From assembly GCA_030019445.1 (NCBI GenBank), contig JASEEU010000001.1:248001-312000 (forward strand): a stretch of 64,000 nt of DNA, written 5' to 3'. Below, piece by piece: positions 1 through 64,000 of the stretch. The stretch comes from Anaerosomatales bacterium. GTDB taxonomy: Bacteria; Actinomycetota; Coriobacteriia; Anaerosomatales; Anaerosomataceae. The notes under the pieces were generated by a model. That model was given only the letters and a program-made list of their open reading frames with translations. It searched no databases and was not told where the DNA came from. Made by a program: the position numbers and the translations under genes. The number at the start of each line of letters is the position of its first letter. Position 1 is the first letter of the stretch.

Positions 1-2
1 GG

Positions 3-338
3 CGCGCCGGGGCGAGAGCGCTCGTGACCGGTGAATCGCTCGGCCAGGTGGCCAGCCAGACGCTCGACAACATCGCCGTCGTCGACGCCGTGGCGAACAT
101 GCCCGTGCTGCGACCCCTCATCGGCATGGACAAGCAGGAGATCATCGCCGAAGCGCAGGCCCTCGGCACGTACGAGATCTCGACGCAGTCGCACGACGAC
201 TGCTGCACGCTGTTCATGCCGCGCACGCCCGAGACGCATGCGACCGTCGCGCAGGTCGAGGCGGGCGAGGTCGACCTCGACCTCGAGCGGATGGTCAGCG
301 ACGCGCTCGCTCTGGCCGAGACCGTGGGCCTGAAGTAG
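3..338 (+). CDS. thiI: tRNA 4-thiouridine synthase ThiI, C-terminal fragment
   Basis: This is the last 111 codons of a gene that begins before the window. The fragment carries the ALVTGESLGQVASQT segment and the conserved D-x-C-C near SHDDCCTLFMPR that are typical of the PP-loop (AANH) and C-terminal part of ThiI. ThiI activates U8 of tRNA by adenylation and transfers sulfur to make 4-thiouridine; in many bacteria it also feeds sulfur to thiamine synthesis. The N-terminal ferredoxin-like and THUMP domains are outside the window, so whether a rhodanese domain exists cannot be judged, but the protein ends shortly after the PP-loop domain, as in forms without rhodanese. A four-base gap separates it from the next gene, a probable tRNA-modifying glycosyltransferase, so the two are probably co-transcribed. 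Confidence 0.9.
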   Translation, partial: RAGARALVTGESLGQVASQTLDNIAVVDAVANMPVLRPLIGMDKQEIIAEAQALGTYEISTQSHDDCCTLFMPRTPETHATVAQVEAGEVDLDLERMVSDALALAETVGLK

Positions 339-342
339 CCCC

Positions 343-1440
343 ATGCGGATTCTCGTCCTCGAGCCGTACTTCGGCGGATCGCACCGCGCGGTGCTCGAGG
401 CGCTGCTGCCGCGCCTCGAGGCCGAGCACGACCTGCTGACGCTTCCCGCGCGCAAGTGGAAGTGGCGGATGCGCGGCGCCGCGATCACCATGGCCGAGAA
501 GGTCCGCGAGCTGCACCGCGAGGGGGCGCGGTGGGACGTCGTCTTCGCGAGCACGTTCGTGAACCTGGCCGAGTTCCGGGGGCTTGCCGGTGACGCGGTC
601 GCCACCGTGCCCGCCGTCGTCTACTTCCACGAGAACCAGCTGCTCTATCCCGTGCGTCATACCGCGGAGTGGGACTTCCAGTTCCCGCTCACCAACATCA
701 CCTCGGCGCTTGCGGCCGACCGCTGCCTGTTCAACAGCCGCTACAACCTCGACGGCTTCGTGAGCGAGGTCCCGGGCTTCCTCGGGCAGTTCCCAGATCA
801 CGTTCCGACCGGCGTCGCGGAACGCATCGCGGCGAGATCCGAGGTGCTCGCGCCCCCCTTCGACCCGGCGCCGTTCGACGCTGCGACCGTCACGCGCGGC
901 GCGTGCCCCCGCATCGTCTGGCCGCACCGCTGGGAGCACGACAAGGCGCCCGAGACGTTCTTCTCGGCGGTCGCAACGCTTGCCGAGGAGGGCCTCGACT
1001 TCGAGGTCGCCGTCGCGGGACAGGCGTTCGCCGAGACGCGCGAGGAGATGCGCGACGCGGCTTCGGCGCTCGGCCGGCGCCTCGTGCACCTTGGAGAGCC
1101 GGACAGCCGGGAAGCGTACGCGGCGTTGCTCGCGAGCGCGGACATCGCGGTCTCCACCGCGCGTAACGAGTTCTTCGGCCTCGCGATGCTCGAGGCGTGC
1201 TACTGCGGCTGCCATCCGCTCGTACCCGACCGTCTGGCGTATCCCGAGCTCTACCCTGAGGAGTTCCGCTACGGCGGCGCGACGCCGAGACAGGAGCACG
1301 ACGCGCTTGTCGCGCGGCTCCGGCACCTCGTCACGCATCGCCCGGCGCCGCACGCGGCCCGCTCCATCGCCGAGCGCTTCACCGTCGACCGCCTGCTGCC
1401 CGCCTACGAGCGGGTGTTCGAAGCCGTGGCGCGGGGGTAG
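343..1440 (+). CDS. QTMAN/DUF3524-family glycosyltransferase (tRNA-queuosine mannosyltransferase-like)
   Basis: A 365-residue protein starting MRILVLEPYFGGSHRAVLE, followed by the LTLPARKWKWRMRGAA block, YFHENQL at about residue 97, FNSRYN and, in the C-terminal half, IVWPHRWEHDKAPETFF and STARNEFFGLAMLEA. These blocks are the hallmarks of the DUF3524/GTDC1 family, whose vertebrate member QTMAN mannosylates queuosine-34 of tRNA-Asp. The protein has a two-domain GT-B-like layout with a GT4-like C-terminal half. The family's HEFFG or QEFFG motif reads NEFFG here. It lies four bases after thiI, another tRNA-modification gene, which fits a tRNA substrate. The exact sugar and acceptor in bacteria are inferred, not shown. 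No queuosine synthesis gene is visible in the window. Start chosen at the ATG that opens the conserved first strand. Confidence 0.85.
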   Translation: MRILVLEPYFGGSHRAVLEALLPRLEAEHDLLTLPARKWKWRMRGAAITMAEKVRELHREGARWDVVFASTFVNLAEFRGLAGDAVATVPAVVYFHENQLLYPVRHTAEWDFQFPLTNITSALAADRCLFNSRYNLDGFVSEVPGFLGQFPDHVPTGVAERIAARSEVLAPPFDPAPFDAATVTRGACPRIVWPHRWEHDKAPETFFSAVATLAEEGLDFEVAVAGQAFAETREEMRDAASALGRRLVHLGEPDSREAYAALLASADIAVSTARNEFFGLAMLEACYCGCHPLVPDRLAYPELYPEEFRYGGATPRQEHDALVARLRHLVTHRPAPHAARSIAERFTVDRLLPAYERVFEAVARG

Positions 1441-1463
1441 CATTCACCCGGAGGTGGTGCGCC

Positions 1464-2017
1464 GTGCGGGAGTTCGGCGTGAGGGGGCGCATCCTGCGCC
1501 TCGAGCGGGCGACATCACGCGCTACGCGGTCGATGCCGTTGTGAACGCGGCGAACTCGAGCCTGCTGGGCGGAGGGGGCGTCGACGGCGCGATCCACCGC
1601 GCGGGAGGGCGCGCGATCCTCGCGGCGTGCCGTGCGATCGTCGCCGAGCGCGGTCGGCTCCCCGCGGGCGAGGCGGTCATCACCACCGGAGGCGACCTGC
1701 CGGCGGCGCGCGTGATCCATACGGTCGGGCCGGTATGGCGCGGCGGCGGGGCAGGGGAGGAGTCCACGCTCGCGAGCGCGTACCGCGCGAGCATGCGCCT
1801 CGCGGACGCCGAAGGGCTGGCGACGGTGGCGTTCCCGTCGATCTCGACCGGCGCGTACGGGTATCCGGTGCGCGCCGCGGCGACGGTCGCGCTCGCGACG
1901 GTGGCCGAGGAGCTCCGTCGGGCGCGGTTCGTGCGGGAAGCGACGTTCGTGCTCTTCGACGACGCGACGTATGCGGCGTATGCTGCGGCGCTCGAGGAGC
2001 TCATGCAGAGCGGCTAG
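1464..2017 (+). CDS. macro-domain protein, apparent -1 frameshift near 1508
   Basis: The frame ending at 2017 encodes a macro domain: GDITRYAVDAVVNAANSSL, then GGGGVDGAIHRAGG and SISTGAYGYP, the signature loops that bind ADP-ribose. Such proteins hydrolyse O-acetyl-ADP-ribose or ADP-ribose-1''-phosphate or remove ADP-ribose from proteins. The first beta strand is missing from this frame; it is found in another frame, starting at GTG 1464 (MREFGVRGRILRLER), with GGAGGTG eight bases upstream. Joining the two frames at the short G run 1507-1509 by adding one base restores the canonical RILRLE-RGDIT junction. Either the gene is a very recent pseudogene or one G is missing from the assembly. If read without a shift, translation could only start at GTG 1454 or 1457 with an unnatural N-terminus. 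Expected intact length is about 184 residues. Confidence 0.75.
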
Positions 2018-2044
2018 CACTTCGCTTGATTCTTCGACCTAGTA

Positions 2045-2076
2045 CCTTGTAAGACACGCTAGCGTGTGATACAAGG
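2045..2076. promoter_or_regulatory. 32-bp palindrome, probable PadR operator
   Basis: The left half CCTTGTAAGACACGCT (2045-2060) and right half AGCGTGTGATACAAGG (2061-2076) are inverted copies differing at two bases. It lies 35 bases before the padR start and there is no T-run after it, so an operator is more likely than a terminator. PadR-family proteins commonly autoregulate through TACA/TGTA-type inverted repeats of this kind; that this PadR binds here is inference. Confidence 0.6.
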
Positions 2077-2111
2077 AAGCAGGTGAGACATTCAAGCGGT
2101 TGGAGGACGGC

Positions 2112-2462
2112 ATGACTGCGGAGACGGCGGGGCGGCTGTCCCAGTTTCGGAAGGGAGCGCTCGAGCTCGCGATCCTCGCGCTGCTCGACCGCGGCGAACT
2201 GTACGGGGTCGAGATCGTCGAACGGCTCGCGGAGCTCCCGGGACTCGCCATCACGGCGGGCACGGTGTATCCGCTGCTCTCTCGTTTGAAGAAGGCGGGA
2301 CTGGTGGCCTCGGTCTGGCGTGAGTCCCCCGTCGGCCCGCCACGGAAGTACTACCGGCTCACCCGGAAGGGGGAGCGGGAGCTCGTGGAACTGGCACGTG
2401 CCTGGACGGGCGTGTCCGAGGCGATCGACGCCCTGATCTCGGAGGTGGCTTTCGGTGACTGA
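2112..2462 (+). CDS. PadR-family transcriptional regulator
   Basis: A 116-residue protein with the PadR winged-helix pattern: KGALELAILALLDRGELYGVEIVERL, TAGTVYPLLSRLKKAGLV and RKYYRLTRKGERELVEL. These helices and the wing form the DNA-binding unit; the short C-terminal helix is the usual dimerisation element of small (PadR-s2) members. The ATG at 2112 is preferred over an in-frame TTG at 2100 because GGAGG (2102-2106) lies six bases before it. A 32-bp palindrome sits just upstream. The stop overlaps the next gene by eight bases, so padR heads an operon with a HAAS-domain membrane protein, a small membrane protein and an ABC-2 transporter. Regulators of this type usually repress a co-transcribed membrane or efflux module; the ligand is unknown. 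Confidence 0.9.
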   Translation: MTAETAGRLSQFRKGALELAILALLDRGELYGVEIVERLAELPGLAITAGTVYPLLSRLKKAGLVASVWRESPVGPPRKYYRLTRKGERELVELARAWTGVSEAIDALISEVAFGD

Positions 2463-3342
2463 CGCGCGTATCGAAGCGTACCTGGACGCACTGCGCGCCG
2501 AGCTGCGCGGCTTGCCCTCGCGCGTCGTCGACGAGACCGTCGCCGAGATCAGGGCGCACCTCGCACAGAGCGCGGAAGCCGGCGCCGAAGTCGGGCAGCT
2601 GCTTGCGGGATTCGGATCGCCGCAGGACTACGCGCGCGAGGTCAGAGCAGCCATCGTGCCTGACGAGCAGGTGGATGGCGCCAGGCCGCAGGGCCGGCTG
2701 CTCGGCATGCCGTACGACTTCAGGGGACCCTCGGCGGACCGTATCGGGTCGCGGATGTGGAACCCGGCCGACCCCCGCATCTTCACGCCGCGCACCTTCG
2801 GCCTGGGGTGGACGGTCAACTTCGGAGCGCTCGTCGTCAAGCTGGGGCTCATCCGACCGGATGACACCGACGCAGAGCAGTTCGAGCGAGCGCCGGCGGC
2901 CGCGGTGTGGGCCGCGCTCGCCATCCCGGCGGTGATGGCGCTCGCGACCGTGCTCATCCTCGCCGTGAGCTGGTCCTCGCTGCCGGCGGAGGTCCCGGTC
3001 CACTGGGGGCCGGGCGGGACGCCGGACGGTTGGGCGCCGAAGACCGTCGGCGCGGGGATCGTGCTGGCGTTCGGCGTGCTTCCGGTCGTCGTCACGTACG
3101 TCCGTGTACTACGACGTGGGGCGGGTCAGCGCACGCGGGTGCTCGCCGCGTCCGTCCTGTCGCTCTTCTCGGCGCTCGGAGTCGCGCTCGCGATCATGAC
3201 CGTGCAGGGAGACCGGTCGCACCCGGTCCCGCTCTGGGCGGCGCTCGTCGGTGGTGTCGTGCTCGGCTTCTTCGTGCTGTACGTCCCCGCGCGCCTCGGT
3301 CTCAGGACCGAGTGGCGTGACCTGGACGATCAGGAAGGTTAG
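2455..3342 (+). CDS. HAAS-domain membrane protein (DUF1700/DUF5808/DUF1648-like)
   Basis: A 295-residue protein with a soluble N-terminal helical domain (about residues 1-75, IEAYLDALRAELRGLP...FGSPQDYAREV) of the HAAS/DUF1700 type that is habitually encoded directly after PadR regulators. A middle block (about 80-130, MWNPADPRIFTPRTFGLGWTVNFG) resembles DUF5808, and the C-terminal part has about four membrane helices with the DUF1648 signature LPAEVPVHWGPGGTPDGWA. It is an integral membrane protein of unknown molecular role, thought in related systems to act with PadR in envelope-stress or signalling responses. GTG start at 2455 overlaps the padR stop, indicating translational coupling. Confidence 0.8.
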   Translation: MTDARIEAYLDALRAELRGLPSRVVDETVAEIRAHLAQSAEAGAEVGQLLAGFGSPQDYAREVRAAIVPDEQVDGARPQGRLLGMPYDFRGPSADRIGSRMWNPADPRIFTPRTFGLGWTVNFGALVVKLGLIRPDDTDAEQFERAPAAAVWAALAIPAVMALATVLILAVSWSSLPAEVPVHWGPGGTPDGWAPKTVGAGIVLAFGVLPVVVTYVRVLRRGAGQRTRVLAASVLSLFSALGVALAIMTVQGDRSHPVPLWAALVGGVVLGFFVLYVPARLGLRTEWRDLDDQEG

Positions 3343-3406
3343 GGCAGGAGCGCGCCACGGGCGCGCGTGGAGGGCGGTACAGCCGCCCGGAATGGAAGGG
3401 ACAGGA

Positions 3407-3760
3407 ATGGAATCGAACATCCCCTGGAGCGAGATCCCGTCAGGGCTGCAGGTGGCGATCATCGTATACGGCGCCATCCAGCTCGCGGTGCAGGTCTGGG
3501 CGCTCGTCGACCTTCTGCGGACGCCGGCGGAGCGCCTGCAGACCGGCAAGAAGTGGCTGTGGGCGATCGTCGTGCTGTTCTTCAACATGCTCGGCGCGAT
3601 CATCTACTTCGTTGCGGGCAAGAAGCCGGCCGAGGCAGTGGACCCGGCGCGCGCGAGCGCTCCGGGCGCGCCCACGACCGGCGCTCCAGCAGCGGACCGC
3701 GCGACGCGCGCCGCCGAGCTGCTCTACGGCGATCAGGATGCGGGAGGTGACGCCCGGTGA
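3407..3760 (+). CDS. small PLDc_N-like membrane protein
   Basis: A 117-residue protein with two hydrophobic segments (about residues 13-32 and 46-66) separated by LLRTPAERLQTGKKWLWA, ending in FNMLGAIIYFVAGKK. This hairpin is the PLDc_N (phospholipase D-nuclease N-terminal) type found as a stand-alone membrane anchor in many Gram-positive bacteria. The C-terminal 45 residues are Ala/Pro-rich and probably disordered in the cytoplasm. ATG 3407 is chosen because GGAAGGG lies just upstream; ATG 3392 has no such site. Its stop overlaps the start of the ABC ATPase. In similar clusters a PLDc_N protein precedes an ABC-2 transporter, which suggests an accessory role; function is otherwise unknown. 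Confidence 0.75.
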   Translation: MESNIPWSEIPSGLQVAIIVYGAIQLAVQVWALVDLLRTPAERLQTGKKWLWAIVVLFFNMLGAIIYFVAGKKPAEAVDPARASAPGAPTTGAPAADRATRAAELLYGDQDAGGDAR

Positions 3761-4683
3761 GCGACGCGATCGTCATCTCCGGCCTCACCAAGGTCTACAA
3801 GGAGACGCGGGCGCTCGACGGCATCGACCTGGCCGTGCCCGAGGGGTCGGTCTACGGATTCCTCGGCCCCAACGGCGCGGGTAAGACGACGACCCTGCGC
3901 ATCCTGACGGGGCTGGCCGCGCCCACGAGCGGGACCGCGACGGTATTCGGTCGCGATGTGGTCAGCGCGACCAACGAGGTGCGGGCCGACATCGGCTTCC
4001 TGCCGGACGTCCCCGGGTTCTATCCGTGGATGACCGCCGAGGAGTTCCTGCGCTTCTCGGGCAGGCTCTTCGGCATCAATGGCGGCGTGCTGGAACAGCG
4101 TGTGGCCGCGCTGCTCGACCTCGCCGGGCTCACGGGCGTCTCGACGCGGATCGGCGGCTTCTCGCGCGGCATGAAGCAGCGCCTCGGCGTCGCGCAGGCG
4201 CTCATCAACGCGCCCAAGCTGCTCATGCTCGACGAGCCGACCTCGGCGCTCGACCCCATCGGGCGCAAGGAGGTGCTCGACATGATCGGCTCCCTCGCGG
4301 GGCGGACGACCGTCTTCTTCTCGACGCACATCCTCTCCGACGTCGAGCGCGTGTGCGACACGGTCGCCATACTGCACAAGGGCCGTGTCGTCACACAGGC
4401 GCCCATCGAGGAGCTCAAGGAGCGCTACGGCGCGCAGAAGATCGTGCTCGAGGTGACCGACCGTGCCGATGAGATCGCCGCGGCGCTCGCCGCCGCCGAG
4501 TGGGTCGCTTCGCTCGAGCGCACCGCAAGCGGCGCGATCGTGCTGACCGTGAGCGACATCGCTCCGGCGCGGACCGCCATCCCCGCGCTCGTGGTCGAGC
4601 GCGGAGTGGGGCTCAAGCGCATGGACGCGGGGGAGATCAGCCTGGAGGAGGTCTTCGTGGACCTGGTAGGAGGTGAGGCGTGA
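3757..4683 (+). CDS. ABC transporter ATP-binding protein (ABC-2/CcmA type)
   Basis: A 308-residue ATPase with Walker A GPNGAGKTTT at about residue 38, a signature SRGMKQRLGVAQAL, Walker B LLMLDEPTSALD and a switch histidine in STHILSDVERV. The C-terminal 85 residues form the accessory domain usual in ATPases that pair with ABC-2 permeases. It energises export (or relocation) of an unknown substrate by the permease encoded next. GTG at 3757 overlaps the previous stop (GTGA) and its own stop overlaps the permease start, so the pair is translated together in the PadR-headed operon. Confidence 0.95.
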   Translation: MSDAIVISGLTKVYKETRALDGIDLAVPEGSVYGFLGPNGAGKTTTLRILTGLAAPTSGTATVFGRDVVSATNEVRADIGFLPDVPGFYPWMTAEEFLRFSGRLFGINGGVLEQRVAALLDLAGLTGVSTRIGGFSRGMKQRLGVAQALINAPKLLMLDEPTSALDPIGRKEVLDMIGSLAGRTTVFFSTHILSDVERVCDTVAILHKGRVVTQAPIEELKERYGAQKIVLEVTDRADEIAAALAAAEWVASLERTASGAIVLTVSDIAPARTAIPALVVERGVGLKRMDAGEISLEEVFVDLVGGEA

Positions 4684-5447
4684 TGCGTGGCTTCGGCGCA
4701 TTCATGCGCAAGGAGTTCGCGGAGATCGTCCGCACCTGGCGCATCTGGGTCCTGCCCGGGATCGTGCTCTTCTTCGCGATCACGGGGCCGGTCATCGCCG
4801 AGTTCACCCCGGAGCTGCTGAAATCGGTGGCCACCGGTCAGCCCGGCGTCGTGTTCGAGTTCCCGGAGCCGTCCTACGTCGACTCCTACCTGCAGTGGAC
4901 GAAGAACCTCGCGCAGATCGTGACGTTCGCCGTCATCATCATCTTCGGCGGCATCGTGTCGGGTGAGCGCAGGAGCGGCACCGCCATCCTCGTGCTGACC
5001 AAGCCGGTGACACGACCGGCGTTCGTGGTCGCCAAGTTCGTCTCGCAGGCGGTCATGCTCGCGGTGACCGTCGTCGTCGGCGCCGTCATCACATGGGGCA
5101 TCACGGCGGCGATCTTCGGCGAGGCGCCGTTCGCGCCGCTGGCCGAGGCGACCGGTGCGTGGCTCGTGTTCGGCGTCATGTTCCTTGCCGTGATGACGCT
5201 CCTATCGGTCCTCGTGAATTCGCAGGCAGGAGCGGCGGGCACGGGTCTCGCAGTGTTCCTCGTGCTCTCGATCCTCACGATGTGGGGACCGGCGCTCGAC
5301 TACTCGCCGGCAGGACTCGTCAACATGCCGACCGATCTCGTGCTCGGTCAGGCTGCCGACACGTTGTGGCCGCTGGTGACCGGCGTGCTGCTCGGCGCCG
5401 GTGCGCTCGTCGGCGCGGCATTCGGGTTCAGGAAGGCCGAGCTGTAG
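4683..5447 (+). CDS. ABC-2 type transporter permease
   Basis: A 254-residue integral membrane protein with about six membrane helices: one after the N-terminal amphipathic segment FMRKEFAEIVRTWRIW, a large extracytoplasmic loop, then IVTFAVIIIFGGIVSGERRSGT (the conserved cytoplasmic ERR/EKR element of ABC-2 permeases) and four further helices, ending RKAEL. It forms the channel for the preceding ATPase. A GTG at 4680 would add one residue; AGGAGG at 4668-4673 can serve either start. It is the last gene of the padR operon and converges with the rubrerythrin gene, one base separating the two stops. Confidence 0.9.
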   Translation: MRGFGAFMRKEFAEIVRTWRIWVLPGIVLFFAITGPVIAEFTPELLKSVATGQPGVVFEFPEPSYVDSYLQWTKNLAQIVTFAVIIIFGGIVSGERRSGTAILVLTKPVTRPAFVVAKFVSQAVMLAVTVVVGAVITWGITAAIFGEAPFAPLAEATGAWLVFGVMFLAVMTLLSVLVNSQAGAAGTGLAVFLVLSILTMWGPALDYSPAGLVNMPTDLVLGQAADTLWPLVTGVLLGAGALVGAAFGFRKAEL

Positions 5448-5448
5448 A

Positions 5449-5979
5449 TCAGACGTATCGCTGAGCGACACGGTCGAGGTCGATATGGTCGGCCTCGACC
5501 GCGCTCACGGCCTCCCAGACCTCCCTCAGCCGGGCGTTCGTGGCGCGTTGCGCGAACTCGGCGTAGAGCGCGCTCGCCCTCTGCTCTCGCGCCAGCGACT
5601 CGGCGATGTCGCCCGACCAGCTGCCGGTCGTCTCCCCGGGCGTCATGAGGTCTGCCGGCTTCTCGACGCGGGCGAGCTTGCAGAACAGCGAGCAGTGCTC
5701 GGCCTCGACCTTCGCCAGCCGTTTGTATGCCGAGCGCAGCGTGTCGTTGTCGCGCCGCTCGGCCATGCCGAGGTAGAAACGGGTGTTGGCCCGCTCGAGC
5801 TCGATCGAACGCTCCAGGTCCGCCTGCTCGCTCTCGGTCGCCGGCACGTCGTTGATCGACTCCGAATACTCCTCGGGTGGGACGAGGAACTCCACATGAG
5901 CGCCGCAGAAGGGGCACTGCGAGGGAGCTTCGTCGCCGAGATACGTCTCGCCGCATATGCGGCAGCGGTACAGCTTCAT
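5449..5979 (-). CDS. rubrerythrin with N-terminal rubredoxin-like domain
   Basis: A 176-residue protein. The N-terminus (MKLYRCRICGETYLGDEAPSQCPFCGAH) has two C-x2-C pairs that form a rubredoxin-like FeS4 or zinc site; the rest is a ferritin-like four-helix domain with E-x2-H-type diiron ligands (RSIELERANTRFY, KVEAEHCSLF, EQRASALYAEF, AVEADHIDL). Such reversed-order rubrerythrins reduce peroxide in anaerobes using electrons from NAD(P)H-rubredoxin systems. The rubredoxin domain is at the N-terminus, unlike classical rubrerythrin. GGAGGAG precedes ATG. It follows the DJ-1/PfpI gene by 24 bases in the same direction, suggesting a two-gene oxidative-stress operon. Confidence 0.9.
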   Translation of the reverse strand: MKLYRCRICGETYLGDEAPSQCPFCGAHVEFLVPPEEYSESINDVPATESEQADLERSIELERANTRFYLGMAERRDNDTLRSAYKRLAKVEAEHCSLFCKLARVEKPADLMTPGETTGSWSGDIAESLAREQRASALYAEFAQRATNARLREVWEAVSAVEADHIDLDRVAQRYV

Positions 5980-6003
5980 CGGTCTCCTCCCAAGATGACG
6001 CGA

Positions 6004-6516
6004 TCAGGGCAGGCCGAGCGCGTCGGCCACCGCCATCCCCAGGTCGTGGGCGGCTGACGGCCCGTTCCCGGTGATGATGGCTCCGTCGACGGTGACCGGC
6101 TCCCCGGTCCACAGCGCGCCGTGCGCGAGCAAGTCGTCGTGCTGGCTCGAGAACGCGGTCGCCCGCACGCCGCGCAACAACCCGGCGTGCGCAAGGACGG
6201 AGGGGGCGATGCAGATGGCCGCCACGATCCTCCCGGCGGCGTGCATCTCGGTCGCGATGCGGTGCGCATCAGGATCGTCGAAGAAGATGGCCGAGCCTCC
6301 TCCGCCGACGAACAGCACCGCGTCGTAGTCGTCCGCATCGACGTCGCCGATCGAGACCTCGGCGCGGGCGAGCATGCCGAGCTTGCCCCGGCACGGTCCC
6401 GGTGCGACGCTCGCGGTGACGACCCGCGCGCCGCGGTTCACGAGCACCTCTTTGGGGTGCGCGTATTCCTCGTCGCGGAACTGGTCCGGCGCGATCACCA
6501 TGAGCACCGTTGCCAC
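6004..6516 (-). CDS. DJ-1/PfpI-family protein
   Basis: A 170-residue class I glutamine-amidotransferase-like protein. The N-terminal strand ATVLMVIAPDQFRDEEY carries the conserved Glu after the first strand, and the nucleophile elbow reads AAICIAPSVLAHAGLL with Cys near residue 97. Family members are proteases, chaperones, glyoxalases or deglycases; the usual His after the Cys (A-I-C-H-G) is Ile here, so a proteolytic Cys-His pair is unlikely and a stress-protective or sensing role is more probable. Starts with GTG. It lies upstream of the rubrerythrin gene in one operon. A TATATA-containing stretch at 6554-6560 upstream could hold its promoter. Confidence 0.85.
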   Translation of the reverse strand: MATVLMVIAPDQFRDEEYAHPKEVLVNRGARVVTASVAPGPCRGKLGMLARAEVSIGDVDADDYDAVLFVGGGGSAIFFDDPDAHRIATEMHAAGRIVAAICIAPSVLAHAGLLRGVRATAFSSQHDDLLAHGALWTGEPVTVDGAIITGNGPSAAHDLGMAVADALGLP

Positions 6517-6595
6517 AAGGGACCCCTCTCGTCGTCGGCGTTCGCGTCCTCCACTATATACCCCGCGACCTGTGCGCTCGGGGGGTGCGACGGGC

Positions 6596-6601
6596 TATAC
6601 T
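6596..6601 (+). promoter_or_regulatory. -10-like element TATACT upstream of the GGDEF/HD-GYP pair
   Basis: TATACT lies in the divergent region between the PfpI gene and the first GGDEF/HD-GYP gene, about 90 bases before the GTG start at 6692. No convincing -35 hexamer is seen at standard spacing, so the call rests on the -10 match and on its position in the only non-coding gap before the two-gene operon. Confidence 0.35.
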
Positions 6602-6691
6602 CGTGCTATCCGGATCTGCCGCCGGGGGCGCGGCGTACCGGCACCTGTCCGCTCGCACGATCCTCGCGTACGTCGACCCCGGAGGTCGCCA

Positions 6692-8929
6692 GTGACCGAC
6701 GATCCGGCCACCGTTGGAACGCAGGGCCGCAGCCGTGTGCCCGGCCGCGTCTACTACGGGCTCCCGACGCTCGTAGGCGTCTTCGTCGCGATCGGCTACG
6801 TGGCACCGGGCTCGATGCTGGCGGAGTCGGTGCGACACGCGATCTACGTGGTCACACCGCTGCTCGCGAGCGCGCTGCTCGTGCTGACCGCGGTTCGGAC
6901 GGCTGCACGCGAGCGCCGGCTCTGGGCCGGTCTGGCGCTGGGCATCGGCCTGTTCAGCGCGTCAGGGCTCGTCGTCGCGGCCGAGGTCGTCACGCTCGGG
7001 GTTCCCGCGTGGCCGCTGCTGTCGGTCGTACTGATCCTTGTCGGCTCCCTGACATCCGCGGCGACGCTCGTGCTGACCGCGGGCTTCCGCACCGCATCGC
7101 CGTTCGTGGAGTGGCGGCACCTCTTCGACCTCCTTGCGGGGAGCCTCGTGCTCTTCACGGTCGTGCTGCGCTGGGTGGTCTACCCGATGAGCGAGGCGTA
7201 CGGTGGCGCAGGCACGGCGATGCTGGTCGTCATGTCGGTCTATTCGGTCCTCGGCGCGCTGCTCGTCGTCGGGGCGCTCGTCAACTATGCGGGAACGCGG
7301 CTGCGCGCGCGCTCGGCGTGGGAGCGACTGCTCGTGTGGGGACTCGGTTGCGTCGGCGTCGCCCTGGCGCTGTTCCCGGCGTGGTACCTCGGCGCGGTCC
7401 TCGACCCGGCCTCGCCGCTCGACCGTGGCGTGCAGACGCTGACGCTTGCGGGGCTGTATCTGATCGCCGAGGCCGGCCACGCACGGCTCGCGGCGGGGCG
7501 GACCGGTCGTCCGGTGCACGGCTTGCCGAGGATGCGTCCGATGCGTCACACCGTCGTCGCCTCTGCGGCTCCCGCTGTGTTCGTGCTCGCGATCCCCGCG
7601 TGTTTCGCTGCTGCGCGCTCGGGAGCGACGCCGTCGCTGGAGGGCGTCTGGTGGTTCTCGGGCATCGCGGCATCGGTGATCGTCGTCGGTCGTACGGTCC
7701 TGACCGCGCTTGAGAACGGGACGCTCTTCAAGCGAGCTGTGACGGATCCGGTGACCGGGCTTCTCGGCCACCGTTACTTCCACGAGCGTCTCGCGATGGA
7801 GGTGGAGCTCGCCGAGCGACACGAGGACCAGCTGTCGGTCGCGATCCTCGACATCGACGACTTCTCGCGGGTGAACGACGCAGGTGGGCACGCCGGTGGC
7901 GACGAGGTGCTGCGCGTGGTAGCGCGCGGCCTGGAGGGCTGCATCCGGGCGTCGGACACCGTCTGCCGACTCGGCGGCGATGAGTTCGGCATCATCCTGC
8001 CGGGCGCGTCAGCGGACGAGGCCATGGTCGTCTGCCAGCGCGCGCACGAGCGCGTGGCGCGCGTCATCGGGCCTGACGGCAGGACGCTGACGGCGACGAC
8101 GGGCGTCGCGGGCTACCCGCGCGACGGCGAGACGGCCGACGCGCTCATCCACAAGGCGGACGGAGCGCAGTACTGGGCCAAGTACCACGGCAAGGACCGG
8201 GTGCTCCTGTTCGACGAGGACGTCGTGGACGCGCTCTCGGCCGAGGATCGGCTGCGCGCGCTGGAGTCGCAGTCGCACCTCTCGACGGTGCGGGCGCTCG
8301 CGGCGGCGGTCGACGCGCGCGACCCGCTCACGCAGTACCACTCGCGCAACGTGGCCGTGCTCACCGTCATGCTCGCGCGGGAGCTCGGGTTGGACGTGGA
8401 CAAGACGCGGCTTCTCGAGGTCGCGGCCCTGCTGCATGACATCGGGAAGATCGGCGTCGCCGACGCGGTGCTGCGCAAGCGCGGAGCGCTCACCGCCACC
8501 GAGCGGCGACACGTGCGCGAGCATCCGGCGCTCGGCGAGCGCATCCTCGCGTCGACCCACCTCCATGAGATCCTGCCGTGGGTGCGCCACCATCACGAGC
8601 GCTGGGACGGCAACGGCTATCCCGACGGTCTGACGGCGGGGGAGATCCCCTACGAGGCGCGCCTGATGGCCGTCTGCGACGCGTACGATGCGATGACGTC
8701 CGACCGCCCGTACCGATCGGCGCTCTCCTCCTCGGCCGCGCTGCAAGAACTCGATCTCTGCATCGGAACGCAGTTCGACCCGGCAGTGGCCGAGACGTTC
8801 ATCCGCATGATCTCCGCCCGTCCGCTGCTCCGTCCGGAGGGTGGTCGCGGGTTCGAACGCGAGTCGGGCTCGACGCTGCTCGGAGGCGGCGGCCTGGCGG
8901 GCGGGGTCGACCCGGGCAGGAGGAACTGA
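6692..8929 (+). CDS. membrane GGDEF and HD-GYP cyclic di-GMP protein (intact motifs)
   Basis: A 745-residue protein. Residues about 20-340 contain roughly eight membrane helices without a recognised sensor domain. A GGDEF domain follows (about 350-510) with RLGGDEFGIIL and an inhibitory-site RASD placed five residues before GGDEF, so diguanylate cyclase activity and product inhibition are expected. The C-terminal HD-GYP domain (about 530-720) has LLHDIGKIGV, HHERWDGNGYPDGL and DAYDAMTSDRPYR, all metal and substrate motifs of c-di-GMP phosphodiesterases. The protein could therefore make and degrade c-di-GMP. GTG 6692 is chosen because GGAGGT (6681-6686) precedes it; the open frame extends further upstream but without support. 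The stop overlaps the ATG of a paralogue. Confidence 0.92.
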   Translation: MTDDPATVGTQGRSRVPGRVYYGLPTLVGVFVAIGYVAPGSMLAESVRHAIYVVTPLLASALLVLTAVRTAARERRLWAGLALGIGLFSASGLVVAAEVVTLGVPAWPLLSVVLILVGSLTSAATLVLTAGFRTASPFVEWRHLFDLLAGSLVLFTVVLRWVVYPMSEAYGGAGTAMLVVMSVYSVLGALLVVGALVNYAGTRLRARSAWERLLVWGLGCVGVALALFPAWYLGAVLDPASPLDRGVQTLTLAGLYLIAEAGHARLAAGRTGRPVHGLPRMRPMRHTVVASAAPAVFVLAIPACFAAARSGATPSLEGVWWFSGIAASVIVVGRTVLTALENGTLFKRAVTDPVTGLLGHRYFHERLAMEVELAERHEDQLSVAILDIDDFSRVNDAGGHAGGDEVLRVVARGLEGCIRASDTVCRLGGDEFGIILPGASADEAMVVCQRAHERVARVIGPDGRTLTATTGVAGYPRDGETADALIHKADGAQYWAKYHGKDRVLLFDEDVVDALSAEDRLRALESQSHLSTVRALAAAVDARDPLTQYHSRNVAVLTVMLARELGLDVDKTRLLEVAALLHDIGKIGVADAVLRKRGALTATERRHVREHPALGERILASTHLHEILPWVRHHHERWDGNGYPDGLTAGEIPYEARLMAVCDAYDAMTSDRPYRSALSSSAALQELDLCIGTQFDPAVAETFIRMISARPLLRPEGGRGFERESGSTLLGGGGLAGGVDPGRRN

Positions 8930-11109
8930 TGGACTGGTCGTGGGGCAGCGGCAGGCGGGCGGGATGGGTCGTTGCGGGGACGGCGCTGCTCCTCACTGCG
9001 ACGGTGTTCGGCGCTGACCTGGTGATCGAGGACCAGGCCGCATCCTACATGTTCGGGCAGGTCGTCTTCACTGTGGTCGTCCTCGCTGCCGCGGTGCTTG
9101 CCGGGTATGTGGCGCTGCGCACGGATGGCCGAGAAGCCCGCGTGTGGCTCCTCATCAGCGTCGCCTGCGGCGCCATCTTCTGCAGCCAGGCCTATTGGAC
9201 GGTGTCCATCGTCACCCGAGGGACCTGGCCCGAGCCCATCTCGTTGTCGAACGTCTTCGACACGCTCGCGGTGGCGGTCTTCGGCCTCCTCCTCCTGACC
9301 CTCATGCGGCTGCCGGAGGGCAGCATCGGCCCCTGGCGCCTCTCGGTGGACATCGTCGGCCTCGGCTGGACGGTGTTCATGCTGCTCTACGCCTATGTGG
9401 TGACACCGTGGTTCGCGAGCGTCGAAGGGGCGACACAGGCCGCCGCGATCCTCGGCGCCGCGTATCCCGTGTTCGGCCTCACGGTCGTGGTCGGGACCAT
9501 AGCGCGGCTCGTCGGGCCCAAGGTGCGCATGTGGCGACGCTGGGAGCATCTGATCGCGTGGAGCATCATCTTGCTGGCGGCCGGGCTCGTGCTCTGGCCC
9601 GCCTGGTACATCGCCATGCTCGAGCGGACGCCCCTCGTCCCTGAAGCGATCGAGACGCTCTGGGCCTCGGGCCTGTTCCTGGCGTTCTCGGCCGCGCTCT
9701 TCAGGCTCGACTCCACCGAGCGCTGGGCGGTCGGCCCACTCAACACCGTCGAGGCGTCGGGTGTCACCGTCTCCCGTTTCGTCGTGCCGTTGGTCTTCGC
9801 GGGCTCGGCGATGCTCTTCGGCTTCGAGGCGCTCGCCGGGACGCGCGCTCCGCTCCCGACGTCGACGCTCGGTACAGCAGCAGCCGTCCTGGGCCTGATC
9901 TTCGTCGTTCGCACGCTGCTGGCGGCGATGGAGACGCGCGAGCTGATGCGCGAGGCCAGGACCGACATCCTGACCGGCGTGGGGGACCGGCGAAGCTTCT
10001 CCGAGGCGATGGCCGGCTTCATGGGCGCGGCCGAGCGTTACGCCCAGCCGCTCGCCGTCGCGATGCTCGATATCGACCGCATGGCGTGGTTCCGCAGCGT
10101 GTATGGCGTGGCCGAGGCCGAGAACCTCGTCCGCGAGGTGGCGGCTCGCGCGCAGGCGACCTGCCCGCCCAAGGGTCGCGTCTTCCGTGTGGGCACCGAT
10201 GGCTTCACCATCGTCTTTCCGGGGATGACACCTGCCGAGACGAGCCACGCGCTCGGTGCGATGCGCGCGACGATCGCCGAGGACCGCGTGTCGCGCGGCA
10301 CGCCCGTCACCATCTCAGCGGGTGTCGCGGCGTACCCGTTCGACGCGCAGGACGGCGAGCAGCTGGTCGAGCATGCCGAGGCGGCGCTGCGGTGGGGGAA
10401 GGCGAACGGCCGGGACCGCGTCGTGCTCTACAGCGCCACCGTGGATGCCGCGGAGCGAGTGTCGCACACGGGTCGCGGCGCGCGGGCCCGGAGCGTCGAG
10501 TGCCTCGGCACGGTGGCGCTCGCCCACGAGGCGCGGTATCCGGGCTTCGTCGACCACTCGCGGCGGGTCGCGAACCTGGCTGTGCTTCTCGGCAGCGAAC
10601 TCGGCCTCGAGCCGGGGCGTCTCGAGGCGCTCGAGCAGGCGGCGCTGCTGCACGATATCGGCATGCTCGCTGTGCCGGACACGACGCTGCTGCAGGCCGG
10701 ACCGCTCGTCCCGCGTCAGTGGGAGGCGGTCTACGAGCACCCCGTCCTTGGCGAGCGCATCATCTCCGCCGCGCACCTCAGCGAGGTCGGTCGGATCGTG
10801 CGCTGGCACCACGAGCGGTGGGATGGGAGCGGCTACCCCGACGGGCTTGCCGGCGCGGAGGCGTCGCTGGAGGCGCGCGTCCTGGCGGTGTGCGAGGCGT
10901 TCGACGCCATGACGTCGGTGCGGCCGCATCGCGCCGCGATGTCCGTGGAGGCGTCGCTGCAACAGATCGACCTCGGCATCGGCACGCAGTTCGATCCGAC
11001 GGTCGCGGAGCTCTTCATCCGCATGGTCAGCCGGGATGACCTGCTCGGGCCGGGGCCGCGGCTCGAGTTCCGGGATGCGGGCAGCCGCCCCGGAGCCGAT
11101 CGGCGCTAG
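8929..11109 (+). CDS. membrane HD-GYP protein with degenerate GGDEF
   Basis: A 726-residue paralogue of the preceding protein with the same layout: about eight membrane helices, a GGDEF-like domain (about 340-500) and an HD-GYP domain (about 520-710). The GGDEF signature reads VGTDGF, so synthesis of c-di-GMP is not expected; the domain may bind GTP or act as a dimer partner. The HD-GYP domain retains LLHDIG and HHERWDGSGYPDGL, but the Lys of HDxGK is Met (HDIGML), which may weaken catalysis. The ATG overlaps the upstream stop by one base (TGATG) with AGGAGGA before it, so both proteins are made from one message, consistent with partner roles at the membrane. Confidence 0.9.
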   Translation: MDWSWGSGRRAGWVVAGTALLLTATVFGADLVIEDQAASYMFGQVVFTVVVLAAAVLAGYVALRTDGREARVWLLISVACGAIFCSQAYWTVSIVTRGTWPEPISLSNVFDTLAVAVFGLLLLTLMRLPEGSIGPWRLSVDIVGLGWTVFMLLYAYVVTPWFASVEGATQAAAILGAAYPVFGLTVVVGTIARLVGPKVRMWRRWEHLIAWSIILLAAGLVLWPAWYIAMLERTPLVPEAIETLWASGLFLAFSAALFRLDSTERWAVGPLNTVEASGVTVSRFVVPLVFAGSAMLFGFEALAGTRAPLPTSTLGTAAAVLGLIFVVRTLLAAMETRELMREARTDILTGVGDRRSFSEAMAGFMGAAERYAQPLAVAMLDIDRMAWFRSVYGVAEAENLVREVAARAQATCPPKGRVFRVGTDGFTIVFPGMTPAETSHALGAMRATIAEDRVSRGTPVTISAGVAAYPFDAQDGEQLVEHAEAALRWGKANGRDRVVLYSATVDAAERVSHTGRGARARSVECLGTVALAHEARYPGFVDHSRRVANLAVLLGSELGLEPGRLEALEQAALLHDIGMLAVPDTTLLQAGPLVPRQWEAVYEHPVLGERIISAAHLSEVGRIVRWHHERWDGSGYPDGLAGAEASLEARVLAVCEAFDAMTSVRPHRAAMSVEASLQQIDLGIGTQFDPTVAELFIRMVSRDDLLGPGPRLEFRDAGSRPGADRR

Positions 11110-11113
11110 GCTG

Positions 11114-12208
11114 CTACCCGCCGATGAGCGCGTAGGCGCCGCGGCGGTCGTCGAGGCGTTCGAGGATGCCATTCACGATGGCGATCGCGGCGTTGTACCG
11201 GTCGGCGAGCGCGTTGCGCTCGCTCGTGGCCGTGTTGTACGCGGCAGCGGCGTCGTTGTACTCGTCGACGAGCGCGTTGTACGTGGCGACATCGCCGCGC
11301 GCCGAAGCCTCGTCAAGCGCTTGCGAGAGGCGGTCGACCTCGGCCGACATCGTCGCAAGCGCTCGGTCGGCGGCGTCCACCTCGGGCCGGAGCGCCTGGG
11401 CTTCCTCGGAGGACTCCTCCAGGGCCGCGAGGATCGCCGTGACCTCGTCGCCGGCGCCGTACGACGTCGTCCCGCCGTCCACTCCGAACACGCGCGGCTC
11501 GCTCGTGAGGACGACGCCCCCGGCGAGGTCGTCAGGCACCATGCCGACGAGCCCCTCGGTGGTGGTCTCGACGTACGCGTAGCCCGTGGAGCGGTAGGTG
11601 GCTGCGTCGCTGCGCAGCCCGAGCGCTACGTGCTGCTCGGGCTCGAAGAGCAGGACGGCGACGTCGTACCCCTCGCGTGAGAGCAGGCCCGCGAGCAGGA
11701 GCGTCTTGTCGTCGCAGTCGCCCGCCCGGTCTACGAACGTCTCGACGGGGAACTTGGGCGACAGGTCGACCGGATCGGTGGCGTAGGGGATGGACTGCAC
11801 GAAGACGGTGAGCAGCTCCGCATAGCGGTCGGGATCGAGCCCCTCGCGGTCGCGGATGGCGCGGAGCTGGCCGAGAAGGTCCTCGAAGAACGGGTCCTGG
11901 TGCGGCTCGTTCACGAACGCGGGGTAGTAGTCCTCGATCCAGTCCGTCTCACGTGCGTTGCCGAAGCGGATGACGCTCTTCTCGGCGTCACGCGCCCCGG
12001 CGTAGAGCGCGCCGTCGACGGCGAGCGTGACCGACCGCCCGACGCCCTCGAAGGTGAAGGAATGCTCCACCATGAGCGGCTCGGTGACCGAGGGGTCGGG
12101 TTCGATGCTCGGATAGACGACGCCCTGCGGCAGGCCGCCGGTGCCGCAGCCGGCGAGCAGCGCGGCGACGACGGCCGAGACGAGCGCGAGCGCGGTCCTG
12201 CGGATCAT
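11114..12208 (-). CDS. transglutaminase-like lipoprotein
   Basis: A 364-residue predicted lipoprotein: a hydrophobic N-terminus ends in LLAGCG, a lipobox with Cys near residue 21. The central region resembles the bacterial transglutaminase-like fold, with the nucleophile block DRAGDCDDKTLLLAGLL, a His in EPEQHVALGL and an acidic residue in the following strand YAYVETT. The last 110 residues are a Glu/Ala-rich coiled coil. These proteins may be peptidases or amidases at the cell surface; substrate unknown. ATG 12208 follows GGGAAGG; a longer open frame upstream has no signal peptide. It is transcribed divergently from the fucose-isomerase-like gene and converges with the HD-GYP gene. Confidence 0.8.
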   Translation of the reverse strand: MIRRTALALVSAVVAALLAGCGTGGLPQGVVYPSIEPDPSVTEPLMVEHSFTFEGVGRSVTLAVDGALYAGARDAEKSVIRFGNARETDWIEDYYPAFVNEPHQDPFFEDLLGQLRAIRDREGLDPDRYAELLTVFVQSIPYATDPVDLSPKFPVETFVDRAGDCDDKTLLLAGLLSREGYDVAVLLFEPEQHVALGLRSDAATYRSTGYAYVETTTEGLVGMVPDDLAGGVVLTSEPRVFGVDGGTTSYGAGDEVTAILAALEESSEEAQALRPEVDAADRALATMSAEVDRLSQALDEASARGDVATYNALVDEYNDAAAAYNTATSERNALADRYNAAIAIVNGILERLDDRRGAYALIGG

Positions 12209-12322
12209 GGCGCCTTCCCGACGCGGACGGACGATCGGGCACGGTTGCCCCGGTGCCGAGGATACCCGATAGCGCGCCGTGTGGTGATACGCTTGCGGTG
12301 TCGTCGGATCAGGGAGGCAGCG

Positions 12323-13579
12323 ATGAGCGTCCGTTTCGGCTTCGTCCCGGTCGTCCCGCCCTTCGTCGGGGCCCACCAGGAGGAGAGCGTCGTCGCGCCC
12401 TACGTGCCCGGGCTCGAGGAGCTCGGCGGCGAACGGTGGAGCGGGGAGCACCTCTCCGACCCGGCGCCGGTGATCTACCTGATCGCGACCGGTGGGACCG
12501 AACGCGCCTTGCTCGACCTGCGCGAGCGTCGGGTCGCACATGTCCCGGCCGAGCCCGTGCTCCTGGTGGCGCATCCCGGCAACAACTCGCTTCCGGCGGC
12601 GCTCGAGGTGCTGGCGCGCCTGCAGCAAGACGGCGTCGGCGGGCGCATCTGCTACCTGCGGGGACCCGGGGATGCCGAGGGGTACGAGGCGGTCGCGGGG
12701 GCCGTTCGCGCGCTCGTCGTACGCGCACAGCTCGCTGCCGCGCGCCTCGGCGTGATAGGGGAGCCGTCGGACTGGCTCGTGGCGAGCACGCCGGATGCCG
12801 ACGTCGTCCGCGAGGTGTGGGGCCCGCAGGTGGTGAGCCTGCCGCTGGGACCGCTGCGCGAGGGCATCGGCGCGGCGGACCGCGGGGGGATCGCCGGGCA
12901 GGCGGAAGAGATCGGTGACGGAGCGACCGAGACGCGCGAGCCGGATGCCGCGGCGCTCGAGGCCGCGTCGGCGGTGCACGATGCGCTCGCGTCCATCGTG
13001 GCCGACGAGGAGCTCGATGCCGTCACCGTCCGCTGCTTCGACCTCGTGCTCGATCCGGGGACGACCGGGTGCGTGGCGCTCGCAGAGCTCACCGATGCGG
13101 ACGTCATCGCCGGCTGCGAGGGCGATGTCGTGAGCACCGTGGCGCTGCTATGGGTGTCGCGTCTGCTCGATGAGGTGCCGTGGATGGCCAACCCCGCGCG
13201 TCTCGACGAGGCCGCCGAGAAGGTCACCCTCGCGCACTGCACCGTACCGCGCGGTCTCGTGGAGTCGTACGCGCTGCGGTCGCACTTCGAGTCCGGCCTC
13301 GGCGTCGGGATCCAGGGCACGTTGCCGCTCGGCCCTGTGACGCTCGTGAGGATCGGCGGCACGCGCATGGAGCGGCTGTGGGTGGCCGAGGGCGACATCG
13401 TCGCGACCGGAGGCGAGGACGACCTGTGCCGGACGCAGGCGGACGTTCGCCTGACGAGCGGCAGCGTCCGGGACCTGCTCACCGCACCGCTCGGCAACCA
13501 CGTTGTCCTCGTGCGCGGGCACCACGAGCGGGCCCTGCGCGCGTATTGGGAGCTCGCCGTCGCGCCGCTCGCGCGCTAG
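12323..13579 (+). CDS. L-fucose/L-arabinose isomerase-like protein
   Basis: A 418-residue protein whose C-terminal half has the fucose-isomerase-type blocks GCVALAELTDADVIAGCEGD and MANPARLDEAAEKVTLAHCTVP, in which acidic residues and the His ligate the catalytic metal in known isomerases. The N-terminal half has the alternating strand-helix pattern of the FucI/AraA N-terminal domain (ATGGTERALLD, LLVAHPGNNSLPAALE). Members convert aldoses to ketoses, but short 400-470-residue members of this family are mostly uncharacterised and the sugar cannot be deduced. No sugar kinase, aldolase or transporter lies nearby, so a catabolic role is unproven. ATG 12323 follows AGGGAGG. Its stop overlaps the stop of korB by three to four bases. 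Confidence 0.8.
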   Translation: MSVRFGFVPVVPPFVGAHQEESVVAPYVPGLEELGGERWSGEHLSDPAPVIYLIATGGTERALLDLRERRVAHVPAEPVLLVAHPGNNSLPAALEVLARLQQDGVGGRICYLRGPGDAEGYEAVAGAVRALVVRAQLAAARLGVIGEPSDWLVASTPDADVVREVWGPQVVSLPLGPLREGIGAADRGGIAGQAEEIGDGATETREPDAAALEAASAVHDALASIVADEELDAVTVRCFDLVLDPGTTGCVALAELTDADVIAGCEGDVVSTVALLWVSRLLDEVPWMANPARLDEAAEKVTLAHCTVPRGLVESYALRSHFESGLGVGIQGTLPLGPVTLVRIGGTRMERLWVAEGDIVATGGEDDLCRTQADVRLTSGSVRDLLTAPLGNHVVLVRGHHERALRAYWELAVAPLAR

Positions 13580-14463
13580 CCGAAGCGCTCCATCGCCTCG
13601 CTGACGTCGCGCGGCTCATACGCCCGCTTGAACGCGGGGCGGTCGAGCTGCGGGAGCCCGTCCTGGTACGTGAACGAGCCCTCCTCCCGGTAGAAGACGC
13701 CGATCGGCACACGACACTCGTCCGGAGCGCACGTGAGCTCGTGGAACGTCTTCATGGACTGTTCGAAGGCCATGGTGCGATCGGTGGGGTCGTAGCCCTC
13801 GGTCTCCTCGAGCTTGTAGACGCGGTCGCGGAACCAGGAGAAGGTGTTCACCTTGTTCCAGGTCACGCACGGCTGGAAGACATCGACGAGCGCGAAGCCG
13901 TCGTGGGCGACCGCCTCCTTGTAGAGCTCCTTCAGGTGCGGGATGTCGCCCGCGAAGCCCCGCGCGACGAACGTGGCGCCCTGCGCGACGGCGACGCCGA
14001 CGGGGTTGACGGGCTCTTCGACCACGCCTCCCGGCGTACTGGGCGTCTTCATGAACTGGTCCGAGGTAGGCGACGCCTGACCGGTGGTGAGGCCGTAGAT
14101 CTGGTTGTTGTGCGCGATCGCGGTCATGCGCACGTTGCGCCGGCACGAGTGGATGAAGTGGTTGCCGCCGATGCCGTAGCCGTCGCCGTCGCCCATCTCG
14201 ACGATGACGTGCAGGTCGGGGTTGCTGAGCGCGATGCCGGTAGCGACGGGGAGCGCGCGGCCGTGGAGCGTATGGAATCCCTGGCAGTTCAGGAAATCGG
14301 CGCCGTTGCCGTGACAGCCGATACCCCAGACGACCGCGAAATCCTCGTACGCCCATCCGAGCTCCTCGAGCGCCTCTTTCAGCGCACGCCACATGCCGAA
14401 GTTCCCACAGCCGGGGCACCACGTCGGGGTGAGGGCCTTCTCGAAGTCGTTGACGGTCGGCAT
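13576..14463 (-). CDS. korB: 2-oxoacid:ferredoxin oxidoreductase, beta subunit
   Basis: A 295-residue thiamine-diphosphate-binding subunit. TWCPGCGNFGMWRAL near residue 15 and GIGCHGNG carry cysteines for the 4Fe-4S cluster, and GDGDGYGIGGNH with AHNNQIYGLTTGQASPT is the ThDP/Mg-binding motif. With the alpha/gamma subunit encoded immediately upstream it forms KorAB, which oxidises 2-oxoglutarate or a related 2-oxoacid to the acyl-CoA with ferredoxin as acceptor, or runs in reverse for CO2 fixation. Substrate identity within the OFOR family is inferred from subunit layout. It starts two bases after the korA stop. Confidence 0.92.
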   Translation of the reverse strand: MPTVNDFEKALTPTWCPGCGNFGMWRALKEALEELGWAYEDFAVVWGIGCHGNGADFLNCQGFHTLHGRALPVATGIALSNPDLHVIVEMGDGDGYGIGGNHFIHSCRRNVRMTAIAHNNQIYGLTTGQASPTSDQFMKTPSTPGGVVEEPVNPVGVAVAQGATFVARGFAGDIPHLKELYKEAVAHDGFALVDVFQPCVTWNKVNTFSWFRDRVYKLEETEGYDPTDRTMAFEQSMKTFHELTCAPDECRVPIGVFYREEGSFTYQDGLPQLDRPAFKRAYEPRDVSEAMERFG

Positions 14464-14465
14464 GG

Positions 14466-16244
14466 CTACAGCACCTCCTTGATGCCCGCGACGATGCGTT
14501 CGGGCGAGAACGGGCGTCCGTCGTAGCGATGCAGCGAGCGGTCGGGTGCGCGCAGGCAGTGCTCGCGGATGAGCCGCTCCAGCTGACCGGTGAGGTTGCC
14601 CTCGACCACCATCGTCCGACTCGCAGCGCCCATGAAGCCGCACACCTCCTCGGCGGGAAACGGCCAGACGGTCACGACCTGCATCGCCGCGACGCCGACG
14701 CCCTCCTCGGCGAGCTGCGCGACCGCCTCGCGCAACGGGCCGACCGTCGAGCCCCAGCAGAGCACGGCGACGTCTGCTTCGGCCGGCTCGGCGCCGAAGC
14801 GCACCGGCCCCGGGACGAGCGTCCGCGCCAGGTCGAGCTTGCGCATGCGCTTCTCGTTCTGGGCGACGCGCTCGGCGGCGATCTCGCCGCGCTGACCGTA
14901 CCCGTACTCGTCGTGCTCGTATGAGTTCACGACCTGCTGCGCGCCGGTGACGCCGGGGAGCGCGCGGATGGAGACGCCGTCGTCGGTCACGCGGTACCGC
15001 AGGTACCGGCCGTCTTCGTGGAGGGCGTCGGCATGATCGGCGATGTCGCCCTCGGCCACGAGCTTCCCGCGATCGATGGTCACCGCGTCCAGGTCGAAGG
15101 GCGGCACGGCGGCACGGTTCTCGGCCAGATACGAGTCGGTGAGGATCACGACGGGCGTCTGGAGCCGGTCGGCGAGGTTGAACGCCTGCCACGCGAGTTC
15201 GAAGGCCTGCGTGCGGTCGCCCGGCGCGAGCACGACGCGCGGGAACTCGCCCTGCGCGGCGTGGATGACGTGGAGGAGGTCGGACTGTTCGGTCCACGTC
15301 GGCATGCCGGTGGCGGGCCCCGGGCGGGTCGCCACGTTCACTACGATCGCCGATTCGGAGACGCCCGCCTGGCCGAAGCCCTCGTTCATGAGCGCGAAGC
15401 CGCCGCCTGAGGTGGCGCACATCGCGCGCGCTCCCGTGAACGCGGCGCCGCACACCATGTTGATCGCGGCGAGCTCGTCTTCGGTGTGCTTCACGACGAT
15501 GCCCATGTCACGCCCGTGACCGGCCATGAAGTGCAGGATCGACGTCGCCGGCGTCATCGGGTACGCGGCGTAGAAGCCGATGCCGGCGGCGGCCGCGCCC
15601 AGTGCGACCGCCTCGTTGCCGTCCACGAGGACGCGGGGCGCGGCGTCTTCGACAGGTTCGATCGTGAGGAAGAAGTCAGGCGCCATGCGCGCGACGTACT
15701 GGTAACCGACGGTCGCTGCCGCGGCGTTCTGCTCGGCCACCTCCGGCGACTTGTGCGCGAACTGCCGGCGCAGCGACTCGATGAGCGGTTCGAGCGGGAA
15801 GTGCACGAGCGCGAGCACGGCGCCGAGCGCGACGGTGTTGCGCATGATCTTCCCGCCGGCCTCGCGTGCGTACTTCGTGAGCGGGACGGGCACCGGACGG
15901 ATGCGGTTGGAGGGTAGCCAGCCGTCGGTGGACGTCTCGTCCGGGTCGAAGATGACCGCGGCACCGTCGACGAGCTCATCGAGGTGCAGGTCGACGGTCT
16001 CGCGATTGAGCGCGACGAGCACATCCACGCCCTCGGCGTGGCTGTACAGACGCTCGGGGCCCACCCGCAGGAGGTAGTTGTTGTGGCCGCCGCGGATGAG
16101 CGAGGGGTACTCGGTGAGATCGAAGGTCCAGAGCCCCGTGCTCGCGAAGACGCGGGCGAGCGTCTGTCCGGCCGCCTTGATGCCGAAGCCGGCTTCGCCG
16201 CCGATCCTCACACGCAGTTCGCCCGGTGCGTTACGCTCGGCCAT
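14466..16244 (-). CDS. korA: 2-oxoacid:ferredoxin oxidoreductase, fused gamma-alpha subunit
   Basis: A 592-residue subunit made of a gamma domain (about 1-190, GGEAGFGIKAAGQTLARV and TEYPSLIRGGHNNY) joined to the pyrimidine-binding alpha domain (about 205-590, YPMTPATSILHFMAGHG, TSGGGFALMNEGFGQAG). The YPMTPAT segment and gamma-alpha order are typical of 2-oxoglutarate-type KorA rather than pyruvate oxidoreductases. GAGGAGG lies eight bases before ATG 16244. It is the first gene of a korA-korB operon transcribed away from coaBC; the 107-base divergent gap probably contains both promoters. Confidence 0.92.
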   Translation of the reverse strand: MAERNAPGELRVRIGGEAGFGIKAAGQTLARVFASTGLWTFDLTEYPSLIRGGHNNYLLRVGPERLYSHAEGVDVLVALNRETVDLHLDELVDGAAVIFDPDETSTDGWLPSNRIRPVPVPLTKYAREAGGKIMRNTVALGAVLALVHFPLEPLIESLRRQFAHKSPEVAEQNAAAATVGYQYVARMAPDFFLTIEPVEDAAPRVLVDGNEAVALGAAAAGIGFYAAYPMTPATSILHFMAGHGRDMGIVVKHTEDELAAINMVCGAAFTGARAMCATSGGGFALMNEGFGQAGVSESAIVVNVATRPGPATGMPTWTEQSDLLHVIHAAQGEFPRVVLAPGDRTQAFELAWQAFNLADRLQTPVVILTDSYLAENRAAVPPFDLDAVTIDRGKLVAEGDIADHADALHEDGRYLRYRVTDDGVSIRALPGVTGAQQVVNSYEHDEYGYGQRGEIAAERVAQNEKRMRKLDLARTLVPGPVRFGAEPAEADVAVLCWGSTVGPLREAVAQLAEEGVGVAAMQVVTVWPFPAEEVCGFMGAASRTMVVEGNLTGQLERLIREHCLRAPDRSLHRYDGRPFSPERIVAGIKEVL

Positions 16245-16351
16245 GAGCGCGCCTCCTCGTCGTCGGGTACGTGTGGGTTTGTTCCCCAACCGCCCCGCCG
16301 ACGCGACATCGCGCCCCGCTCGGTGTACCCTGGGGCATCTGGAGGGTGCCG

Positions 16352-17566
16352 ATGAGTCAGACACCAGACAAGCCGCGCGTGCTCGTGGGCGTCACGGGCG
16401 GCATCGGCGCGTACAAGAGTTGCGAGCTCGTCCGGCTGCTGCAGCGCAGGGGCTTCTCGGTCAAGGTCGTGATGACCGAGGCGGCGACACGGTTCGTGAG
16501 CGCGCTGACGTTCCGCACGCTGACCGGGGAGCCCGTGGCGACGTCGCTCTGGGCCGATGAGGCTGAATCGAGGGTGCACCACGTCTCGCTGGCCGAGGAA
16601 GCCGACGTGATGACGATCGTGCCGTGCACGGCCAACGTGATCGCCAAGCTCGCGCACGGCCGCGCGGACGACATGCTCACCACGACGGCGCTCGCCACCG
16701 AGGCGCCGCTCGTCATCGCACCCGCCATGAACACGCACATGTGGCGCAAGGACGTCACGCAGCGCAACGTCGCGGCCCTGCGGGCGCGCGGCGTCGTCTT
16801 CGTGGAGCCCGGCACCGGAGAACTCGCCTGCGGAGACGTCGGCGAGGGACGGCTGGCCGACGTCGCTCTCATCGCCGATGCGATCGAGGCCGAGGCGCGC
16901 CGCTCGCGGGACCTCGCGGGGGTGCGCGTGCTCGTCACCGCCGGAGGCACCGAGGAGCCCATCGACCCCGTGCGCTTCATCGGGAACCGGTCATCGGGCA
17001 AGACCGGCTTCGCCATCGCCGAGGAAGCGGCGCGGCGCGGCGCGCGGGTCTCGCTCGTTACCGGACCCACACATCTGGGCGATCCGTACGGCTGCGAGGT
17101 CGTCCGTGTGCGCACCGCGCTCGAGATGCGGGCGGCGGTGCTCGCACGGTTCGACGCCGCAGACGTGCTCATCATGACCGCCGCGGTGGCCGACTTCCGA
17201 CCGGCCGCGTTCGCCGCCGAGAAGATCAAGAAGCACGAGGCGCCCGATGCCGTGCCGCTGGAGCGCAACCCCGACATCCTGGCCGAGCTCGGGGAGCGGC
17301 AGTCCGGCGTGCTCCTCATCGGGTTCGCCGCCGAGACGACCGACGTCGTCGGCAACGCGCGCGAGAAGCTGCGCGCCAAGCGGCTCGACATGGTGGTCGC
17401 CAACGACGTGTCCGACCCGGCGCTCGGGTTCGGCACCGAGGCGAACCGGGTGCACATCATCACCCCGGACGCCGAAGAGGCGCTCCCGGTGCTCGACAAG
17501 CGTGTCATAGCCCGTGAGCTGCTCGATCGCGTCGCATCGAGACTGACACCCCAGAAGGAGCGATGA
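16352..17566 (+). CDS. coaBC: bifunctional phosphopantothenoylcysteine decarboxylase/phosphopantothenate-cysteine ligase
   Basis: A 404-residue two-domain enzyme of coenzyme A synthesis. The N-terminal flavoprotein (about 1-185) begins VLVGVTGGIGAYKS, has the active-site His in VHHVSLAEEADV and the substrate-binding APAMNTHMW. The C-terminal CoaB ligase domain begins at VLVTAGGTEEPIDPVRFIGN and includes NRSSGKTG, AAVADFRP and the KIKKHE lysine cluster that contacts CTP and the phosphate. Length matches the usual 390-410 residues. The stop overlaps the ATG of the following DUF190 gene. Confidence 0.96.
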   Translation: MSQTPDKPRVLVGVTGGIGAYKSCELVRLLQRRGFSVKVVMTEAATRFVSALTFRTLTGEPVATSLWADEAESRVHHVSLAEEADVMTIVPCTANVIAKLAHGRADDMLTTTALATEAPLVIAPAMNTHMWRKDVTQRNVAALRARGVVFVEPGTGELACGDVGEGRLADVALIADAIEAEARRSRDLAGVRVLVTAGGTEEPIDPVRFIGNRSSGKTGFAIAEEAARRGARVSLVTGPTHLGDPYGCEVVRVRTALEMRAAVLARFDAADVLIMTAAVADFRPAAFAAEKIKKHEAPDAVPLERNPDILAELGERQSGVLLIGFAAETTDVVGNAREKLRAKRLDMVVANDVSDPALGFGTEANRVHIITPDAEEALPVLDKRVIARELLDRVASRLTPQKER

Positions 17567-17916
17567 CGATGGCGCGAGATCTCATCGGCCCGGCCAAGCG
17601 GCTGATGGCCTACGTGAGCGAGAACGAGCGATACGAGGGCAAGCCTCTGTACAGCGCGCTCGTGGACCAGGCGCGCAAGTCCGGCTGCGGCGGCGCGACG
17701 GTGCTGCGCGGCATCGAGGGCTTCGGCGCCACGAGCGTCATCCACGCCGAGCACCTCCTGCGTATGTCCTCGGACCTGCCGGTGGTCGTCTGCGTCATCG
17801 ATGAGGAGCACCGCATCGCCGCGCTCGCCGAGGTGTTCGGCGCGATGGTGGGCGACGGGTTGATCACGATCGAGGACGTCATCGTGCTGGCGTATCGCGG
17901 CGGGAAGACCGTCTGA
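17563..17916 (+). CDS. DUF190 (PII-like) protein
   Basis: A 117-residue protein with the DUF190 pattern: KRLMAYVSENERYEGKPLYSALVDQARKSGCGGATVLRGIEGFG followed by LPVVVCVIDEEHRI, split here only for description. The fold is PII-like, suggesting a small-ligand-binding trimer. DUF190 genes are most often next to fluoride channel genes (crcB/fluC); here the partner is coaBC and no fluoride channel is in the window. The ATG at 17563 overlaps the coaBC stop (ATGA); a second in-frame ATG at 17569 is also possible. The 194 bases after it contain no recognisable gene. Confidence 0.85.
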   Translation: MTMARDLIGPAKRLMAYVSENERYEGKPLYSALVDQARKSGCGGATVLRGIEGFGATSVIHAEHLLRMSSDLPVVVCVIDEEHRIAALAEVFGAMVGDGLITIEDVIVLAYRGGKTV

Positions 17917-18110
17917 TACGCCTCGCTGGACCACCGGTTTCGCAGAGCGCTGCCCACCACCGAACGTCGCCACCGATGCTCCGTCCGCGCGTTGCTGCGA
18001 CCCCCGTGGGCCCGTTTGGCATCCCATTTGCGCCTCCTGTCGCTTCGTGACCTCGAACGCCCTTCGTGAGGACGGTCGAGGTCCGGCACTGTAGCCGACC
18101 AAGGAGGCAC

Positions 18111-18995
18111 ATGAACGGACGAACGAAGCGCATGCGCGCGCTGCTCATCGCGCTTGTCGCGGCGGCGGTCATCGGACCAGCCGGAGCGGCGTCGGCGCGC
18201 GATCTCGCGCCGACGGTCGCCACGGCCGAGGTCCGGGTTGAAGCGGCCCGCGAACAGCACGACGACGTGCACGCCCGCCTGGATGCGGCGCGTGACCGCC
18301 TGAACGAGATCGGTGCGACGCTGGACCAGGCCCGGGCGCTCGTGCCTGAGAGCCCCAAAGGCTTCGCTGCCCTCATGGTGAAGGCATATCTTGCGACGCT
18401 GTACCCGCCGCTCGGCGCCGAGGTCGACGCGATCGCCGCCGCGACGGTGACGATCGAGACGCTCGAGTCGGAGCGCACGGACCTGCTCGTCGAGATCGAG
18501 CGCCTGGAGGCATCCGACGCCTACCTCGAGGGTCGGGTCGCGCTGGCCGGGACCGATCTTGAAGAGGCGAAGCAGGCCGAGGTGGCTGCCCGGCGCGCTC
18601 GCGCCGCCGCGGAGCGCGGGTACTTCCCCGTACGCGGTTCGGTCGAGTACATCGACTCATGGGGATTCGCCCGCAGCGGCGGGCGGAGCCACAAGGGCAC
18701 CGACATCATGGCGAAGCGCGGGACCCCCGTGGTGGCCGTCTTCGACGGCACGGTACGCGCGGACCGCAATCGCCTTGGCGGGCTCGTCATCTTCCTGCAG
18801 GCGAAGAACGGTGTGCGCTATTACTACGCGCACCTCGATACGGTGAAGGTCAGCTCGGGCACGGTAAAGGCCGGTCAGGTGATCGGTACCGTCGGCGACA
18901 CCGGCAACGCTCGCGGCAATCCCCACCTCCATTTCGAGATACACAGGCCGGGCGTGGTCAATCCCTATCCCTACCTGCGCCGGATGGTCCGCTAG
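18111..18995 (+). CDS. secreted M23 (LytM) peptidase with coiled coil
   Basis: A 294-residue protein: signal peptide ending around GAASARD (residue 25-29), a helical/coiled-coil region (about 35-165) and a C-terminal LytM domain (about 185-290). The zinc site motifs are HKGTDI (H-x3-D) and HLHFEIH, the latter giving the catalytic and third ligand His residues; both are intact, so endopeptidase activity on peptidoglycan cross-bridges or stems is expected. The arrangement resembles EnvC/RipA-type hydrolases or their activators whose coiled coil is controlled by FtsEX, though no ftsEX is in the window. AGGAGG precedes ATG 18111. Confidence 0.9.
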
Positions 18996-18999
18996 TCAC

Positions 19000-19028
19000 T
19001 TGAACGAGGCTCTCCGGAGCCGTACTAT
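19000..19028 (+). promoter_or_regulatory. promoter of tRNA-Pro
   Basis: TTGAAC (19000-19005) and TACTAT (19023-19028) are separated by exactly 17 bases, placing transcription start about 25 bases before the tRNA. The spacer contains a perfect hairpin GGCTC-TCCG-GAGCC (19008-19021), which may double as terminator for the upstream peptidase gene. Confidence 0.7.
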
Positions 19029-19058
19029 GTATCCCGCTGCCCCCAAGGCAGCACGCAT

Positions 19059-19135
<77 letters not shown>

Positions 19136-19524
19136 GCACTTTTCGGGGCACCCGCAAGGGTGCCTCGTTGCGTCTACCAGCGGTTATGGCAATGACCCAG
19201 ATATGATATGCGGCTACAAACGCGTCGTGTCGGTCCTTCCCCTTCGCTCTGGCTACCGGAGGTCTCCCAATCACAGGGTCCGGCTGCTCTCCACTAGGTC
19301 CGGTCGGGTCCGCCAGGAACCGGCGAGTCCAAGCCCACCTTGGCTTGGTCCACGACGACCAACGTCATGAACCGCCGTACATCGGGGTTCGAGTAGAAGA
19401 GCTTGCGGCTGAGTTGGTGCATGTGCCTGCGTCGAATCACTACGATATCCTGAGACAAGGTTGGATTCCGCCGAGCGTGGTCAGATCGCGTTGCACTTGA
19501 CTGGACCTGTTGGGGAGTAGTGTC
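19136..19524. other. non-coding stretch between tRNA-Pro and the first island gene
   Basis: About 390 bases without a convincing gene. It holds a hairpin just after the tRNA (19147-19164), a copy of ACAAACGCGTC at 19216-19226 that recurs at 23272-23282, and short open frames in several frames that have no recognisable similarity. A minus-strand frame ending near 19294 overlaps the first island gene and looks fortuitous. The promoter of the island operon should lie here but no clear consensus pair is seen. Confidence 0.5.
19147..19164 (+). terminator. hairpin after tRNA-Pro
   Basis: GGCACCC-GCAA-GGGTGCC is a seven-base-pair stem with a four-base loop 12 bases after the CCA end. It is preceded rather than followed by a short T run (CTTTTC), so it may be a weak terminator that came with the inserted DNA. 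Confidence 0.5.
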
Positions 19525-20247
19525 TTGGCCGCAGAAGTGCCCCCCATATGGAATGAAGACCGGCAAGCCCTCCACGACTTGATCGAGGCGCGTAGTCCGG
19601 AGCTGGCGGGGCTGTACCGACAAGGAGTGCGGGCGCTCGAGACGCCATGCGAACCCGGCGAAGAACGTGCGCGGCTGGCAGTCATTGGTCATTGCTTTCG
19701 AGAGCTAATGAACAACCTGCCGAACGCCCTGGGTGATGTCCCGGCATTCACGACGAGTAGTCGCGAAGACGAGGACAACGCCAAGAAGTCCGTGGTGGGC
19801 GCCTACGGCGAGATCTACGGGATCCCCGAACAACCTCCCGCAGATTCTGCCGACGCCGATTCAGACCTCTCAGAGCTTGTGACTGTGCAGCGTCGTTTGC
19901 TGCGGGCCGTCGAGTCTCTCGCGATCTACTACCGCCTTGGTGAGCGTCATCTCCGGGAGCGTGATTCGGCGGTGGTTGCCGGTCGGGTCGACGTCAACGC
20001 ACCGGGCATGAAGCCCTGGCGCGACGCTCGCCGGTTCTTCACCCGCTACTCGCATTTCGACCGGCAGAACGGCTCGAAACCCAAGGCGGTTGATCTGCCC
20101 AGCGACGATCAAGCGCTGGCGCATCTGGAGAACGTCGAGGCGATTCTTCTCGCCCGTATGCGGCCGTTCTTCGACTCCCTTGGGGAGATCGATGACCTAC
20201 TGGCGATCGCCAACGCTGCCGAGGAGGAGGGGGCTGGCGATGACTGA
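19525..20247 (+). CDS. unrecognised protein, first gene of the tRNA-Pro island
   Basis: A 240-residue soluble, mostly helical, acidic protein that I do not recognise. Visible blocks are ALHDLIEARSPELAGLY, a region RLAVIGHCFRELMNNLP at about residues 50-66, an acidic linker PPADSADADSDLSEL, and RRFFTRYSHFDRQNG at about 170. No membrane helix, signal peptide or nucleotide-binding loop is evident. The start is uncertain: TTG 19525 is chosen because GGGGAG lies seven bases before it; TTG 19510 is the frame's first alternative. It overlaps the large following gene by eight bases, so the two are a translationally coupled pair and probably act together. R-F-F-T-R-Y-S-H has the Arg-x6-His spacing seen in HEPN ribonucleases, but that alone is weak. 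Confidence 0.75.
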   Translation: MAAEVPPIWNEDRQALHDLIEARSPELAGLYRQGVRALETPCEPGEERARLAVIGHCFRELMNNLPNALGDVPAFTTSSREDEDNAKKSVVGAYGEIYGIPEQPPADSADADSDLSELVTVQRRLLRAVESLAIYYRLGERHLRERDSAVVAGRVDVNAPGMKPWRDARRFFTRYSHFDRQNGSKPKAVDLPSDDQALAHLENVEAILLARMRPFFDSLGEIDDLLAIANAAEEEGAGDD

Positions 20248-23158
20248 AGCTGACAAGTACAAGGTTCCGACCGACGCAGAGGTCCACGCAATCCGACTGC
20301 GGCTGAACAAGTTGCCGCTTCGCACCGCCTTCTACTCGAAGCTGGACAATCCGCATTGGGTGACGGCGCTGGCCAAGCAGGACGTGTTCAAGAACCCGCC
20401 CGCTACCGAAGTGATGCCAGACGGGTTGGTTCGATCGGACGTCTGGCCCGAGATCGACTATCTCGTCCGCATGGCTCCCATCGTGAGCAGTGAGGTAGCC
20501 GCTGTGCTCGAGCCAATCGCAGGTTCGACTAATCAGTGGGTGCGGCGGGGGATCATGGAAGCGTGCACGGTTATGGACCCGGCTGATGTCGCCCGCCTAG
20601 TCCCAAAGATGAAGCAGTGGCCGGGTGACGAGTTGGCCAACTTCCGCCTCGACCCTCGGGATATCTCGTCGGTGATCGTCCGTCTGCTCGAAGGTGGGCA
20701 ACACGCCAAGGGGATGCAGCTCGCGGTCGCGTTTTTTGGCCCTCGGCCAGCTGCCCGCCCGCCGAAGTACGGCATACCGGAGCCGGACTCGGGCATGGAG
20801 CTCTACTGGTATCACGAGGAACTGCCGAAGGTGGCCGCCGCGCTCGGGCGTTCCCGCGTGCCCACTCTGGTGAAGTGGCTGCGTGCCTATCAGGAGCACT
20901 CTACTTCCTTCAGTGGAGCTTCTGGCTCGGACATGAGCTACATCTGGCGCCCGATCATCCGGGAATCGCCAGAGCACTCCGGTCATGAGATTGGCGACGC
21001 ACTGGTCGATGAGCTGCGTGCCGCCCTCGTCGACTCGCTAGGAACGTCCACTGACGCAGTCTGCGCCTTGCTTGCAGACGATCAGCCGTTGCTGAGACGC
21101 ATTGCCCTGGATGTCTTGGCCGAAGCGATTGAAGGGGTCGAAGATAAGTCAGCTGAACGCGCCGCAGCCTCGTCCGAGTATGAGCAGCAGCTTGCTCAGG
21201 CCGCTCAGCGAGTCCTCGAGGACGAGACATTCATCGACAGCAACTACCGGGGCGAGTATGTCCCATTCGTTAGGGCGTGCCTTGGATGGCGTTTGATGGT
21301 CGACGTCTCACCCTTCTTTGAAGAGGTGCGCAGGGGGCCGCTGTCTCTGAGGGACGAACGTCGCGAGCGCTTCGCCCAGGAAGGCGACACGCCGGAACAG
21401 GCAGAAGAGCGTCGCGAGGACTACAGGAAGCACTGGCAGCACAGCATGCTCACCTTGGTGGGTCACGGCCTGCTGCCGGATGACCTCGACGCTCTACTAT
21501 CGTCCCTCGACGAGCAGTACGGAGTCATCGAGGTGCGGGACGAGTTGGTCCATATCGAGTTGTTCACCGGATCGACTAGTCCAATTGACGTCGAGACGAT
21601 GCGAGCCATGGACAACGGTCAGTTGCTCGATCACCTGGCGAAGTGGCATGCCGATCCTGACACCTTCATGGGGCCGACGCATGAAGGACAAGGGCGAGTG
21701 CTCGCCGAGGTGGTTGCTAAGGATCCGACCAGGTTCGTCAGTGAGCTGGAGCACCTGAAGACACTCCGTCCAACGTATATCCGGGCCGTTGTACAGGGAT
21801 GGCGATCGGCGGTTGAGGCGGGCCTTCCGTTGCCTTGGGATTCGGTTCTGACGTTCGCAGAGTGGGTAGTCGGCCTTCACGACGACATCAAGGTAGAGGG
21901 GGAGGGCGACGAGTTCGACGACGATCGTGACTACCGCGCGCTGAAGTCCGAGCTGCTAAGGCTCATCGAGTCGGGCCTGTCGGCCAAACAAGGCGACGAA
22001 TCGGCCGCCATTCCTTGCGACCTCGCTGTTCGGGTCTTGGGAGTGCTGACGGTCTTCGCATCTGACCCCGAGCCGGCGCCTGAGTACGAGGCGGAGTACG
22101 GCGGAGACAGCATGGATCCGCTGACTCTGTCGCTGAACACGACGCGTCCCGTTGCGGTCAGAGCGCTGATCCGACTAGTGCACCGGTTCTCGGGCTCAGC
22201 GACTGCCGACGCGGCACTGTCGCTTCTGGACCAACATCTCGATGGCCACGATGAGTCACTCGCAGTCGCAGCCGCTTTCGGAGAGGGAACCGGGCGGCTC
22301 TACGACTCAGTCCAGCCGTGGATCGAGGAGCGCGTCGGCATCCTGTATGGGAATGCCGCGCCAACAAGTCCATGGCAGCAGGTTGCTCTCTCAACCGCAT
22401 TGGCCACCCATCGCGTCCATATGGCTCTGATCGAGCTGCTCAGGGGGCCGCTGTCGCTGACCATCGAGCAGATGCCTGACACGGCCCTGACAGCTGGCTG
22501 GCGTACTCACACGCGGACGTTCCCGCAGCTCATCGGGGATTGGCTTGTCACCGCAATGATCGGTGGCCACCTGGCTCCGGATGATCCTCTGGTGGAGGCG
22601 TGGTTCACACGTGCTGATGCCGATCTGCGAGGTGAGGTCCTCGGGCATTTGGCTTGGCAAACCATGCACTGGCGGACGGTGCCGGACGATGTTCTCGAGC
22701 GAGTAGCAGTGCTATGGGATCGCCGCACCGAGCACGTCAGGGAGCATCCGGAAGATGCGGCCGAACTGTCCGGTGCCTACTGGTTTGCGCGCAGCGACAA
22801 GCTCGGGCCGGAATGGTGGCTGCCCAGACTCGAATACGCTTCGTCCGTGATTCCGAACTACGACATGCACGGCATGGTCGGAGAGAAACTCGCTCGCGTT
22901 GCAGCGACGGATCCGGATACCAGTCTGAAGATCCTCGAGAACGTTCTAACCGACGCGCCAGTCGATCATGGCCTCATGTACTACGACCTAATCGAACACG
23001 CCGTGCCCCAAGTCATCGCGGCAGCGCTTGATAGCGGCGACGCCGAGGTGGCGAATCGGGCGGCCGACCTTATGAATCGGCTGGGAGACAGGGGCCACAT
23101 CGGACTCAAGGAGCGGGTGGAGAAGCTTCGGGCGCCGGGATTCGATGCCGAGCAATAG
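20240..23158 (+). CDS. unrecognised 972-residue helical protein, second gene of the tRNA-Pro island
   Basis: A 972-residue protein without recognisable family motifs. It is soluble, rich in amphipathic helices of HEAT/TPR-like length (for example WPEIDYLVRMAPIVSSEVAAVLEPI and repeated LxxLL-type segments), and looks like an all-helical solenoid scaffold. I see no Walker A loop, protease triad, nuclease DxK pattern, signal peptide or membrane helix. An acidic insertion (EGEGDEFDDDRDY) occurs around residue 560. The hexapeptide RGPLSL occurs twice, about 370 residues apart, from two nearly identical 20-base DNA segments. ATG 20240 has a GGAGGAGG tract upstream and overlaps the end of the 240-residue partner. 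Codon use is less GC-rich than the rest of the window. A two-gene cassette of this size at a tRNA suggests an accessory function such as defence, but nothing in the sequence proves it. Confidence 0.8.
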   Translation: MTEADKYKVPTDAEVHAIRLRLNKLPLRTAFYSKLDNPHWVTALAKQDVFKNPPATEVMPDGLVRSDVWPEIDYLVRMAPIVSSEVAAVLEPIAGSTNQWVRRGIMEACTVMDPADVARLVPKMKQWPGDELANFRLDPRDISSVIVRLLEGGQHAKGMQLAVAFFGPRPAARPPKYGIPEPDSGMELYWYHEELPKVAAALGRSRVPTLVKWLRAYQEHSTSFSGASGSDMSYIWRPIIRESPEHSGHEIGDALVDELRAALVDSLGTSTDAVCALLADDQPLLRRIALDVLAEAIEGVEDKSAERAAASSEYEQQLAQAAQRVLEDETFIDSNYRGEYVPFVRACLGWRLMVDVSPFFEEVRRGPLSLRDERRERFAQEGDTPEQAEERREDYRKHWQHSMLTLVGHGLLPDDLDALLSSLDEQYGVIEVRDELVHIELFTGSTSPIDVETMRAMDNGQLLDHLAKWHADPDTFMGPTHEGQGRVLAEVVAKDPTRFVSELEHLKTLRPTYIRAVVQGWRSAVEAGLPLPWDSVLTFAEWVVGLHDDIKVEGEGDEFDDDRDYRALKSELLRLIESGLSAKQGDESAAIPCDLAVRVLGVLTVFASDPEPAPEYEAEYGGDSMDPLTLSLNTTRPVAVRALIRLVHRFSGSATADAALSLLDQHLDGHDESLAVAAAFGEGTGRLYDSVQPWIEERVGILYGNAAPTSPWQQVALSTALATHRVHMALIELLRGPLSLTIEQMPDTALTAGWRTHTRTFPQLIGDWLVTAMIGGHLAPDDPLVEAWFTRADADLRGEVLGHLAWQTMHWRTVPDDVLERVAVLWDRRTEHVREHPEDAAELSGAYWFARSDKLGPEWWLPRLEYASSVIPNYDMHGMVGEKLARVAATDPDTSLKILENVLTDAPVDHGLMYYDLIEHAVPQVIAAALDSGDAEVANRAADLMNRLGDRGHIGLKERVEKLRAPGFDAEQ
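21331..21350 (+). repeat. 20-base repeat inside the large island gene, copy 1
   Basis: CAGGGGGCCGCTGTCTCTGA matches 22441-22460 at 19 of 20 bases. Both copies are in the same reading frame and encode RGPLSL. Confidence 0.6.
22441..22460 (+). repeat. 20-base repeat inside the large island gene, copy 2
   Basis: CAGGGGGCCGCTGTCGCTGA is the second copy of the repeat at 21331-21350, 1,110 bases downstream. It may reflect an internally duplicated structural unit or a recent gene-conversion tract. Confidence 0.6.
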
Positions 23159-23287
23159 GCCCACTTCGAGGACGAGGACAAGAATCAGAGAAGCCTACCC
23201 AGGAAGGCGTTCGTTTGCCACCGCACTCCTATTCCTGAGATCTGGGCCCCGAATGCTCCCTCGCCACAGTCACAAACGCGTCCACTA

Positions 23288-23297
23288 AGCCCGACCA
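23288..23297 (+). repeat. right 10-bp direct repeat (attR-like)
   Basis: AGCCCGACCA is an exact copy of the last ten bases of tRNA-Pro. It is followed ten bases later by a strong terminator, as expected for the displaced original 3' flank of the tRNA gene. Confidence 0.6.
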
Positions 23298-23307
23298 TGC
23301 GAACACG

Positions 23308-23335
23308 AGCCCCGCCGGCATCCGGCGGGGCTTTC
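23308..23335 (+). terminator. intrinsic terminator, probably the original tRNA-Pro terminator
   Basis: AGCCCCGCCGG (23308-23318), loop CAT and CCGGCGGGGCT (23322-23332) form an eleven-base-pair stem, followed by TTCGTGT. Its distance from the AGCCCGACCA copy suggests it once ended tRNA-Pro transcripts; now it follows the island genes. Confidence 0.8.
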
Positions 23336-23404
23336 GTGTATGCCGACGCCGTCCGTACCCTGTATCCTGCTAGCAGACCCGCCGCCCGCTCGAGGGGGAA
23401 GTGC

Positions 23405-24355
23405 ATGACCGCGCGAATCACGGTTCGCTGGCTTGACGACTCGAAGCTGCTCGAAGGCGGCGCCGAGGTGTTGCCGCGACTCTCGGGGCGCGGGCACGTG
23501 TGGATCGACGTCCTGGCGCCCGACGAGGCGGCGCTACGGGCGGTGTCCGCTGCCTACCCGCTCCCTCCTCTGGCGATCGAGGACTGCCTGCACTTCCCGC
23601 AGCGCCCGAAATTCGACGTCTACGACGACGTCACCTTCGCCATCTGGCTTCTTCCGCACGTGCTCACGGGGGACGGCATCGAGAGCCGCGAGCTCGACGT
23701 GTTCCTCGGCCCAGAGCACCTCGTGACCGTGCACCGTGAAGAGCTCGCCGCCGTGAACGCTGTGGCCGAGGACGCGCGTTCCTATCTTGCGCGCGGCGTG
23801 GAATGGACGCTGCACGCGCTCATCGACCGTGCGGTGGATGACATCTTCCCGGTCGTCGAGGAGCTGTCGGACGAGCTCGAGGCGCTCGAGGACGCGATGC
23901 TCGAGCAGGCGCAGCCGGCGCACCTGGAGCGCCTGCACCGGGCGCGGCGGTCGCTCGTGGACCTGCATCGCATCGTGAATCCCGAACGCGAGGTCGTGCG
24001 GGCGCTGGCGCGCCTCGAGGCGTTCGTCGCCCCGGAGGCGTACATGTACTACCAGGATATCGGCGACCACCTCGCGCGGCTCTCGGATACGATCGACACC
24101 TACCGCGAGGTGGCTGCGGGCACGATGGACATCTACCTCTCGGCCACCTCGAACCGCATGAACGCCGTCATGAAGACGCTCACGATCGTCGCGACCATCT
24201 TCATGCCGCTCACGCTCATCTCGGGGATATACGGGATGAACTTCGAGTACATGCCCGAGCTCAGTTGGCGCTACGGCTACTTCGTCGTGCTCGGCGTCAT
24301 GCTCGCGCTCGGCGTCTGGATGATCTGGTTCTTCCGAAGGAGAGACTGGTGGTAG
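23405..24355 (+). CDS. corA: CorA-family magnesium/cobalt transporter
   Basis: A 316-residue protein with the CorA plan: N-terminal alpha/beta cytoplasmic domain (ITVRWLDDSKLLEGG, IEDCLHFPQRPKFDVYDD), a long helical stalk with DIGDHLARLSDTIDTYRE, then two C-terminal membrane helices. The first helix ends in ISGIYGMNFEYMPE, which contains the universal GMN selectivity motif, and the protein ends in a basic RRRDWW tail. It forms a pentameric channel for Mg2+ (or Co2+/Ni2+). ATG 23405 follows GAGGGGGAAG; TATCCT at 23363-23368 is a possible -10. The stop overlaps the next start by seven bases. Confidence 0.95.
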   Translation: MTARITVRWLDDSKLLEGGAEVLPRLSGRGHVWIDVLAPDEAALRAVSAAYPLPPLAIEDCLHFPQRPKFDVYDDVTFAIWLLPHVLTGDGIESRELDVFLGPEHLVTVHREELAAVNAVAEDARSYLARGVEWTLHALIDRAVDDIFPVVEELSDELEALEDAMLEQAQPAHLERLHRARRSLVDLHRIVNPEREVVRALARLEAFVAPEAYMYYQDIGDHLARLSDTIDTYREVAAGTMDIYLSATSNRMNAVMKTLTIVATIFMPLTLISGIYGMNFEYMPELSWRYGYFVVLGVMLALGVWMIWFFRRRDWW

Positions 24356-24966
24356 AAGAGACCCGCACCCCTGAACCGCGACAGACCGACGACACCGGAG
24401 AGGTCATCCATCACTCCGTCTACTCGGTCGCCAATCTGATCACCGTCCTCCGGCTGCTGCTGGTGCCGTTCTTCTTCGCGGCGCTGATATCCGAATCGCC
24501 GCGCTCGGACACGATAGCGCTCGTGCTCTACGCCGTGGCGGCATCGACCGACTGGGTCGACGGGCAGATCGCGCGCCGGACCCACACGGTCACGCAGGTG
24601 GGCAAGGTCATCGATCCGCTCGTCGACCGACTGCTGCTCGCATCGGGCGTGATCGGGCTCTACCTCATCGGCCGGCTGCCGCTCTGGATACCGCTCGTGT
24701 TGATCCTGCGTGACGTCTATCTGCTCTACGGCTCGTACGTGCTCGAGCGGCACGGCCGGATCCTACCGGTGGTCTACATCGGCAAGGTCACGACGGCGGT
24801 GCTGCTCTTCGGGTTCACGCTGCTCATCGCCGGGTGGCCCACTGTGGGGGACTCGATGGTGGGACTCTGGTTCGTGTACGCGGGCATCGCGCTCTCGCTG
24901 GCGACTGCGGTCGTCTACACCGCAAAGGCGCGAGAGGCGTTGGAGAAGGTGCGCCAGGCCGAATAG
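24349..24966 (+). CDS. CDP-alcohol phosphatidyltransferase family protein (PgsA-like)
   Basis: A 205-residue membrane protein with about five to six helices. The family motif D-G-x2-A-R-x8-G-x3-D-x3-D is complete in DGQIARRTHTVTQVGKVIDP plus LVD, supplying the Mg2+ and CDP ligands. This family makes phosphatidylglycerophosphate, cardiolipin or phosphatidylinositol phosphate from CDP-diacylglycerol; the alcohol cannot be told from sequence alone, though VANLITVLRLLLVPFF resembles PgsA. GTG 24349 is chosen because AAGGAGA lies five bases upstream; the 7-base overlap with corA indicates coupling. Confidence 0.88.
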   Translation: MVEETRTPEPRQTDDTGEVIHHSVYSVANLITVLRLLLVPFFFAALISESPRSDTIALVLYAVAASTDWVDGQIARRTHTVTQVGKVIDPLVDRLLLASGVIGLYLIGRLPLWIPLVLILRDVYLLYGSYVLERHGRILPVVYIGKVTTAVLLFGFTLLIAGWPTVGDSMVGLWFVYAGIALSLATAVVYTAKAREALEKVRQAE

Positions 24967-24978
24967 GGGGTACGCCGG

Positions 24979-27480
24979 GTGAAAGCCGTCATCATGGCGG
25001 GCGGGGAGGGGACCCGCCTGCGTCCGCTCACGAGCCTCAGGCCCAAGCCGATGGTTCCGATCGTGAACCAGCCGGTGATGGAGCACATCCTCGGGCTCGT
25101 GAAGCACCACGGCATCGAAGAGGCTGTGGCGACGCTGGCGTTCATGCCTCAGGTCATCGAGGACTACTTCGGGGACGGCGAGGAGTGGGGGATGCGCGTC
25201 ACGTACGCGGTCGAGGAGAGCCCGCTCGGCACGGCCGGCTCGGTCAAGAACGCCGCGAGCGCACTGGACGACACGTTCCTCGTCATCTCGGGCGACGCGC
25301 TCACCGACATCGACCTCTCCGCGGTCGTCGCGTTCCACGAGGCGCATGACGGACCGGTGACCATCGCGCTCAAACGTGTCCCCGACCCGCTCGAGTTCGG
25401 CGTGGTGATCACCGACGCCGACGGGCGCATCGAGCGCTTCCTCGAGAAGCCGTCATGGGGGCAGGTCTTCTCGGACACCATCAACACGGGGATCTACGTC
25501 CTCGACCCGACGGTGTTCGACGTGATACCCGAGGGCGAGCAGTTCGATTTCTCGAGCCAGGTGTTCCCGCTGCTCATGGAGCGTGGCCTGCCGCTCTACG
25601 GCTTCGTCGCAGACGGCTACTGGTGCGATGTCGGCAGCCTCGACTCCTACGTTCAGGCCCACCGGGACGTGCTCGACGGCAAAGCGATGATCTACGTGCC
25701 GGGGGCGCGGGCACGCAACGACGTATGGTTCGGCAAGGGGGCCGACGTGGACCCCGGCGCGGAGATCGGCGAGAAGGTCGTCATCGGCGCCAACACCAAG
25801 GTCCGGCGGGGCGCGCGTCTCGGCTCGTATACGATCATCGGCGACAACTGCCTTGTCGGCGCCGACACGACGCTCGAGCACTCGGTCGTCTGGAACGATG
25901 CGTTCATCGGTGCGCGATCAGAGGTGCGCGGCGCGGTTCTCTGTCGGGGCGTGGACATCCGCGCGGGCGCGAAGGTGTCGCCGGGCGCGGCCATCGGCGA
26001 CGAGACGATGATCGGGCACGGCGCCGTCGTGGGGAACGACGTGCAGGTCTACCCCTATAAGCGCGTCGAGTCGGGCGCGACGGTCACCTCGTCGCTCATC
26101 TGGGAGAGCACCGGACCGCGCTCCATCTTCGGCACTGACGGCGTATCGGGCCTCGTCAACATCGATATCACCCCGGACCTCGCGATGCGCGTCGCCCAGG
26201 CGTTCGGCAGCACGCTGCCGGGCAAGGCGCACGTCGTGGTGTCGCGTGACGCCAGCCGGGCGGCTCGGATGCTCAAGCGCGCGGTGGTCGCGGGTCTGAA
26301 CTCCACCGGCTGCAACGTGCGGGACCTCCGGGTCGCGTCGCCCGCCGTCACACGCTTCACGACCCGCGACACGCGCTGTCTCGGTGGCGTGCATGTGTGC
26401 GCATCCCCGCGCGACGCGCAGGTCGTCGAGCTCCACTTCTACGACCAGGGCGGGCTGGACCTTGCCTCATGGGCCGAGAAGAAGATCGAGCGGCTCTACT
26501 TCCGTCAGGAGTTCCGCCGATCCTTCTTCGACGAGGTCGGCGAGATCCTCTACCCTCCGCGCGCGCTCGAGTACTACTCGGCAGGCCTCATGGAGGCGCT
26601 CGATGACGGCGCCACGCTCTGCCCGCGCTGCACGGTCGTCGTCGACATGGGGCTGAGCCCCGCGTCGTTCGTGCTTCCCGCGGTGGTCGGCTACTGGGAT
26701 GTCGAACTCATCTCGCTGCGCGCGTTCGTCGACTCGGAACGGACGCAGATCGAGCCGGCGGAGCGAGACCTCCTCCTCGGCCAGCTCGCGCGCTCCGTCG
26801 ATGCGTTCCAGGCGGTCATCGGCGTGTCGATGGACGCCACCGCCGAGCGCATCACCCTCGTGACGCCCCGGGGGAGGGTGCTGACCGGCGACGAGGCGCT
26901 GCACGCGCTCGTGTCGCTGTGGTGCCGCACCGACGGAAGCGGCGCGGGCATCGCCGTCCCCTTGAACGCCTCGGAGGTCGTGGACCGCATCGCCGCCGAG
27001 CACGGTCGCAGCGTGCTGCGCGTCGGCACCGCGCGACGCTCACTGTCCGAGGCTGCGCAGCGGGAGGGGATCGGCTTCGCCGGCTCCCGCAACGGGGGGT
27101 ACATCTTCCCCGCGTTCATGGCAGCGTATGACGCGGTGATGTCGCTCGGCATGATGCTCAGGATGCTGCGGACGCTCGACACCGATCTCGACGCCATCTG
27201 CGACGATCTGCCGGCCAGCCACATGCGTCACGTCCCCGTCGCATGCCCCTTCGACCGCAAGGGAGCGGTCATGCGAGAGATGGCCTCAGCGCCCGACGCG
27301 TCATCGGCGCAAGCTGTCGAGGGCGTACGGATCGAACGCGACGGGGGATGGGCGCTTGTGCTGCCGCATCCAAGCGAGGGCATCGTGGATGTGTATGCCG
27401 AGGGTGCCGACGAGCAGGACGCCGAGGATGCGGTGCGCTCGGTCGTCGAGCGTGTCAGGACCATCATCGACGCATCGTAG
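24979..27480 (+). CDS. sugar-1-phosphate nucleotidyltransferase fused to a degenerate phosphomutase domain
   Basis: An 833-residue fusion. Residues 1-230 are a GT-A nucleotidyltransferase with [21 protein letters not shown] and the metal/sugar sites GDALTDID and DVGSLDSY, as in mannose-1-phosphate guanylyltransferases. Residues about 245-375 form a left-handed beta-helix with hexapeptide repeats ([25 protein letters not shown]). The remainder resembles phosphomannomutase/phosphoglucomutase ([21 protein letters not shown]), but the phospho-Ser loop, normally TASHNP, reads CASPRDAQ, so mutase activity is doubtful. Proteins with this order exist in actinobacteria and cyanobacteria and probably make GDP-mannose or a related sugar nucleotide for cell-surface glycans. 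GTG start; a canonical ribosome-binding site is weak. Confidence 0.88.
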
Positions 27481-27583
27481 CCGGCGTCGGGGGTCGTCGG
27501 CCCCGCGCATGTGGTGAGGTTCTTGCTGGCCACCGGCGCAGAGGGTCGCCAAGATGACGTCCTCGGAACGGTCGCCCCATGGG

Positions 27584-27613
27584 TTCCACGGGTGCGTGCC
27601 GAGCACGTATAAT
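27584..27613 (+). promoter_or_regulatory. promoter upstream of the vanW gene
   Basis: A perfect TATAAT (27608-27613) with TTCCAC (27584-27589) 18 bases upstream. It is in the 186-base gap after the nucleotidyltransferase gene and about 55 bases before the first vanW start codon. Confidence 0.55.
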
Positions 27614-27666
27614 CGCTGCGTTCGCGCGGCGCCGGCAGGCGCGCGCCGGGCGATGGACCATATCCG

Positions 27667-29556
27667 ATGACTCGAACCGGTGGAGCGATGGCCGAGACCG
27701 ACACGAAGAACGATACAGCGCAGGGCGCTCGCACCGGGAGGCGCTCGATGCGCCGTCGGACGCTGCTCGACCGGTTCCTGGCGCTCAAGCCGGGCGCTCG
27801 ATGGGCGATCGGCGGCGCTGTAGGCCTGCTCATCCTGGTCGTCGTGTTCACCGGTCTGGACGTCGCGCTCTCGGCAGGATCCATCCACCCGGGTGTAGCT
27901 GCCGGCGGGGTCCCGCTCGGCGGCATGAGCCGGGCTGAGGCCATCGACGCCGTCCGGGCGCATGCCGAGCCTCTGCTCGCCGAGCCGGTCGCGCTGGCCG
28001 CCGAAGGCGAGTCATGGGCCGTCGAGGCCGCCAGCGTCGGCGCGGCGGTGGACGCCACGACCGTGGCGGATGCGGCGTACGCCGTCGGACGCGAAGGCGG
28101 CTTCTTGGACCGCGTCGGCCAGCGGCTGCGCGCGTGGGCCGGAGCGGTGCGGCTCCCCGTGGACGTGACCGCTCAGGACGAGCTCATGAATGCGTTCCTG
28201 GACGAGGTGAGCGCTGCCGTAGCGGTGCCCGCAACGGACGCTGCGGTCGAGGTCGAGGGCACCGATGTGCGGCTCGTACCCCCTGAGACGGGCCTCGACC
28301 TGGACCGCGAGGTTGCGCGCGCCGCGCTGCTCACCGCGTTCCTCTCGGAAGAGCGGTCGGTGGAGCTCGAGCTCGTCCCGTCGCAGCCGCGCATCGATGA
28401 AGCGGGCGCTCGCGGTGCCTATGAAGACGCGCTCGCCATCGTCTCGGGACCCGTCACCCTCACATATGAGGACAAGTCGTGGGAGGTGACCGCCAGCGAG
28501 GTCGCCGGGTGGCTCGACTTCCGGCCGGTGCCCGCCGAGGGCTCCACCGCGGATTCGGGGCCGATGCTGCTTGAGGCGTACCTCGCGAGCGAGGACGTCT
28601 CGGCCACGATCCTCCCCATGGTCGAGGACGTCGGGAAGGTCGCGCGCAACGCATCGTTCAAGACGTCGAGCGGCCAGGTCACGATCATCCCGTCCGAGGA
28701 CGGTCTCGGGCTGGCGAGCGACGACCTCGCCGCCGAGCTGACCGCCAGCCTCATCGCGGGTACGCGCACCGTCGAGCTCAAGATGGAGCGCGTGGAGCCG
28801 GAGATCACCACCGAGAAGGCCCGCGCCATGGGTATCACGGAGCGGATCTCTACGTACACGACCGAGTTCTCCTCGGCCAACAGGCCGCGCGTCAACAACA
28901 TCCACGTCTTGGCGGACGCGCTCGACGGAACGCTGCTCGCGCCCGGTGAGACGTTCTCGTTCAACGGGACGATCGGACCGCGGACCGCCGAGAAGGGCTA
29001 CCAGGAGGCGAACGCGATCGTGAACGGCGAGCTGGTGCCCCAGCTCGGCGGCGGCGTCTGCCAGGTCGGCACGACGATCTTCAACACCGTGTTCTTCTCG
29101 GGCCTGCCGGTCGTCGAGCGCCGCAACCACTCGCTCTACATCAGCCACTACCCCAAGGGCCGCGATGCGACGGTGTCGTGGGGCGGGCCCGACTTCAAGT
29201 TCAAGAACGACACCGAGCACTGGGTGCTCATCTCGACGAGCTACACGAACTCGTCGGTCACCATCAGCCTGTACGGGACCGATCCAGGTTATGATGTCGA
29301 ATACGAGACCGGGCCGTGGACGAACGTGAAGCCTTTCCCGGTGCGCGAGGTTCAAGACCCCGACCTGCCGCTCGGCACGAAGGTCGTCGAGACGAAGGGC
29401 GTGACGGGCCGCACGATCGTCGTCACGCGTGTCGTCAAGAAGGGCGGGGCGGTCATCCGCACCGACACGTTCAAGTCCGTGTACCGGCCGACAGAAGAAG
29501 TCGTGACCGTCGGGACCAAGGCACCGGCATCGCAGCCGGCTACGACCACGCCGTGA
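27667..29556 (+). CDS. VanW-family protein with YoaR-like peptidoglycan-binding domains
   Basis: A 629-residue protein. A basic cytoplasmic N-terminus (MRRRTLLDR) is followed by one membrane helix at about residues 50-70 ([20 protein letters not shown]), then two YoaR/PG_binding_4-like domains (about 80-380) and a VanW domain (about 395-525) with [48 protein letters not shown] and [13 protein letters not shown] beta-rich G5-like region closes the protein. VanW proteins are found in vancomycin-resistance loci but also widely in Gram-positive bacteria, with an undefined role in the cell envelope. Start: ATG 27667 and ATG 27688 are both possible; neither has a strong ribosome-binding site at ideal spacing. 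Confidence 0.9.
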
Positions 29557-29590
29557 CCGCGGCGGCCTCGGTCTGCCGAGAGGGGGAGCG

Positions 29591-30895
29591 GTGTTCCAAC
29601 CCGAGCTCGAGGCGATGGACCGCGAGCGGCTGGACGAGCTGCAGTCCGAGAGGCTCCGGGAGACGCTGCGGCGCGTCTATCTGAACGTCCCGCTGTACCG
29701 AACCAAGTTCGACGAAGCCGGCTTCGACGCCGAGTCGGTGCGCTCTCTGGCGGATCTGCGCCACGTGCCGTTCACCGTGAAGGACGACCTCCGCTCTGCG
29801 TACCCGTACGGCATGTTCGCCGTGCCGATGCGCGATGTCGTGCGCGTGCACGCGTCATCAGGCACGACAGGGCAGATCACGGTGGTCGGCTACACGGCGG
29901 GTGACATCGAGCGCTGGTCCGATCTCATGGCCCGGACGCTCGCCTCGGCGGGAGCGACGGCCGATGACATCATCCAGGTCGCCTACGGCTACGGCCTCTT
30001 CACCGGTGGGCTCGGCGTCCACTACGGGTCAGAGCGCCTCGGAGCGACCACCATCCCGATCTCGGGCGGGAACACCAGGCGACAGATCCAGGTCATGCAG
30101 GACTTCGGCGTGACGCTGCTCGCCGCCACCCCGTCCTATGCGCTGCTCCTCGGGGAGACCGCGCTCGAGATGGGTGTCGACGTCCGCGATCTCCCGCTGC
30201 GCGCGGGTGTCTTCGGGGCCGAACCGTGGAGCGAGAACATGCGCGTGCAGCTCGAGGAGCTGCTCGGCATCTCGGCCATCGACATCTACGGCCTTTCCGA
30301 GGTCCTCGGACCGGGCGTGGCTGCCGAGTGCGCGTCCAAGCACGGGCTGCACGTCAACGAGGACCACTTCATCATCGAGATCGTGGATCCCGAGACGCTG
30401 CTCCCGGTGCCCGACGGCGAGTACGGCGAGGTCGTCTTCACCACGATCACGAAGGAAGCGATCCCCGTCATCCGCTACCGGACGCGCGACATCTCGCGGA
30501 TCGTCCCGGGCACGTGCACGTGCGGCCGGACGTTCCGTCGCATGGAGCGCATCAGCGGGCGCACCGATGACATGCTCATCGTCCGGGGCGTGAACGTCTT
30601 CCCGAGCCAGATCGAGCAGGTGCTCACCGGCATCCCGGGAGTGGCGCCGCACTACCAGGTGGTGCTCACCAAGCGCGGCGTGATGGACCACGTCGAGGTG
30701 CACGTCGAGGTGGGACCCGATTTCGCGTTCGACGAGATCAAGGCCCTCGAGCGGCTCCAGCGACACGTCCGCGGCGAGATCGCCTCGGCGCTCGCCATCA
30801 GCATCGACGTCAAGCTGGTCGAGCCCAAGTCGATCCAGCGCTCTGAAGGGAAGGCCAAGCGGGTCGTCGACCTGCGCGACGAGGGGGGTGCGTGA
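29591..30895 (+). CDS. paaK: phenylacetate-CoA ligase (copy 1)
   Basis: A 434-residue adenylate-forming ligase that activates phenylacetate or related aryl acids to the CoA thioester with ATP. Motifs: HASSGTTGQ (P-loop, about residue 90), [10 protein letters not shown] (A5-type), [19 protein letters not shown] (hinge and C-terminal domain). A cysteine pair in CTCGRTFRR is usual for this clade. It is closely similar in layout to the second copy at 53.6 kb. GTG start after GGGGGAG. It is followed three bases later by a double-ACT gene, forming a paaK-ACT unit; with the ferredoxin-linked IorAB at 46 kb it can take part in aryl-amino-acid degradation or reductive biosynthesis. Confidence 0.93.
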
Positions 30896-30898
30896 GCG

Positions 30899-31333
30899 GT
30901 GATCCGTCAGCTCTCGGTCTTTCTGGAGAACAATCCGGGTCGTCTCGCCGAGCTCTGCAGGGTGCTCGGTGACGCCGAGGTCAACATGCGCGCGCTCATG
31001 GTCGCCGATACCGCCGAGTACGGCGTCGTCCGGGTCATCTGCGACACGCCCGTCCGCGCGCAGGAGGTCCTCGAGGGCGCGGGTTTCGGGGTGTCGGTCA
31101 CCGAGGTGATCGCCGTCGAAGTGCCGGACCGCCCGGGCGGTCTCGCGCACGTGCTGGAGCTGCTCGGGGAGGACGGGCTCAACGTCGAGTATGCGTACTG
31201 CTTCGTGGAGCCATCAGGTACGGGCGCCATCGACATCTTCCGGGTCGAGGACCCCGAGCGTGCGAGCCGTGCGCTGGACGCGGGCGGGATCCGCGTGCTG
31301 GGGGCCGCCGACCTCTACCGGGCGGACGCCTGA
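30899..31333 (+). CDS. tandem ACT-domain protein (copy 1)
   Basis: A 144-residue protein of two ACT domains: VIRQLSVFLENNPGRLAELC and, after about 65 residues, VEVPDRPGGLAHVLELL with the ligand-binding Gly-rich loop at each strand-helix junction. ACT domains bind amino acids allosterically. There is no catalytic domain, so it is probably a free-standing sensor or a regulator of the neighbouring phenylacetate-CoA ligase, with which it forms an operon. It is a paralogue of the ACT protein after iorB. Its 3' end overlaps the convergent GGDEF-like gene by 19 bases. Confidence 0.9.
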   Translation: MIRQLSVFLENNPGRLAELCRVLGDAEVNMRALMVADTAEYGVVRVICDTPVRAQEVLEGAGFGVSVTEVIAVEVPDRPGGLAHVLELLGEDGLNVEYAYCFVEPSGTGAIDIFRVEDPERASRALDAGGIRVLGAADLYRADA

Positions 31334-32166
31334 CGCCGTTCGGGCCCCTCGTAGCCGATCTCGCACGGATCGCCCGATACGCCCTCGCGCGCCGGGTCGA
31401 GGTCGCGCGCGAGGGCGCAGAGCGCCTCGGCGTCTTCAGGCAGCGCATACACCGTGACCGTGACTGACTCTTCCTTCGCGCCGACGAGATCGCGTACGCC
31501 GCATCGCACACGGTCCGCGGCGATCTCGGCGCCCGCTCGCGGCGTCTGGGGGAAGAGCAGGAAGAACTGTCCGTCACCCGCGTGCCCGACATCATCGACC
31601 AGACGCACGTCGTTCCTGATGTGCGCGGCGACCGACCGCAGCAGCGAGCGTTGCCTGACGGGGCGCAGGTCCACGATCAGCGTGGGGGAGAGCTTGAGCA
31701 TCGCTGCTGCGAAGGGCGTCTGATAGCGCTGGTACTGGCCGATGGCGGCCTTGAGGGCGGCAGCGACGAAGCGCGCGTTGTACACCGAGGTCGTGTCATC
31801 GATCATCGCGTTTCCTTCGACACGCGCGAACACGTACTTGATGCGCCCGCAGATCTCGCCGCCGACGATACCGACGACGATGTAGGTTATGACCCGGGTG
31901 AGGATCATGGTAAGCACCGGGGCGCTCAGGCCCTGCTCGTTCATGAGCGGGATCCGGAGCACGACGTACACGAGCGTTGCCGCAACCGCGGCGAGGAAGC
32001 CTCCGTCACGACCCCAGTGCACTGCCCCGACCAGCACGCCGACTATGAGCAGTTGGCCGATGACCTCCTGGTAGATGAGGCCTTCGGTGGGGGCGAGGAA
32101 CATGCTGCCGATGATCACCGCCGCACCAAGCGTCAACACGAGCCACTCGAACCGGGTGTACCTCAC
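31315..32166 (-). CDS. membrane protein with degenerate GGDEF domain
   Basis: A 283-residue protein with four to five membrane helices in the first 110 residues, then a GGDEF-like domain (about 125-265). The recognisable landmarks are DDTTSVYNARFVAAAL (normally D-x-L-T-x-L-x-N-R) and GHAGDGQFFLLFPQ in place of R-x-GGDEF. With the catalytic GG(D/E)EF lost, it should not make c-di-GMP; it may bind nucleotides or act as a structural partner. Starts with GTG preceded by GGAGGT eight bases upstream. It is the third GGDEF-type protein in the window and, like the other two, is a membrane protein. Confidence 0.8.
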   Translation of the reverse strand: MRYTRFEWLVLTLGAAVIIGSMFLAPTEGLIYQEVIGQLLIVGVLVGAVHWGRDGGFLAAVAATLVYVVLRIPLMNEQGLSAPVLTMILTRVITYIVVGIVGGEICGRIKYVFARVEGNAMIDDTTSVYNARFVAAALKAAIGQYQRYQTPFAAAMLKLSPTLIVDLRPVRQRSLLRSVAAHIRNDVRLVDDVGHAGDGQFFLLFPQTPRAGAEIAADRVRCGVRDLVGAKEESVTVTVYALPEDAEALCALARDLDPAREGVSGDPCEIGYEGPERRQASAR

Positions 32167-32206
32167 AGGGCTACCTCCACACTGTCGTCATGACCGCGGC
32201 TCCGGG

Positions 32207-32551
32207 TCACGGATGGTTCACGCAGGTGAACTGCTCCGTCGCTGCATCCCACTGGTAGGGCGTGTCGTCGGAAGGGCAGACCGTACCCGTGTCGCTGTTC
32301 TTCACGAAGGGCGCAAGGTCATCGACGCTCGTGGGCGCGGCGCCGCCGTTGTCGGCCTCGTAGGCGGGGATCAGCCCGTTGAGCACGCGCTGGTTCGAGC
32401 AGCATGCGGCCTCGGCGGCGCGCCCCGTCGACATCGTGAACGACGCGATCGCGATGGCGGTTAGGATGGCGATGATCACCAGCACGAACAGGATCTCGGT
32501 GAGCGTGAACCCGTCATCGTTGAAGATGTATGGTGTGCCCTGTCGCCCCAT
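32207..32551 (-). CDS. type IV prepilin-like protein
   Basis: A 114-residue protein with a class III signal: a 14-residue hydrophilic leader ending in DDG, then FTLTEILFVLVIIAILTAIA. Cleavage after Gly, N-methyl Phe at +1 and Glu at +5 are the type IV pilin hallmarks. The C-terminal part (about 60 residues, two cysteines) resembles small PulG/ComGC-like pseudopilins: LIPAYEADNGGAAPTSVDDL. No assembly ATPase, platform protein or prepilin peptidase gene is nearby, so it is an orphan prepilin. Start chosen at ATG 32551 with GGGGGG upstream. It follows the GGDEF-like gene's start by 40 bases and may be co-transcribed with it. Confidence 0.85.
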   Translation of the reverse strand: MGRQGTPYIFNDDGFTLTEILFVLVIIAILTAIAIASFTMSTGRAAEAACCSNQRVLNGLIPAYEADNGGAAPTSVDDLAPFVKNSDTGTVCPSDDTPYQWDAATEQFTCVNHP

Positions 32552-32699
32552 GCCTGCCCCCCGGTGCCCCGCGCAGCTTCCGACGCGAGTATAGCCGAGT
32601 ACCAGCGGTTCCATGAGTAGTTTCGGCGTTTGGCCCGATGTGGTTGAGCCTCTTCCGTGCATCTGGCGTCGCGGTCGTCCGCGTGTGGACGGGAAACGC

Positions 32700-32705
32700 T
32701 ACAAT
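32700..32705 (+). promoter_or_regulatory. -10 element for the dacA-gcv operon
   Basis: TACAAT lies 53 bases before the dacA start in the divergent gap with the prepilin gene. No good -35 is seen 17 bases upstream. No glycine riboswitch is recognisable between here and gcvT. Confidence 0.4.
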
Positions 32706-32757
32706 CACGTGGTGCGCTCACGCGGGTGCACCGACTCTCGATCGTCACGGAGGTGAC

Positions 32758-34008
32758 ATGCTCGCAGCCGCACGAACGCGCCTCGCTCCGCTCGTCGCGA
32801 TGCTCCTGGTGGCGATCCTCGCGGGCGCGCCGTGCGTCGCGAGCGCGTCGGTCTCGCAGGCCGATATGATCGCCAGGACGACGCTCGCTGAGTCACCGCA
32901 CCTCATGGCTGCCGCACCCGACATCGACGCGCCGGCGGGCATCCTGGAGACGATCGATGGGCGCGAGCTGTGGAGCCGTGAGGCGGACGCCGAGCGGGCC
33001 ATGGCGAGCACGACCAAGATCATGACCGCTATCGTCGTGCTGGAGCAGGCACCCGATCTCGAGCAGGTCGTGGTCGTCTCGGCCGAGGCGGCCAAGATCG
33101 GCGAGGCGGGCATCGACCTCGAGCCTGGAGAGAACCTCACGGTGCGCCAGCTCCTCTCGGCCATGCTCGTCCACTCCGCCAACGACGCCGCGTACGCGCT
33201 CGCCCAGCATGTCGCGGGCGGGATCGACGAGTTCGTCCAGCGGATGAACGACAAGGCCGCCGAGCTCGATCTGGACCACACGCGCTTCACGAACCCGCAC
33301 GGGCTCGACGAGCCCGGCCACCATACGAGCGCCGCCGACCTCGCCACGCTGGCCGAGTATGCGATGCGCATCCCGCTCTTCCGCGAGCTCGTCGGCCTGC
33401 GCAGCACGCGGATCCCCGCTCCGGGCGGCGGCACGCGTCTTATCGAGGCGTCGAACAAGCTCATCGGCACGTTCGACGGCGCGACCGGCGTGAAGACGGG
33501 TTGGACGAGCGACGCCGGCTACTGCCTCGTAGCGAGCGCGGAGCGCGGCGGCGTGGAGCTCGTGGCGGTCATCCTGGGCGCCCAGACCGAGCGGCAGCGC
33601 TTCGATGAGGCCGCCGACCTGCTCGAGTGGGGTTTCGCCCACTACGCGGTGCGCGAGGTGAGCGAGGCCGGTATGCCCGTCGCCCGCGTGCCGGTGTCGG
33701 ATTACCTCGACGTGACGGTGGCGGCGATGGTCGCCGAGACGACCACGACGCCCGTCTTCGACCTTGCCGGCGAGGTGACATGGCGCGCTGATGTCGTGGG
33801 TGAGATCGCGGCGCCGGTGGCCGAGGGTGAGCGGCTCGGGACCCTGACGGTCAGGCAGGGAGACCGCCTGCTCGCGCAGGTGCCGGTCGTGGCCGCCGCC
33901 GACGTGGCCGTGCCGGGCTTCTGGGAGCGGATCGGCATCTGGTTCACGCGCGCGTGGCGCGGCGTCTTCGGCGGACAGCAGCAGGCCGAGCCGGTCTACG
34001 TGATGTGA
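32758..34008 (+). CDS. dacA: D-alanyl-D-alanine carboxypeptidase (PBP5-like, S11 family)
   Basis: A 416-residue secreted or membrane-anchored enzyme that trims the terminal D-Ala from peptidoglycan pentapeptides. A signal peptide covers about residues 1-31. Catalytic motifs are complete: S84-x-x-K87 (ASTTKIM), S-x-N (HSANDAA) and KTG (GVKTGWTSDAG). A C-terminal beta domain follows, and the end has an aromatic/basic helix (FWERIGIWFTRAWRG) that probably binds the membrane as the amphipathic anchor of PBP5. GGAGG precedes ATG 32758. The gene lies 24 bases before gcvT, so the glycine cleavage genes may be transcribed with it. Confidence 0.94.
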   Translation: MLAAARTRLAPLVAMLLVAILAGAPCVASASVSQADMIARTTLAESPHLMAAAPDIDAPAGILETIDGRELWSREADAERAMASTTKIMTAIVVLEQAPDLEQVVVVSAEAAKIGEAGIDLEPGENLTVRQLLSAMLVHSANDAAYALAQHVAGGIDEFVQRMNDKAAELDLDHTRFTNPHGLDEPGHHTSAADLATLAEYAMRIPLFRELVGLRSTRIPAPGGGTRLIEASNKLIGTFDGATGVKTGWTSDAGYCLVASAERGGVELVAVILGAQTERQRFDEAADLLEWGFAHYAVREVSEAGMPVARVPVSDYLDVTVAAMVAETTTTPVFDLAGEVTWRADVVGEIAAPVAEGERLGTLTVRQGDRLLAQVPVVAAADVAVPGFWERIGIWFTRAWRGVFGGQQQAEPVYVM

Positions 34009-34032
34009 CGGGAGAAGGGTGATGAGGATCTC

Positions 34033-35136
34033 ATGAACGAGCTCAAGCGTACGCCGCTCCACGACGAGCACGTCCTGCTCGGCGCCCGGATGGTCGATTT
34101 CGCGGGCTGGTCGATGCCGGTCCAGTACTCGGGCATCATCGACGAGCACCGCGCGGTGCGGGAGAGCGTCGGCATCTTCGACGTCTCGCACATGGCCGAG
34201 TTCCGCGTGTTCGGCCTCGGCGCGACCGAGGCGCTGCAGCGGATCGTCACCAACGACCTCGGCCGCATCGCCGAGCTGGGCTCGGCGCTCTACACGGTGA
34301 TGTGCGACGAGGACGGCGGGATCATCGACGACCTCATCGTCTACCACACCGGCGATCTGGAGTACCTGGTCATCGCGAACGCGTCGCGACGCGAGACCGA
34401 CTGGGACTGGATCACGTCGCACCTGCCCGAGGACGTCGAGACCGCCGATGAGAGCGACCGGACGGCGCTCATCGCGGTCCAGGGGCCGCGCGCGCTCGAG
34501 ATCGTCGCGCAGCTCGCTCACGAGGGCTTCGAGCCGCCAGCACGCTTCACGATCGCCGAGGCGCGCCTCGGCGGGACGCAGGTGTTGCTCGCGCGCACCG
34601 GCTACACGGGCGAGGACGGGTTCGAGATCGTCTGCCACGCCTCGCACGCCTCTGGCGTGTGGCGCGCGCTCCTGAGCTTCCCTGAGGTGACGCCGTGCGG
34701 ACTGGGAGCGCGTGACACGCTCCGGCTGGAGATGGGATACCCGCTCTACGGGTCGGATATGGACCGCGGCACGGATCCCGTCTCGGCGGGCCTGGGCTGG
34801 ACCGTCGCGCTCGCCAAGAGCGACTTCATCGGTCGCGATGCGATCGCCCGCATCAAGGAGGCGGGCCCCGAGCGCAAGCTCGTCGGCATCACCGTCGACG
34901 AAGGCGTCCCACGGCCCGGTTACGCCGTATTGCACGAGGGGAGCGAGGTGGGTAAGGTGGCAAGCGGCACGTACTCGCCGACCCTCGGGCACGGCATCGC
35001 GACGGCCTACCTGCCGTCTGAGATCGCGGTCCCCGGCACCGAGGTCACGCTCGCCATCCGCCGCAAGGAGGTGGCGGGGCGCGTGGTGCGTCCGCCGTTC
35101 GTGAAGAACACGTCACTGTCCAGCGCCGCGTCGTAG
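34033..35136 (+). CDS. gcvT: glycine cleavage system T protein (aminomethyltransferase)
   Basis: A 367-residue tetrahydrofolate-dependent aminomethyltransferase: it releases ammonia and methylene-THF from the aminomethyl-lipoyl arm of GcvH. Family blocks are visible: MVDFAGWSMPVQYSGI, GIFDVSHMAEF, RTGYTGEDGFEI, LGARDTLRLEMGYPLYG and the C-terminal barrel VASGTYSPTLGHGIA. Length is normal. First gene of a compact gcvT-H-PA-PB-lipoyltransferase run. Confidence 0.97.
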   Translation: MNELKRTPLHDEHVLLGARMVDFAGWSMPVQYSGIIDEHRAVRESVGIFDVSHMAEFRVFGLGATEALQRIVTNDLGRIAELGSALYTVMCDEDGGIIDDLIVYHTGDLEYLVIANASRRETDWDWITSHLPEDVETADESDRTALIAVQGPRALEIVAQLAHEGFEPPARFTIAEARLGGTQVLLARTGYTGEDGFEIVCHASHASGVWRALLSFPEVTPCGLGARDTLRLEMGYPLYGSDMDRGTDPVSAGLGWTVALAKSDFIGRDAIARIKEAGPERKLVGITVDEGVPRPGYAVLHEGSEVGKVASGTYSPTLGHGIATAYLPSEIAVPGTEVTLAIRRKEVAGRVVRPPFVKNTSLSSAAS

Positions 35137-35160
35137 CGGGGAGGAAGGGAGCGCTCAGCG

Positions 35161-35544
35161 ATGTATCCGAAGGACCTCAAGTACGACAAAGAGCACGAGT
35201 GGGTGAAGGTCGAGGGCGATGTCGTGACGATCGGCATCAGCCACTTCGCACAGGACCAGCTCGGCGAGGTCGTCTACGTCGACCTCCCTTCCGTCGGCGA
35301 CGCGGTGACCGCGGGCGAGACGTTCGGCGAGATCGAGTCCGTGAAGTCGGTGTCCGAGCTCTTCTCGCCGGTGACGGGCGAGATCATCGAGGTCAACGAT
35401 GGCCTTTCCGACGCCCCCGAGGTCGTGAACGAGGATCCCTATGGCGACGGATGGATGATCAAGGTCTCGCTCGGCGACACCGCCGAGCTCGATGAGCTTA
35501 TGGCGGCCGAGGAGTACGAGGCGTTCGTCTCCGAGGAGGCGTAA
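35161..35544 (+). CDS. gcvH: glycine cleavage system H protein
   Basis: A 127-residue lipoyl carrier that shuttles the aminomethyl group between GcvP, GcvT and dihydrolipoamide dehydrogenase. The lipoyl-lysine lies in GEIESVKSVSELFSP (Lys near residue 63), and the N-terminal YDKEHEWVKVEGD and GISHFAQDQLGEVVYVDLP are typical. GGAGGAAGGGAG precedes ATG. The lipoyl transferase at the end of the operon probably modifies this protein. Confidence 0.97.
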   Translation: MYPKDLKYDKEHEWVKVEGDVVTIGISHFAQDQLGEVVYVDLPSVGDAVTAGETFGEIESVKSVSELFSPVTGEIIEVNDGLSDAPEVVNEDPYGDGWMIKVSLGDTAELDELMAAEEYEAFVSEEA

Positions 35545-35553
35545 CCGCCGCCC

Positions 35554-36912
35554 ATGCGCTTCTCACCGATCTCCTGCGAACAGCGGGAACAGATGCTCGA
35601 CGTCGTCGGCGCCCGGAGCGTCGACGACGTGTTCTCGGTCATACCTGACGAGGTACGCCTCCGTCGCCCGCTCGACCTTCCCGGCGGCATGTCGGAGGTG
35701 GAGCTCGTCGCTCATCTGGAGGAGCTGGCCGCACGGACCGCTCACGCGGGCTCCCTCGTGTCCTTCGCGGGAGCCGGCTGCTATGACCATCACGTGCCCG
35801 CGATCGTCGATGCCGTCGTGAGCAAGCCGTCGTTCTTCACCGCCTACACGCCATACCAACCCGAGGTCAGCCAGGGCACGCTGCAGGCTATCTACGAGTA
35901 CCAGTCGATGATCTGCCAGCTGACCGGGATGGACGTGAGCAACGCCTCGCTCTACGACGGCGCGACCGCGCTCGTCGAGGCCGCCCTCATGGCGACGCGT
36001 GCGACCAAGCGCGGGCGCGTGATCGTCTCGGCGGGCATCCATCCCGAGTGGCGCGAGACGCTCGCGACGTACGCCGTCGCGACCGGAGCGGAGCTCTCCG
36101 AGTGTCCGACGGCCGACGGCCGGACCGACCTCGGGAGGCTGGCGGCGCTCCTGGCGGACGACGTCGCCGCGGTCTGCGTCGCCCAGGTCAACGTGTACGG
36201 CGTCGTCGAAGACGTCGCCGCGGTGGCCGAGGTCGCGCACGAGGCGGGCGCGCTCGCCATCGCCGTGACCGACCCGGTCTTGCTCGGCGTGCTCGAGGCT
36301 CCCGGAGCGCTCGGCGCCGACGTCGTGGTGGCCGAAGGCCAGTCGCTCGGCTCGGCGCAGTCCTTCGGCGGTCCGGGCCTCGGCATATTCGCCTGCAGGG
36401 ACCGCTTCGTCCGCCAGATGCCCGGCCGGGTGGTGGGCCGCACGGCGGACGTCGACGGTCGCGTCGGCTTCGTGCTCACCATGGCCACCCGCGAGCAGCA
36501 CATCCGTCGCGAGAAGGCCACGTCCAACATCTGTTCGAACCATGCCTTGAACGCGCTGGCCGCAGGCGCTTATCTCAACGCGGTGGGCTCCGCCGGGCTG
36601 CGCGGGATCGGCAGTCTATGCGTCGCCAGGGCGCACTACCTGCGCGACGCGCTCATCGGCACGGGTCGTTTCTCGGCTCCGTGGGACGCTCCGTTCGCGC
36701 GCGAGTTCGCCCTGCGTTTCGATGGCGATGCCGAGGAGTTCGTCCGCGCGATGGTCGACCACGGCTTCCTCGCCGGCGTCCCGCTCGAGCGGATCGCGGC
36801 GCGGCGTCCCGACCCCGGCGTCGACGCGTCGGGGGTCGTGCTCTTCGCGGTGACCGAGAAGCGCACGCGCGCGCAGATGGACCGCCTCGTCGAGGCGGTG
36901 ATGTCGCTGTGA
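35554..36912 (+). CDS. gcvPA: glycine dehydrogenase (decarboxylating) subunit 1
   Basis: A 452-residue N-terminal half of the split P protein. With GcvPB it binds pyridoxal phosphate, decarboxylates glycine and loads the lipoyl arm of GcvH. Blocks: SFAGAGCYDHHVPAIV, YTPYQPEVSQGTLQAIYEYQ, NASLYDGATALVEAALMA and TREQHIRREKATSNIC. The split form is usual in Gram-positive bacteria and anaerobes. Its stop overlaps the GTG start of gcvPB (GTGA), ensuring equimolar synthesis. Confidence 0.96.
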   Translation: MRFSPISCEQREQMLDVVGARSVDDVFSVIPDEVRLRRPLDLPGGMSEVELVAHLEELAARTAHAGSLVSFAGAGCYDHHVPAIVDAVVSKPSFFTAYTPYQPEVSQGTLQAIYEYQSMICQLTGMDVSNASLYDGATALVEAALMATRATKRGRVIVSAGIHPEWRETLATYAVATGAELSECPTADGRTDLGRLAALLADDVAAVCVAQVNVYGVVEDVAAVAEVAHEAGALAIAVTDPVLLGVLEAPGALGADVVVAEGQSLGSAQSFGGPGLGIFACRDRFVRQMPGRVVGRTADVDGRVGFVLTMATREQHIRREKATSNICSNHALNALAAGAYLNAVGSAGLRGIGSLCVARAHYLRDALIGTGRFSAPWDAPFAREFALRFDGDAEEFVRAMVDHGFLAGVPLERIAARRPDPGVDASGVVLFAVTEKRTRAQMDRLVEAVMSL

Positions 36913-38384
36913 GCCAGCCGACCGCACAGCCGCTCACCGGGCGGCTCATCTTCGAGAAGGGCACGCGCGAGTCGCGTTGCATCGAGCCGCCAGCGCTCGA
37001 CGTCCCCGAGATCGATCTCGCCGAGGCGCTGGATGGCGCGGTTCGTGCGGAGCCGCCGGCGCTGGCCGCGGTCACCGAGGTCGACATCGCGCGACACTAC
37101 GAGCATCTCGCCTCGGCCAACTTCGGCGTCGACACGGGCTTCTACCCGCTCGGCAGCTGCACGATGAAGTACAACGCCAAGGTGGCCGAGCAGGCGTGCC
37201 GCCTGCCGGGCTTCGCGGGCGCGCATCCGTACCAGCCCGAGGAGACCGCCCAGGGCGTGCTCGAGCTGATGGCGGGGCTCGCAGACGCCCTTGCGGAGGT
37301 CGCGGGCTTCCCGGCGGTCACCCTTGCGCCCGCCGCCGGCGCGCATGGCGAGCTGACGGCGCTCATGTGCTTCCGCGCGTACCACGCCGCCAACGGCGAT
37401 CCACGGCGCCGCGTCATCATCCCGGACTCGGCGCACGGGACTAACCCCGCGACGGTGGCGATGTGCGGGTACGAGGTCACGACCGTGCCGAGCGATGCGC
37501 GCGGCGGGGTCGACATGGACGCGTTGCGGGCGACGCTCGATACCGACGTGGCCGCGCTCATGCTGACCAACCCCAACACGCTGGGGCTCTTCGACGAGAA
37601 CATCCTCGCGATCACCGAGGCCGTGCACGCCGTTGGCGCTCTTGCGTACTGCGACGGCGCAAACCTGAACGCCATCCTCGGCAAGAGCCGGCCCGGCGAC
37701 ATGGGCTTCGACGCGCTGCACATCAACCTGCACAAGACGTTCGGCACGCCGCACGGCGGCGGGGGACCGGGTGCGGGGCCGGTGTGCGTCACGGACGCGC
37801 TCGCGCCCTATCTTCCCGGACCGCTCGTCGAGCGACGTGACGACGGCACGTTCGGGCTGACGTGGCCGGAGCGCTCCATCGGGCGCGTGCGGTCGTTTCT
37901 CGGCAACGTCGGCGTCCTCGTGCGAGCGTACGCCTACATCCGGGCGCTCGGCGGAGATGGGCTCGCCGCCGTGTCGGAGCAGGCGGTCCTCTCGGCCAAC
38001 TACCTCAAGGAGCGCCTGCGCGGCGCCTACGAGCTGCCGTACGACCGGACCTGCATGCACGAGTTCGTGCTGTCGGGGCGCCGTCTGCGCAAGGAGCACG
38101 GCGTGCGCACGCTCGATGTCGCGAAGCGGCTGCTCGACTACGGCATCCATCCGCCGACGGTGTACTTCCCGCTGATCGTCGAAGAGGCGATCATGATCGA
38201 GCCGACCGAGACCGAGGGCCTCGAGACGCTCGACCGGTTCGCCGAGGTGATGCTTCGCATCGCCGAGGAGGCCGCCGAGAACCCCGACCTGCTGCACGAG
38301 GCGCCGCTCACGACGCCGGTGCGACGCCTCGACGAGGCACGGGCGGTCAAGCAGCCCGACCTCGCGTGGCGCCCCGACGCGTAG
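36909..38384 (+). CDS. gcvPB: glycine dehydrogenase (decarboxylating) subunit 2
   Basis: A 491-residue C-terminal half of the P protein, carrying the pyridoxal-phosphate lysine in HINLHKTFGTPHGGGGPG. Other blocks are FYPLGSCTMKYNAKVAE, LAPAAGAHGELTALM, PDSAHGTNPATVAMCGYE and MIEPTETEGLETLDRF. GTG 36909 overlaps the gcvPA stop. Ends ten bases before the lipoyl transferase gene. Confidence 0.96.
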   Translation: MSQPTAQPLTGRLIFEKGTRESRCIEPPALDVPEIDLAEALDGAVRAEPPALAAVTEVDIARHYEHLASANFGVDTGFYPLGSCTMKYNAKVAEQACRLPGFAGAHPYQPEETAQGVLELMAGLADALAEVAGFPAVTLAPAAGAHGELTALMCFRAYHAANGDPRRRVIIPDSAHGTNPATVAMCGYEVTTVPSDARGGVDMDALRATLDTDVAALMLTNPNTLGLFDENILAITEAVHAVGALAYCDGANLNAILGKSRPGDMGFDALHINLHKTFGTPHGGGGPGAGPVCVTDALAPYLPGPLVERRDDGTFGLTWPERSIGRVRSFLGNVGVLVRAYAYIRALGGDGLAAVSEQAVLSANYLKERLRGAYELPYDRTCMHEFVLSGRRLRKEHGVRTLDVAKRLLDYGIHPPTVYFPLIVEEAIMIEPTETEGLETLDRFAEVMLRIAEEAAENPDLLHEAPLTTPVRRLDEARAVKQPDLAWRPDA

Positions 38385-38393
38385 GCGCCGGTC

Positions 38394-39182
38394 GTGACGG
38401 CGTGGCGTCTGATCGTCGACGGCCCGGTGGATGGCGCGCGCACCATGGCCATCGACCGGGCCGTTCTGCGCGCGCGGGCCGACGGCGCCGCCCCCGCTAC
38501 CGTGCGCGTCTATCGGTGGCGCATCCCCACCGTCACGCTCGGCAGGTTCCAGGACGAGGCGTCGGTGGATCTCGGCGCATGCCGCAGGCGCGGGTTCGAC
38601 GTCGTACGAAGACCGACCGGCGGTCGCGGCGTACTGCACGATGACGAACTCACATACTCGATCGTCGCGTCGACGCGCGACGGGTTGCCCCGCGGCACTG
38701 CGGCGTCGTACCGGCATCTGTGCGCGGCGCTGGCCGAGACGTACCGCTCGCTCGGCGTGGACGCTGCGCTCACCGAGCGCAGCAGGGGAGAGCGCTCCTC
38801 GGCCGCCTGCTACCTGCACGCGACGAATGCCGACCTCTCGCTCGGAGCCGCGAAGCTGTCAGGGAGCGCACAGGTGTGGGAGCGCGAAGCGTGCCTTCAG
38901 CACGGCTCGTTCGTCCGCACGCGTGACGTTACCGCGGAGGCGGACGTATTCCGCCTGGACGCCGATGCCGCCGGGCGGCTTGCGGCCACCACCGCGACGC
39001 TCGCCGACGCCCTGGGCGCGGCTCCGGCGGTCGAAGCGATCGCGGAAGCGCTCGCCGGGGCTGTGGAGCGCGTCTTCGGCGTGACGCTCGAGGCGGGTGA
39101 TCTGACGGACGCGGAGCGCGCGGTGGCGGATACGCTCGAGCCCGAGCACCGGGTGCTGCACGTGGACGGGAATCAACCGTAG
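38394..39182 (+). CDS. lipoate-protein ligase/octanoyltransferase (LipM-like)
   Basis: A 262-residue member of the BPL/LplA/LipB fold. Motifs: RRPTGGRGVLHDDELTYS (acyl-AMP/lipoyl pocket), KLSGSAQ with the catalytic Lys, and LQHGSF. A Cys in ERSSAACYLHAT occupies the place of the acyl-thioester Cys of LipM octanoyltransferases, so transfer of octanoate from acyl-carrier protein to GcvH is likelier than ATP-dependent lipoate ligation; this assignment is inference. GTG start. As the last gene of the gcv run it should lipoylate GcvH. Confidence 0.85.
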   Translation: MTAWRLIVDGPVDGARTMAIDRAVLRARADGAAPATVRVYRWRIPTVTLGRFQDEASVDLGACRRRGFDVVRRPTGGRGVLHDDELTYSIVASTRDGLPRGTAASYRHLCAALAETYRSLGVDAALTERSRGERSSAACYLHATNADLSLGAAKLSGSAQVWEREACLQHGSFVRTRDVTAEADVFRLDADAAGRLAATTATLADALGAAPAVEAIAEALAGAVERVFGVTLEAGDLTDAERAVADTLEPEHRVLHVDGNQP

Positions 39183-39225
39183 AAGGGACCGGTTCGCCCG
39201 TGAACTTCAAGCCGAGGTCGAGGCG

Positions 39226-39251
39226 TTGACGTCGGTGTCGTCTGCTACAAT
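39226..39251 (+). promoter_or_regulatory. extended -10 promoter of the rsiG-like/FHA/ftsR cluster
   Basis: TGC-TACAAT (39243-39251) is an extended -10. TTGACG at 39226-39231 is a good -35 but only 14 bases away, so the extended -10 probably compensates. It lies 45 bases before the start of the small RsiG-like gene. Confidence 0.5.
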
Positions 39252-39295
39252 CGACCTGCGAGAACCGAGCTGGTCATGGACCGAGCGGAGGGGAC

Positions 39296-39601
39296 ATGGA
39301 TCAGGACAAGCACATCCCCGAGGACGCGCTGGTCGACCTCGAGAGCAAGTCTGCCGAGGAGCTCAGGGAGCTGCTCGACGCGCTCTACGAGGAAGAGCAG
39401 CGGGTGAGCTATCGTCGGCGGGTGCTGCACGGCAAGATCGACATCCTGCGAGCCGAGCTCGTGCGACGCCTGAAGGCGCAGCGCGAAGCGGGTGAGGACG
39501 TCGTCTCGCCGCGCGACATCGAGCGGCTCATCGAGATCCTCTCGAGCGACATGCGTGGCGTCTCGCGCGTGGATGTCACCGCCGACGACGAGGACGAGTA
39601 G
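39296..39601 (+). CDS. RsiG-like small protein, candidate c-di-GMP-binding
   Basis: A 101-residue charged protein predicted as a helical hairpin. Residues E34, S38, R41, H45 and D49 follow the spacing of the RsiG c-di-GMP-binding signature E-x3-S-x2-R-x3-Q-x3-D, with His in place of Gln. In Streptomyces, RsiG is an anti-sigma factor that holds sigma WhiG when loaded with c-di-GMP, with one motif on each helix; single-motif family members form homodimers. The C-terminal part SPRDIERLIEILSSDM is also helical. No sigma factor gene is adjacent; instead a small unknown gene, an FHA gene and an FtsR-type regulator follow. GGAGGGG precedes ATG 39296. Confidence 0.7.
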   Translation: MDQDKHIPEDALVDLESKSAEELRELLDALYEEEQRVSYRRRVLHGKIDILRAELVRRLKAQREAGEDVVSPRDIERLIEILSSDMRGVSRVDVTADDEDE

Positions 39602-39639
39602 GCCAGCCCCGCGTACAGCGGGACGACCGAGGAGGACGC

Positions 39640-39900
39640 GTGCCGAGCATCGCCAGCAAGATCGAAGCGTTCCTGAACGAGTTGTCCGTCGACGCCGTCG
39701 AAGAGCGCGTGGTCGAGTACGTCATCCGCGAGGTGCGTAACGGGCGCAAGCTCACCGACGCGTTGCGCGACCCGTATGTGCGAAACCGCCTGAGCGACGA
39801 GAAGCTGGCCCACGTGCTGGAGAACCCTGAGGTCGCGCAGGCGCTCGAGGAGCAGATCGCGAGCTCGTTCAAGAAGCAGGAGTTCGGCTTCCTGGACTAG
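39640..39900 (+). CDS. small conserved-looking protein of unknown function
   Basis: An 86-residue acidic helical protein: IASKIEAFLNELSVDAVEE, then VIREVRNGRKLTDALRDPYV and HVLENPEVAQALEEQI. I do not recognise a family. It has a good GGAGGA site before GTG 39640 and sits between the RsiG-like gene and the FHA gene in the same direction with short gaps, so it is a genuine gene of this cluster. No membrane helix or metal motif. Confidence 0.7.
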   Translation: MPSIASKIEAFLNELSVDAVEERVVEYVIREVRNGRKLTDALRDPYVRNRLSDEKLAHVLENPEVAQALEEQIASSFKKQEFGFLD

Positions 39901-39917
39901 CCGTCGCATCCGACGCG

Positions 39918-40379
39918 ATGGGGATGATACGGATGGATACATGCCCCGCATGTGGCGCAGCGGTCGAGGGCGACACCCCTGTCTGTCCCGGGTGCGGCGC
40001 GCGCATCGAGGGAGCCACCGCGTCCTTCGCTCCGGTCGGAGCGCCGGAGGAGACGGCGTCGCTCGGCATGGAAGGCAGCGACGTCCCGATGCTCGTCGTC
40101 CACAAGGGCGCCGAGACCGGTGAGCGCTTCTACCTGGAAGACGGCGAGTACACCGTCGGACGCGATCCGGCGAGCGACATCTTCCTGAACGACATCACCG
40201 TGTCGCGCCGTCATGCCGTGCTCACGGCGGTCGGCGGCAGCGTGACCGTGGCGGATGCGGGGTCGCTCAACGGCACCTACGTCAACGACGTCATCGTGGA
40301 CTCCGCCGCGCTCCGGCACGGCGATGCGCTGCAGATCGGGCGCTTCCAGATGGTGTTCCTTGCTGCGGGAGGTGCGTAG
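39918..40379 (+). CDS. zinc-ribbon FHA-domain protein (GarA/OdhI-like)
   Basis: A 153-residue protein. The N-terminus has a zinc ribbon, C-P-A-C ... C-P-G-C (about residues 9-26), followed by a linker with APEETASLG and a C-terminal FHA domain (about 58-150) that keeps the phosphothreonine-binding residues: YTVGRDPASDIFL, VSRRHAVL and GSLNGTYVND. Adjacent to an FtsR-type regulator, it corresponds in position to GarA (Rv1827) and OdhI, which switch 2-oxoglutarate metabolism after Ser/Thr kinase phosphorylation of an N-terminal ETTS motif. EETASL may play that part here. Several ATGs are possible (39918, 39924, 39933). The next gene begins directly after its stop. Confidence 0.88.
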   Translation: MGMIRMDTCPACGAAVEGDTPVCPGCGARIEGATASFAPVGAPEETASLGMEGSDVPMLVVHKGAETGERFYLEDGEYTVGRDPASDIFLNDITVSRRHAVLTAVGGSVTVADAGSLNGTYVNDVIVDSAALRHGDALQIGRFQMVFLAAGGA

Positions 40380-41084
40380 ATGGCGGACCGTGACTACATG
40401 ACGATCGGCGAGGTCGTCGATGCTCTCACCGAGCGCCACCCCGACCTCACCATCAGCAAGGTCCGCTTCCTCGAGGAGGAAGGCCTGCTCGACCCCGAGC
40501 GCACCGCCGGCGGTTACCGCAAGTTCCGCCCAGCTGACGTGAACCGCCTCGAACTCATCCTGCGCCTCCAGAAGGAGCACTTCATGCCGCTCGCGGTGAT
40601 CCGCGAGAAGCTGGCCGAGTACGACAAGGGTCGCATGCCCGCGGAGCTGGAGCCGGTCGTCGCTCACGCCGAGGCCGTGCCTCTGCCGTTGGAGGATGCC
40701 GAGACCGTCCCGGTGACGCGCTCCTCGGACATGATCGGGGTCCCCGAGAGCTTCCTGACCGAGCTCTCGAGCTTCGGGCTCGTGGAGCTCGTGGACGGCG
40801 CCCACGGCCAGGAGCTGCCCGCCGCCGATGTGCCCATCGCGCACGCATGCTGGGACCTGCGGCGATTCGGCATCGAGCCGCGACACCTGCGCATGTACGA
40901 GTCGTTCGCCGACCGCGAGGCGGCGTTCTTCAGCCAGGTGCTCATGCCGGCGTTCCGGCACCGCACTCCGGAGACGAGGCAGCGCCTCGTCGAGACGCTC
41001 GGCGAGCTTCAGAAGCTCACCGGGGAACTCAAGCGATCGGTACTGCACCGCGCGCTCGCGCGCGTGTTCGAAGACGTCATGTAG
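40380..41084 (+). CDS. ftsR: MerR-family regulator FtsR
   Basis: A 234-residue regulator with an N-terminal MerR winged helix (about 5-75): YMTIGEVVDALTERHPDLTISKVRFLEEEGL followed by ERTAGGYRKFRPADVNRLELIL, each quoted only to show the pattern. The C-terminal helical part (about 115-234, SELLG-like SFGLVELVDG and KRSVLHRALARVFEDVM) has no metal-binding cysteines. The combination FHA gene then MerR gene is the conserved actinobacterial odhI-ftsR / Rv1827-Rv1828 pair; FtsR of Corynebacterium controls ftsZ expression. ATG 40380 abuts the FHA stop (TAGATG). Confidence 0.88.
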   Translation: MADRDYMTIGEVVDALTERHPDLTISKVRFLEEEGLLDPERTAGGYRKFRPADVNRLELILRLQKEHFMPLAVIREKLAEYDKGRMPAELEPVVAHAEAVPLPLEDAETVPVTRSSDMIGVPESFLTELSSFGLVELVDGAHGQELPAADVPIAHACWDLRRFGIEPRHLRMYESFADREAAFFSQVLMPAFRHRTPETRQRLVETLGELQKLTGELKRSVLHRALARVFEDVM

Positions 41085-41090
41085 GGGACG

Positions 41091-41522
41091 ATGACCGAGA
41101 CCGAGCCATCCCACGATCCGCTGCCGCTGTCAGAGCGTGTCGCATCCATCGACTTCGCGCACCCGAGCGAGCGTGTCGCTGCACAGATACTCGACTTCTA
41201 TGGCTTGCGCTGGGAGTACGAGCCCACGAGGTTCCCGATCGAGTGGGACGGCGAGGGCACGGTGATCGCGTGGTTCGCGCCCGACTTCTACCTTCCGGAC
41301 TTCGATCTCTACATAGAGCTCACGACGATGAGCCAGAAGCTCGTCACCAAGAAGAACCGGAAGGTGCGGCGGTTGCGTGAGCTCTATCCGGACGTGAACA
41401 TCAAGATCTTCTACCAGAAGGACTTCAGGAAGCTCCTGTTCAAGTACGGCATCCCTGTGGCCGAGCGCGACCACCGCGACGGCGGCGGCCTGGCTGCCGC
41501 GGACGCCGAGGAGCCGAGATGA
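41091..41522 (+). CDS. small protein with PD-(D/E)xK nuclease-like pattern
   Basis: A 143-residue protein not firmly recognised. The core reads RWEYEPTRFPIEW, then WFAPDFYLPDFDLYIELTT and a basic stretch KLVTKKNRKVRRL, followed by VNIKIFYQKDFRKLLFKYG. A-P-D-F ... I-E-L-T resembles the PD ... E-x-K strand pair of restriction-endonuclease-like enzymes, with Thr where Lys is usual; a lysine on the next helix might substitute. It lies between ftsR and hpt and overlaps hpt by four bases. Function unknown; a role in DNA or RNA processing is only a suggestion. Confidence 0.65.
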   Translation: MTETEPSHDPLPLSERVASIDFAHPSERVAAQILDFYGLRWEYEPTRFPIEWDGEGTVIAWFAPDFYLPDFDLYIELTTMSQKLVTKKNRKVRRLRELYPDVNIKIFYQKDFRKLLFKYGIPVAERDHRDGGGLAAADAEEPR

Positions 41523-42070
41523 GACCGCGCGGGGCAGTCCTCGCCGATCCGGTCCTCGATCGGATGCTGCACTCCCAGGACGAGATCGCCGAGCGGGTCG
41601 CGGAGCTCGGGGCCGCTATCAGCGAAGACTACCGTGGACAGGAGGTCGCGCTCGTCACCGTCCTGCGTGGCGGCCTGATCTTCCTGGCCGACCTGTGCCG
41701 TCGCGTCGACGTGCCGGTGACGCTCGATTTCATGGCGATCTCCTCATATGCGGGCGGAGGTGGCGCGGTTCGGATCACCAAAGACCTCGACGACCCGATC
41801 GAGGGGCGCCACGTGCTCGTCGTGGAGGACATCGTGGACACCGGGCTCACCCTGCACTACCTCCTCAAGATGCTGCGACAGCGGCGTCCGGCGACACTGG
41901 AGGTGTGCACGCTGCTCGACAAGGACGCACGGCGCATCGCGGACCTGCCCCTGCGCTACCGCGGCTTCGCGTGCCCCGATCGCTTTGTCGTCGGCTACGG
42001 CCTCGACCTGGGCGGCCGCTTCCGCAACCTGCCCTTCATCGCCACGCTCAAGGACGAGGTGATGGGGTGA
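41519..42070 (+). CDS. hpt: hypoxanthine phosphoribosyltransferase
   Basis: A 183-residue purine salvage enzyme converting hypoxanthine or guanine with PRPP to IMP or GMP. The PRPP loop is VLVVEDIVDTGLTLHYLL (about residue 100), the N-terminal hood is present (EIAERVAELGAAISEDYRG) and the purine-contact tail KDARRIADLPLRYRGFACPD is typical. ATG 41519 overlaps the preceding gene and the stop overlaps the K+ channel gene. It fits with apt and the two base permeases elsewhere in the window. Confidence 0.95.
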   Translation: MRPRGAVLADPVLDRMLHSQDEIAERVAELGAAISEDYRGQEVALVTVLRGGLIFLADLCRRVDVPVTLDFMAISSYAGGGGAVRITKDLDDPIEGRHVLVVEDIVDTGLTLHYLLKMLRQRRPATLEVCTLLDKDARRIADLPLRYRGFACPDRFVVGYGLDLGGRFRNLPFIATLKDEVMG

Positions 42071-43059
42071 TGCAGCGGCGCGTCCTGCGCGCGCTCGTCG
42101 TCCTCTCGGGCGTGCTCGTCTTCGGCACCGTGGGATACGTGCTCGTCGAAGGCTGGCCCGTGCTTGACGCGCTCTACATGACCGTCATCACCATCAGCAC
42201 CGTCGGTTTCCGGGAGGTTGCGACGCTCAGTCCGGGCGGGAAGGCGTTCACCCTCGTGCTGATCGCCGCGGGTGTCGGCGGGATCGTGTATTCGTTCGGG
42301 ACGCTCGTGGACTTCGTGGTCGAAGGCCAGTTCAGGGGCCTGATGGAGGGACGTCGTATGAGCAGGCGCATCAGCGAGTTGCGGGACCACTACATCGTGG
42401 TGGGTCTCGGACGAGTGGGCTCGATCGTCGCGAACACGTTGGCCGAGGACGGCGTGCCCTTCGTGGTGGTGGACTCCGCGGACGACCGTATCGAAGCCGC
42501 GAACGAATCGGGCTGGCTGAACATCAGCGGCGACGCGACGGACGAGGAAGTGCTGCGCTCGGCGGGTGTGATGGCGGCGAAAGGCCTGGTGACGGCGCTC
42601 GACACCGACGCCGACAACCTCTTCGTGTCGCTGAGCGCGCGGACGCTCAACCCAGACCTCTACATCGTCGCACGCTCCTCGACCGTGGCCTCTGAGGCCA
42701 AGATCCTCAAGTCCGGAGCGGACCGGGTCGTGACCCCCAACGTCATCGGCGGGCGCCGTATGGCGGCCATGGTGCTCCAGCCGATCGTCTCGGACTACCT
42801 CGACATCGTCACACACGGCGACGATATCGAGTTCCGCCTCGAGTCGATGCGGGTGCCCGAGGGCTCGCCGCTTGCCGGCGGTAGCATCGCCGACGGCCAT
42901 GTGCGCGACCGGACGGGCGCGTACATCCTCGCGGTGCATAGCGGGGGCATGCTCGACACCAATCCGTCGCCGGACACGCGCCTCGTCCCGGGTGACGAGC
43001 TCGTCGTGCTCGGTACGCGGGCACAGCTCGACAGCCTGACCGCGCTGCTGCGCCCGTAG
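42070..43059 (+). CDS. K+ channel with RCK (TrkA-N/TrkA-C) domains
   Basis: A 329-residue two-helix channel. The pore lies between helices at about residues 8-30 and 62-85 and has the filter [10 protein letters not shown] (TVGF-type). A cytoplasmic RCK domain follows: [18 protein letters not shown] is the nucleotide-binding GxGxxG, and [15 protein letters not shown] and [15 protein letters not shown] are typical TrkA-N. A C-terminal TrkA-C-like domain starts near residue 245. It resembles MthK/KtrA-regulated channels. ATG 42070 overlaps the hpt stop by one base. Confidence 0.92.
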
Positions 43060-43120
43060 CGGGGGAGGGCGGCTAGGGGTACTCTGGGTCAGTGATGTTC
43101 TCGAACGAGGAGGCAGCAGC

Positions 43121-43636
43121 GTGGATCTGTCGTCATACATCCGTGATATCCCGGACTTCCCCAAGAAGGGGGTCGTCTTCAAGGACATAACGCCCCTGCT
43201 CGCGAGCCCTGACGGCTTCCGGGATGCGATCGACGTCATCGCCGAGGAGTTCGCTGAGCAGGGCGTCACCAAGGTGCTCGGTGCCGAGGCCCGCGGCTTC
43301 ATCTTCGGCGGAGCGCTCGCGTACCGGCTCGGTGCAGGCTTCGTGCCCGCTCGCAAGCCCGGCAAGCTGCCGTGGGAGACGACGCGCGCGGAGTATGAGC
43401 TCGAGTACGGCACCGACGCCCTCGAGGTGCACGCGGACGCGATGGGACCCGGCGACCGGGTGCTCATCGTCGACGACGTGCTGGCCACGGGAGGCACGGC
43501 GGCCGCCAAGCACCGGCTCGTGGAGACGACAGGCGCCGAGACGGTCGGCTTCGCGTTCCTGATCGAGCTCGACTTCCTCGGCGGGCGTGAGAAGCTGCCC
43601 CAGCGGCCGATCGTCTCGCTCATCCACGTGGTCTGA
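43121..43636 (+). CDS. apt: adenine phosphoribosyltransferase
   Basis: A 171-residue enzyme that makes AMP from adenine and PRPP. Blocks: [21 protein letters not shown] at the N-terminus (quoted in part: [14 protein letters not shown]), [39 protein letters not shown] and the PRPP loop [26 protein letters not shown] precedes the GTG start. A strong hairpin follows the stop. Confidence 0.96.
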
Positions 43637-43668
43637 CCGCATCCGACGCGCCTGCGGGCGTGTGCCGA

Positions 43669-43701
43669 GAAGGGCCGTGCCGCTTGCCGGTGCGGCCCTT
43701 C
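43669..43701. terminator. bidirectional terminator between apt and the RlpA-like gene
   Basis: GAAGGGCCG...CGGCCCTTC form a long stem (GAAGGGCCGTGCCG against CGGTGCGGCCCTTC with one mismatch, loop CTTG) in the 71-base gap between two convergent genes, so it can serve both strands. Confidence 0.75.
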
Positions 43702-43707
43702 GGCGTG

Positions 43708-44787
43708 TCAGGACCCCGACGGCAGGACGATCTCGGCGTGCACCGGCTCGACGCCCGAGAAGCCGAGCGCCCGTGCTGCCGCCTTGGAGAGGTCGAGGTC
43801 GCGGCCCGCGATGAAGGGGCCGCGGTCGTTCACGACGACGATGATCCGCCTCTCGGCGCGCGTGAGCGCGAGGATGGTGCCGAACGGCAGCGTCCGAGAG
43901 GCGCAGGTGAAGTCGTTCTCGTTGAAGATCTGGCCGGAGGCGGTCGTGCGTCCGTGGAACTCATTGCCGTACCAGGAGCACACGGCGGTGAAGCTCGTGT
44001 TCGTGGTCTGGTACGTGCGCGGCATGTAGGCGGAGCAGAGATAGACGCGGTCGGTGTAGGGGAGGACGGTCGCCTCGGCGCGATCGATCGAATCGCCGGG
44101 GACCGAGCTGTCACGCCAGCGCTGACGCGTCTCGGCATCGAGCTTGCGGGCGGCGAGCAGGGCGGCGCGCGCCTCCTCGGTCAGCCGCTCGACGAGCGCT
44201 TCCTGCTCGGCCAGGGCCTTCGTGGACGCCTCCAGCCGCTCGGTCTGGAGACGCCTGAGCTCGATGTCTTGCGCGCGCAGGTCGTCGAGCACCGAGGCCT
44301 GGTAGCGGGCCTCCGCGAGGGCGAGGTTCAGGTCGGCGACGACGCGGCTGTCCTCCTCGGCGATGCGCGAGAGCAGCGAGGCCCGCGCGAACAGCTCGGC
44401 GACGGTATCGGCGGAGAGGAGCAGCGCGATGGGGCTGACGGGGCCGGTCTTGTACGTGGCGACGAGACGCTCCTCGTACAGAGCGCGGGCGACTGCGAGT
44501 TCGGCCTGCGCCGCTTCGACCGCGGTGCGCTGGGCGCGGATGCGCTCGGCGGTGACGGCCACGCGCGCCTCGAGCGCGGTGAGGTCGGACGTGATCGATT
44601 CGATCTCCCGTTCGAGCTCGAGCGCACGCTTGGTTGCAGCGTCCAGCTGGTCGTTGAGCTCGCCGACCGTGGCATCATCGGAGATGAGGGGAGGCGCGAC
44701 CGGCTCCGCCGACGCGTGAGCCGGCAGGCCGGCAAGCAGCGCGGCGAGCACGAGACCTACCAAGACGCTGGACGTGCGTGACGACAC
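43708..44787 (-). CDS. secreted coiled-coil protein with RlpA-like (double-psi barrel) domain
   Basis: A 359-residue exported protein. Signal peptide about residues 1-27 (GLPAHASAEP), a PcsB/CwlO-type coiled-coil domain (about 35-225) with LYEERLVATYKTGPVSPIALLLSADTVAEL, split here for description, and a C-terminal RlpA-like barrel (about 255-355): SWYGNEFHGRTTASGQIFN, ASRTLPFGTILAL, VVVNDRGPF and RDLDLSKAAARALGF. The D in VNDRGPF and D in DLDLS are the usual active-site acids of RlpA/MltA-type lytic transglycosylases and 3D-domain proteins, so peptidoglycan cleavage is likely. GTG start with GGAGGG upstream. Divergent from an NlpC/P60 gene that carries a related coiled coil. Confidence 0.87.
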   Translation of the reverse strand: MSSRTSSVLVGLVLAALLAGLPAHASAEPVAPPLISDDATVGELNDQLDAATKRALELEREIESITSDLTALEARVAVTAERIRAQRTAVEAAQAELAVARALYEERLVATYKTGPVSPIALLLSADTVAELFARASLLSRIAEEDSRVVADLNLALAEARYQASVLDDLRAQDIELRRLQTERLEASTKALAEQEALVERLTEEARAALLAARKLDAETRQRWRDSSVPGDSIDRAEATVLPYTDRVYLCSAYMPRTYQTTNTSFTAVCSWYGNEFHGRTTASGQIFNENDFTCASRTLPFGTILALTRAERRIIVVVNDRGPFIAGRDLDLSKAAARALGFSGVEPVHAEIVLPSGS

Positions 44788-44853
44788 GGCGTTTTCCCTC
44801 CGTGGCCTGCGCGCGACTCATACATGCTAGCAGAAGTGCCGATGACCATGGTG

Positions 44854-44862
44854 TGGTACGAT
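44854..44862 (+). promoter_or_regulatory. extended -10 upstream of the NlpC/P60 gene
   Basis: TGG-TACGAT at 44854-44862 matches the extended -10 form TGn-TAnnnT. It lies in the divergent gap with the RlpA-like gene, about 75 bases before ATG 44938. Confidence 0.35.
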
Positions 44863-44937
44863 ACGCTTGAGCTCGTGACCGGCCTCGGAGTCCTCTTGAA
44901 GTACTCTCCAACGCAGCCGGAGGTGAACGTCCGCGCC

Positions 44938-46041
44938 ATGCGTCACAGCCGCATCATCGTTCTGGTGTGCTCCATCCTCGTGATCGGCTCGCTGCTTGCG
45001 ACGCCGGCGTTCGCCGAACCCACCAATGCGGAGATCGAAGCAGCGCGCGCCGAGGCTGACGCAGCACGGGCCGAGCTCGATCGTATGAACGCCGAGCTCG
45101 AGATCCAGGTCGAGGAGTACAACGCCATCACCGAGGAGCTCGAGGCCACGCGCGAGCGGATCCGCGAGACCCGTGACGACCTCGAACTCGCCGAGCGCGA
45201 GCTCTCGGCCGCGCAGGTGCAGCTCGCGGAGCGGGCGGCGAACATCTACAAGGACGGCGGCACCGGGTTCCTCGAGGTCCTTCTCGGTACGACGTCGTTC
45301 GAGGACCTCGTGACGCGGCTCGACCTGCTGACGCGCATCAACCGCTCGGACGCGCTCGTGGTGGCCGACGTGAAGGAAGCGAAAGCGCAGGTCGAGGCTC
45401 TCAAGCGCTCCCTCGAGGCGCGCGAGGCGGAGCAGGTTGCGCTGCGCAGCGAGGCGGAGGCGCGCGCTCAGGCCATCGAGCGGAAGATCGCCGACCAGGC
45501 GGCGTACGTCGGCAGGCTCGACTCCGAGATCAAACAGTTGATCGCCGAGGAGGAAGAGCGCCAGCGTAAGCTGGCCGAGGAGCGCGCGCGCCAGGCCGCC
45601 GCGGCGGCTGCGCAGTATGCGAGCAACCGCACGCCGACCGACCCGGGCTCGCTGGGTGCGGGTCACCCCGAGGCCGTCCAGATCGCCTTGCAGTACCTTG
45701 GCGTGCCGTACCAGTGGGGCGGCTCTTCGCCGAGCGGTTTCGACTGCTCGGGACTGTGCCAGTACGTCTACCGACAGATCGGGATCGACCTGCCGAGGAC
45801 GAGCCGCAGCCAGTTCAAGGCCGGCCAGCACATCCCCCCGGGCCGGCTCGACCTGCTCGTCCCCGGCGACCTCGTCTTCTTCGGCTACGACGGCGATCCG
45901 TCGCGCGTCCACCACGTGGGCATCTACGTGGGCGACGGGAACTACGTGCACGCCCCGCAGACCGGCGATGTGGTGAAGGTCTCCTCGCTCACAGAGCGCA
46001 TCGCGTCGCGGGGCGACTACGTCGGCGCGTCCCGCTTCTAG
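44938..46041 (+). CDS. secreted NlpC/P60 endopeptidase with coiled coil
   Basis: A 367-residue exported hydrolase. A signal peptide (RHSRIIVLVCSILVIGSLL...AFA-EP) is followed by a PcsB/RipA-like coiled coil (about 30-225) with LAERAANIYKDGGTGFLEVLLGTTSFEDL (described in part) and an NlpC/P60 domain (about 250-367). Catalytic residues are visible: Cys in SGFDCSGLC, His in HHVGIYVGDG and a further polar His in YVHAPQTG. It cleaves D-Glu-diaminopimelate-type bonds in stem peptides; the coiled coil normally keeps such enzymes inactive until FtsEX releases them. ATG 44938 is chosen because the signal peptide starts there, though GGAGG is 12 bases away; an in-frame GTG at 44923 is possible. Confidence 0.92.
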   Translation: MRHSRIIVLVCSILVIGSLLATPAFAEPTNAEIEAARAEADAARAELDRMNAELEIQVEEYNAITEELEATRERIRETRDDLELAERELSAAQVQLAERAANIYKDGGTGFLEVLLGTTSFEDLVTRLDLLTRINRSDALVVADVKEAKAQVEALKRSLEAREAEQVALRSEAEARAQAIERKIADQAAYVGRLDSEIKQLIAEEEERQRKLAEERARQAAAAAAQYASNRTPTDPGSLGAGHPEAVQIALQYLGVPYQWGGSSPSGFDCSGLCQYVYRQIGIDLPRTSRSQFKAGQHIPPGRLDLLVPGDLVFFGYDGDPSRVHHVGIYVGDGNYVHAPQTGDVVKVSSLTERIASRGDYVGASRF

Positions 46042-46122
46042 CGAGGCCGGGAGGGCAGGGCGACACGTCGCATAGACCGCATGGAGCCGCCCCCTGGTGG
46101 CAGGTCGCTGCATCACTCCCTG

Positions 46123-46131
46123 TGCTATGAT
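46123..46131 (+). promoter_or_regulatory. extended -10 upstream of iorA
   Basis: TGC-TATGAT at 46123-46131, about 54 bases before the iorA GTG, in the only gap before the ior-liv-paaK run. Confidence 0.4.
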
Positions 46132-46184
46132 TCGCCCAACCCGCGGCATCACGCGGGACGTATCCATTCGGCAGCGGAGGTGTC

Positions 46185-47939
46185 GTGTCGCGTACCCTCA
46201 CATCGGGCAACGAAGCCGTCGCGCGGGGCGCGTGGGAAGCGGGCGTCGCGGTGGGAGTCGGGTACCCCGGGACGCCGTCGACCGAGGTGCTTGAGAACCT
46301 CGTGCGCTACGAAGGCGTCCGCTGCGAGTGGGCGCCCAACGAGAAGGTGGCTGCCGAGGTCGCGGCCGGGGCGAGCATGGCCGGCAAGCGCGCGCTCGTG
46401 ACGATGAAGCACGTGGGGCTCAACGTGGCCGCGGACCCGCTCTACACGCAGGCGTACGCCGGTGTGCGTGGCGGGCTCGTCTATCTCGTGGCCGACGACC
46501 CGGGCATGCACTCATCGCAAAACGAGCAGGACACGCGCAATCATGCCGCGGCGGCCAAGGTGCCGCTGCTCGAGCCCTCGGACAGCGACGAAGCCCGCCG
46601 GTTCACGCGCGTGGCGTTCGAGATCTCGGAGAAGCACGACATCCCTGTCATCGTACGGACCACCACCCGCATCTCGCACGGGAAGAGCCTGACCGCCGCC
46701 GAGGACCCCGAGACGCTCGTGACGCGCTCGTACGTCAAGGAACCCGACAAGTGGGTCATGATCCCTGGACACGCAAGGGCGCGGCGTCGCCTGCTCGATG
46801 GGCGGCTGGCGGGGCTCGCCGCCTACGCGAACGACTGCGATCTGAACCGCATGGAGCTTCGGGACCCGTCGCTGGGGATCGTGTGCTCCGGGGTGGTCTA
46901 CCAGTACGTGCGTGAAGCCCTCCCGGAAGCCTCGGTGCTCAAGCTGGGGATGCCGTACCCCTTCCCGTCGGACCTCGTGCTCGACTTCAACTCGAGGGTC
47001 GAGCGGGTCGCGGTCATCGAGGAGCTCGACCCGTACTTGACGTCGAGGGTGAAGGCGCTCGGTGTCGAGCTCGTCGAGCACGGCCTGCCGAGCATCGGTG
47101 AGCTCTCGCCCCGGATGATCGCCGAGGCGTTCGGCGAGACCCCGCTCGATCAGCGCGAGGCGTTCAACGACCTGCCGCCACGGCCTCCGCTGCTGTGTCC
47201 CGGTTGCCCGCATCGCGGCGTGTTCTGGGCTCTCGACCGGATGAAGGCGGTCGTGACCGGCGATATCGGCTGCTACACGCTCGGCGCGCTCCCGCCGCTG
47301 CAGGCGATGGACAGCTGCATCTGCATGGGTGCGAGCGTCGGCATGGCGCACGGCATGGAGATCGCCGCCGGGACCGACCGCCCGCTCGTCGCGGTCATCG
47401 GCGACTCGACATTCGCTCACTCCGGGATCACCGGTCTGCTGCACATGGTGTACAACGGCGGACACGGCACCGTCGTGGTGCTGGACAATCGGACGACCGC
47501 GATGACGGGTCACCAGGGCAACCCGGTCAGCGGTCGCACGATCGCCGGGGACCCCGCTCCTGAGCTTGACCTCGAGGCGCTCGGCGTCGCGCTCGGCGCC
47601 GCGACGGTGCGCGTCGTGGATCCCCAGGACCTGGAGGCCACCCTCGCCGTACTACGCGAGGAGACGGCGGCGGAGCACGTGAGCGTCGTGGCGGCCAAGG
47701 CGCCCTGCGCGCTGCTCATCGGCCCCACCGAGCTCCGGTATGCGGTAGATGACGAGCTCTGCAGCAAGTGCGGCGCGTGCGTGCGCCTTGGGTGTCCAGC
47801 GATCTCCAAGGAGCCTTCGGGCATCGCGAGCATCGACGTGTCGGTCTGCGTGGGATGCGGACAGTGCGTGCAGGTGTGCCGCTACGACGCGATCGCCGAG
47901 ACCGGTCCGGCCTGCGACATCGGGGGAGGCGCCTCATGA
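46185..47939 (+). CDS. iorA: indolepyruvate:ferredoxin oxidoreductase, alpha subunit
   Basis: A 584-residue subunit that binds thiamine diphosphate and ferredoxin-type clusters and oxidises arylpyruvates (indolepyruvate, phenylpyruvate, hydroxyphenylpyruvate) to aryl-acetyl-CoA. Blocks: GNEAVARGAWEAGVAVGVGYPGTPSTEV in part, LLCPGCPHRGVFWAL (Cys), GDIGCYTLGALPP, GDSTFAHSGITGLLHMVYNGG and NRTTAMTGHQ (ThDP site), ending in two 4Fe-4S motifs CSKCGACVRLGCPA and CVGCGQCVQVC. GTG start. Followed with ATGA overlap by iorB. It supplies the link between aromatic amino acids and the phenylacetate-CoA ligases. Confidence 0.96.
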   Translation: MSRTLTSGNEAVARGAWEAGVAVGVGYPGTPSTEVLENLVRYEGVRCEWAPNEKVAAEVAAGASMAGKRALVTMKHVGLNVAADPLYTQAYAGVRGGLVYLVADDPGMHSSQNEQDTRNHAAAAKVPLLEPSDSDEARRFTRVAFEISEKHDIPVIVRTTTRISHGKSLTAAEDPETLVTRSYVKEPDKWVMIPGHARARRRLLDGRLAGLAAYANDCDLNRMELRDPSLGIVCSGVVYQYVREALPEASVLKLGMPYPFPSDLVLDFNSRVERVAVIEELDPYLTSRVKALGVELVEHGLPSIGELSPRMIAEAFGETPLDQREAFNDLPPRPPLLCPGCPHRGVFWALDRMKAVVTGDIGCYTLGALPPLQAMDSCICMGASVGMAHGMEIAAGTDRPLVAVIGDSTFAHSGITGLLHMVYNGGHGTVVVLDNRTTAMTGHQGNPVSGRTIAGDPAPELDLEALGVALGAATVRVVDPQDLEATLAVLREETAAEHVSVVAAKAPCALLIGPTELRYAVDDELCSKCGACVRLGCPAISKEPSGIASIDVSVCVGCGQCVQVCRYDAIAETGPACDIGGGAS

Positions 47940-48529
47940 GCACCGTGACGACGGTCGTGCTCGCGGGGGTCGGCGGGCAGGGGACCATCCTTGCGGGCGA
48001 CGTGCTCGCGAAGGTCGCGGTCGCCGAGGGCTTCGACGTGAAGCTCTCGGAGGTCCACGGCATGGCGCAAAGGGGCGGGTCGGTGGACACCATCGTCCGT
48101 TTCGGCGAGGAGGTGTTCGCTCCGGTCATAGACCTTGGTGTGGCCGAGCACCTCATCGCCTTCGAGCTCCTCGAGGCCGCGCGCAAGATCCCGTACCTGG
48201 CGCCCGGCGGCAGGCTCGTGGTGAACACCCGGACGATCCAGCCGCTTCCCGTACTGACAGGCGTGTTCCCGCCGCCCGTGGGGCTCGTTCCGGCGCTCGA
48301 GTACGAAGGCGCCATCTTCCTCGATGCCGAGGCGCTGGCGTGCGAAGCGGGCAGCCCGCGCTCGGCCAACATCGTGCTCATGGGCGCGGCGTCGGTCGGG
48401 CTTCCTTTCTCGGCGGAGACCTGGCGCTCGGTGATCGAGCGTCGCGTCCCCGCGAAGACGGTCGAGGCCAACCTGCGGGCGTTCGAGCTCGGCAGGGAGG
48501 CATGCGAGGGAGGTGCGTGCTCGTCATGA
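47936..48529 (+). CDS. iorB: indolepyruvate:ferredoxin oxidoreductase, beta subunit
   Basis: A 197-residue OFOR gamma-type subunit: VVLAGVGGQGTILAGDVLAKVA, quoted in part for its GVGGQGT loop, SEVHGMAQRGGSVDTIVRFG and PYLAPGGRLVVNT are diagnostic. It binds CoA and completes the IorAB heterodimer. ATG 47936 overlaps the iorA stop; its own stop overlaps the ACT gene's ATG, so three proteins are made together. Confidence 0.95.
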   Translation: MSTVTTVVLAGVGGQGTILAGDVLAKVAVAEGFDVKLSEVHGMAQRGGSVDTIVRFGEEVFAPVIDLGVAEHLIAFELLEAARKIPYLAPGGRLVVNTRTIQPLPVLTGVFPPPVGLVPALEYEGAIFLDAEALACEAGSPRSANIVLMGAASVGLPFSAETWRSVIERRVPAKTVEANLRAFELGREACEGGACSS

Positions 48530-48957
48530 GCGACACCACGGTCCGCCAGCTCTCGGTGTTCATCGAGAACAAGTCAGGGCGCGTGAGCGAGGTGACAGGG
48601 TTGCTCGGCGAGGCGGATGTGAACATCCGTGGCTTCTCGGTGAGCGACACCGCCGAGTACGGCATCCTGCGGCTTGTCGTGGATCGACCGGATGAGGCCG
48701 CGCGCGTGCTCAGGGAGGCCGGCTTCACGGTCCGCATGGACGACGTCATCTGCATCGATCTGCCCGACCGCCCCGGGGGGTTGGCGGAGGTCCTGCGCAT
48801 GGTGTCGGCCGCGGGCGTGAACATCGAGTACGTCTACTCGCTCGTGGCGACGTACATCGTGATCAACGTCGCCGATGTGTCTCGGGCACTGCACCTGCTG
48901 TCCGGTACGCCGGTGCGGCTGGTTGGTCAGGAGGAGATCGCGAAGGTGCATCTGTAG
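48526..48957 (+). CDS. tandem ACT-domain protein (copy 2)
   Basis: A 143-residue protein with two ACT domains, VRQLSVFIENKSGRVSEVTG and DLPDRPGGLAEVLRMV, closely similar to the ACT protein after paaK copy 1 (shared VRQLSVF-EN and D-TAEYGI-R phrases). It probably senses an amino acid, most simply an aromatic or branched-chain one given its place between iorAB and the liv transporter. No enzymatic domain. Starts with ATG overlapping the iorB stop. Confidence 0.9.
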   Translation: MSDTTVRQLSVFIENKSGRVSEVTGLLGEADVNIRGFSVSDTAEYGILRLVVDRPDEAARVLREAGFTVRMDDVICIDLPDRPGGLAEVLRMVSAAGVNIEYVYSLVATYIVINVADVSRALHLLSGTPVRLVGQEEIAKVHL

Positions 48958-49000
48958 CGCCCCACAAGGGCGCGACGGTCTCAGAGGGAGGAGGCCCCCG

Positions 49001-50185
49001 GTGAGGAACAGACGACATGTGGCGGCGGTGATGGCGGTACTGCTTGCGGTGACCGTGTCGCTCGCGGGATGCGGCGGTGACGCCGGCAGCGACGGGGAGG
49101 CGCAGGGGGGCGAGCCCATCAGGATCGGCGCCGTGCTCTCGCTGAGCGGGACGTACAGCGGGCTCGGCACGCCCGAGAAGCAGGCGATCGAGCTCGAGGT
49201 CGAGCGCATCAACGATTCCGGCGGCATCGACGGACGGCCGCTTCAGGTGGTCTTCGAGGACGATGCGACCGACCCGGCTAAGGCCGTGGCCGCGGCGACG
49301 CGCCTGATCGAGCGCGAGAACGTCGTCGCCGTGATCGGCGCGACCGGCACCGGGCAGACGATGGCGCTGCGCGATGAGTGCGTGAGGGCGCAGATACCGG
49401 TCGTCTCGATGGCCGGCGGCTCGGTCGTCACCGACGACTTCAGCGAGTGGGTGTTCCAGACGCCGTGGCCCAACCGGATCGTGGTCCCGTTCACGCTCGA
49501 ACAGCTCGCCGAGCGAGGGCTCACGCGCGTGGGTGTGATCTCCGACAGCGGCGGCTACGGAGCCGACGGGCACGCGATCATCGTGGCCGAGGCGGCCGGC
49601 GCGGGTGTCGAGATCGTCGCCGATGAGACGTTCAACCCCGGCGACACCGATATGACGGCGCAGCTGACCAAGATCCGCGGCGCCGAGCCGGATGCCGTGC
49701 TCATGTGGAACGCCGGCAAGGAGGCAGCGATCGTGGCGCAGAACATGGCGCAGCTCGGCTTCGACGTCCCGCTCGTCGGTAGCCCGGGCAATGGTCGTGT
49801 CGAGTTCATCGACGGCGCGGGAGACGCTGCCGAAGGCTTCCGCTTCGCCGCGGGCAAGATCCTCGTGCCCGAGGCGTACGGCGATGACGTCGAGGCCTAC
49901 GACGTGGCGACCGGCTTCATCGAGCGTTTCACCGAGCGCTACGACAAGGCTCCCGACATCTTCGCCGGTCACGCCTACGACGCGATCTGGGTCGTCGCCG
50001 ACGCGCTCGACCGCCTGGAGGGCGACATCGATCCTGTCGCGCTGAGAGATGCGATCGAGCAGACGAGCGGGCTCGTGGGGGTGGGCGGGACGTTCACGTA
50101 CGCCCCGAACGACCACAACGGGCTCTCGACGTCCGAGCTTGTCTTCTACCGCATCGAGAACGGAACGTGGGTGCTGGACGAGTGA
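49001..50185 (+). CDS. livK: branched-chain amino acid ABC transporter, substrate-binding lipoprotein
   Basis: A 394-residue periplasmic-binding-type lipoprotein: signal with lipobox SLAGCGG (Cys about residue 24) and a type I binding fold (IRIGAVLSLSGTYSGLG, INDSGGIDGRPLQVVFEDDA, VVAVIGATGTGQTMA). It captures the amino acid for LivHMGF. GGGAGGAGG precedes GTG 49001. Substrate may be branched-chain or aromatic amino acids, or aryl acids, given the flanking ior and paaK genes. Confidence 0.92.
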   Translation: MRNRRHVAAVMAVLLAVTVSLAGCGGDAGSDGEAQGGEPIRIGAVLSLSGTYSGLGTPEKQAIELEVERINDSGGIDGRPLQVVFEDDATDPAKAVAAATRLIERENVVAVIGATGTGQTMALRDECVRAQIPVVSMAGGSVVTDDFSEWVFQTPWPNRIVVPFTLEQLAERGLTRVGVISDSGGYGADGHAIIVAEAAGAGVEIVADETFNPGDTDMTAQLTKIRGAEPDAVLMWNAGKEAAIVAQNMAQLGFDVPLVGSPGNGRVEFIDGAGDAAEGFRFAAGKILVPEAYGDDVEAYDVATGFIERFTERYDKAPDIFAGHAYDAIWVVADALDRLEGDIDPVALRDAIEQTSGLVGVGGTFTYAPNDHNGLSTSELVFYRIENGTWVLDE

Positions 50186-50188
50186 CCG

Positions 50189-51067
50189 ATGGATAGCGCG
50201 GAGCTGCTGCAGTTCGCGATCGCCGGGCTGAAAAGCGGTTCCATCTACGCCCTGGTGGCGCTCGGCTTCTCGCTGGTGTATGGCTCCACGGGCATCATCA
50301 ACTTCGCCCAGGGCGAGTTCTTCATGCTCGGCGGCATGCTGTCGGTCTTCTTCCGCGACGCGGGCATGCCGCTTCCTGTCGCGGGCGTCTCGGCCATCGT
50401 GGTCACGGGGCTCGTAGGCCTCGCCTTCGAGCGCTTCCTGCTCCGTCCGCGCCGAGATGCGGGTCCGCTCGTGCTCATCATCATCACCATCGGCGGCTCG
50501 ATGGTGATCAAGTCGCTCGCGCGCCACGCCTTCGGCGGCAACGAGCTCTCTCTGCCGATGTTCTCATCCGGAGCCTCGGTGATGGTGGCAGGCGCTGCCG
50601 TTGAGCGGCAGGCGCTGTGGATGTGGGGGCTCACGGCGCTTGCCGTCGTCGCGCTCACCGTCGTGCACGCCCGGACCCGATTCGGCAGGGCGATGCGCGC
50701 GTGCTCGCTCTCACACGACGCCGCACGGCTCATGGGCATCGACACGGCGAAGGTCGTGATGGTGAGCTTCGGGCTGGCCGCGGCGCTCGGAGCGCTCGGC
50801 GGCTTCGTGGTCACGCCGCTCACGCAGACGTCGTTCGACGTCGGAGCGCGCATCGGCCTCAAGGGTTTTGCGGGCGCCATCCTCGGAGGCCTCGGCAACC
50901 CGCTCGGCGCGGTCGTGGGCGGGCTTGCGCTCGGTCTGCTCGAGAGCCTGTCGATCGCGTTCATCTCCTCCACGTACAAAGACGCCATCTCGCTCGTCGT
51001 GCTGCTTGCGATGCTGTTCATCAGACCGCAGGGGCTTCTCGGCAGGGCGTCGAGGGAGAAGGTATGA
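50189..51067 (+). CDS. livH: branched-chain amino acid ABC transporter permease LivH
   Basis: A 292-residue permease with about eight helices; GSIYALVALGFSLVYGSTGIINFAQGEFFM, in part, and the cytoplasmic EAA-like loop RFGRAMRACSLSHDAARLMGID are the family landmarks. It pairs with LivM to form the translocation path. Starts three bases after livK and overlaps livM by four bases. Confidence 0.94.
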   Translation: MDSAELLQFAIAGLKSGSIYALVALGFSLVYGSTGIINFAQGEFFMLGGMLSVFFRDAGMPLPVAGVSAIVVTGLVGLAFERFLLRPRRDAGPLVLIIITIGGSMVIKSLARHAFGGNELSLPMFSSGASVMVAGAAVERQALWMWGLTALAVVALTVVHARTRFGRAMRACSLSHDAARLMGIDTAKVVMVSFGLAAALGALGGFVVTPLTQTSFDVGARIGLKGFAGAILGGLGNPLGAVVGGLALGLLESLSIAFISSTYKDAISLVVLLAMLFIRPQGLLGRASREKV

Positions 51068-52071
51068 TCGCGACCCTGCTGACACGCGTCCGGTACGGGG
51101 CGGTCATCGCGATCGGCGTCGTGGTTGCGGTGCTCCCGCTGCTCACCGGCGACCGGTACCTGATCGGGAAGGTGCTCGTGTTCGTCGCGCTCAACCTGAT
51201 CATCGTGAGCGGGTTGGCGCTCGTCTTCGGCTTCGCCGGGCAGATCTCGCTCGGCCACGCGGCGTTCTGCGGTCTCGGTGCGTACACGACCGGGTTCCTC
51301 GTGACCACGCTCGACTGGCCGCCGCTGCTCGGCGTGGTCGCGGCGGTGCTGATCTCCGGGCTCGGGGGGCTCGCGCTCGCGCTCCCGAGCCTGCGGCTCA
51401 AGGGGCACTATCTCGCCATGGCGACGCTCGGCTTCAACGAGATCATGAGCGTCCTCTTCGTCGAGATGGATGCGGTGACCGGCGGCAACAACGGGCTCTC
51501 GGGCATCCCGTACTTCTCGGTGGCGGGCGCGCGGTTCGACACCCCCGCGCTCAACTACTGGCTCGTGTGGGGCGTCGCGGCGGTCGTGCTGGCGCTGGCG
51601 TACAACATCGTCCGCGGTCGTCCCGGCCGCGCCATGCGCGCACTGCACGGCAGCGAGATCGGCGCGCTCGCGTCTGGTGTGGACACGACGCGCCTGAAGG
51701 TGCAGGTCTTCGGACTCTCCGCCGCGTTCGCGGGTCTCGCCGGGGCGCTGTACGCGCACTCGGTGGGCTTCGTGTCGCCGACCACGTTCTCGCTCGAGAC
51801 GTCGGTCATCCTGGTCGCGATGGTGGTGATCGGCGGCTCCGGCTCGCTCGCGGGGCCGGTCATGGCGGCGGTCGTGCTCACCCTCGTGCCGTACGCGGAC
51901 GCGCTCGTCCCGGGTCTCTCGGCCGATACGGTCGCCCTCATGCAGGACTGGGAGGCCGACGTCTACGGCATCCTCATGATCGGCGTGATCATCCTGGCGC
52001 CGGGTGGTCTGGGCCGCCTGCTCGTCAGCCGTCGGGATCGGCGTGTGGCCGAGGCGGGTGAGGCCGCATGA
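51064..52071 (+). CDS. livM: branched-chain amino acid ABC transporter permease LivM
   Basis: A 335-residue permease with about nine helices. LVFGFAGQISLGHAAFCGLGAYTTG near residue 60 (in part) and GRAMRALHGSEIGALASGVD are the LivM signatures. ATG 51064 overlaps the livH stop and the end overlaps livG. Second membrane subunit of the importer. Confidence 0.94.
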   Translation: MIATLLTRVRYGAVIAIGVVVAVLPLLTGDRYLIGKVLVFVALNLIIVSGLALVFGFAGQISLGHAAFCGLGAYTTGFLVTTLDWPPLLGVVAAVLISGLGGLALALPSLRLKGHYLAMATLGFNEIMSVLFVEMDAVTGGNNGLSGIPYFSVAGARFDTPALNYWLVWGVAAVVLALAYNIVRGRPGRAMRALHGSEIGALASGVDTTRLKVQVFGLSAAFAGLAGALYAHSVGFVSPTTFSLETSVILVAMVVIGGSGSLAGPVMAAVVLTLVPYADALVPGLSADTVALMQDWEADVYGILMIGVIILAPGGLGRLLVSRRDRRVAEAGEAA

Positions 52072-52838
52072 CGCTTCTCGCCGTGCGTGACCTCACCAAG
52101 CGTTTCGGCGGACTCACCGCTGTGGACGGCGTGAGCTTCGACGTGCACGAAGGCGCCATCAAGGCCGTGATCGGTCCCAACGGCGCCGGCAAGAGCACGC
52201 TCTTCAACCTCCTCACCGGGTTCGAGAAGGCCGACGCTGGACAGGTGACCCTCGCCGGCGAGCCGCTGCTCGGCCGGAGGCCGAGCGACATCGTCGGTTG
52301 CGGCGTGGCGCGGACGTTCCAGAACACGCAGCTGTTCGAAGAGCTCACCGTGGCCGAGAACGTCCTCGTCGGCCTCCACCGACGCCTGAAGGCCGGTCTC
52401 GGCCGCTCGGCGCTGCGCATCGCGGTGCGTTCCGAGGAGCGATGGGCCGAGCGTGAAGCCGCGCGGCTGCTGGCGCTCATCGGCATCGAGCGGTGGGCCG
52501 AGACGCCCGCCGCGGACCTGCCGCAGGGCGTGCGCCGCTCGTGCGAGATCGCGCGCGCTCTCGCCACCGGCCCGCGGGTGCTCCTCCTCGACGAACCGGC
52601 CGCGGGGCTCAACCGCTCCGAGACCGACGCGCTCGGCTCCGTCCTCTACCGCATCCGCGACGCCGGCGTCACGACCGTCGTCGTCGAGCACGACATGGGG
52701 CTCGTGATGGAGGTAAGCGAGGAGATCGTCGTCCTCGACCGGGGGCGGAAGATCGCCGAAGGGCCGCCGCTGCTCATCCAGAAGGACCCCGCGGTGCTCG
52801 AGGCGTACCTCGGAGAGGAGCCCGACGATGAGCTCTGA
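52068..52838 (+). CDS. livG: branched-chain amino acid ABC transporter ATPase LivG
   Basis: A 256-residue ATPase with Walker A GPNGAGKSTLFNLLTG, Q-loop VARTFQNTQLF, Walker B VLLLDEPAAGL and switch His VVEHDMGLV. The ABC signature reads LPQGVRRSCEIARAL, a slightly divergent LSxGxxR form common in LivG. Overlaps both neighbours. Confidence 0.94.
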   Translation: MTLLAVRDLTKRFGGLTAVDGVSFDVHEGAIKAVIGPNGAGKSTLFNLLTGFEKADAGQVTLAGEPLLGRRPSDIVGCGVARTFQNTQLFEELTVAENVLVGLHRRLKAGLGRSALRIAVRSEERWAEREAARLLALIGIERWAETPAADLPQGVRRSCEIARALATGPRVLLLDEPAAGLNRSETDALGSVLYRIRDAGVTTVVVEHDMGLVMEVSEEIVVLDRGRKIAEGPPLLIQKDPAVLEAYLGEEPDDEL

Positions 52839-53565
52839 CGCGCTGCTGCTCGTCTCCGGGCTGCACGTCGGCTACGGGCACGTGCCCGTCGTCCGTGGGG
52901 TGTCGCTCGAGGTAGGCACGGGGGAGATGGTCACGCTTATCGGTGCGAACGGCGCGGGCAAGTCCACGCTGCTCAAGGCGCTCGCTGGTCTCGTCCGGCC
53001 GTCCGCGGGGAGCGTGACCCTTGATGGCGAGGACGTCACCGGCGCCCCGCCCGAGCGGCTCGTACGCAAGGGGCTCGCGCTCGTGCCCGAGGGGCGCATG
53101 CTCTTCGGGCCGATGACGGTCGCCGAGAACCTCGCCGTGGGCGCTCACACACGACGCCCGCGGGATCCGGGCGTGGCCGAGGACCGCGACCGCGTCTGCG
53201 AGCTCTTCCCCGTGCTGGCCGAGCGCGCCGACCAGTCCGCCGCGACGCTGTCCGGCGGCGAGCAGCAGATGCTCGCGATCGGCCGGGCGCTCATGTCGCG
53301 ACCGCGCATCCTGCTGCTCGACGAGCCCTCGCTCGGCCTCGCGCCGCGCGTGATCGGCGCGATCTTCTCGGCGCTCGACCGCCTGCGGGCCGACGGTCTC
53401 GGCATCCTGCTCGTGGAGCAGGACGCCAAGCTCGCGCTCAAGCATTCGGACCGCGGGCACGTCCTGCGCGCTGGACGGATCGCGCTCGGCGGCTCTGCCG
53501 AAGAGCTCATCGCAAACGACGACGTGCGCCTCATCTACCTCGGCGCGTGGCACGGAACCGAGTAG
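52828..53565 (+). CDS. livF: branched-chain amino acid ABC transporter ATPase LivF
   Basis: A 245-residue ATPase: Walker A GANGAGKSTLLKALAG, signature LSGGEQQMLAIGRAL, Walker B ILLLDEPSLGLAP and VEQDAKLAL in place of the usual switch His, as is normal for LivF. Overlaps livG by eleven bases. The phenylacetate-CoA ligase gene follows after 15 bases. Confidence 0.94.
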   Translation: MSSDALLLVSGLHVGYGHVPVVRGVSLEVGTGEMVTLIGANGAGKSTLLKALAGLVRPSAGSVTLDGEDVTGAPPERLVRKGLALVPEGRMLFGPMTVAENLAVGAHTRRPRDPGVAEDRDRVCELFPVLAERADQSAATLSGGEQQMLAIGRALMSRPRILLLDEPSLGLAPRVIGAIFSALDRLRADGLGILLVEQDAKLALKHSDRGHVLRAGRIALGGSAEELIANDDVRLIYLGAWHGTE

Positions 53566-53580
53566 GGAAGGACGGCCGGG

Positions 53581-54885
53581 ATGCCCATCTTCAACGCCGA
53601 ATACGAGCAGATGGACCGCGGTGAGCTGGCAGAGCTGCAGCTCAGGCGCTTGCAGTCCACCGTCGCATGGGTTTACGAGCGTGTCCCGTACTACCGGGAG
53701 GCGCTCGACGCGCGCGGCGTGAAGCCGCGCGACATCCGGAGCCTCGCCGACGTGCGGCTCCTGCCGTTCACCGACAAGACCGCGCTTCGGGACACCTACC
53801 CGTTCGGCATGTTCGCCGTGCCGATGGAGCAGGTCGTCCGCGTGCACAGCTCGTCGGGCACGACGGGCAAGCCGATCGTCGTGGGGTACACCAAGGGCGA
53901 TCTCAACACCTGGACGGAGCTCACGGCGCGCATCGCCTCGGCGGCGGGCGTCACAGAGCGCGATCGCGTGCAGATGGCGTTCCTCTACGGCATGTTCACC
54001 GGGGGTTGGGGCATGCACTACGGCATCGAGCGCATCGGCGCGACCATCTTCCCGGCCGGATCGGGCAACACGGAGCGCCACCTCATGATGATGCAGGACT
54101 TCGGCACCACCGCGATCGTCTGCACGCCGAGCTACGCGCTCTACATGGCCGAGGCGGCCGAGCAGGCGGGGGTCGACGTGCGGGCGCTTCCGCTGCGCGT
54201 GGGGCTGTTCGGCGGAGAGCCGTCGGGCGAGGGCATGCGCGACGAGATCGAGCGTCGACTGGGAATCCTTGCCACCGACAACTACGGACTGTCCGAGGTC
54301 ATGGGGCCGGGCGTGAGCGGCGAGTGCGAGCACCAGGTCGGTCTCCATATGGCCGAGGACCACTTCCTCTTCGAGCTCGTCCACCCGGAGACGGGCGAGC
54401 CGGTCGGAGAAGGGGAGGAGGGCGAGCTCGTGATCACCACGCTCACGAAGGAGGCGTTCCCCGTGCTGCGCTACCGCACGCACGATCTCACGGTGATCGA
54501 CGCCTCGCCGTGCGCGTGCGGCCGCACGCTCGCACGCATGCGCAAGGTGCGCGCGCGCACCGATGACATGCTCATCATCCGCGGCGTGAACGTCTTCCCG
54601 AGCCAGATCGAGGACGTGCTCATGCAGGTCGAGGGGATCGAGCCGCACTACCAGATCGTGGTGGACCGCACGGGAGCGCTCGATGACATCGAGGTCCGTA
54701 TCGAGGTGGCCGAGGAGATCTTCTCGGACGTCATGGCCGACATGGTCGCGTTCACCCGGCGTGTGGCCGAACGGCTGCAGTCGGTCATCGGGCTGAGAGC
54801 CAAGATCACGCTCGTGGAGCCTGGTACCATAGAGCGGACAGCCGGTAAGGCGCGCAGGGTGATCGACCGCCGCGTCTCGGAGTAG
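53581..54885 (+). CDS. paaK: phenylacetate-CoA ligase (copy 2)
   Basis: A 434-residue ligase, the same length as copy 1 and with the same motifs: [41 protein letters not shown] and a [10 protein letters not shown] cysteine pair. It joins an aryl acid to CoA with ATP. Co-transcribed with the liv transporter and, upstream, iorAB. Reductive carboxylation of aryl-acetyl-CoA by IorAB followed by transamination would yield aromatic amino acids; the reverse flow would degrade them. Confidence 0.93.
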
Positions 54886-54906
54886 TTGCCCGATCCGGAG
54901 GTATGC

Positions 54907-55452
54907 ATGTCCGACGACCTGCTGTTCTTCGGCGCGATCGCCGCGGGCGCGCTCATCGCGGTCGCGATCGTCGTGCTGCTCGCGCGTGCCGCGTGGCGCC
55001 GTCAGGCGCGGCGATACGTGGCGCGGCTCACGAGCTACCGGGAGGCCGTCAAGGCGGCGTTCGAGAGCGTGCGACGGATGTCGGCCACCTTCGCGAACGG
55101 CGACGACGCCGCGCTCGTGGCCTTCGCGTTCGAGGCCGAGACCGAGGAGCGCAGGGCGCTCGGCGAGATCGCGGCACGCATGGATATCGCCGCCGAGGAG
55201 CTCGCGGTCATGGCTCTGCCGCGCCGGCTCGTCGCGCCGGCCGATGCGCTCGCCGACGCAGCCTCAGCGCTGGCGGCGCAGGCGCGGGAGATCGCTGATG
55301 CCCACGGCGACGCCGCGCTCGACGCGTTGGGCCGGATCGACCTCGTGAGCGTGGTATCGTTGCTCCAGGACGGTACCGAGCAGCTCGCGCGCGCAGCCGA
55401 GGCGTACGGTGCTGAGCAGGACACGGTGTACGGCGGCGGTCTCTACATCTGA
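54907..55452 (+). CDS. small membrane-anchored helical protein, unknown
   Basis: A 181-residue protein with one N-terminal membrane helix (FFGAIAAGALIAVAIVVLLA, about residues 6-26) and a cytoplasmic Ala-rich helical region to the end (RLTSYREAVKAAFESVRRM and similar). No family recognised. GGAGGT lies seven bases before ATG 54907, preferred over TTG 54886. It follows paaK copy 2 closely and precedes an SH3 protein. Confidence 0.75.
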   Translation: MSDDLLFFGAIAAGALIAVAIVVLLARAAWRRQARRYVARLTSYREAVKAAFESVRRMSATFANGDDAALVAFAFEAETEERRALGEIAARMDIAAEELAVMALPRRLVAPADALADAASALAAQAREIADAHGDAALDALGRIDLVSVVSLLQDGTEQLARAAEAYGAEQDTVYGGGLYI

Positions 55453-55473
55453 CGGCGGTCGAGGAGGTCTGGC

Positions 55474-55950
55474 ATGGAACGGTTCGGGCCCGACGCGCGC
55501 TGGTCTCAGGCGTTGTCGATCTCGCGCGCCGTGCTCGCCTGGGGTCTGCTCATCGTCATCGTCATCGTCGTCTTCGGCTTCCTCGGGAACTACTGGGCGA
55601 AGTCGGGTGACGATGGCGCTACCCCGGCGGGGGAGACGACGGGGACGCTGGACGCGACGTCCACGAGCGATGCGACGGGGACTGCGGCTCCCCCCGGGGA
55701 CGGTGCCGACGACGGCGCTGCCGAGGAGGGCGGGACGCTGCAGGTCCTCGTGCTGGCGGATGGGCTGAACCTGCGCTCGGGACCCGGCACGGATACCGAT
55801 GTGATCCGCAAGCTCGACAAGGATCTCAAGCTCGAGCTCATCGAGGAGTCTGCGGGCTGGTACCACGTCCGGGATGCGGACGGCACCGAAGGCTGGGTCG
55901 CGGCCGGCGGCGCGTACACCGCGTTGCTCGGCGAAGGTTCGGGACAGTAG
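55474..55950 (+). CDS. membrane-anchored bacterial SH3-domain protein
   Basis: A 158-residue protein with a single membrane helix (about 20-45, VLAWGLLIVIVIVVFGFLG), a Thr/Ala/Gly/Asp-rich linker, and a C-terminal SH3_3 domain: LNLRSGPGTDTDVIRKLDKD and WYHVRDADGTEGWVAAGG. Such SH3b domains bind peptidoglycan or other wall components on the outer face. Partner unknown. Confidence 0.85.
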   Translation: MERFGPDARWSQALSISRAVLAWGLLIVIVIVVFGFLGNYWAKSGDDGATPAGETTGTLDATSTSDATGTAAPPGDGADDGAAEEGGTLQVLVLADGLNLRSGPGTDTDVIRKLDKDLKLELIEESAGWYHVRDADGTEGWVAAGGAYTALLGEGSGQ

Positions 55951-55960
55951 GGGGCGGGGG

Positions 55961-56287
55961 ATGGCACGGGTCATCGGCAATGCGGCCGACTTCTACCGGC
56001 TTCGCGTGATGCGCGTGGACGAGAGCGACCCCCTCGAGTTCGAGTGGCGTGAGGACATCCTCTACCGCCGCCCGCCCGAGGAGGACGTGGACGAGTACGA
56101 GCTGTGGCGCGTCGAGGCGGTGCACGTCGATGACGAAGAGGACGTCACCGAGCTCGGGACGTTCGAGAGCGCGCCCGCAGCGCACGCATGGATGACCGAG
56201 ACCCTCGAGGACCTTGCCGAGATGACCAAGTCCGAGTTCGAGGACACGTACTTTCCGGCGGATGCCGTCGAGGATGCCGCCGACTGA
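55961..56287 (+). CDS. small acidic protein, unknown
   Basis: A 108-residue strongly acidic protein (DFYRLRVMRVDESDPLEFEW, LYRRPPEEDVDEYELWRVEAV in part, and a helical end DLAEMTKSEFEDTYFPADA). Family not recognised. GGGGGCGGGGG precedes ATG 55961, and coding character (high GC at third positions) supports it as real. Cytoplasmic, no cysteine. Confidence 0.7.
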   Translation: MARVIGNAADFYRLRVMRVDESDPLEFEWREDILYRRPPEEDVDEYELWRVEAVHVDDEEDVTELGTFESAPAAHAWMTETLEDLAEMTKSEFEDTYFPADAVEDAAD

Positions 56288-56608
56288 GCGCCGGCCTCCC
56301 TTCTCGCACGTCAAGCGGCTTCCGACACACCGGCACGCATGCTCCCCAGAGGAGCGGATGTCCGAGAAGGGCAGATGACATAAGAGAGATTATCGGGCGT
56401 ACCGCGTGCGGAAGCGGTAGCCGGGCGAGGTCTCCCAGCACTGAGCCGCACCGTGCTCGCGCAGGCGACGGTCATGAAGCCCGTACGGGCGCACGTTGCC
56501 TGAGGGCGACCGAAGACGCGAAGCGGCCCCGGACCGCGACCAGATCGCAGACCGGGGCCGTCGTTGATCCGCGGCGACGCAGCCGCGCGAATCGCCTGTG
56601 AAGCGCCC
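56288..56608. other. 321-base non-coding region with inverted repeats
   Basis: No open frame with coding character on either strand. It contains a hairpin at 56525-56559 and an AT-richer patch around 56378-56395 (GACATAAGAGAGATTATC) that could be promoter-like on either strand. A small structured RNA cannot be excluded, but I could not match SRP RNA, 6S, RNase P or tmRNA cores. Confidence 0.4.
56525..56559 (-). terminator. hairpin downstream of the uracil permease gene
   Basis: GGCCCCGG (56525-56532) pairs with CCGGGGCC (56552-56559), with an inner GCGA/TCGC stem. It lies 50 bases past the permease stop in its direction of transcription. A T-run is lacking. Confidence 0.5.
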
Positions 56609-57925
56609 TTAGGCTTCGGCCGCCTCCTCTTGGAGCTCGCCCGAGAAGTCCGGTGAGTCCACAGCAAGGCCCTTGGACTCTCTCGGCAGGATGAGATTAA
56701 GCACGATGCCGAGCAGGGTCGCCGCCGCCATGCCGGGCAGGACATAGTCGCCGATCGGCACCTTGGCGCCGGTGGCCTCCATGCCGATCCCCACGACGAG
56801 GACGACGCTCGAGAGGATCAGATTGCGGCTATGGCTGTAGTCGATGCCGCTCTCCACGAGCATCCTCAGGCCCGAGGATGCGATGAGGCCGAACAGGAGC
56901 AGCGAGATGCCGCCCATGACCGGGACCGGGATGCTGGAGATGAGCGCGCCGAGCTTGGGCACGAAGCCGCCGATGAAGAACGCGAGCGCACCCGCGTACC
57001 AGAAGATCTGGGTCGCGTAGACGCGCGTGACGGCCATGACGCCGATGTTCTCGGCGTATGTCGTCGAGGGCGTGCCGCCCACGAGCGCGGACAGCGCTGT
57101 TGCGAGGCCGTCGCCGGCGAGCGACTCGGGCAGCATCGGCGTGAAGTCCTTGCCGACGATCTCGTTGACGACGAGGAGGTGCCCGATGTGCTCGATGATG
57201 ACCACGAGCGCCACGGGGCCGATGATGAGGATCGCGCCGAGGTCGAACGTGGGATACGTCAGCGTCGGCAGGCCGATCCAGGCGGCGTCAAGCACCGGCT
57301 GGAAGTCCACCATGCCCATCGGAACCGCCACGATGTAGCCGACGATGATGCCGAGCAGGACCGGGATCGTGGCCGCGAAGCCTTTGAAGAAGCTCGAGAA
57401 GACGATCGCCGCCGCAAGAGTCGCGAGTGCCAGGAGCAGGCTCTTCATGTCGAACTCGGCTCCACCGCCATTGAACGCCATGTTGATGGCGACGCCGGCA
57501 AGGCCGAGGCCGATGACGATGACGACGGCGCCGACGAGCGCCGGTGGGAGCACGTGGTTGAGCCACCCGGTCCCGAACCCCTTGATGAGCAGGGCTACCA
57601 CCACGTACACGAGACCGGCGACCACGAGGCCGCCGAGGGCCTCAGGGATGCCTTTGGTGGTGGCCACGGCGATGATCGGGCCTATGAAGGCGAACGATGA
57701 GCCGAGATAGCTCGGGATCTTCCCCTTCGTGAGGATCAGGTACAGGATGGTGCCCGCGCCTGACGTCATGATCGCGACGGACGGGTCGAGCCCGGTCAGG
57801 ATCGGGACGAGCACGGTCGCGCCGAACATGGCCATGAGGTGCTGGAGCGCAAGCGGTAGGGCTTGCACGACCGGCAGTTTCTCATCGGTCTGTATCTCGC
57901 GTCGTTGGGCCAATGCCTCTCTCAC
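56609..57925 (-). CDS. uracil/xanthine permease (NCS2 family, UraA-like)
   Basis: A 438-residue transporter with about 12-14 membrane helices. Landmarks: LPLALQHLMAMFGATVLVPIL at the N-terminus, in part QHLMAMFGATVLVP, SSFAFIGPI, FGLIASSGLRMLVESGIDY and GGTPSTTYAENIGVMAVTRVY, in part PSTTYAENIG, the substrate-binding motif on helix 10. It imports uracil, or possibly xanthine, with protons. GTG start with AAAGG upstream. The NCS2 AzgA-type gene upstream is transcribed in the same direction with a 48-base gap. Confidence 0.92.
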   Translation of the reverse strand: MREALAQRREIQTDEKLPVVQALPLALQHLMAMFGATVLVPILTGLDPSVAIMTSGAGTILYLILTKGKIPSYLGSSFAFIGPIIAVATTKGIPEALGGLVVAGLVYVVVALLIKGFGTGWLNHVLPPALVGAVVIVIGLGLAGVAINMAFNGGGAEFDMKSLLLALATLAAAIVFSSFFKGFAATIPVLLGIIVGYIVAVPMGMVDFQPVLDAAWIGLPTLTYPTFDLGAILIIGPVALVVIIEHIGHLLVVNEIVGKDFTPMLPESLAGDGLATALSALVGGTPSTTYAENIGVMAVTRVYATQIFWYAGALAFFIGGFVPKLGALISSIPVPVMGGISLLLFGLIASSGLRMLVESGIDYSHSRNLILSSVVLVVGIGMEATGAKVPIGDYVLPGMAAATLLGIVLNLILPRESKGLAVDSPDFSGELQEEAAEA

Positions 57926-57973
57926 CTACCTTTCGCATGTTCCATTGGCAAGCGATGCCATGTCGGTGTGGGC

Positions 57974-59353
57974 CTAGGCGCCGAGTCCGGCGAAGACGCC
58001 GGCGGCGTCCAGGAACGCGACCACGAACGCCGCGCTCACGAAGTACATGAGCGGGTGGATCTCCTTGGCCTTGCCGGTCGCCAGCTTGATGAGCGTGTAG
58101 CTGATGAAGCCGAAGCCGATGCCGTAGCTGATGTTGTAGGTCAGCGGGATACCGACGATGGTGATGAACGCCGGGAACGCATCGGCGACCTTGTCCCACG
58201 AGATCTCCTTGACGCCCTTCATCATGAAGAAGCCGACGATGATGAGCGCACCCGCGGTGATCGGGTAGACGGTGCCGCGGTCCTCGAACATGATGCCGCC
58301 GCCCACCATCGCGATGATCGGGGCGAAGAACGCGGCGAGCGCGAAGAGCGCACCCGTCACCACGGAGGTCAGGCCGGTGCGGCCGCCCTCGGCCACGCCT
58401 GCCGCGGACTCGATGTAGGTGGTGATGGAGCTGGCGCCGAACAGTCCGCCGGTGGCCGCAGCGACCGAGTCGACGGCGAGGATCTTCTTGGCGCCGGGCA
58501 CGGTACCGTCCTCATTGAGGAAGTTCGCCTGCTCGCCGATGGCGACGACCGTTCCCATCGTGTCGAAGAAGTCGGTGAGCATGATGGCGAAGACCGCCAC
58601 GAGCAGCGTCGGGGTGAAGATCTGCATGAGCGCCATGCTGCTCGTGCCTTCGGGCGTCTGGAACGGCGCGAGGAACGTCGAGAAGTCCAGCGTCCCTACC
58701 ACCGCGTCCGGGAGCTTCGTGACCCCGAGGATGAGCGCCGCGATGGTCGCTACCGCCATACCGAGCAGGATGTCGCCTTTGACGCGGAACGCCATGAAGA
58801 TGAGGATCGCGAACAGCCCGATGATGGACACCCAGACGTAGGGCTGGGTGAAGTCGCCGAGCTTGACGAGCGTGATGGCATCGGGGCCGATGAGGCCGCT
58901 CTCGTTCAGGCCGATCGTCGTGATGAACAGGCCGATGCCGACGCCGATGGCCCGCTTGAGGCTCATCGGGATCGCGTTCATGACCGCCTCACGGAATCCG
59001 GTCAGGACGAGCGCGAGGATGATGAGACCCTCGACGAAGATGACGGCCATGCCGACCTGCCAGGGCACGTTCGCCTGCTCGAACCCGATCACGGAGAACG
59101 TGACGACGGCGTTCAGACCCATGCCTGACGCGAGCGCGAGGGGCCGGTTGCTGATGAGGCCCATCGCGATGCACATGAACGCCGCGCCGAGCGCGGTGGC
59201 CGTAGCGGCACCCTCGAACGGCACGCCGGCTGCCGACAGGATGCCCGGGTTGACGAAGATGATGTACGCCATCGTCATGAACGTCGTGACACCGGCAATG
59301 ACCTCGGTCTTGAGGTCAGTGCCGCGCTCCTTGAACTTGAAGAAGCGTTCCAT
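57974..59353 (-). CDS. adenine/guanine/hypoxanthine permease (AzgA-like NCS2)
   Basis: A 459-residue transporter with about 12-14 helices. It starts MERFFKFKERGTDLKTEVIAG in typical form and contains TFMTMAYIIFVNPGIL and ASGMGLNAVVTFSVIGFE, landmarks of the AzgA/PbuG purine permeases. ATG 59353 is preceded by AAAGGAAT; a longer in-frame extension is unsupported. With hpt, apt and the adjacent UraA-like gene it indicates active salvage of free bases. Confidence 0.93.
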   Translation of the reverse strand: MERFFKFKERGTDLKTEVIAGVTTFMTMAYIIFVNPGILSAAGVPFEGAATATALGAAFMCIAMGLISNRPLALASGMGLNAVVTFSVIGFEQANVPWQVGMAVIFVEGLIILALVLTGFREAVMNAIPMSLKRAIGVGIGLFITTIGLNESGLIGPDAITLVKLGDFTQPYVWVSIIGLFAILIFMAFRVKGDILLGMAVATIAALILGVTKLPDAVVGTLDFSTFLAPFQTPEGTSSMALMQIFTPTLLVAVFAIMLTDFFDTMGTVVAIGEQANFLNEDGTVPGAKKILAVDSVAAATGGLFGASSITTYIESAAGVAEGGRTGLTSVVTGALFALAAFFAPIIAMVGGGIMFEDRGTVYPITAGALIIVGFFMMKGVKEISWDKVADAFPAFITIVGIPLTYNISYGIGFGFISYTLIKLATGKAKEIHPLMYFVSAAFVVAFLDAAGVFAGLGA

Positions 59354-59507
59354 AGCACCATTCCTTTCCAGAAGAGCTTCGCGAGCACGGATGCCGGTCG
59401 ATCGCCGGCGGTGTCCGGCCGGGCCGGACGAGGTCACCGCGTCTGCCGCATCCCCCCTTCCGCTGGCTCTCGACCGCTTGAGGTCTTATGTAATACCTGC
59501 TGGTGAG
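59354..59507 (-). promoter_or_regulatory. 5' leader of the purine permease gene
   Basis: A 154-base gap. A perfect hairpin GTCCGGC-CGG-GCCGGAC lies at 59413-59429 and an AT-rich patch (GTATTACATAAGA on the minus strand, around 59482-59494) is the likely promoter area, giving a leader of about 110-120 bases. The conserved core of the purine riboswitch is not recognisable, so any regulation by leader structure is only a possibility. Confidence 0.35.
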
Positions 59508-59978
59508 TCATCGTTCGTCCGTCCACATGGGTCCGAGGTAGCGTGCCGGTACGTCATATCCCTCAGCGGACGCGGCGATGAGGGCGTGGGCGATCGGGGG
59601 ACGAAGGTCCAGCCTGCCGAGGTCGTGGATGTCGACGACCTCGACGCCCTCGATCGTCGGATCCGTCGGTCGTGCGAGCAGCGCGCCGCCGGTCGTCTCG
59701 GCCAGGAAGGTGATGTTCACCAGATGCCGGCGTCCTCCCGCGGGATCGATGGTGTCGTTGATGAACAGCGGCTTCACGATGGCGCACGCGAGACCGGTCT
59801 CCTCGGCCACCTCCCGGGCGAGCGCTTCAGCGAGCGTCTCGTCGGACTCGACGCCTCCCCCGGGAAGCAGGTAGTAGGGCTCGCCGCCCTTGCTCTGGCG
59901 AACGAGCAGCAGGCCGTCCTCGTACGGGATCACGGCTGCCACCCGCACGCGGGGGCCGTCAGACGCCCGTGCTGCCAA
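59508..59978 (-). CDS. Nudix hydrolase
   Basis: A 156-residue enzyme with a complete Nudix box, G-x5-E-x7-[29 protein letters not shown] (in part) followed by TG. It hydrolyses a nucleoside diphosphate linked to another moiety; the substrate (oxidised nucleotide, ADP-ribose, NTP) cannot be assigned. It begins with TTG 59978 preceded by a very purine-rich GGGGGGAGGGGGG. It overlaps the dut gene's 3' end by 20 bases, as the last gene of the nucleotide operon. Confidence 0.9.
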
Positions 59979-60396
59979 AGCCCCCCTCCCCCCTCACGGT
60001 CTCATCGAGGTCCTCGCGCTCCTCGAGCTCGACGCGGTCGACCGGCTGGATGACGAGCTGCGCGATCTTGTCGCCGCGCTTGATGACCACCGGCGTCGCG
60101 GGGTCGAGGTTGATGGCGATGACCTTGATCTCGCCGCGGTAGTGGCTGTCGATCAGGCCGGGCGTGTTGACGAGCGACAGCCCCTGGCGGATGGCGAGGC
60201 CGCTGCGAGGCTGCACGAAACCGGCATGGCCCTCGGGGATGGCGACCGCGATGCCGGTCGCCACGAGCGCGCGCTCGAACGGCGCCAGCGTGACATCATC
60301 GGCGGCGTAGAGGTCAAGACCCGCGTCGCCCTCGTGCGCGTAGCGCGGCAGCGGCAGGTCCGGGTCGATGCGCTTGATCTCGAGTCGCACGGTCAC
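59959..60396 (-). CDS. dut: dUTP diphosphatase
   Basis: A 145-residue trimeric dUTPase that makes dUMP and keeps uracil out of DNA. All five motifs are present: [37 protein letters not shown] and the C-terminal GGFGSTG arm. GTG 60396 overlaps the nrdG stop (GTGA). Its place after the ribonucleotide reductase genes fits a dNTP-supply operon. Confidence 0.96.
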
Positions 60397-61121
60397 GCTC
60401 CCCTGACGGTCGTGGGCAGGTACGTCTCGCAGCGGGCCGCTGCTTCCCGCAGCGCATCCGGGCGGTACGGCAGCACCGCTCCCGCCCGGGAGTCGAGCGT
60501 CACCTCGGGCCTGAACTGCTGGATGACGAGCGCATCGCCTTCGCGAAGCCATGCGGCGATGCGCTCGAGGTCGTCGAGCGCCAGCGCGCCCGGATACGCG
60601 GTGGTGCGGAACTCGTGCGGGACGCCCGAGCGGGTGATGAGATCGACCGAGCGCGTCACGAGCGAGGCGGCGCCGGGGCAGCCGACCAGGTCGTCATAGC
60701 GCTCGGGGAGCGTCTTGACGTCCATGGCGAGCCCGGCGATGAGCTTCTCGGCCAGCAGGGTCTCGAGCACGTCCGGACGACTGCCGTTGGTGTCGAGCTT
60801 GACCGGAACGCCGAGCTCGGCGAGGCGCTCGAGCAGCGGGCCGATGGCGGGGTCGTCGGTCGGCTCCCCGCCGGTGATCACGACGCCGTCGAGCCAATCG
60901 CGCTTGCTCTCGAGGTACGCCTCGAACTCCGCCCAGGGCGCGGGGTCGCGCGGCGGTGCGAGGAGCGCGGCATTGTGGCAGAACGGGCAGGCGAAGGAGC
61001 ACCCGCCGAGAAACGCGGTGGCAGCGAGACGGCCCGGCCAGTCGAGCATGCTCGCCGGCATCCAGCCGACGAGGCGCTCGGTCAGCCGTGTCGCGTCGGT
61101 TCGCTGCCGGACGTCGGGCAT
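60393..61121 (-). CDS. nrdG: anaerobic ribonucleotide reductase activating protein (radical SAM)
   Basis: A 242-residue radical-SAM enzyme. [21 protein letters not shown] and the cluster motif C-S-F-A-C-P-F-C (C-x3-C-x2-C) near residue 38-45 are typical of the larger NrdG2 type; [10 protein letters not shown] is the SAM-binding GGE motif. It generates the glycyl radical on NrdD. ATG 61121 has no clear Shine-Dalgarno sequence and begins one base after the stop of the redoxin gene, so it is probably translated by coupling. Confidence 0.93.
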
Positions 61122-61122
61122 G

Positions 61123-61368
61123 TCAGTTCGCGAGGAGGCGGTGGAGGGCCGAGGCGTCCGGAGCGTCACCGCGCCACGCGGCTATCTCACGCCCGGCCGA
61201 GTCCAGCACCACGATCGAGGGCGTCGCCAGCACGTTGTAGAACGAGGCCTCGGCGAGCCCGTCGATGGAGCCGACGTCGTACACGGTCACGTTCGCGAGG
61301 CCCTCGCACGCCCGCTTGGCGGCGGGACAGCGCGGGCAGTCCTCCTTGATGAACAGCTTGACCTCCAT
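61123..61368 (-). CDS. small thioredoxin/glutaredoxin-like protein
   Basis: An 81-residue redoxin with CPRC (C-x2-C) in FIKEDCPRCPAAKRACEGL and the cis-Pro in NVLATPSIVVLD. Placed between nrdD and nrdG, it is likely the electron donor or disulfide reductant for the anaerobic reductase, as NrdH-like redoxins are elsewhere. ATG 61368 with GGAGG five bases upstream is preferred to the ATG at 61380. Confidence 0.9.
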   Translation of the reverse strand: MEVKLFIKEDCPRCPAAKRACEGLANVTVYDVGSIDGLAEASFYNVLATPSIVVLDSAGREIAAWRGDAPDASALHRLLAN

Positions 61369-61387
61369 GTCCTCCTCCATGACCCCT

Positions 61388-63529
61388 CTACGAGACGATC
61401 CGGCTCACGTCCGACTCGGCGGCGAGGTCGGTACGCACGCGATCGTACAGTTCGCCGACCTTGCTCCGGTTCCACGTCTGGACCTTGCTGAAGTAGCCCA
61501 CGATGCGCGTCACGCCGTACACGTTCATCGAGCCGCAGAGCGGGCACTGTGCCTTGAGCCCGCGCGTCGTACGGTGGCACGACTCGCAGACCGTGAACTC
61601 GGGACTGAACGCCACTTGCGAGCACTGTGTGTTGCGGAAGGTCTTCACCACGAACGACTTGATCGCGGCGGGATCGGGCTCGCTCTCCCCCAGCCACACG
61701 TGGACGATCGCGCCGGCGTCGATGAGGGGGTGGAAGCGGGACTGGCGCTCCACGCGCGTGATGTAGTCGACCTCGGCATCGGCCGCAAGGTGCACGGAGT
61801 TCGTGTAGTAGTAGTTTCCAGAGGAGAGCTCGCCCTTCACCACGGCGGCGGTCTGCGCCGGCCAGTACTTCATGTCGAGTTTGGCAAGGCGGTAGCCGGC
61901 CGACTCAGCCGGGCTCTCCTCGAGGACCATGTTGATGCCGTAGCGCTCAGAGAGCTCGCGGCACTTCAGGTTCATGGCCGAGATGACCTTCAAGCCGAAC
62001 CTGAGCGCTTCATCGCCCTCGTGGAGCTGCTGGCCCGTGTGTACCTGGACAAGCTCGTTGAGGCCGATGAGCCCGGCGAGGTACGTCAGACGGTCCATCA
62101 TGAGATACGGCCGTCCGTCCTTGTCGAGCGTCAGCAGGCCGAGAGGACCGTCCTCGCCGAGATCCATGAGATCGGTGATGAACGCGCGCTTCTGGACGTG
62201 CGCCTTGGCGACCAGTTCGAGCGCCTTGTTGAGCTCCATGAACAGCGCCTGGTCGCTGCCCTGGGCCTTGTACGCGATGCGCGGCAGGTTGATGGTGACG
62301 TTCTGCAGCGCCGAGAAGCGCATCCGCTCCGGCGTCGCGGTCTCATTGAGCTGGTCACGGCTCAACTTCAACTTGAGCCTGCAGCACTGCGAGACCGTGA
62401 CCTCGTCCCCGCGGTCGAAGACGAAGTACGTGATGCCCTGGCGCGACGCCACCTCGCATGCGAGGTCGAGGAACTCCTCATGTCCGTCGGCGCGGAAGAA
62501 ATCCTCGCTGACGTGCAGCAAGGGCTTGGGGAACACGAACGTCTTCCCGGTGGCGTCGCCGCGCAGGTAGACGTGGAACATCGCGCGCAGGAACGCCTGG
62601 GCCTCGGCCTCGTACTCCTTGTACGTCTTGCCGGTGTACACGCCGCCCGGGCCGATCGCCGGCGTGTCGGCGAAGTGACGTGGAACGTTGAAGTAGAGGT
62701 TGAAGTCGGTGAAGACGACCTGGCTTCCCCGCGCGCCGGCGAGCTGGTTGAACTCGAAGATGAGCATCTGGGCGAGCTGGTCGAGCTCCTCGGCGGACTT
62801 GCCGACGAGGTACGGCGCGAAGAAGACGTTCACCGCTTCCCAGCCCACGGCGCCGGCATAGTGCGCCTGCAGCGCTGACGCCATCTTCACCATGTGCCCG
62901 ATGAGGACCTCGGCGTGCTTGGCGGGCTTGCTCACGCTCGTGATGTTGGGGAGGTTCAGCCCGAACTTCTTGATGTACTCGAGGCTGTGTCCGCCGCAGT
63001 ACGGTCGGATGATGAAGCCGAGGTCGTGCAGGTGGATGTCGCCGACGTAGTGCGCTTCGGCGACGTCCTCGGTGAACACACGTCGCAGGGCGAACTCCTT
63101 GAGGATCGTCTCGGCGAGCGTGAGGTTGATCGACTCAGGGTTGTGCGTGGTGTTGGAGTTCTCCTTGTTGGCGTTGGTGATGATCTGCTCGACGTCCCAC
63201 ATCGGCAGGCCGAGATGGCTGTGGCGCTTGTGGGCCACGGTCATGCCACGCTCGAGGAACTCGAGGTCGACCATCTCGCGGATGATCGCCGTTGTGACCG
63301 TCATGAGGTTGGAACGGTCGATCCGGTCCTCGACGGCCGCGGCGATCTCCTCGGCCATCGCCGGCTCGATGGCGGCCTCCTTGACCAGCGAGTCGACGAT
63401 CTTGCTCCGGTCCCACGTGTCGATCTCCTGGCGCGAGGTCGTCGACACGAGGAGGGCGATGTCGGTGGAGTCGGCCGGCGCCGGCGCCTGCGACGGCCTG
63501 ATGACGTTCACGACCCGCTCCAGCACCAT
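61388..63529 (-). CDS. nrdD: anaerobic ribonucleoside-triphosphate reductase
   Basis: A 713-residue class III reductase that makes dNTPs without oxygen. An ATP-cone (about 20-110, DRSKIVDSLVKEA) precedes the catalytic barrel; residues NTTHNPESINLTLAE and SQCCRLKLK, with active-site cysteines, are visible. The C-terminus has a zinc site C-x2-C ... C-x2-C (CESCHRTTRGLKAQCPLCGS) and the glycyl-radical Gly in RIVGYFSK, about residue 678. ATG 63529 is chosen; the Shine-Dalgarno is weak and GTG codons lie just downstream. A GGGGG-ACTT-CCCCC hairpin lies in the gap to nrdR (63576-63590). Confidence 0.95.
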   Translation of the reverse strand: MVLERVVNVIRPSQAPAPADSTDIALLVSTTSRQEIDTWDRSKIVDSLVKEAAIEPAMAEEIAAAVEDRIDRSNLMTVTTAIIREMVDLEFLERGMTVAHKRHSHLGLPMWDVEQIITNANKENSNTTHNPESINLTLAETILKEFALRRVFTEDVAEAHYVGDIHLHDLGFIIRPYCGGHSLEYIKKFGLNLPNITSVSKPAKHAEVLIGHMVKMASALQAHYAGAVGWEAVNVFFAPYLVGKSAEELDQLAQMLIFEFNQLAGARGSQVVFTDFNLYFNVPRHFADTPAIGPGGVYTGKTYKEYEAEAQAFLRAMFHVYLRGDATGKTFVFPKPLLHVSEDFFRADGHEEFLDLACEVASRQGITYFVFDRGDEVTVSQCCRLKLKLSRDQLNETATPERMRFSALQNVTINLPRIAYKAQGSDQALFMELNKALELVAKAHVQKRAFITDLMDLGEDGPLGLLTLDKDGRPYLMMDRLTYLAGLIGLNELVQVHTGQQLHEGDEALRFGLKVISAMNLKCRELSERYGINMVLEESPAESAGYRLAKLDMKYWPAQTAAVVKGELSSGNYYYTNSVHLAADAEVDYITRVERQSRFHPLIDAGAIVHVWLGESEPDPAAIKSFVVKTFRNTQCSQVAFSPEFTVCESCHRTTRGLKAQCPLCGSMNVYGVTRIVGYFSKVQTWNRSKVGELYDRVRTDLAAESDVSRIVS

Positions 63530-63602
63530 CTCACACACCGCCGTCCGTGTCCGTTGTCTGTCGCATGACGTGCACGGGGGAAGTCCCCCCAGGTGGATCG
63601 CG

Positions 63603-64000
63603 CTAGCCGAGCTTCTTGAGCTCGGACGTGAACTCGTCGAGGTCGGTGAACTCCTTGTAGACCGAGGCGAACCGGATATAGGCGACCTTGTCGAGCTCGA
63701 GGAGGCGTCGTAGGACCATGTCGCCGAGCTGCTTGGCCGGGATCTCGTAGCGGAACGAGTTGTGCAACTCCGATTCGATCGAGTCGATGAGCTCTTCAAG
63801 CTGCTCGGGTGTGATCGGCCGTTTGGCCGAGGCGACGATCAGCCCCCGGAGCAGCTTGCCGCGGTCGAACGGCTCTCGCCGTGAGTCCTTCTTCACGACC
63901 ATGAGCGGTGTCTCTTCACGTCGTTCATATGTGGTGAAACGTTGTGCACACTGGAGGCACTCGCGCCTTCGGCGGATCGCATCCTGGGACTCTGAGACGC
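63603..64000 (-). CDS. nrdR: transcriptional repressor NrdR (5' end outside window)
   Basis: The C-terminal 132 or so residues of NrdR. The second half of the N-terminal zinc ribbon is present (RRRRECLQCAQRFTTYERRE, in part C-L-Q-C), then the ATP-cone: VVKKDSRREPFDRGKLLRGL and ELDKVAYIRFASVYKEF. The first C-x2-C lies beyond position 64000. NrdR senses ATP/dATP and represses ribonucleotide reductase genes; it heads the operon and probably controls it. Confidence 0.95.
   Translation of the reverse strand, partial: VSESQDAIRRRRECLQCAQRFTTYERREETPLMVVKKDSRREPFDRGKLLRGLIVASAKRPITPEQLEELIDSIESELHNSFRYEIPAKQLGDMVLRRLLELDKVAYIRFASVYKEFTDLDEFTSELKKLG

Follow-up and report, generated by a model that had tools for sequence, protein, structure and literature searches.

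A small helical protein paired with a DSR1-type solenoid in a tRNA-Pro island: probably an undescribed anti-phage system

Within the window, the 64-kb stretch of DNA analysed here, a 4162-bp island of low GC content (19136..23297) is inserted directly downstream of a tRNA-Pro(GGG) gene; this feature and all others described for the locus lie on the plus strand. The tRNA gene (19059..19135, predicted by ARAGORN) is the integration site and remains as an intact copy at the left of the island. Its 3' end, AGCCCGACCA, forms the left direct repeat (19126..19135) and recurs as a displaced copy at the right end of the island (23288..23297). This sequence has two copies in 64 kb, against 0.26 expected. 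When the direct repeats are extended, 15 of 18 bases are identical at the 4162-bp spacing, and among first-order Markov simulations 0.6% showed a tRNA 3' suffix of at least 10 bases again within 5 kb (p ~0.006).

The island carries two genes only and no integrase gene. The small gene, P0001 (19525..20247), begins with a TTG start codon and encodes 240 residues; the large gene, P0002 (20240..23158), encodes a HEAT/ARM-like helical solenoid of 972 residues. The two frames share 8 bp, ATGACTGA. The preliminary description had already placed two genes overlapping by eight bases between tRNA-Pro and a displaced copy of its 3' end, and the coordinates bear this out. The leftover stretches (19136-19524 and 23159-23287) hold no long frame of their own, we found no promoter-like site for the pair, and the island itself has no known defence gene next to the two genes. 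The lower GC content claimed earlier is also evident, at 0.618 for the island against 0.702 and 0.683 for its flanks; the island is the lowest-GC 4.15-kb stretch in the window, and GC3 is 0.71-0.72 inside it compared with 0.85-0.90 in neighbouring genes. Directly 3' of the tRNA, the island supplies a GC-rich hairpin (19144..19172, fold z -3.7). A strong hairpin with a T run (23306..23337, fold z -5.7) follows the right repeat and, because it lies just past the displaced tRNA copy, is probably the tRNA-Pro terminator, separated from its tRNA by the insertion. The right flank continues with a gene for a CorA-type transporter (23405..24355).

P0001 was absent from all 26 other genomes of the family Anaerosomataceae that were searched, so the pair is not a core locus of its relatives. 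The CorA gene is present in 25 of the 27 family genomes, and one sister genus has three genomes in which it follows tRNA-Pro after just 95, 144 and 225 bp; these short junctions are the empty site. Among the hallmarks of a tRNA island, the locus thus has the tRNA 3' end repeated at its far end and an empty site in relatives, and lacks an integrase gene of its own. In G008, a fourth member of the sister genus, a 7.5-kb island is bounded by tRNA-Pro on one side and by 45 bp copied from the tRNA 3' end on the other; no integrase was seen in it. With this second island and the empty sites, the earlier view of an integrase-free cassette at tRNA-Pro holds. The G008 island (L107, G008:C1:724500-732400) encodes an ArsR regulator and two P-type ATPases according to Pfam, as well as an ABC transporter recognised by eye. 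In another genome, G015, a large serine recombinase abuts the same tRNA-Pro (L122:83-1609), with IrrE and HTH genes alongside. Since the G008 island and the G015 recombinase sit at the same tRNA, the site is reused. The serine recombinase is a possible source of recombinase for the site, and integrase-free cargo may be moved there by a recombinase supplied in trans. The idea of an island in every tRNA-Pro-CorA interval of the family was rejected, as ordinary genes fill the interval in most genera.

DSR proteins are known as a sensor combined with SIR2. The preliminary description had called both island proteins unrecognised, which is true of P0001, matching no family, but not of P0002, which belongs to the DSR1 sensor family. 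P0002 itself matches the PADLOC Dsr1 model (PDLC04166) with an E-value of 7.7e-12 over residues 430-584 only, and gave nothing significant in Pfam or NCBIfam. Relatives whose alignment spans most of P0002 cover the post-SIR2 part of the DSR1 model, close ones over ~850 residues. The intermediates L021, L022 and L023 reach E-values from 3e-29 to 3e-58, residues 179-1065 of L023 corresponding to model positions 295-1166 (E 2.8e-58), and the more distant L031, which aligns with P0002 only at residues 447-541, matches the model with an E-value of 4.4e-130. Because the intermediate relatives match, P0002 can be linked to DSR1 also outside residues 430-584. At the level of sequence, and partly through these intermediates, P0002 is thus homologous to the helical (sensor) region that follows SIR2 in DSR1.

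The AlphaFold model of P0002 (pLDDT 66, from a two-row alignment) is a helical solenoid throughout, with a small beta hairpin between helices near the N-terminus. Its structural matches are generic HEAT/ARM proteins, e.g., importins and PP2A-A; DSR structures were absent among the matches of this weak model, which we do not count against the kinship with DSR1. Neither P0001 nor P0002 contains a Walker A motif or matches a P-loop NTPase in Pfam, in agreement with the original reading of the large protein as a helical solenoid devoid of an ATPase motif. Likewise, neither protein matched SIR2 in Pfam, PADLOC or NCBIfam, nor carries a GAG[VIL]S motif. Two alignments diverged too far to be scanned for patterns. 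We found neither P0002 nor single relatives in viral contigs, and no P0002 in phage records.

P0001 gave nothing significant in Pfam, NCBIfam, PADLOC, PHROGs or PDB sequences and belongs to no housekeeping family. The model of P0001 is an all-helical bundle (mean pLDDT 59, two-row alignment), from which, weak as it is, Foldseek and VIA-align retrieved generic helical bundles only (best Z 7.9). A distant profile match (hhalign probability 89%, E 2.4e-6) relates it to a domain that we named AHR after its motif and that forms the N-terminus of L022, L023, L063 and the Streptomyces plasmid protein L075. Across five P0001-type proteins and these four AHR relatives, H56, R59, E60, H177 and F215 are invariant. 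The helix bearing the HxxRE residues and the second histidine are, judged by this conservation, the likeliest places for an active or binding site. We also considered whether P0001 could be a HEPN ribonuclease. The R-x4-6-H motif of HEPN proteins is not conserved throughout the nine-sequence set: R50-x5-H56 occurs in four of the five P0001-type proteins and is missing in L071 and the four AHR relatives, and R170-x6-H177 occurs in only two of the nine. No Pfam family, HEPN included, matched P0001 at E-values up to 10, and the small protein of L004 had no HEPN match at E-values up to 1.

Four distant Actinomycetota genomes retain the pair, with the genes either side by side or fused to encode a single protein. 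A P0001 homologue lies directly upstream of the large gene in Paenarthrobacter L004 (217 and 960 residues, 4-bp overlap), in L071 (221 and 939 residues, a few bases apart) and in L072 (233 and 957 residues from the likely start, 8-bp overlap). In L062 the pair is a single protein of 1180 residues, with the P0001-type part at residues 36-245 and the solenoid at 241-1171. The coupled pair of the preliminary description therefore does recur; the overlap, which was to be checked as a constant feature, is seen in L004 and L072 but not in L071 or the fused L062. Linkage, overlap and fusion together strongly support, from gene arrangement, that P0001 and P0002 act as one functional unit. P0001-type systems are rare, occurring in 5 genomes as judged from three overlapping samples of ~396 Actinomycetota genomes each. 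The P0001 profile, run against 296 genomes of the phylum, hit only the window, G069 and, weakly, G059; we took the G059 match as chance, its frame resembling glycerol-3-phosphate dehydrogenase by eye. No P0001 was found in plasmids.

Known defence genes stand beside several relatives, as the earlier suggestion of a defence setting would lead one to expect. The L004 pair has as neighbours a SIR2/Dsr1-like protein, an NsnA-like GmrSD_N protein and a RiboL-PSP HEPN protein, the L062 fusion a type I specificity subunit (HsdS), and the L072 pair an Mrr endonuclease. In L064, a C-terminal remnant of a P0002 homologue adjoins HmaA/HmaB, together with an IS element (Mutator-type transposase).

The partner of the solenoid varies. 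In a tree of 18 solenoids, the five P0001-type sequences fall into one clade (support 100/99) and the DUF255 fusions into another (100/100), and SIR2 partners appear in two places, with starred branches that also allow a single origin. SIR2 is encoded by a separate adjacent gene in L021, L030 and L031. On the Haloferax mediterranei plasmid pHME132, a protein of 1483 residues (L076:1563-6014) consists of an Avs4/nSTAND-like NTPase followed by a C-terminal DSR1-type solenoid, with transmembrane helices predicted by eye in its N-terminal part, and is likely a STAND receptor using a DSR1 sensor. Six genomes (L024-L029) encode proteins of ~1600 residues in which a DSR1-type solenoid is fused behind an N-terminus of the DUF255/thioredoxin type; three of these fusions share neighbours (biotin genes, by eye). 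The DUF255-solenoid genes may be core loci in one family, and because they sit at such apparent core loci, the DSR1-type solenoid may not be confined to defence. Judged from the sequences, a constant C-terminal solenoid with a changing N-terminal module or partner gene is a sensor/output pattern.

Further neighbours adjoin two of the AHR-solenoid genes. In L022 (L022:5896-10526), the gene overlaps one for a GTPase (MMR_HSR1 and DUF697), possibly a further two-gene variant. On a plasmid of Streptomyces sp. NBC_00212 (L075:6446-9718), the AHR-solenoid protein adjoins TnsA-like, Mu-type transposase and TniB genes and is possibly cargo of a Tn7-like transposon.

The island is probably an undescribed anti-phage system. 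Since P0002 belongs to the DSR1 sensor family, the idea of defence is now based on homology and no longer on location. A literature search, with subscription papers and preprints outside its scope, returned no description of SIR2-less DSR1-type pairs. We consider it reasonably likely that the island encodes a two-component system, with a DSR1-type solenoid as the sensor of infection and P0001 acting in the position of SIR2; the active part would then be P0001 and not P0002. By analogy with DSR2, the P0002 solenoid would recognise something that the phage produces in the course of infection, and would itself change shape. P0001 might bind the N-terminal end of P0002, where DSR1 has its fused SIR2, and its position suggests that it could be the effector, a new all-helical module. 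Activation would presumably arrest the infected cell by means other than the hydrolysis of NAD+ by SIR2.

A different division of labour, with P0001 as an adaptor, co-sensor or antitoxin-like inhibitor and the activity residing in P0002 or a recruited host protein, appears rather unlikely to us. P0001 is a helical bundle of no known enzyme family with a weak model (pLDDT 59), and antitoxins, too, are typically small upstream partners with overlapping frames. However, P0002 is helical throughout, with no Walker A or SIR2 motif, P0001 occupies the place held by SIR2 and the STAND module in relatives, and the fusion in L062 would be unusual for a labile antitoxin. It is still less probable that the pair has a cellular role other than defence, e.g., as a scaffold or in stress, and that a general helical platform underlies the likeness to DSR1. 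The patchy presence of the pair, its tRNA island and the defence genes near its relatives all argue against such a role, as do the SIR2 or STAND partners in other branches and the Streptomyces plasmid relative beside Tn7-like transposition genes; the fusion of DUF255/thioredoxin to the same solenoid in six genomes, three with common neighbours, is what speaks for it.

We regard it as very improbable that the 10-bp repeat arose by chance or that the island has decayed into a non-functional remnant. The repeat is indeed short, and neither an integrase nor a promoter-like site was found. Against this reading stand the simulations of the repeat (p ~0.006), the empty sites in three relatives, the second, independent island with its 45-bp copy at the same tRNA, and two intact frames with residues conserved across distant homologues.

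The two-component anti-phage system thus remains our preferred reading. Should one and the same sensor accept different partners, a search for solenoids that lack SIR2 could reveal new systems, and P0001 would represent a novel means of halting an infected cell. More tentatively, and with somewhat less than an even chance of both parts holding together, P0001 and the AHR domains would form a new effector family that stops phage without loss of NAD+, and the DSR1-type solenoid would be a general phage-sensing chassis with at least five output modules (SIR2, P0001-type, AHR, STAND NTPase and DUF255 thioredoxin), split or fused.

In comparison with known systems, the locus resembles tRNA-targeting genomic islands in the direct repeat of the tRNA 3' end, the empty site in relatives and the lower GC content, and differs from them in having no integrase and two genes only. 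With DSR1 (defence-associated sirtuin 1; PDLC04166), P0002 shares the helical solenoid that follows SIR2; whereas DSR1 has the SIR2 NADase at its N-terminus or in a partner gene, the island has no SIR2 and instead an unrelated helical protein of 240 residues. In DSR2, SIR2 is activated when the phage tail tube protein binds to the region after it, which is built of two helix-turn-helix motifs carrying a hairpin, then a bundle, HEAT repeats and finally a C-terminal domain (PMC11263360, PMC11087589). P0002 lacks SIR2 and gave no sequence match to DSR2, but its predicted model likewise places a hairpin between helices near the N-terminus. Avs4-like STAND receptors differ from P0001 and P0002 in possessing an NTPase; in the Haloferax protein, the DSR1-type solenoid takes the C-terminal place that sensors hold in STAND receptors.
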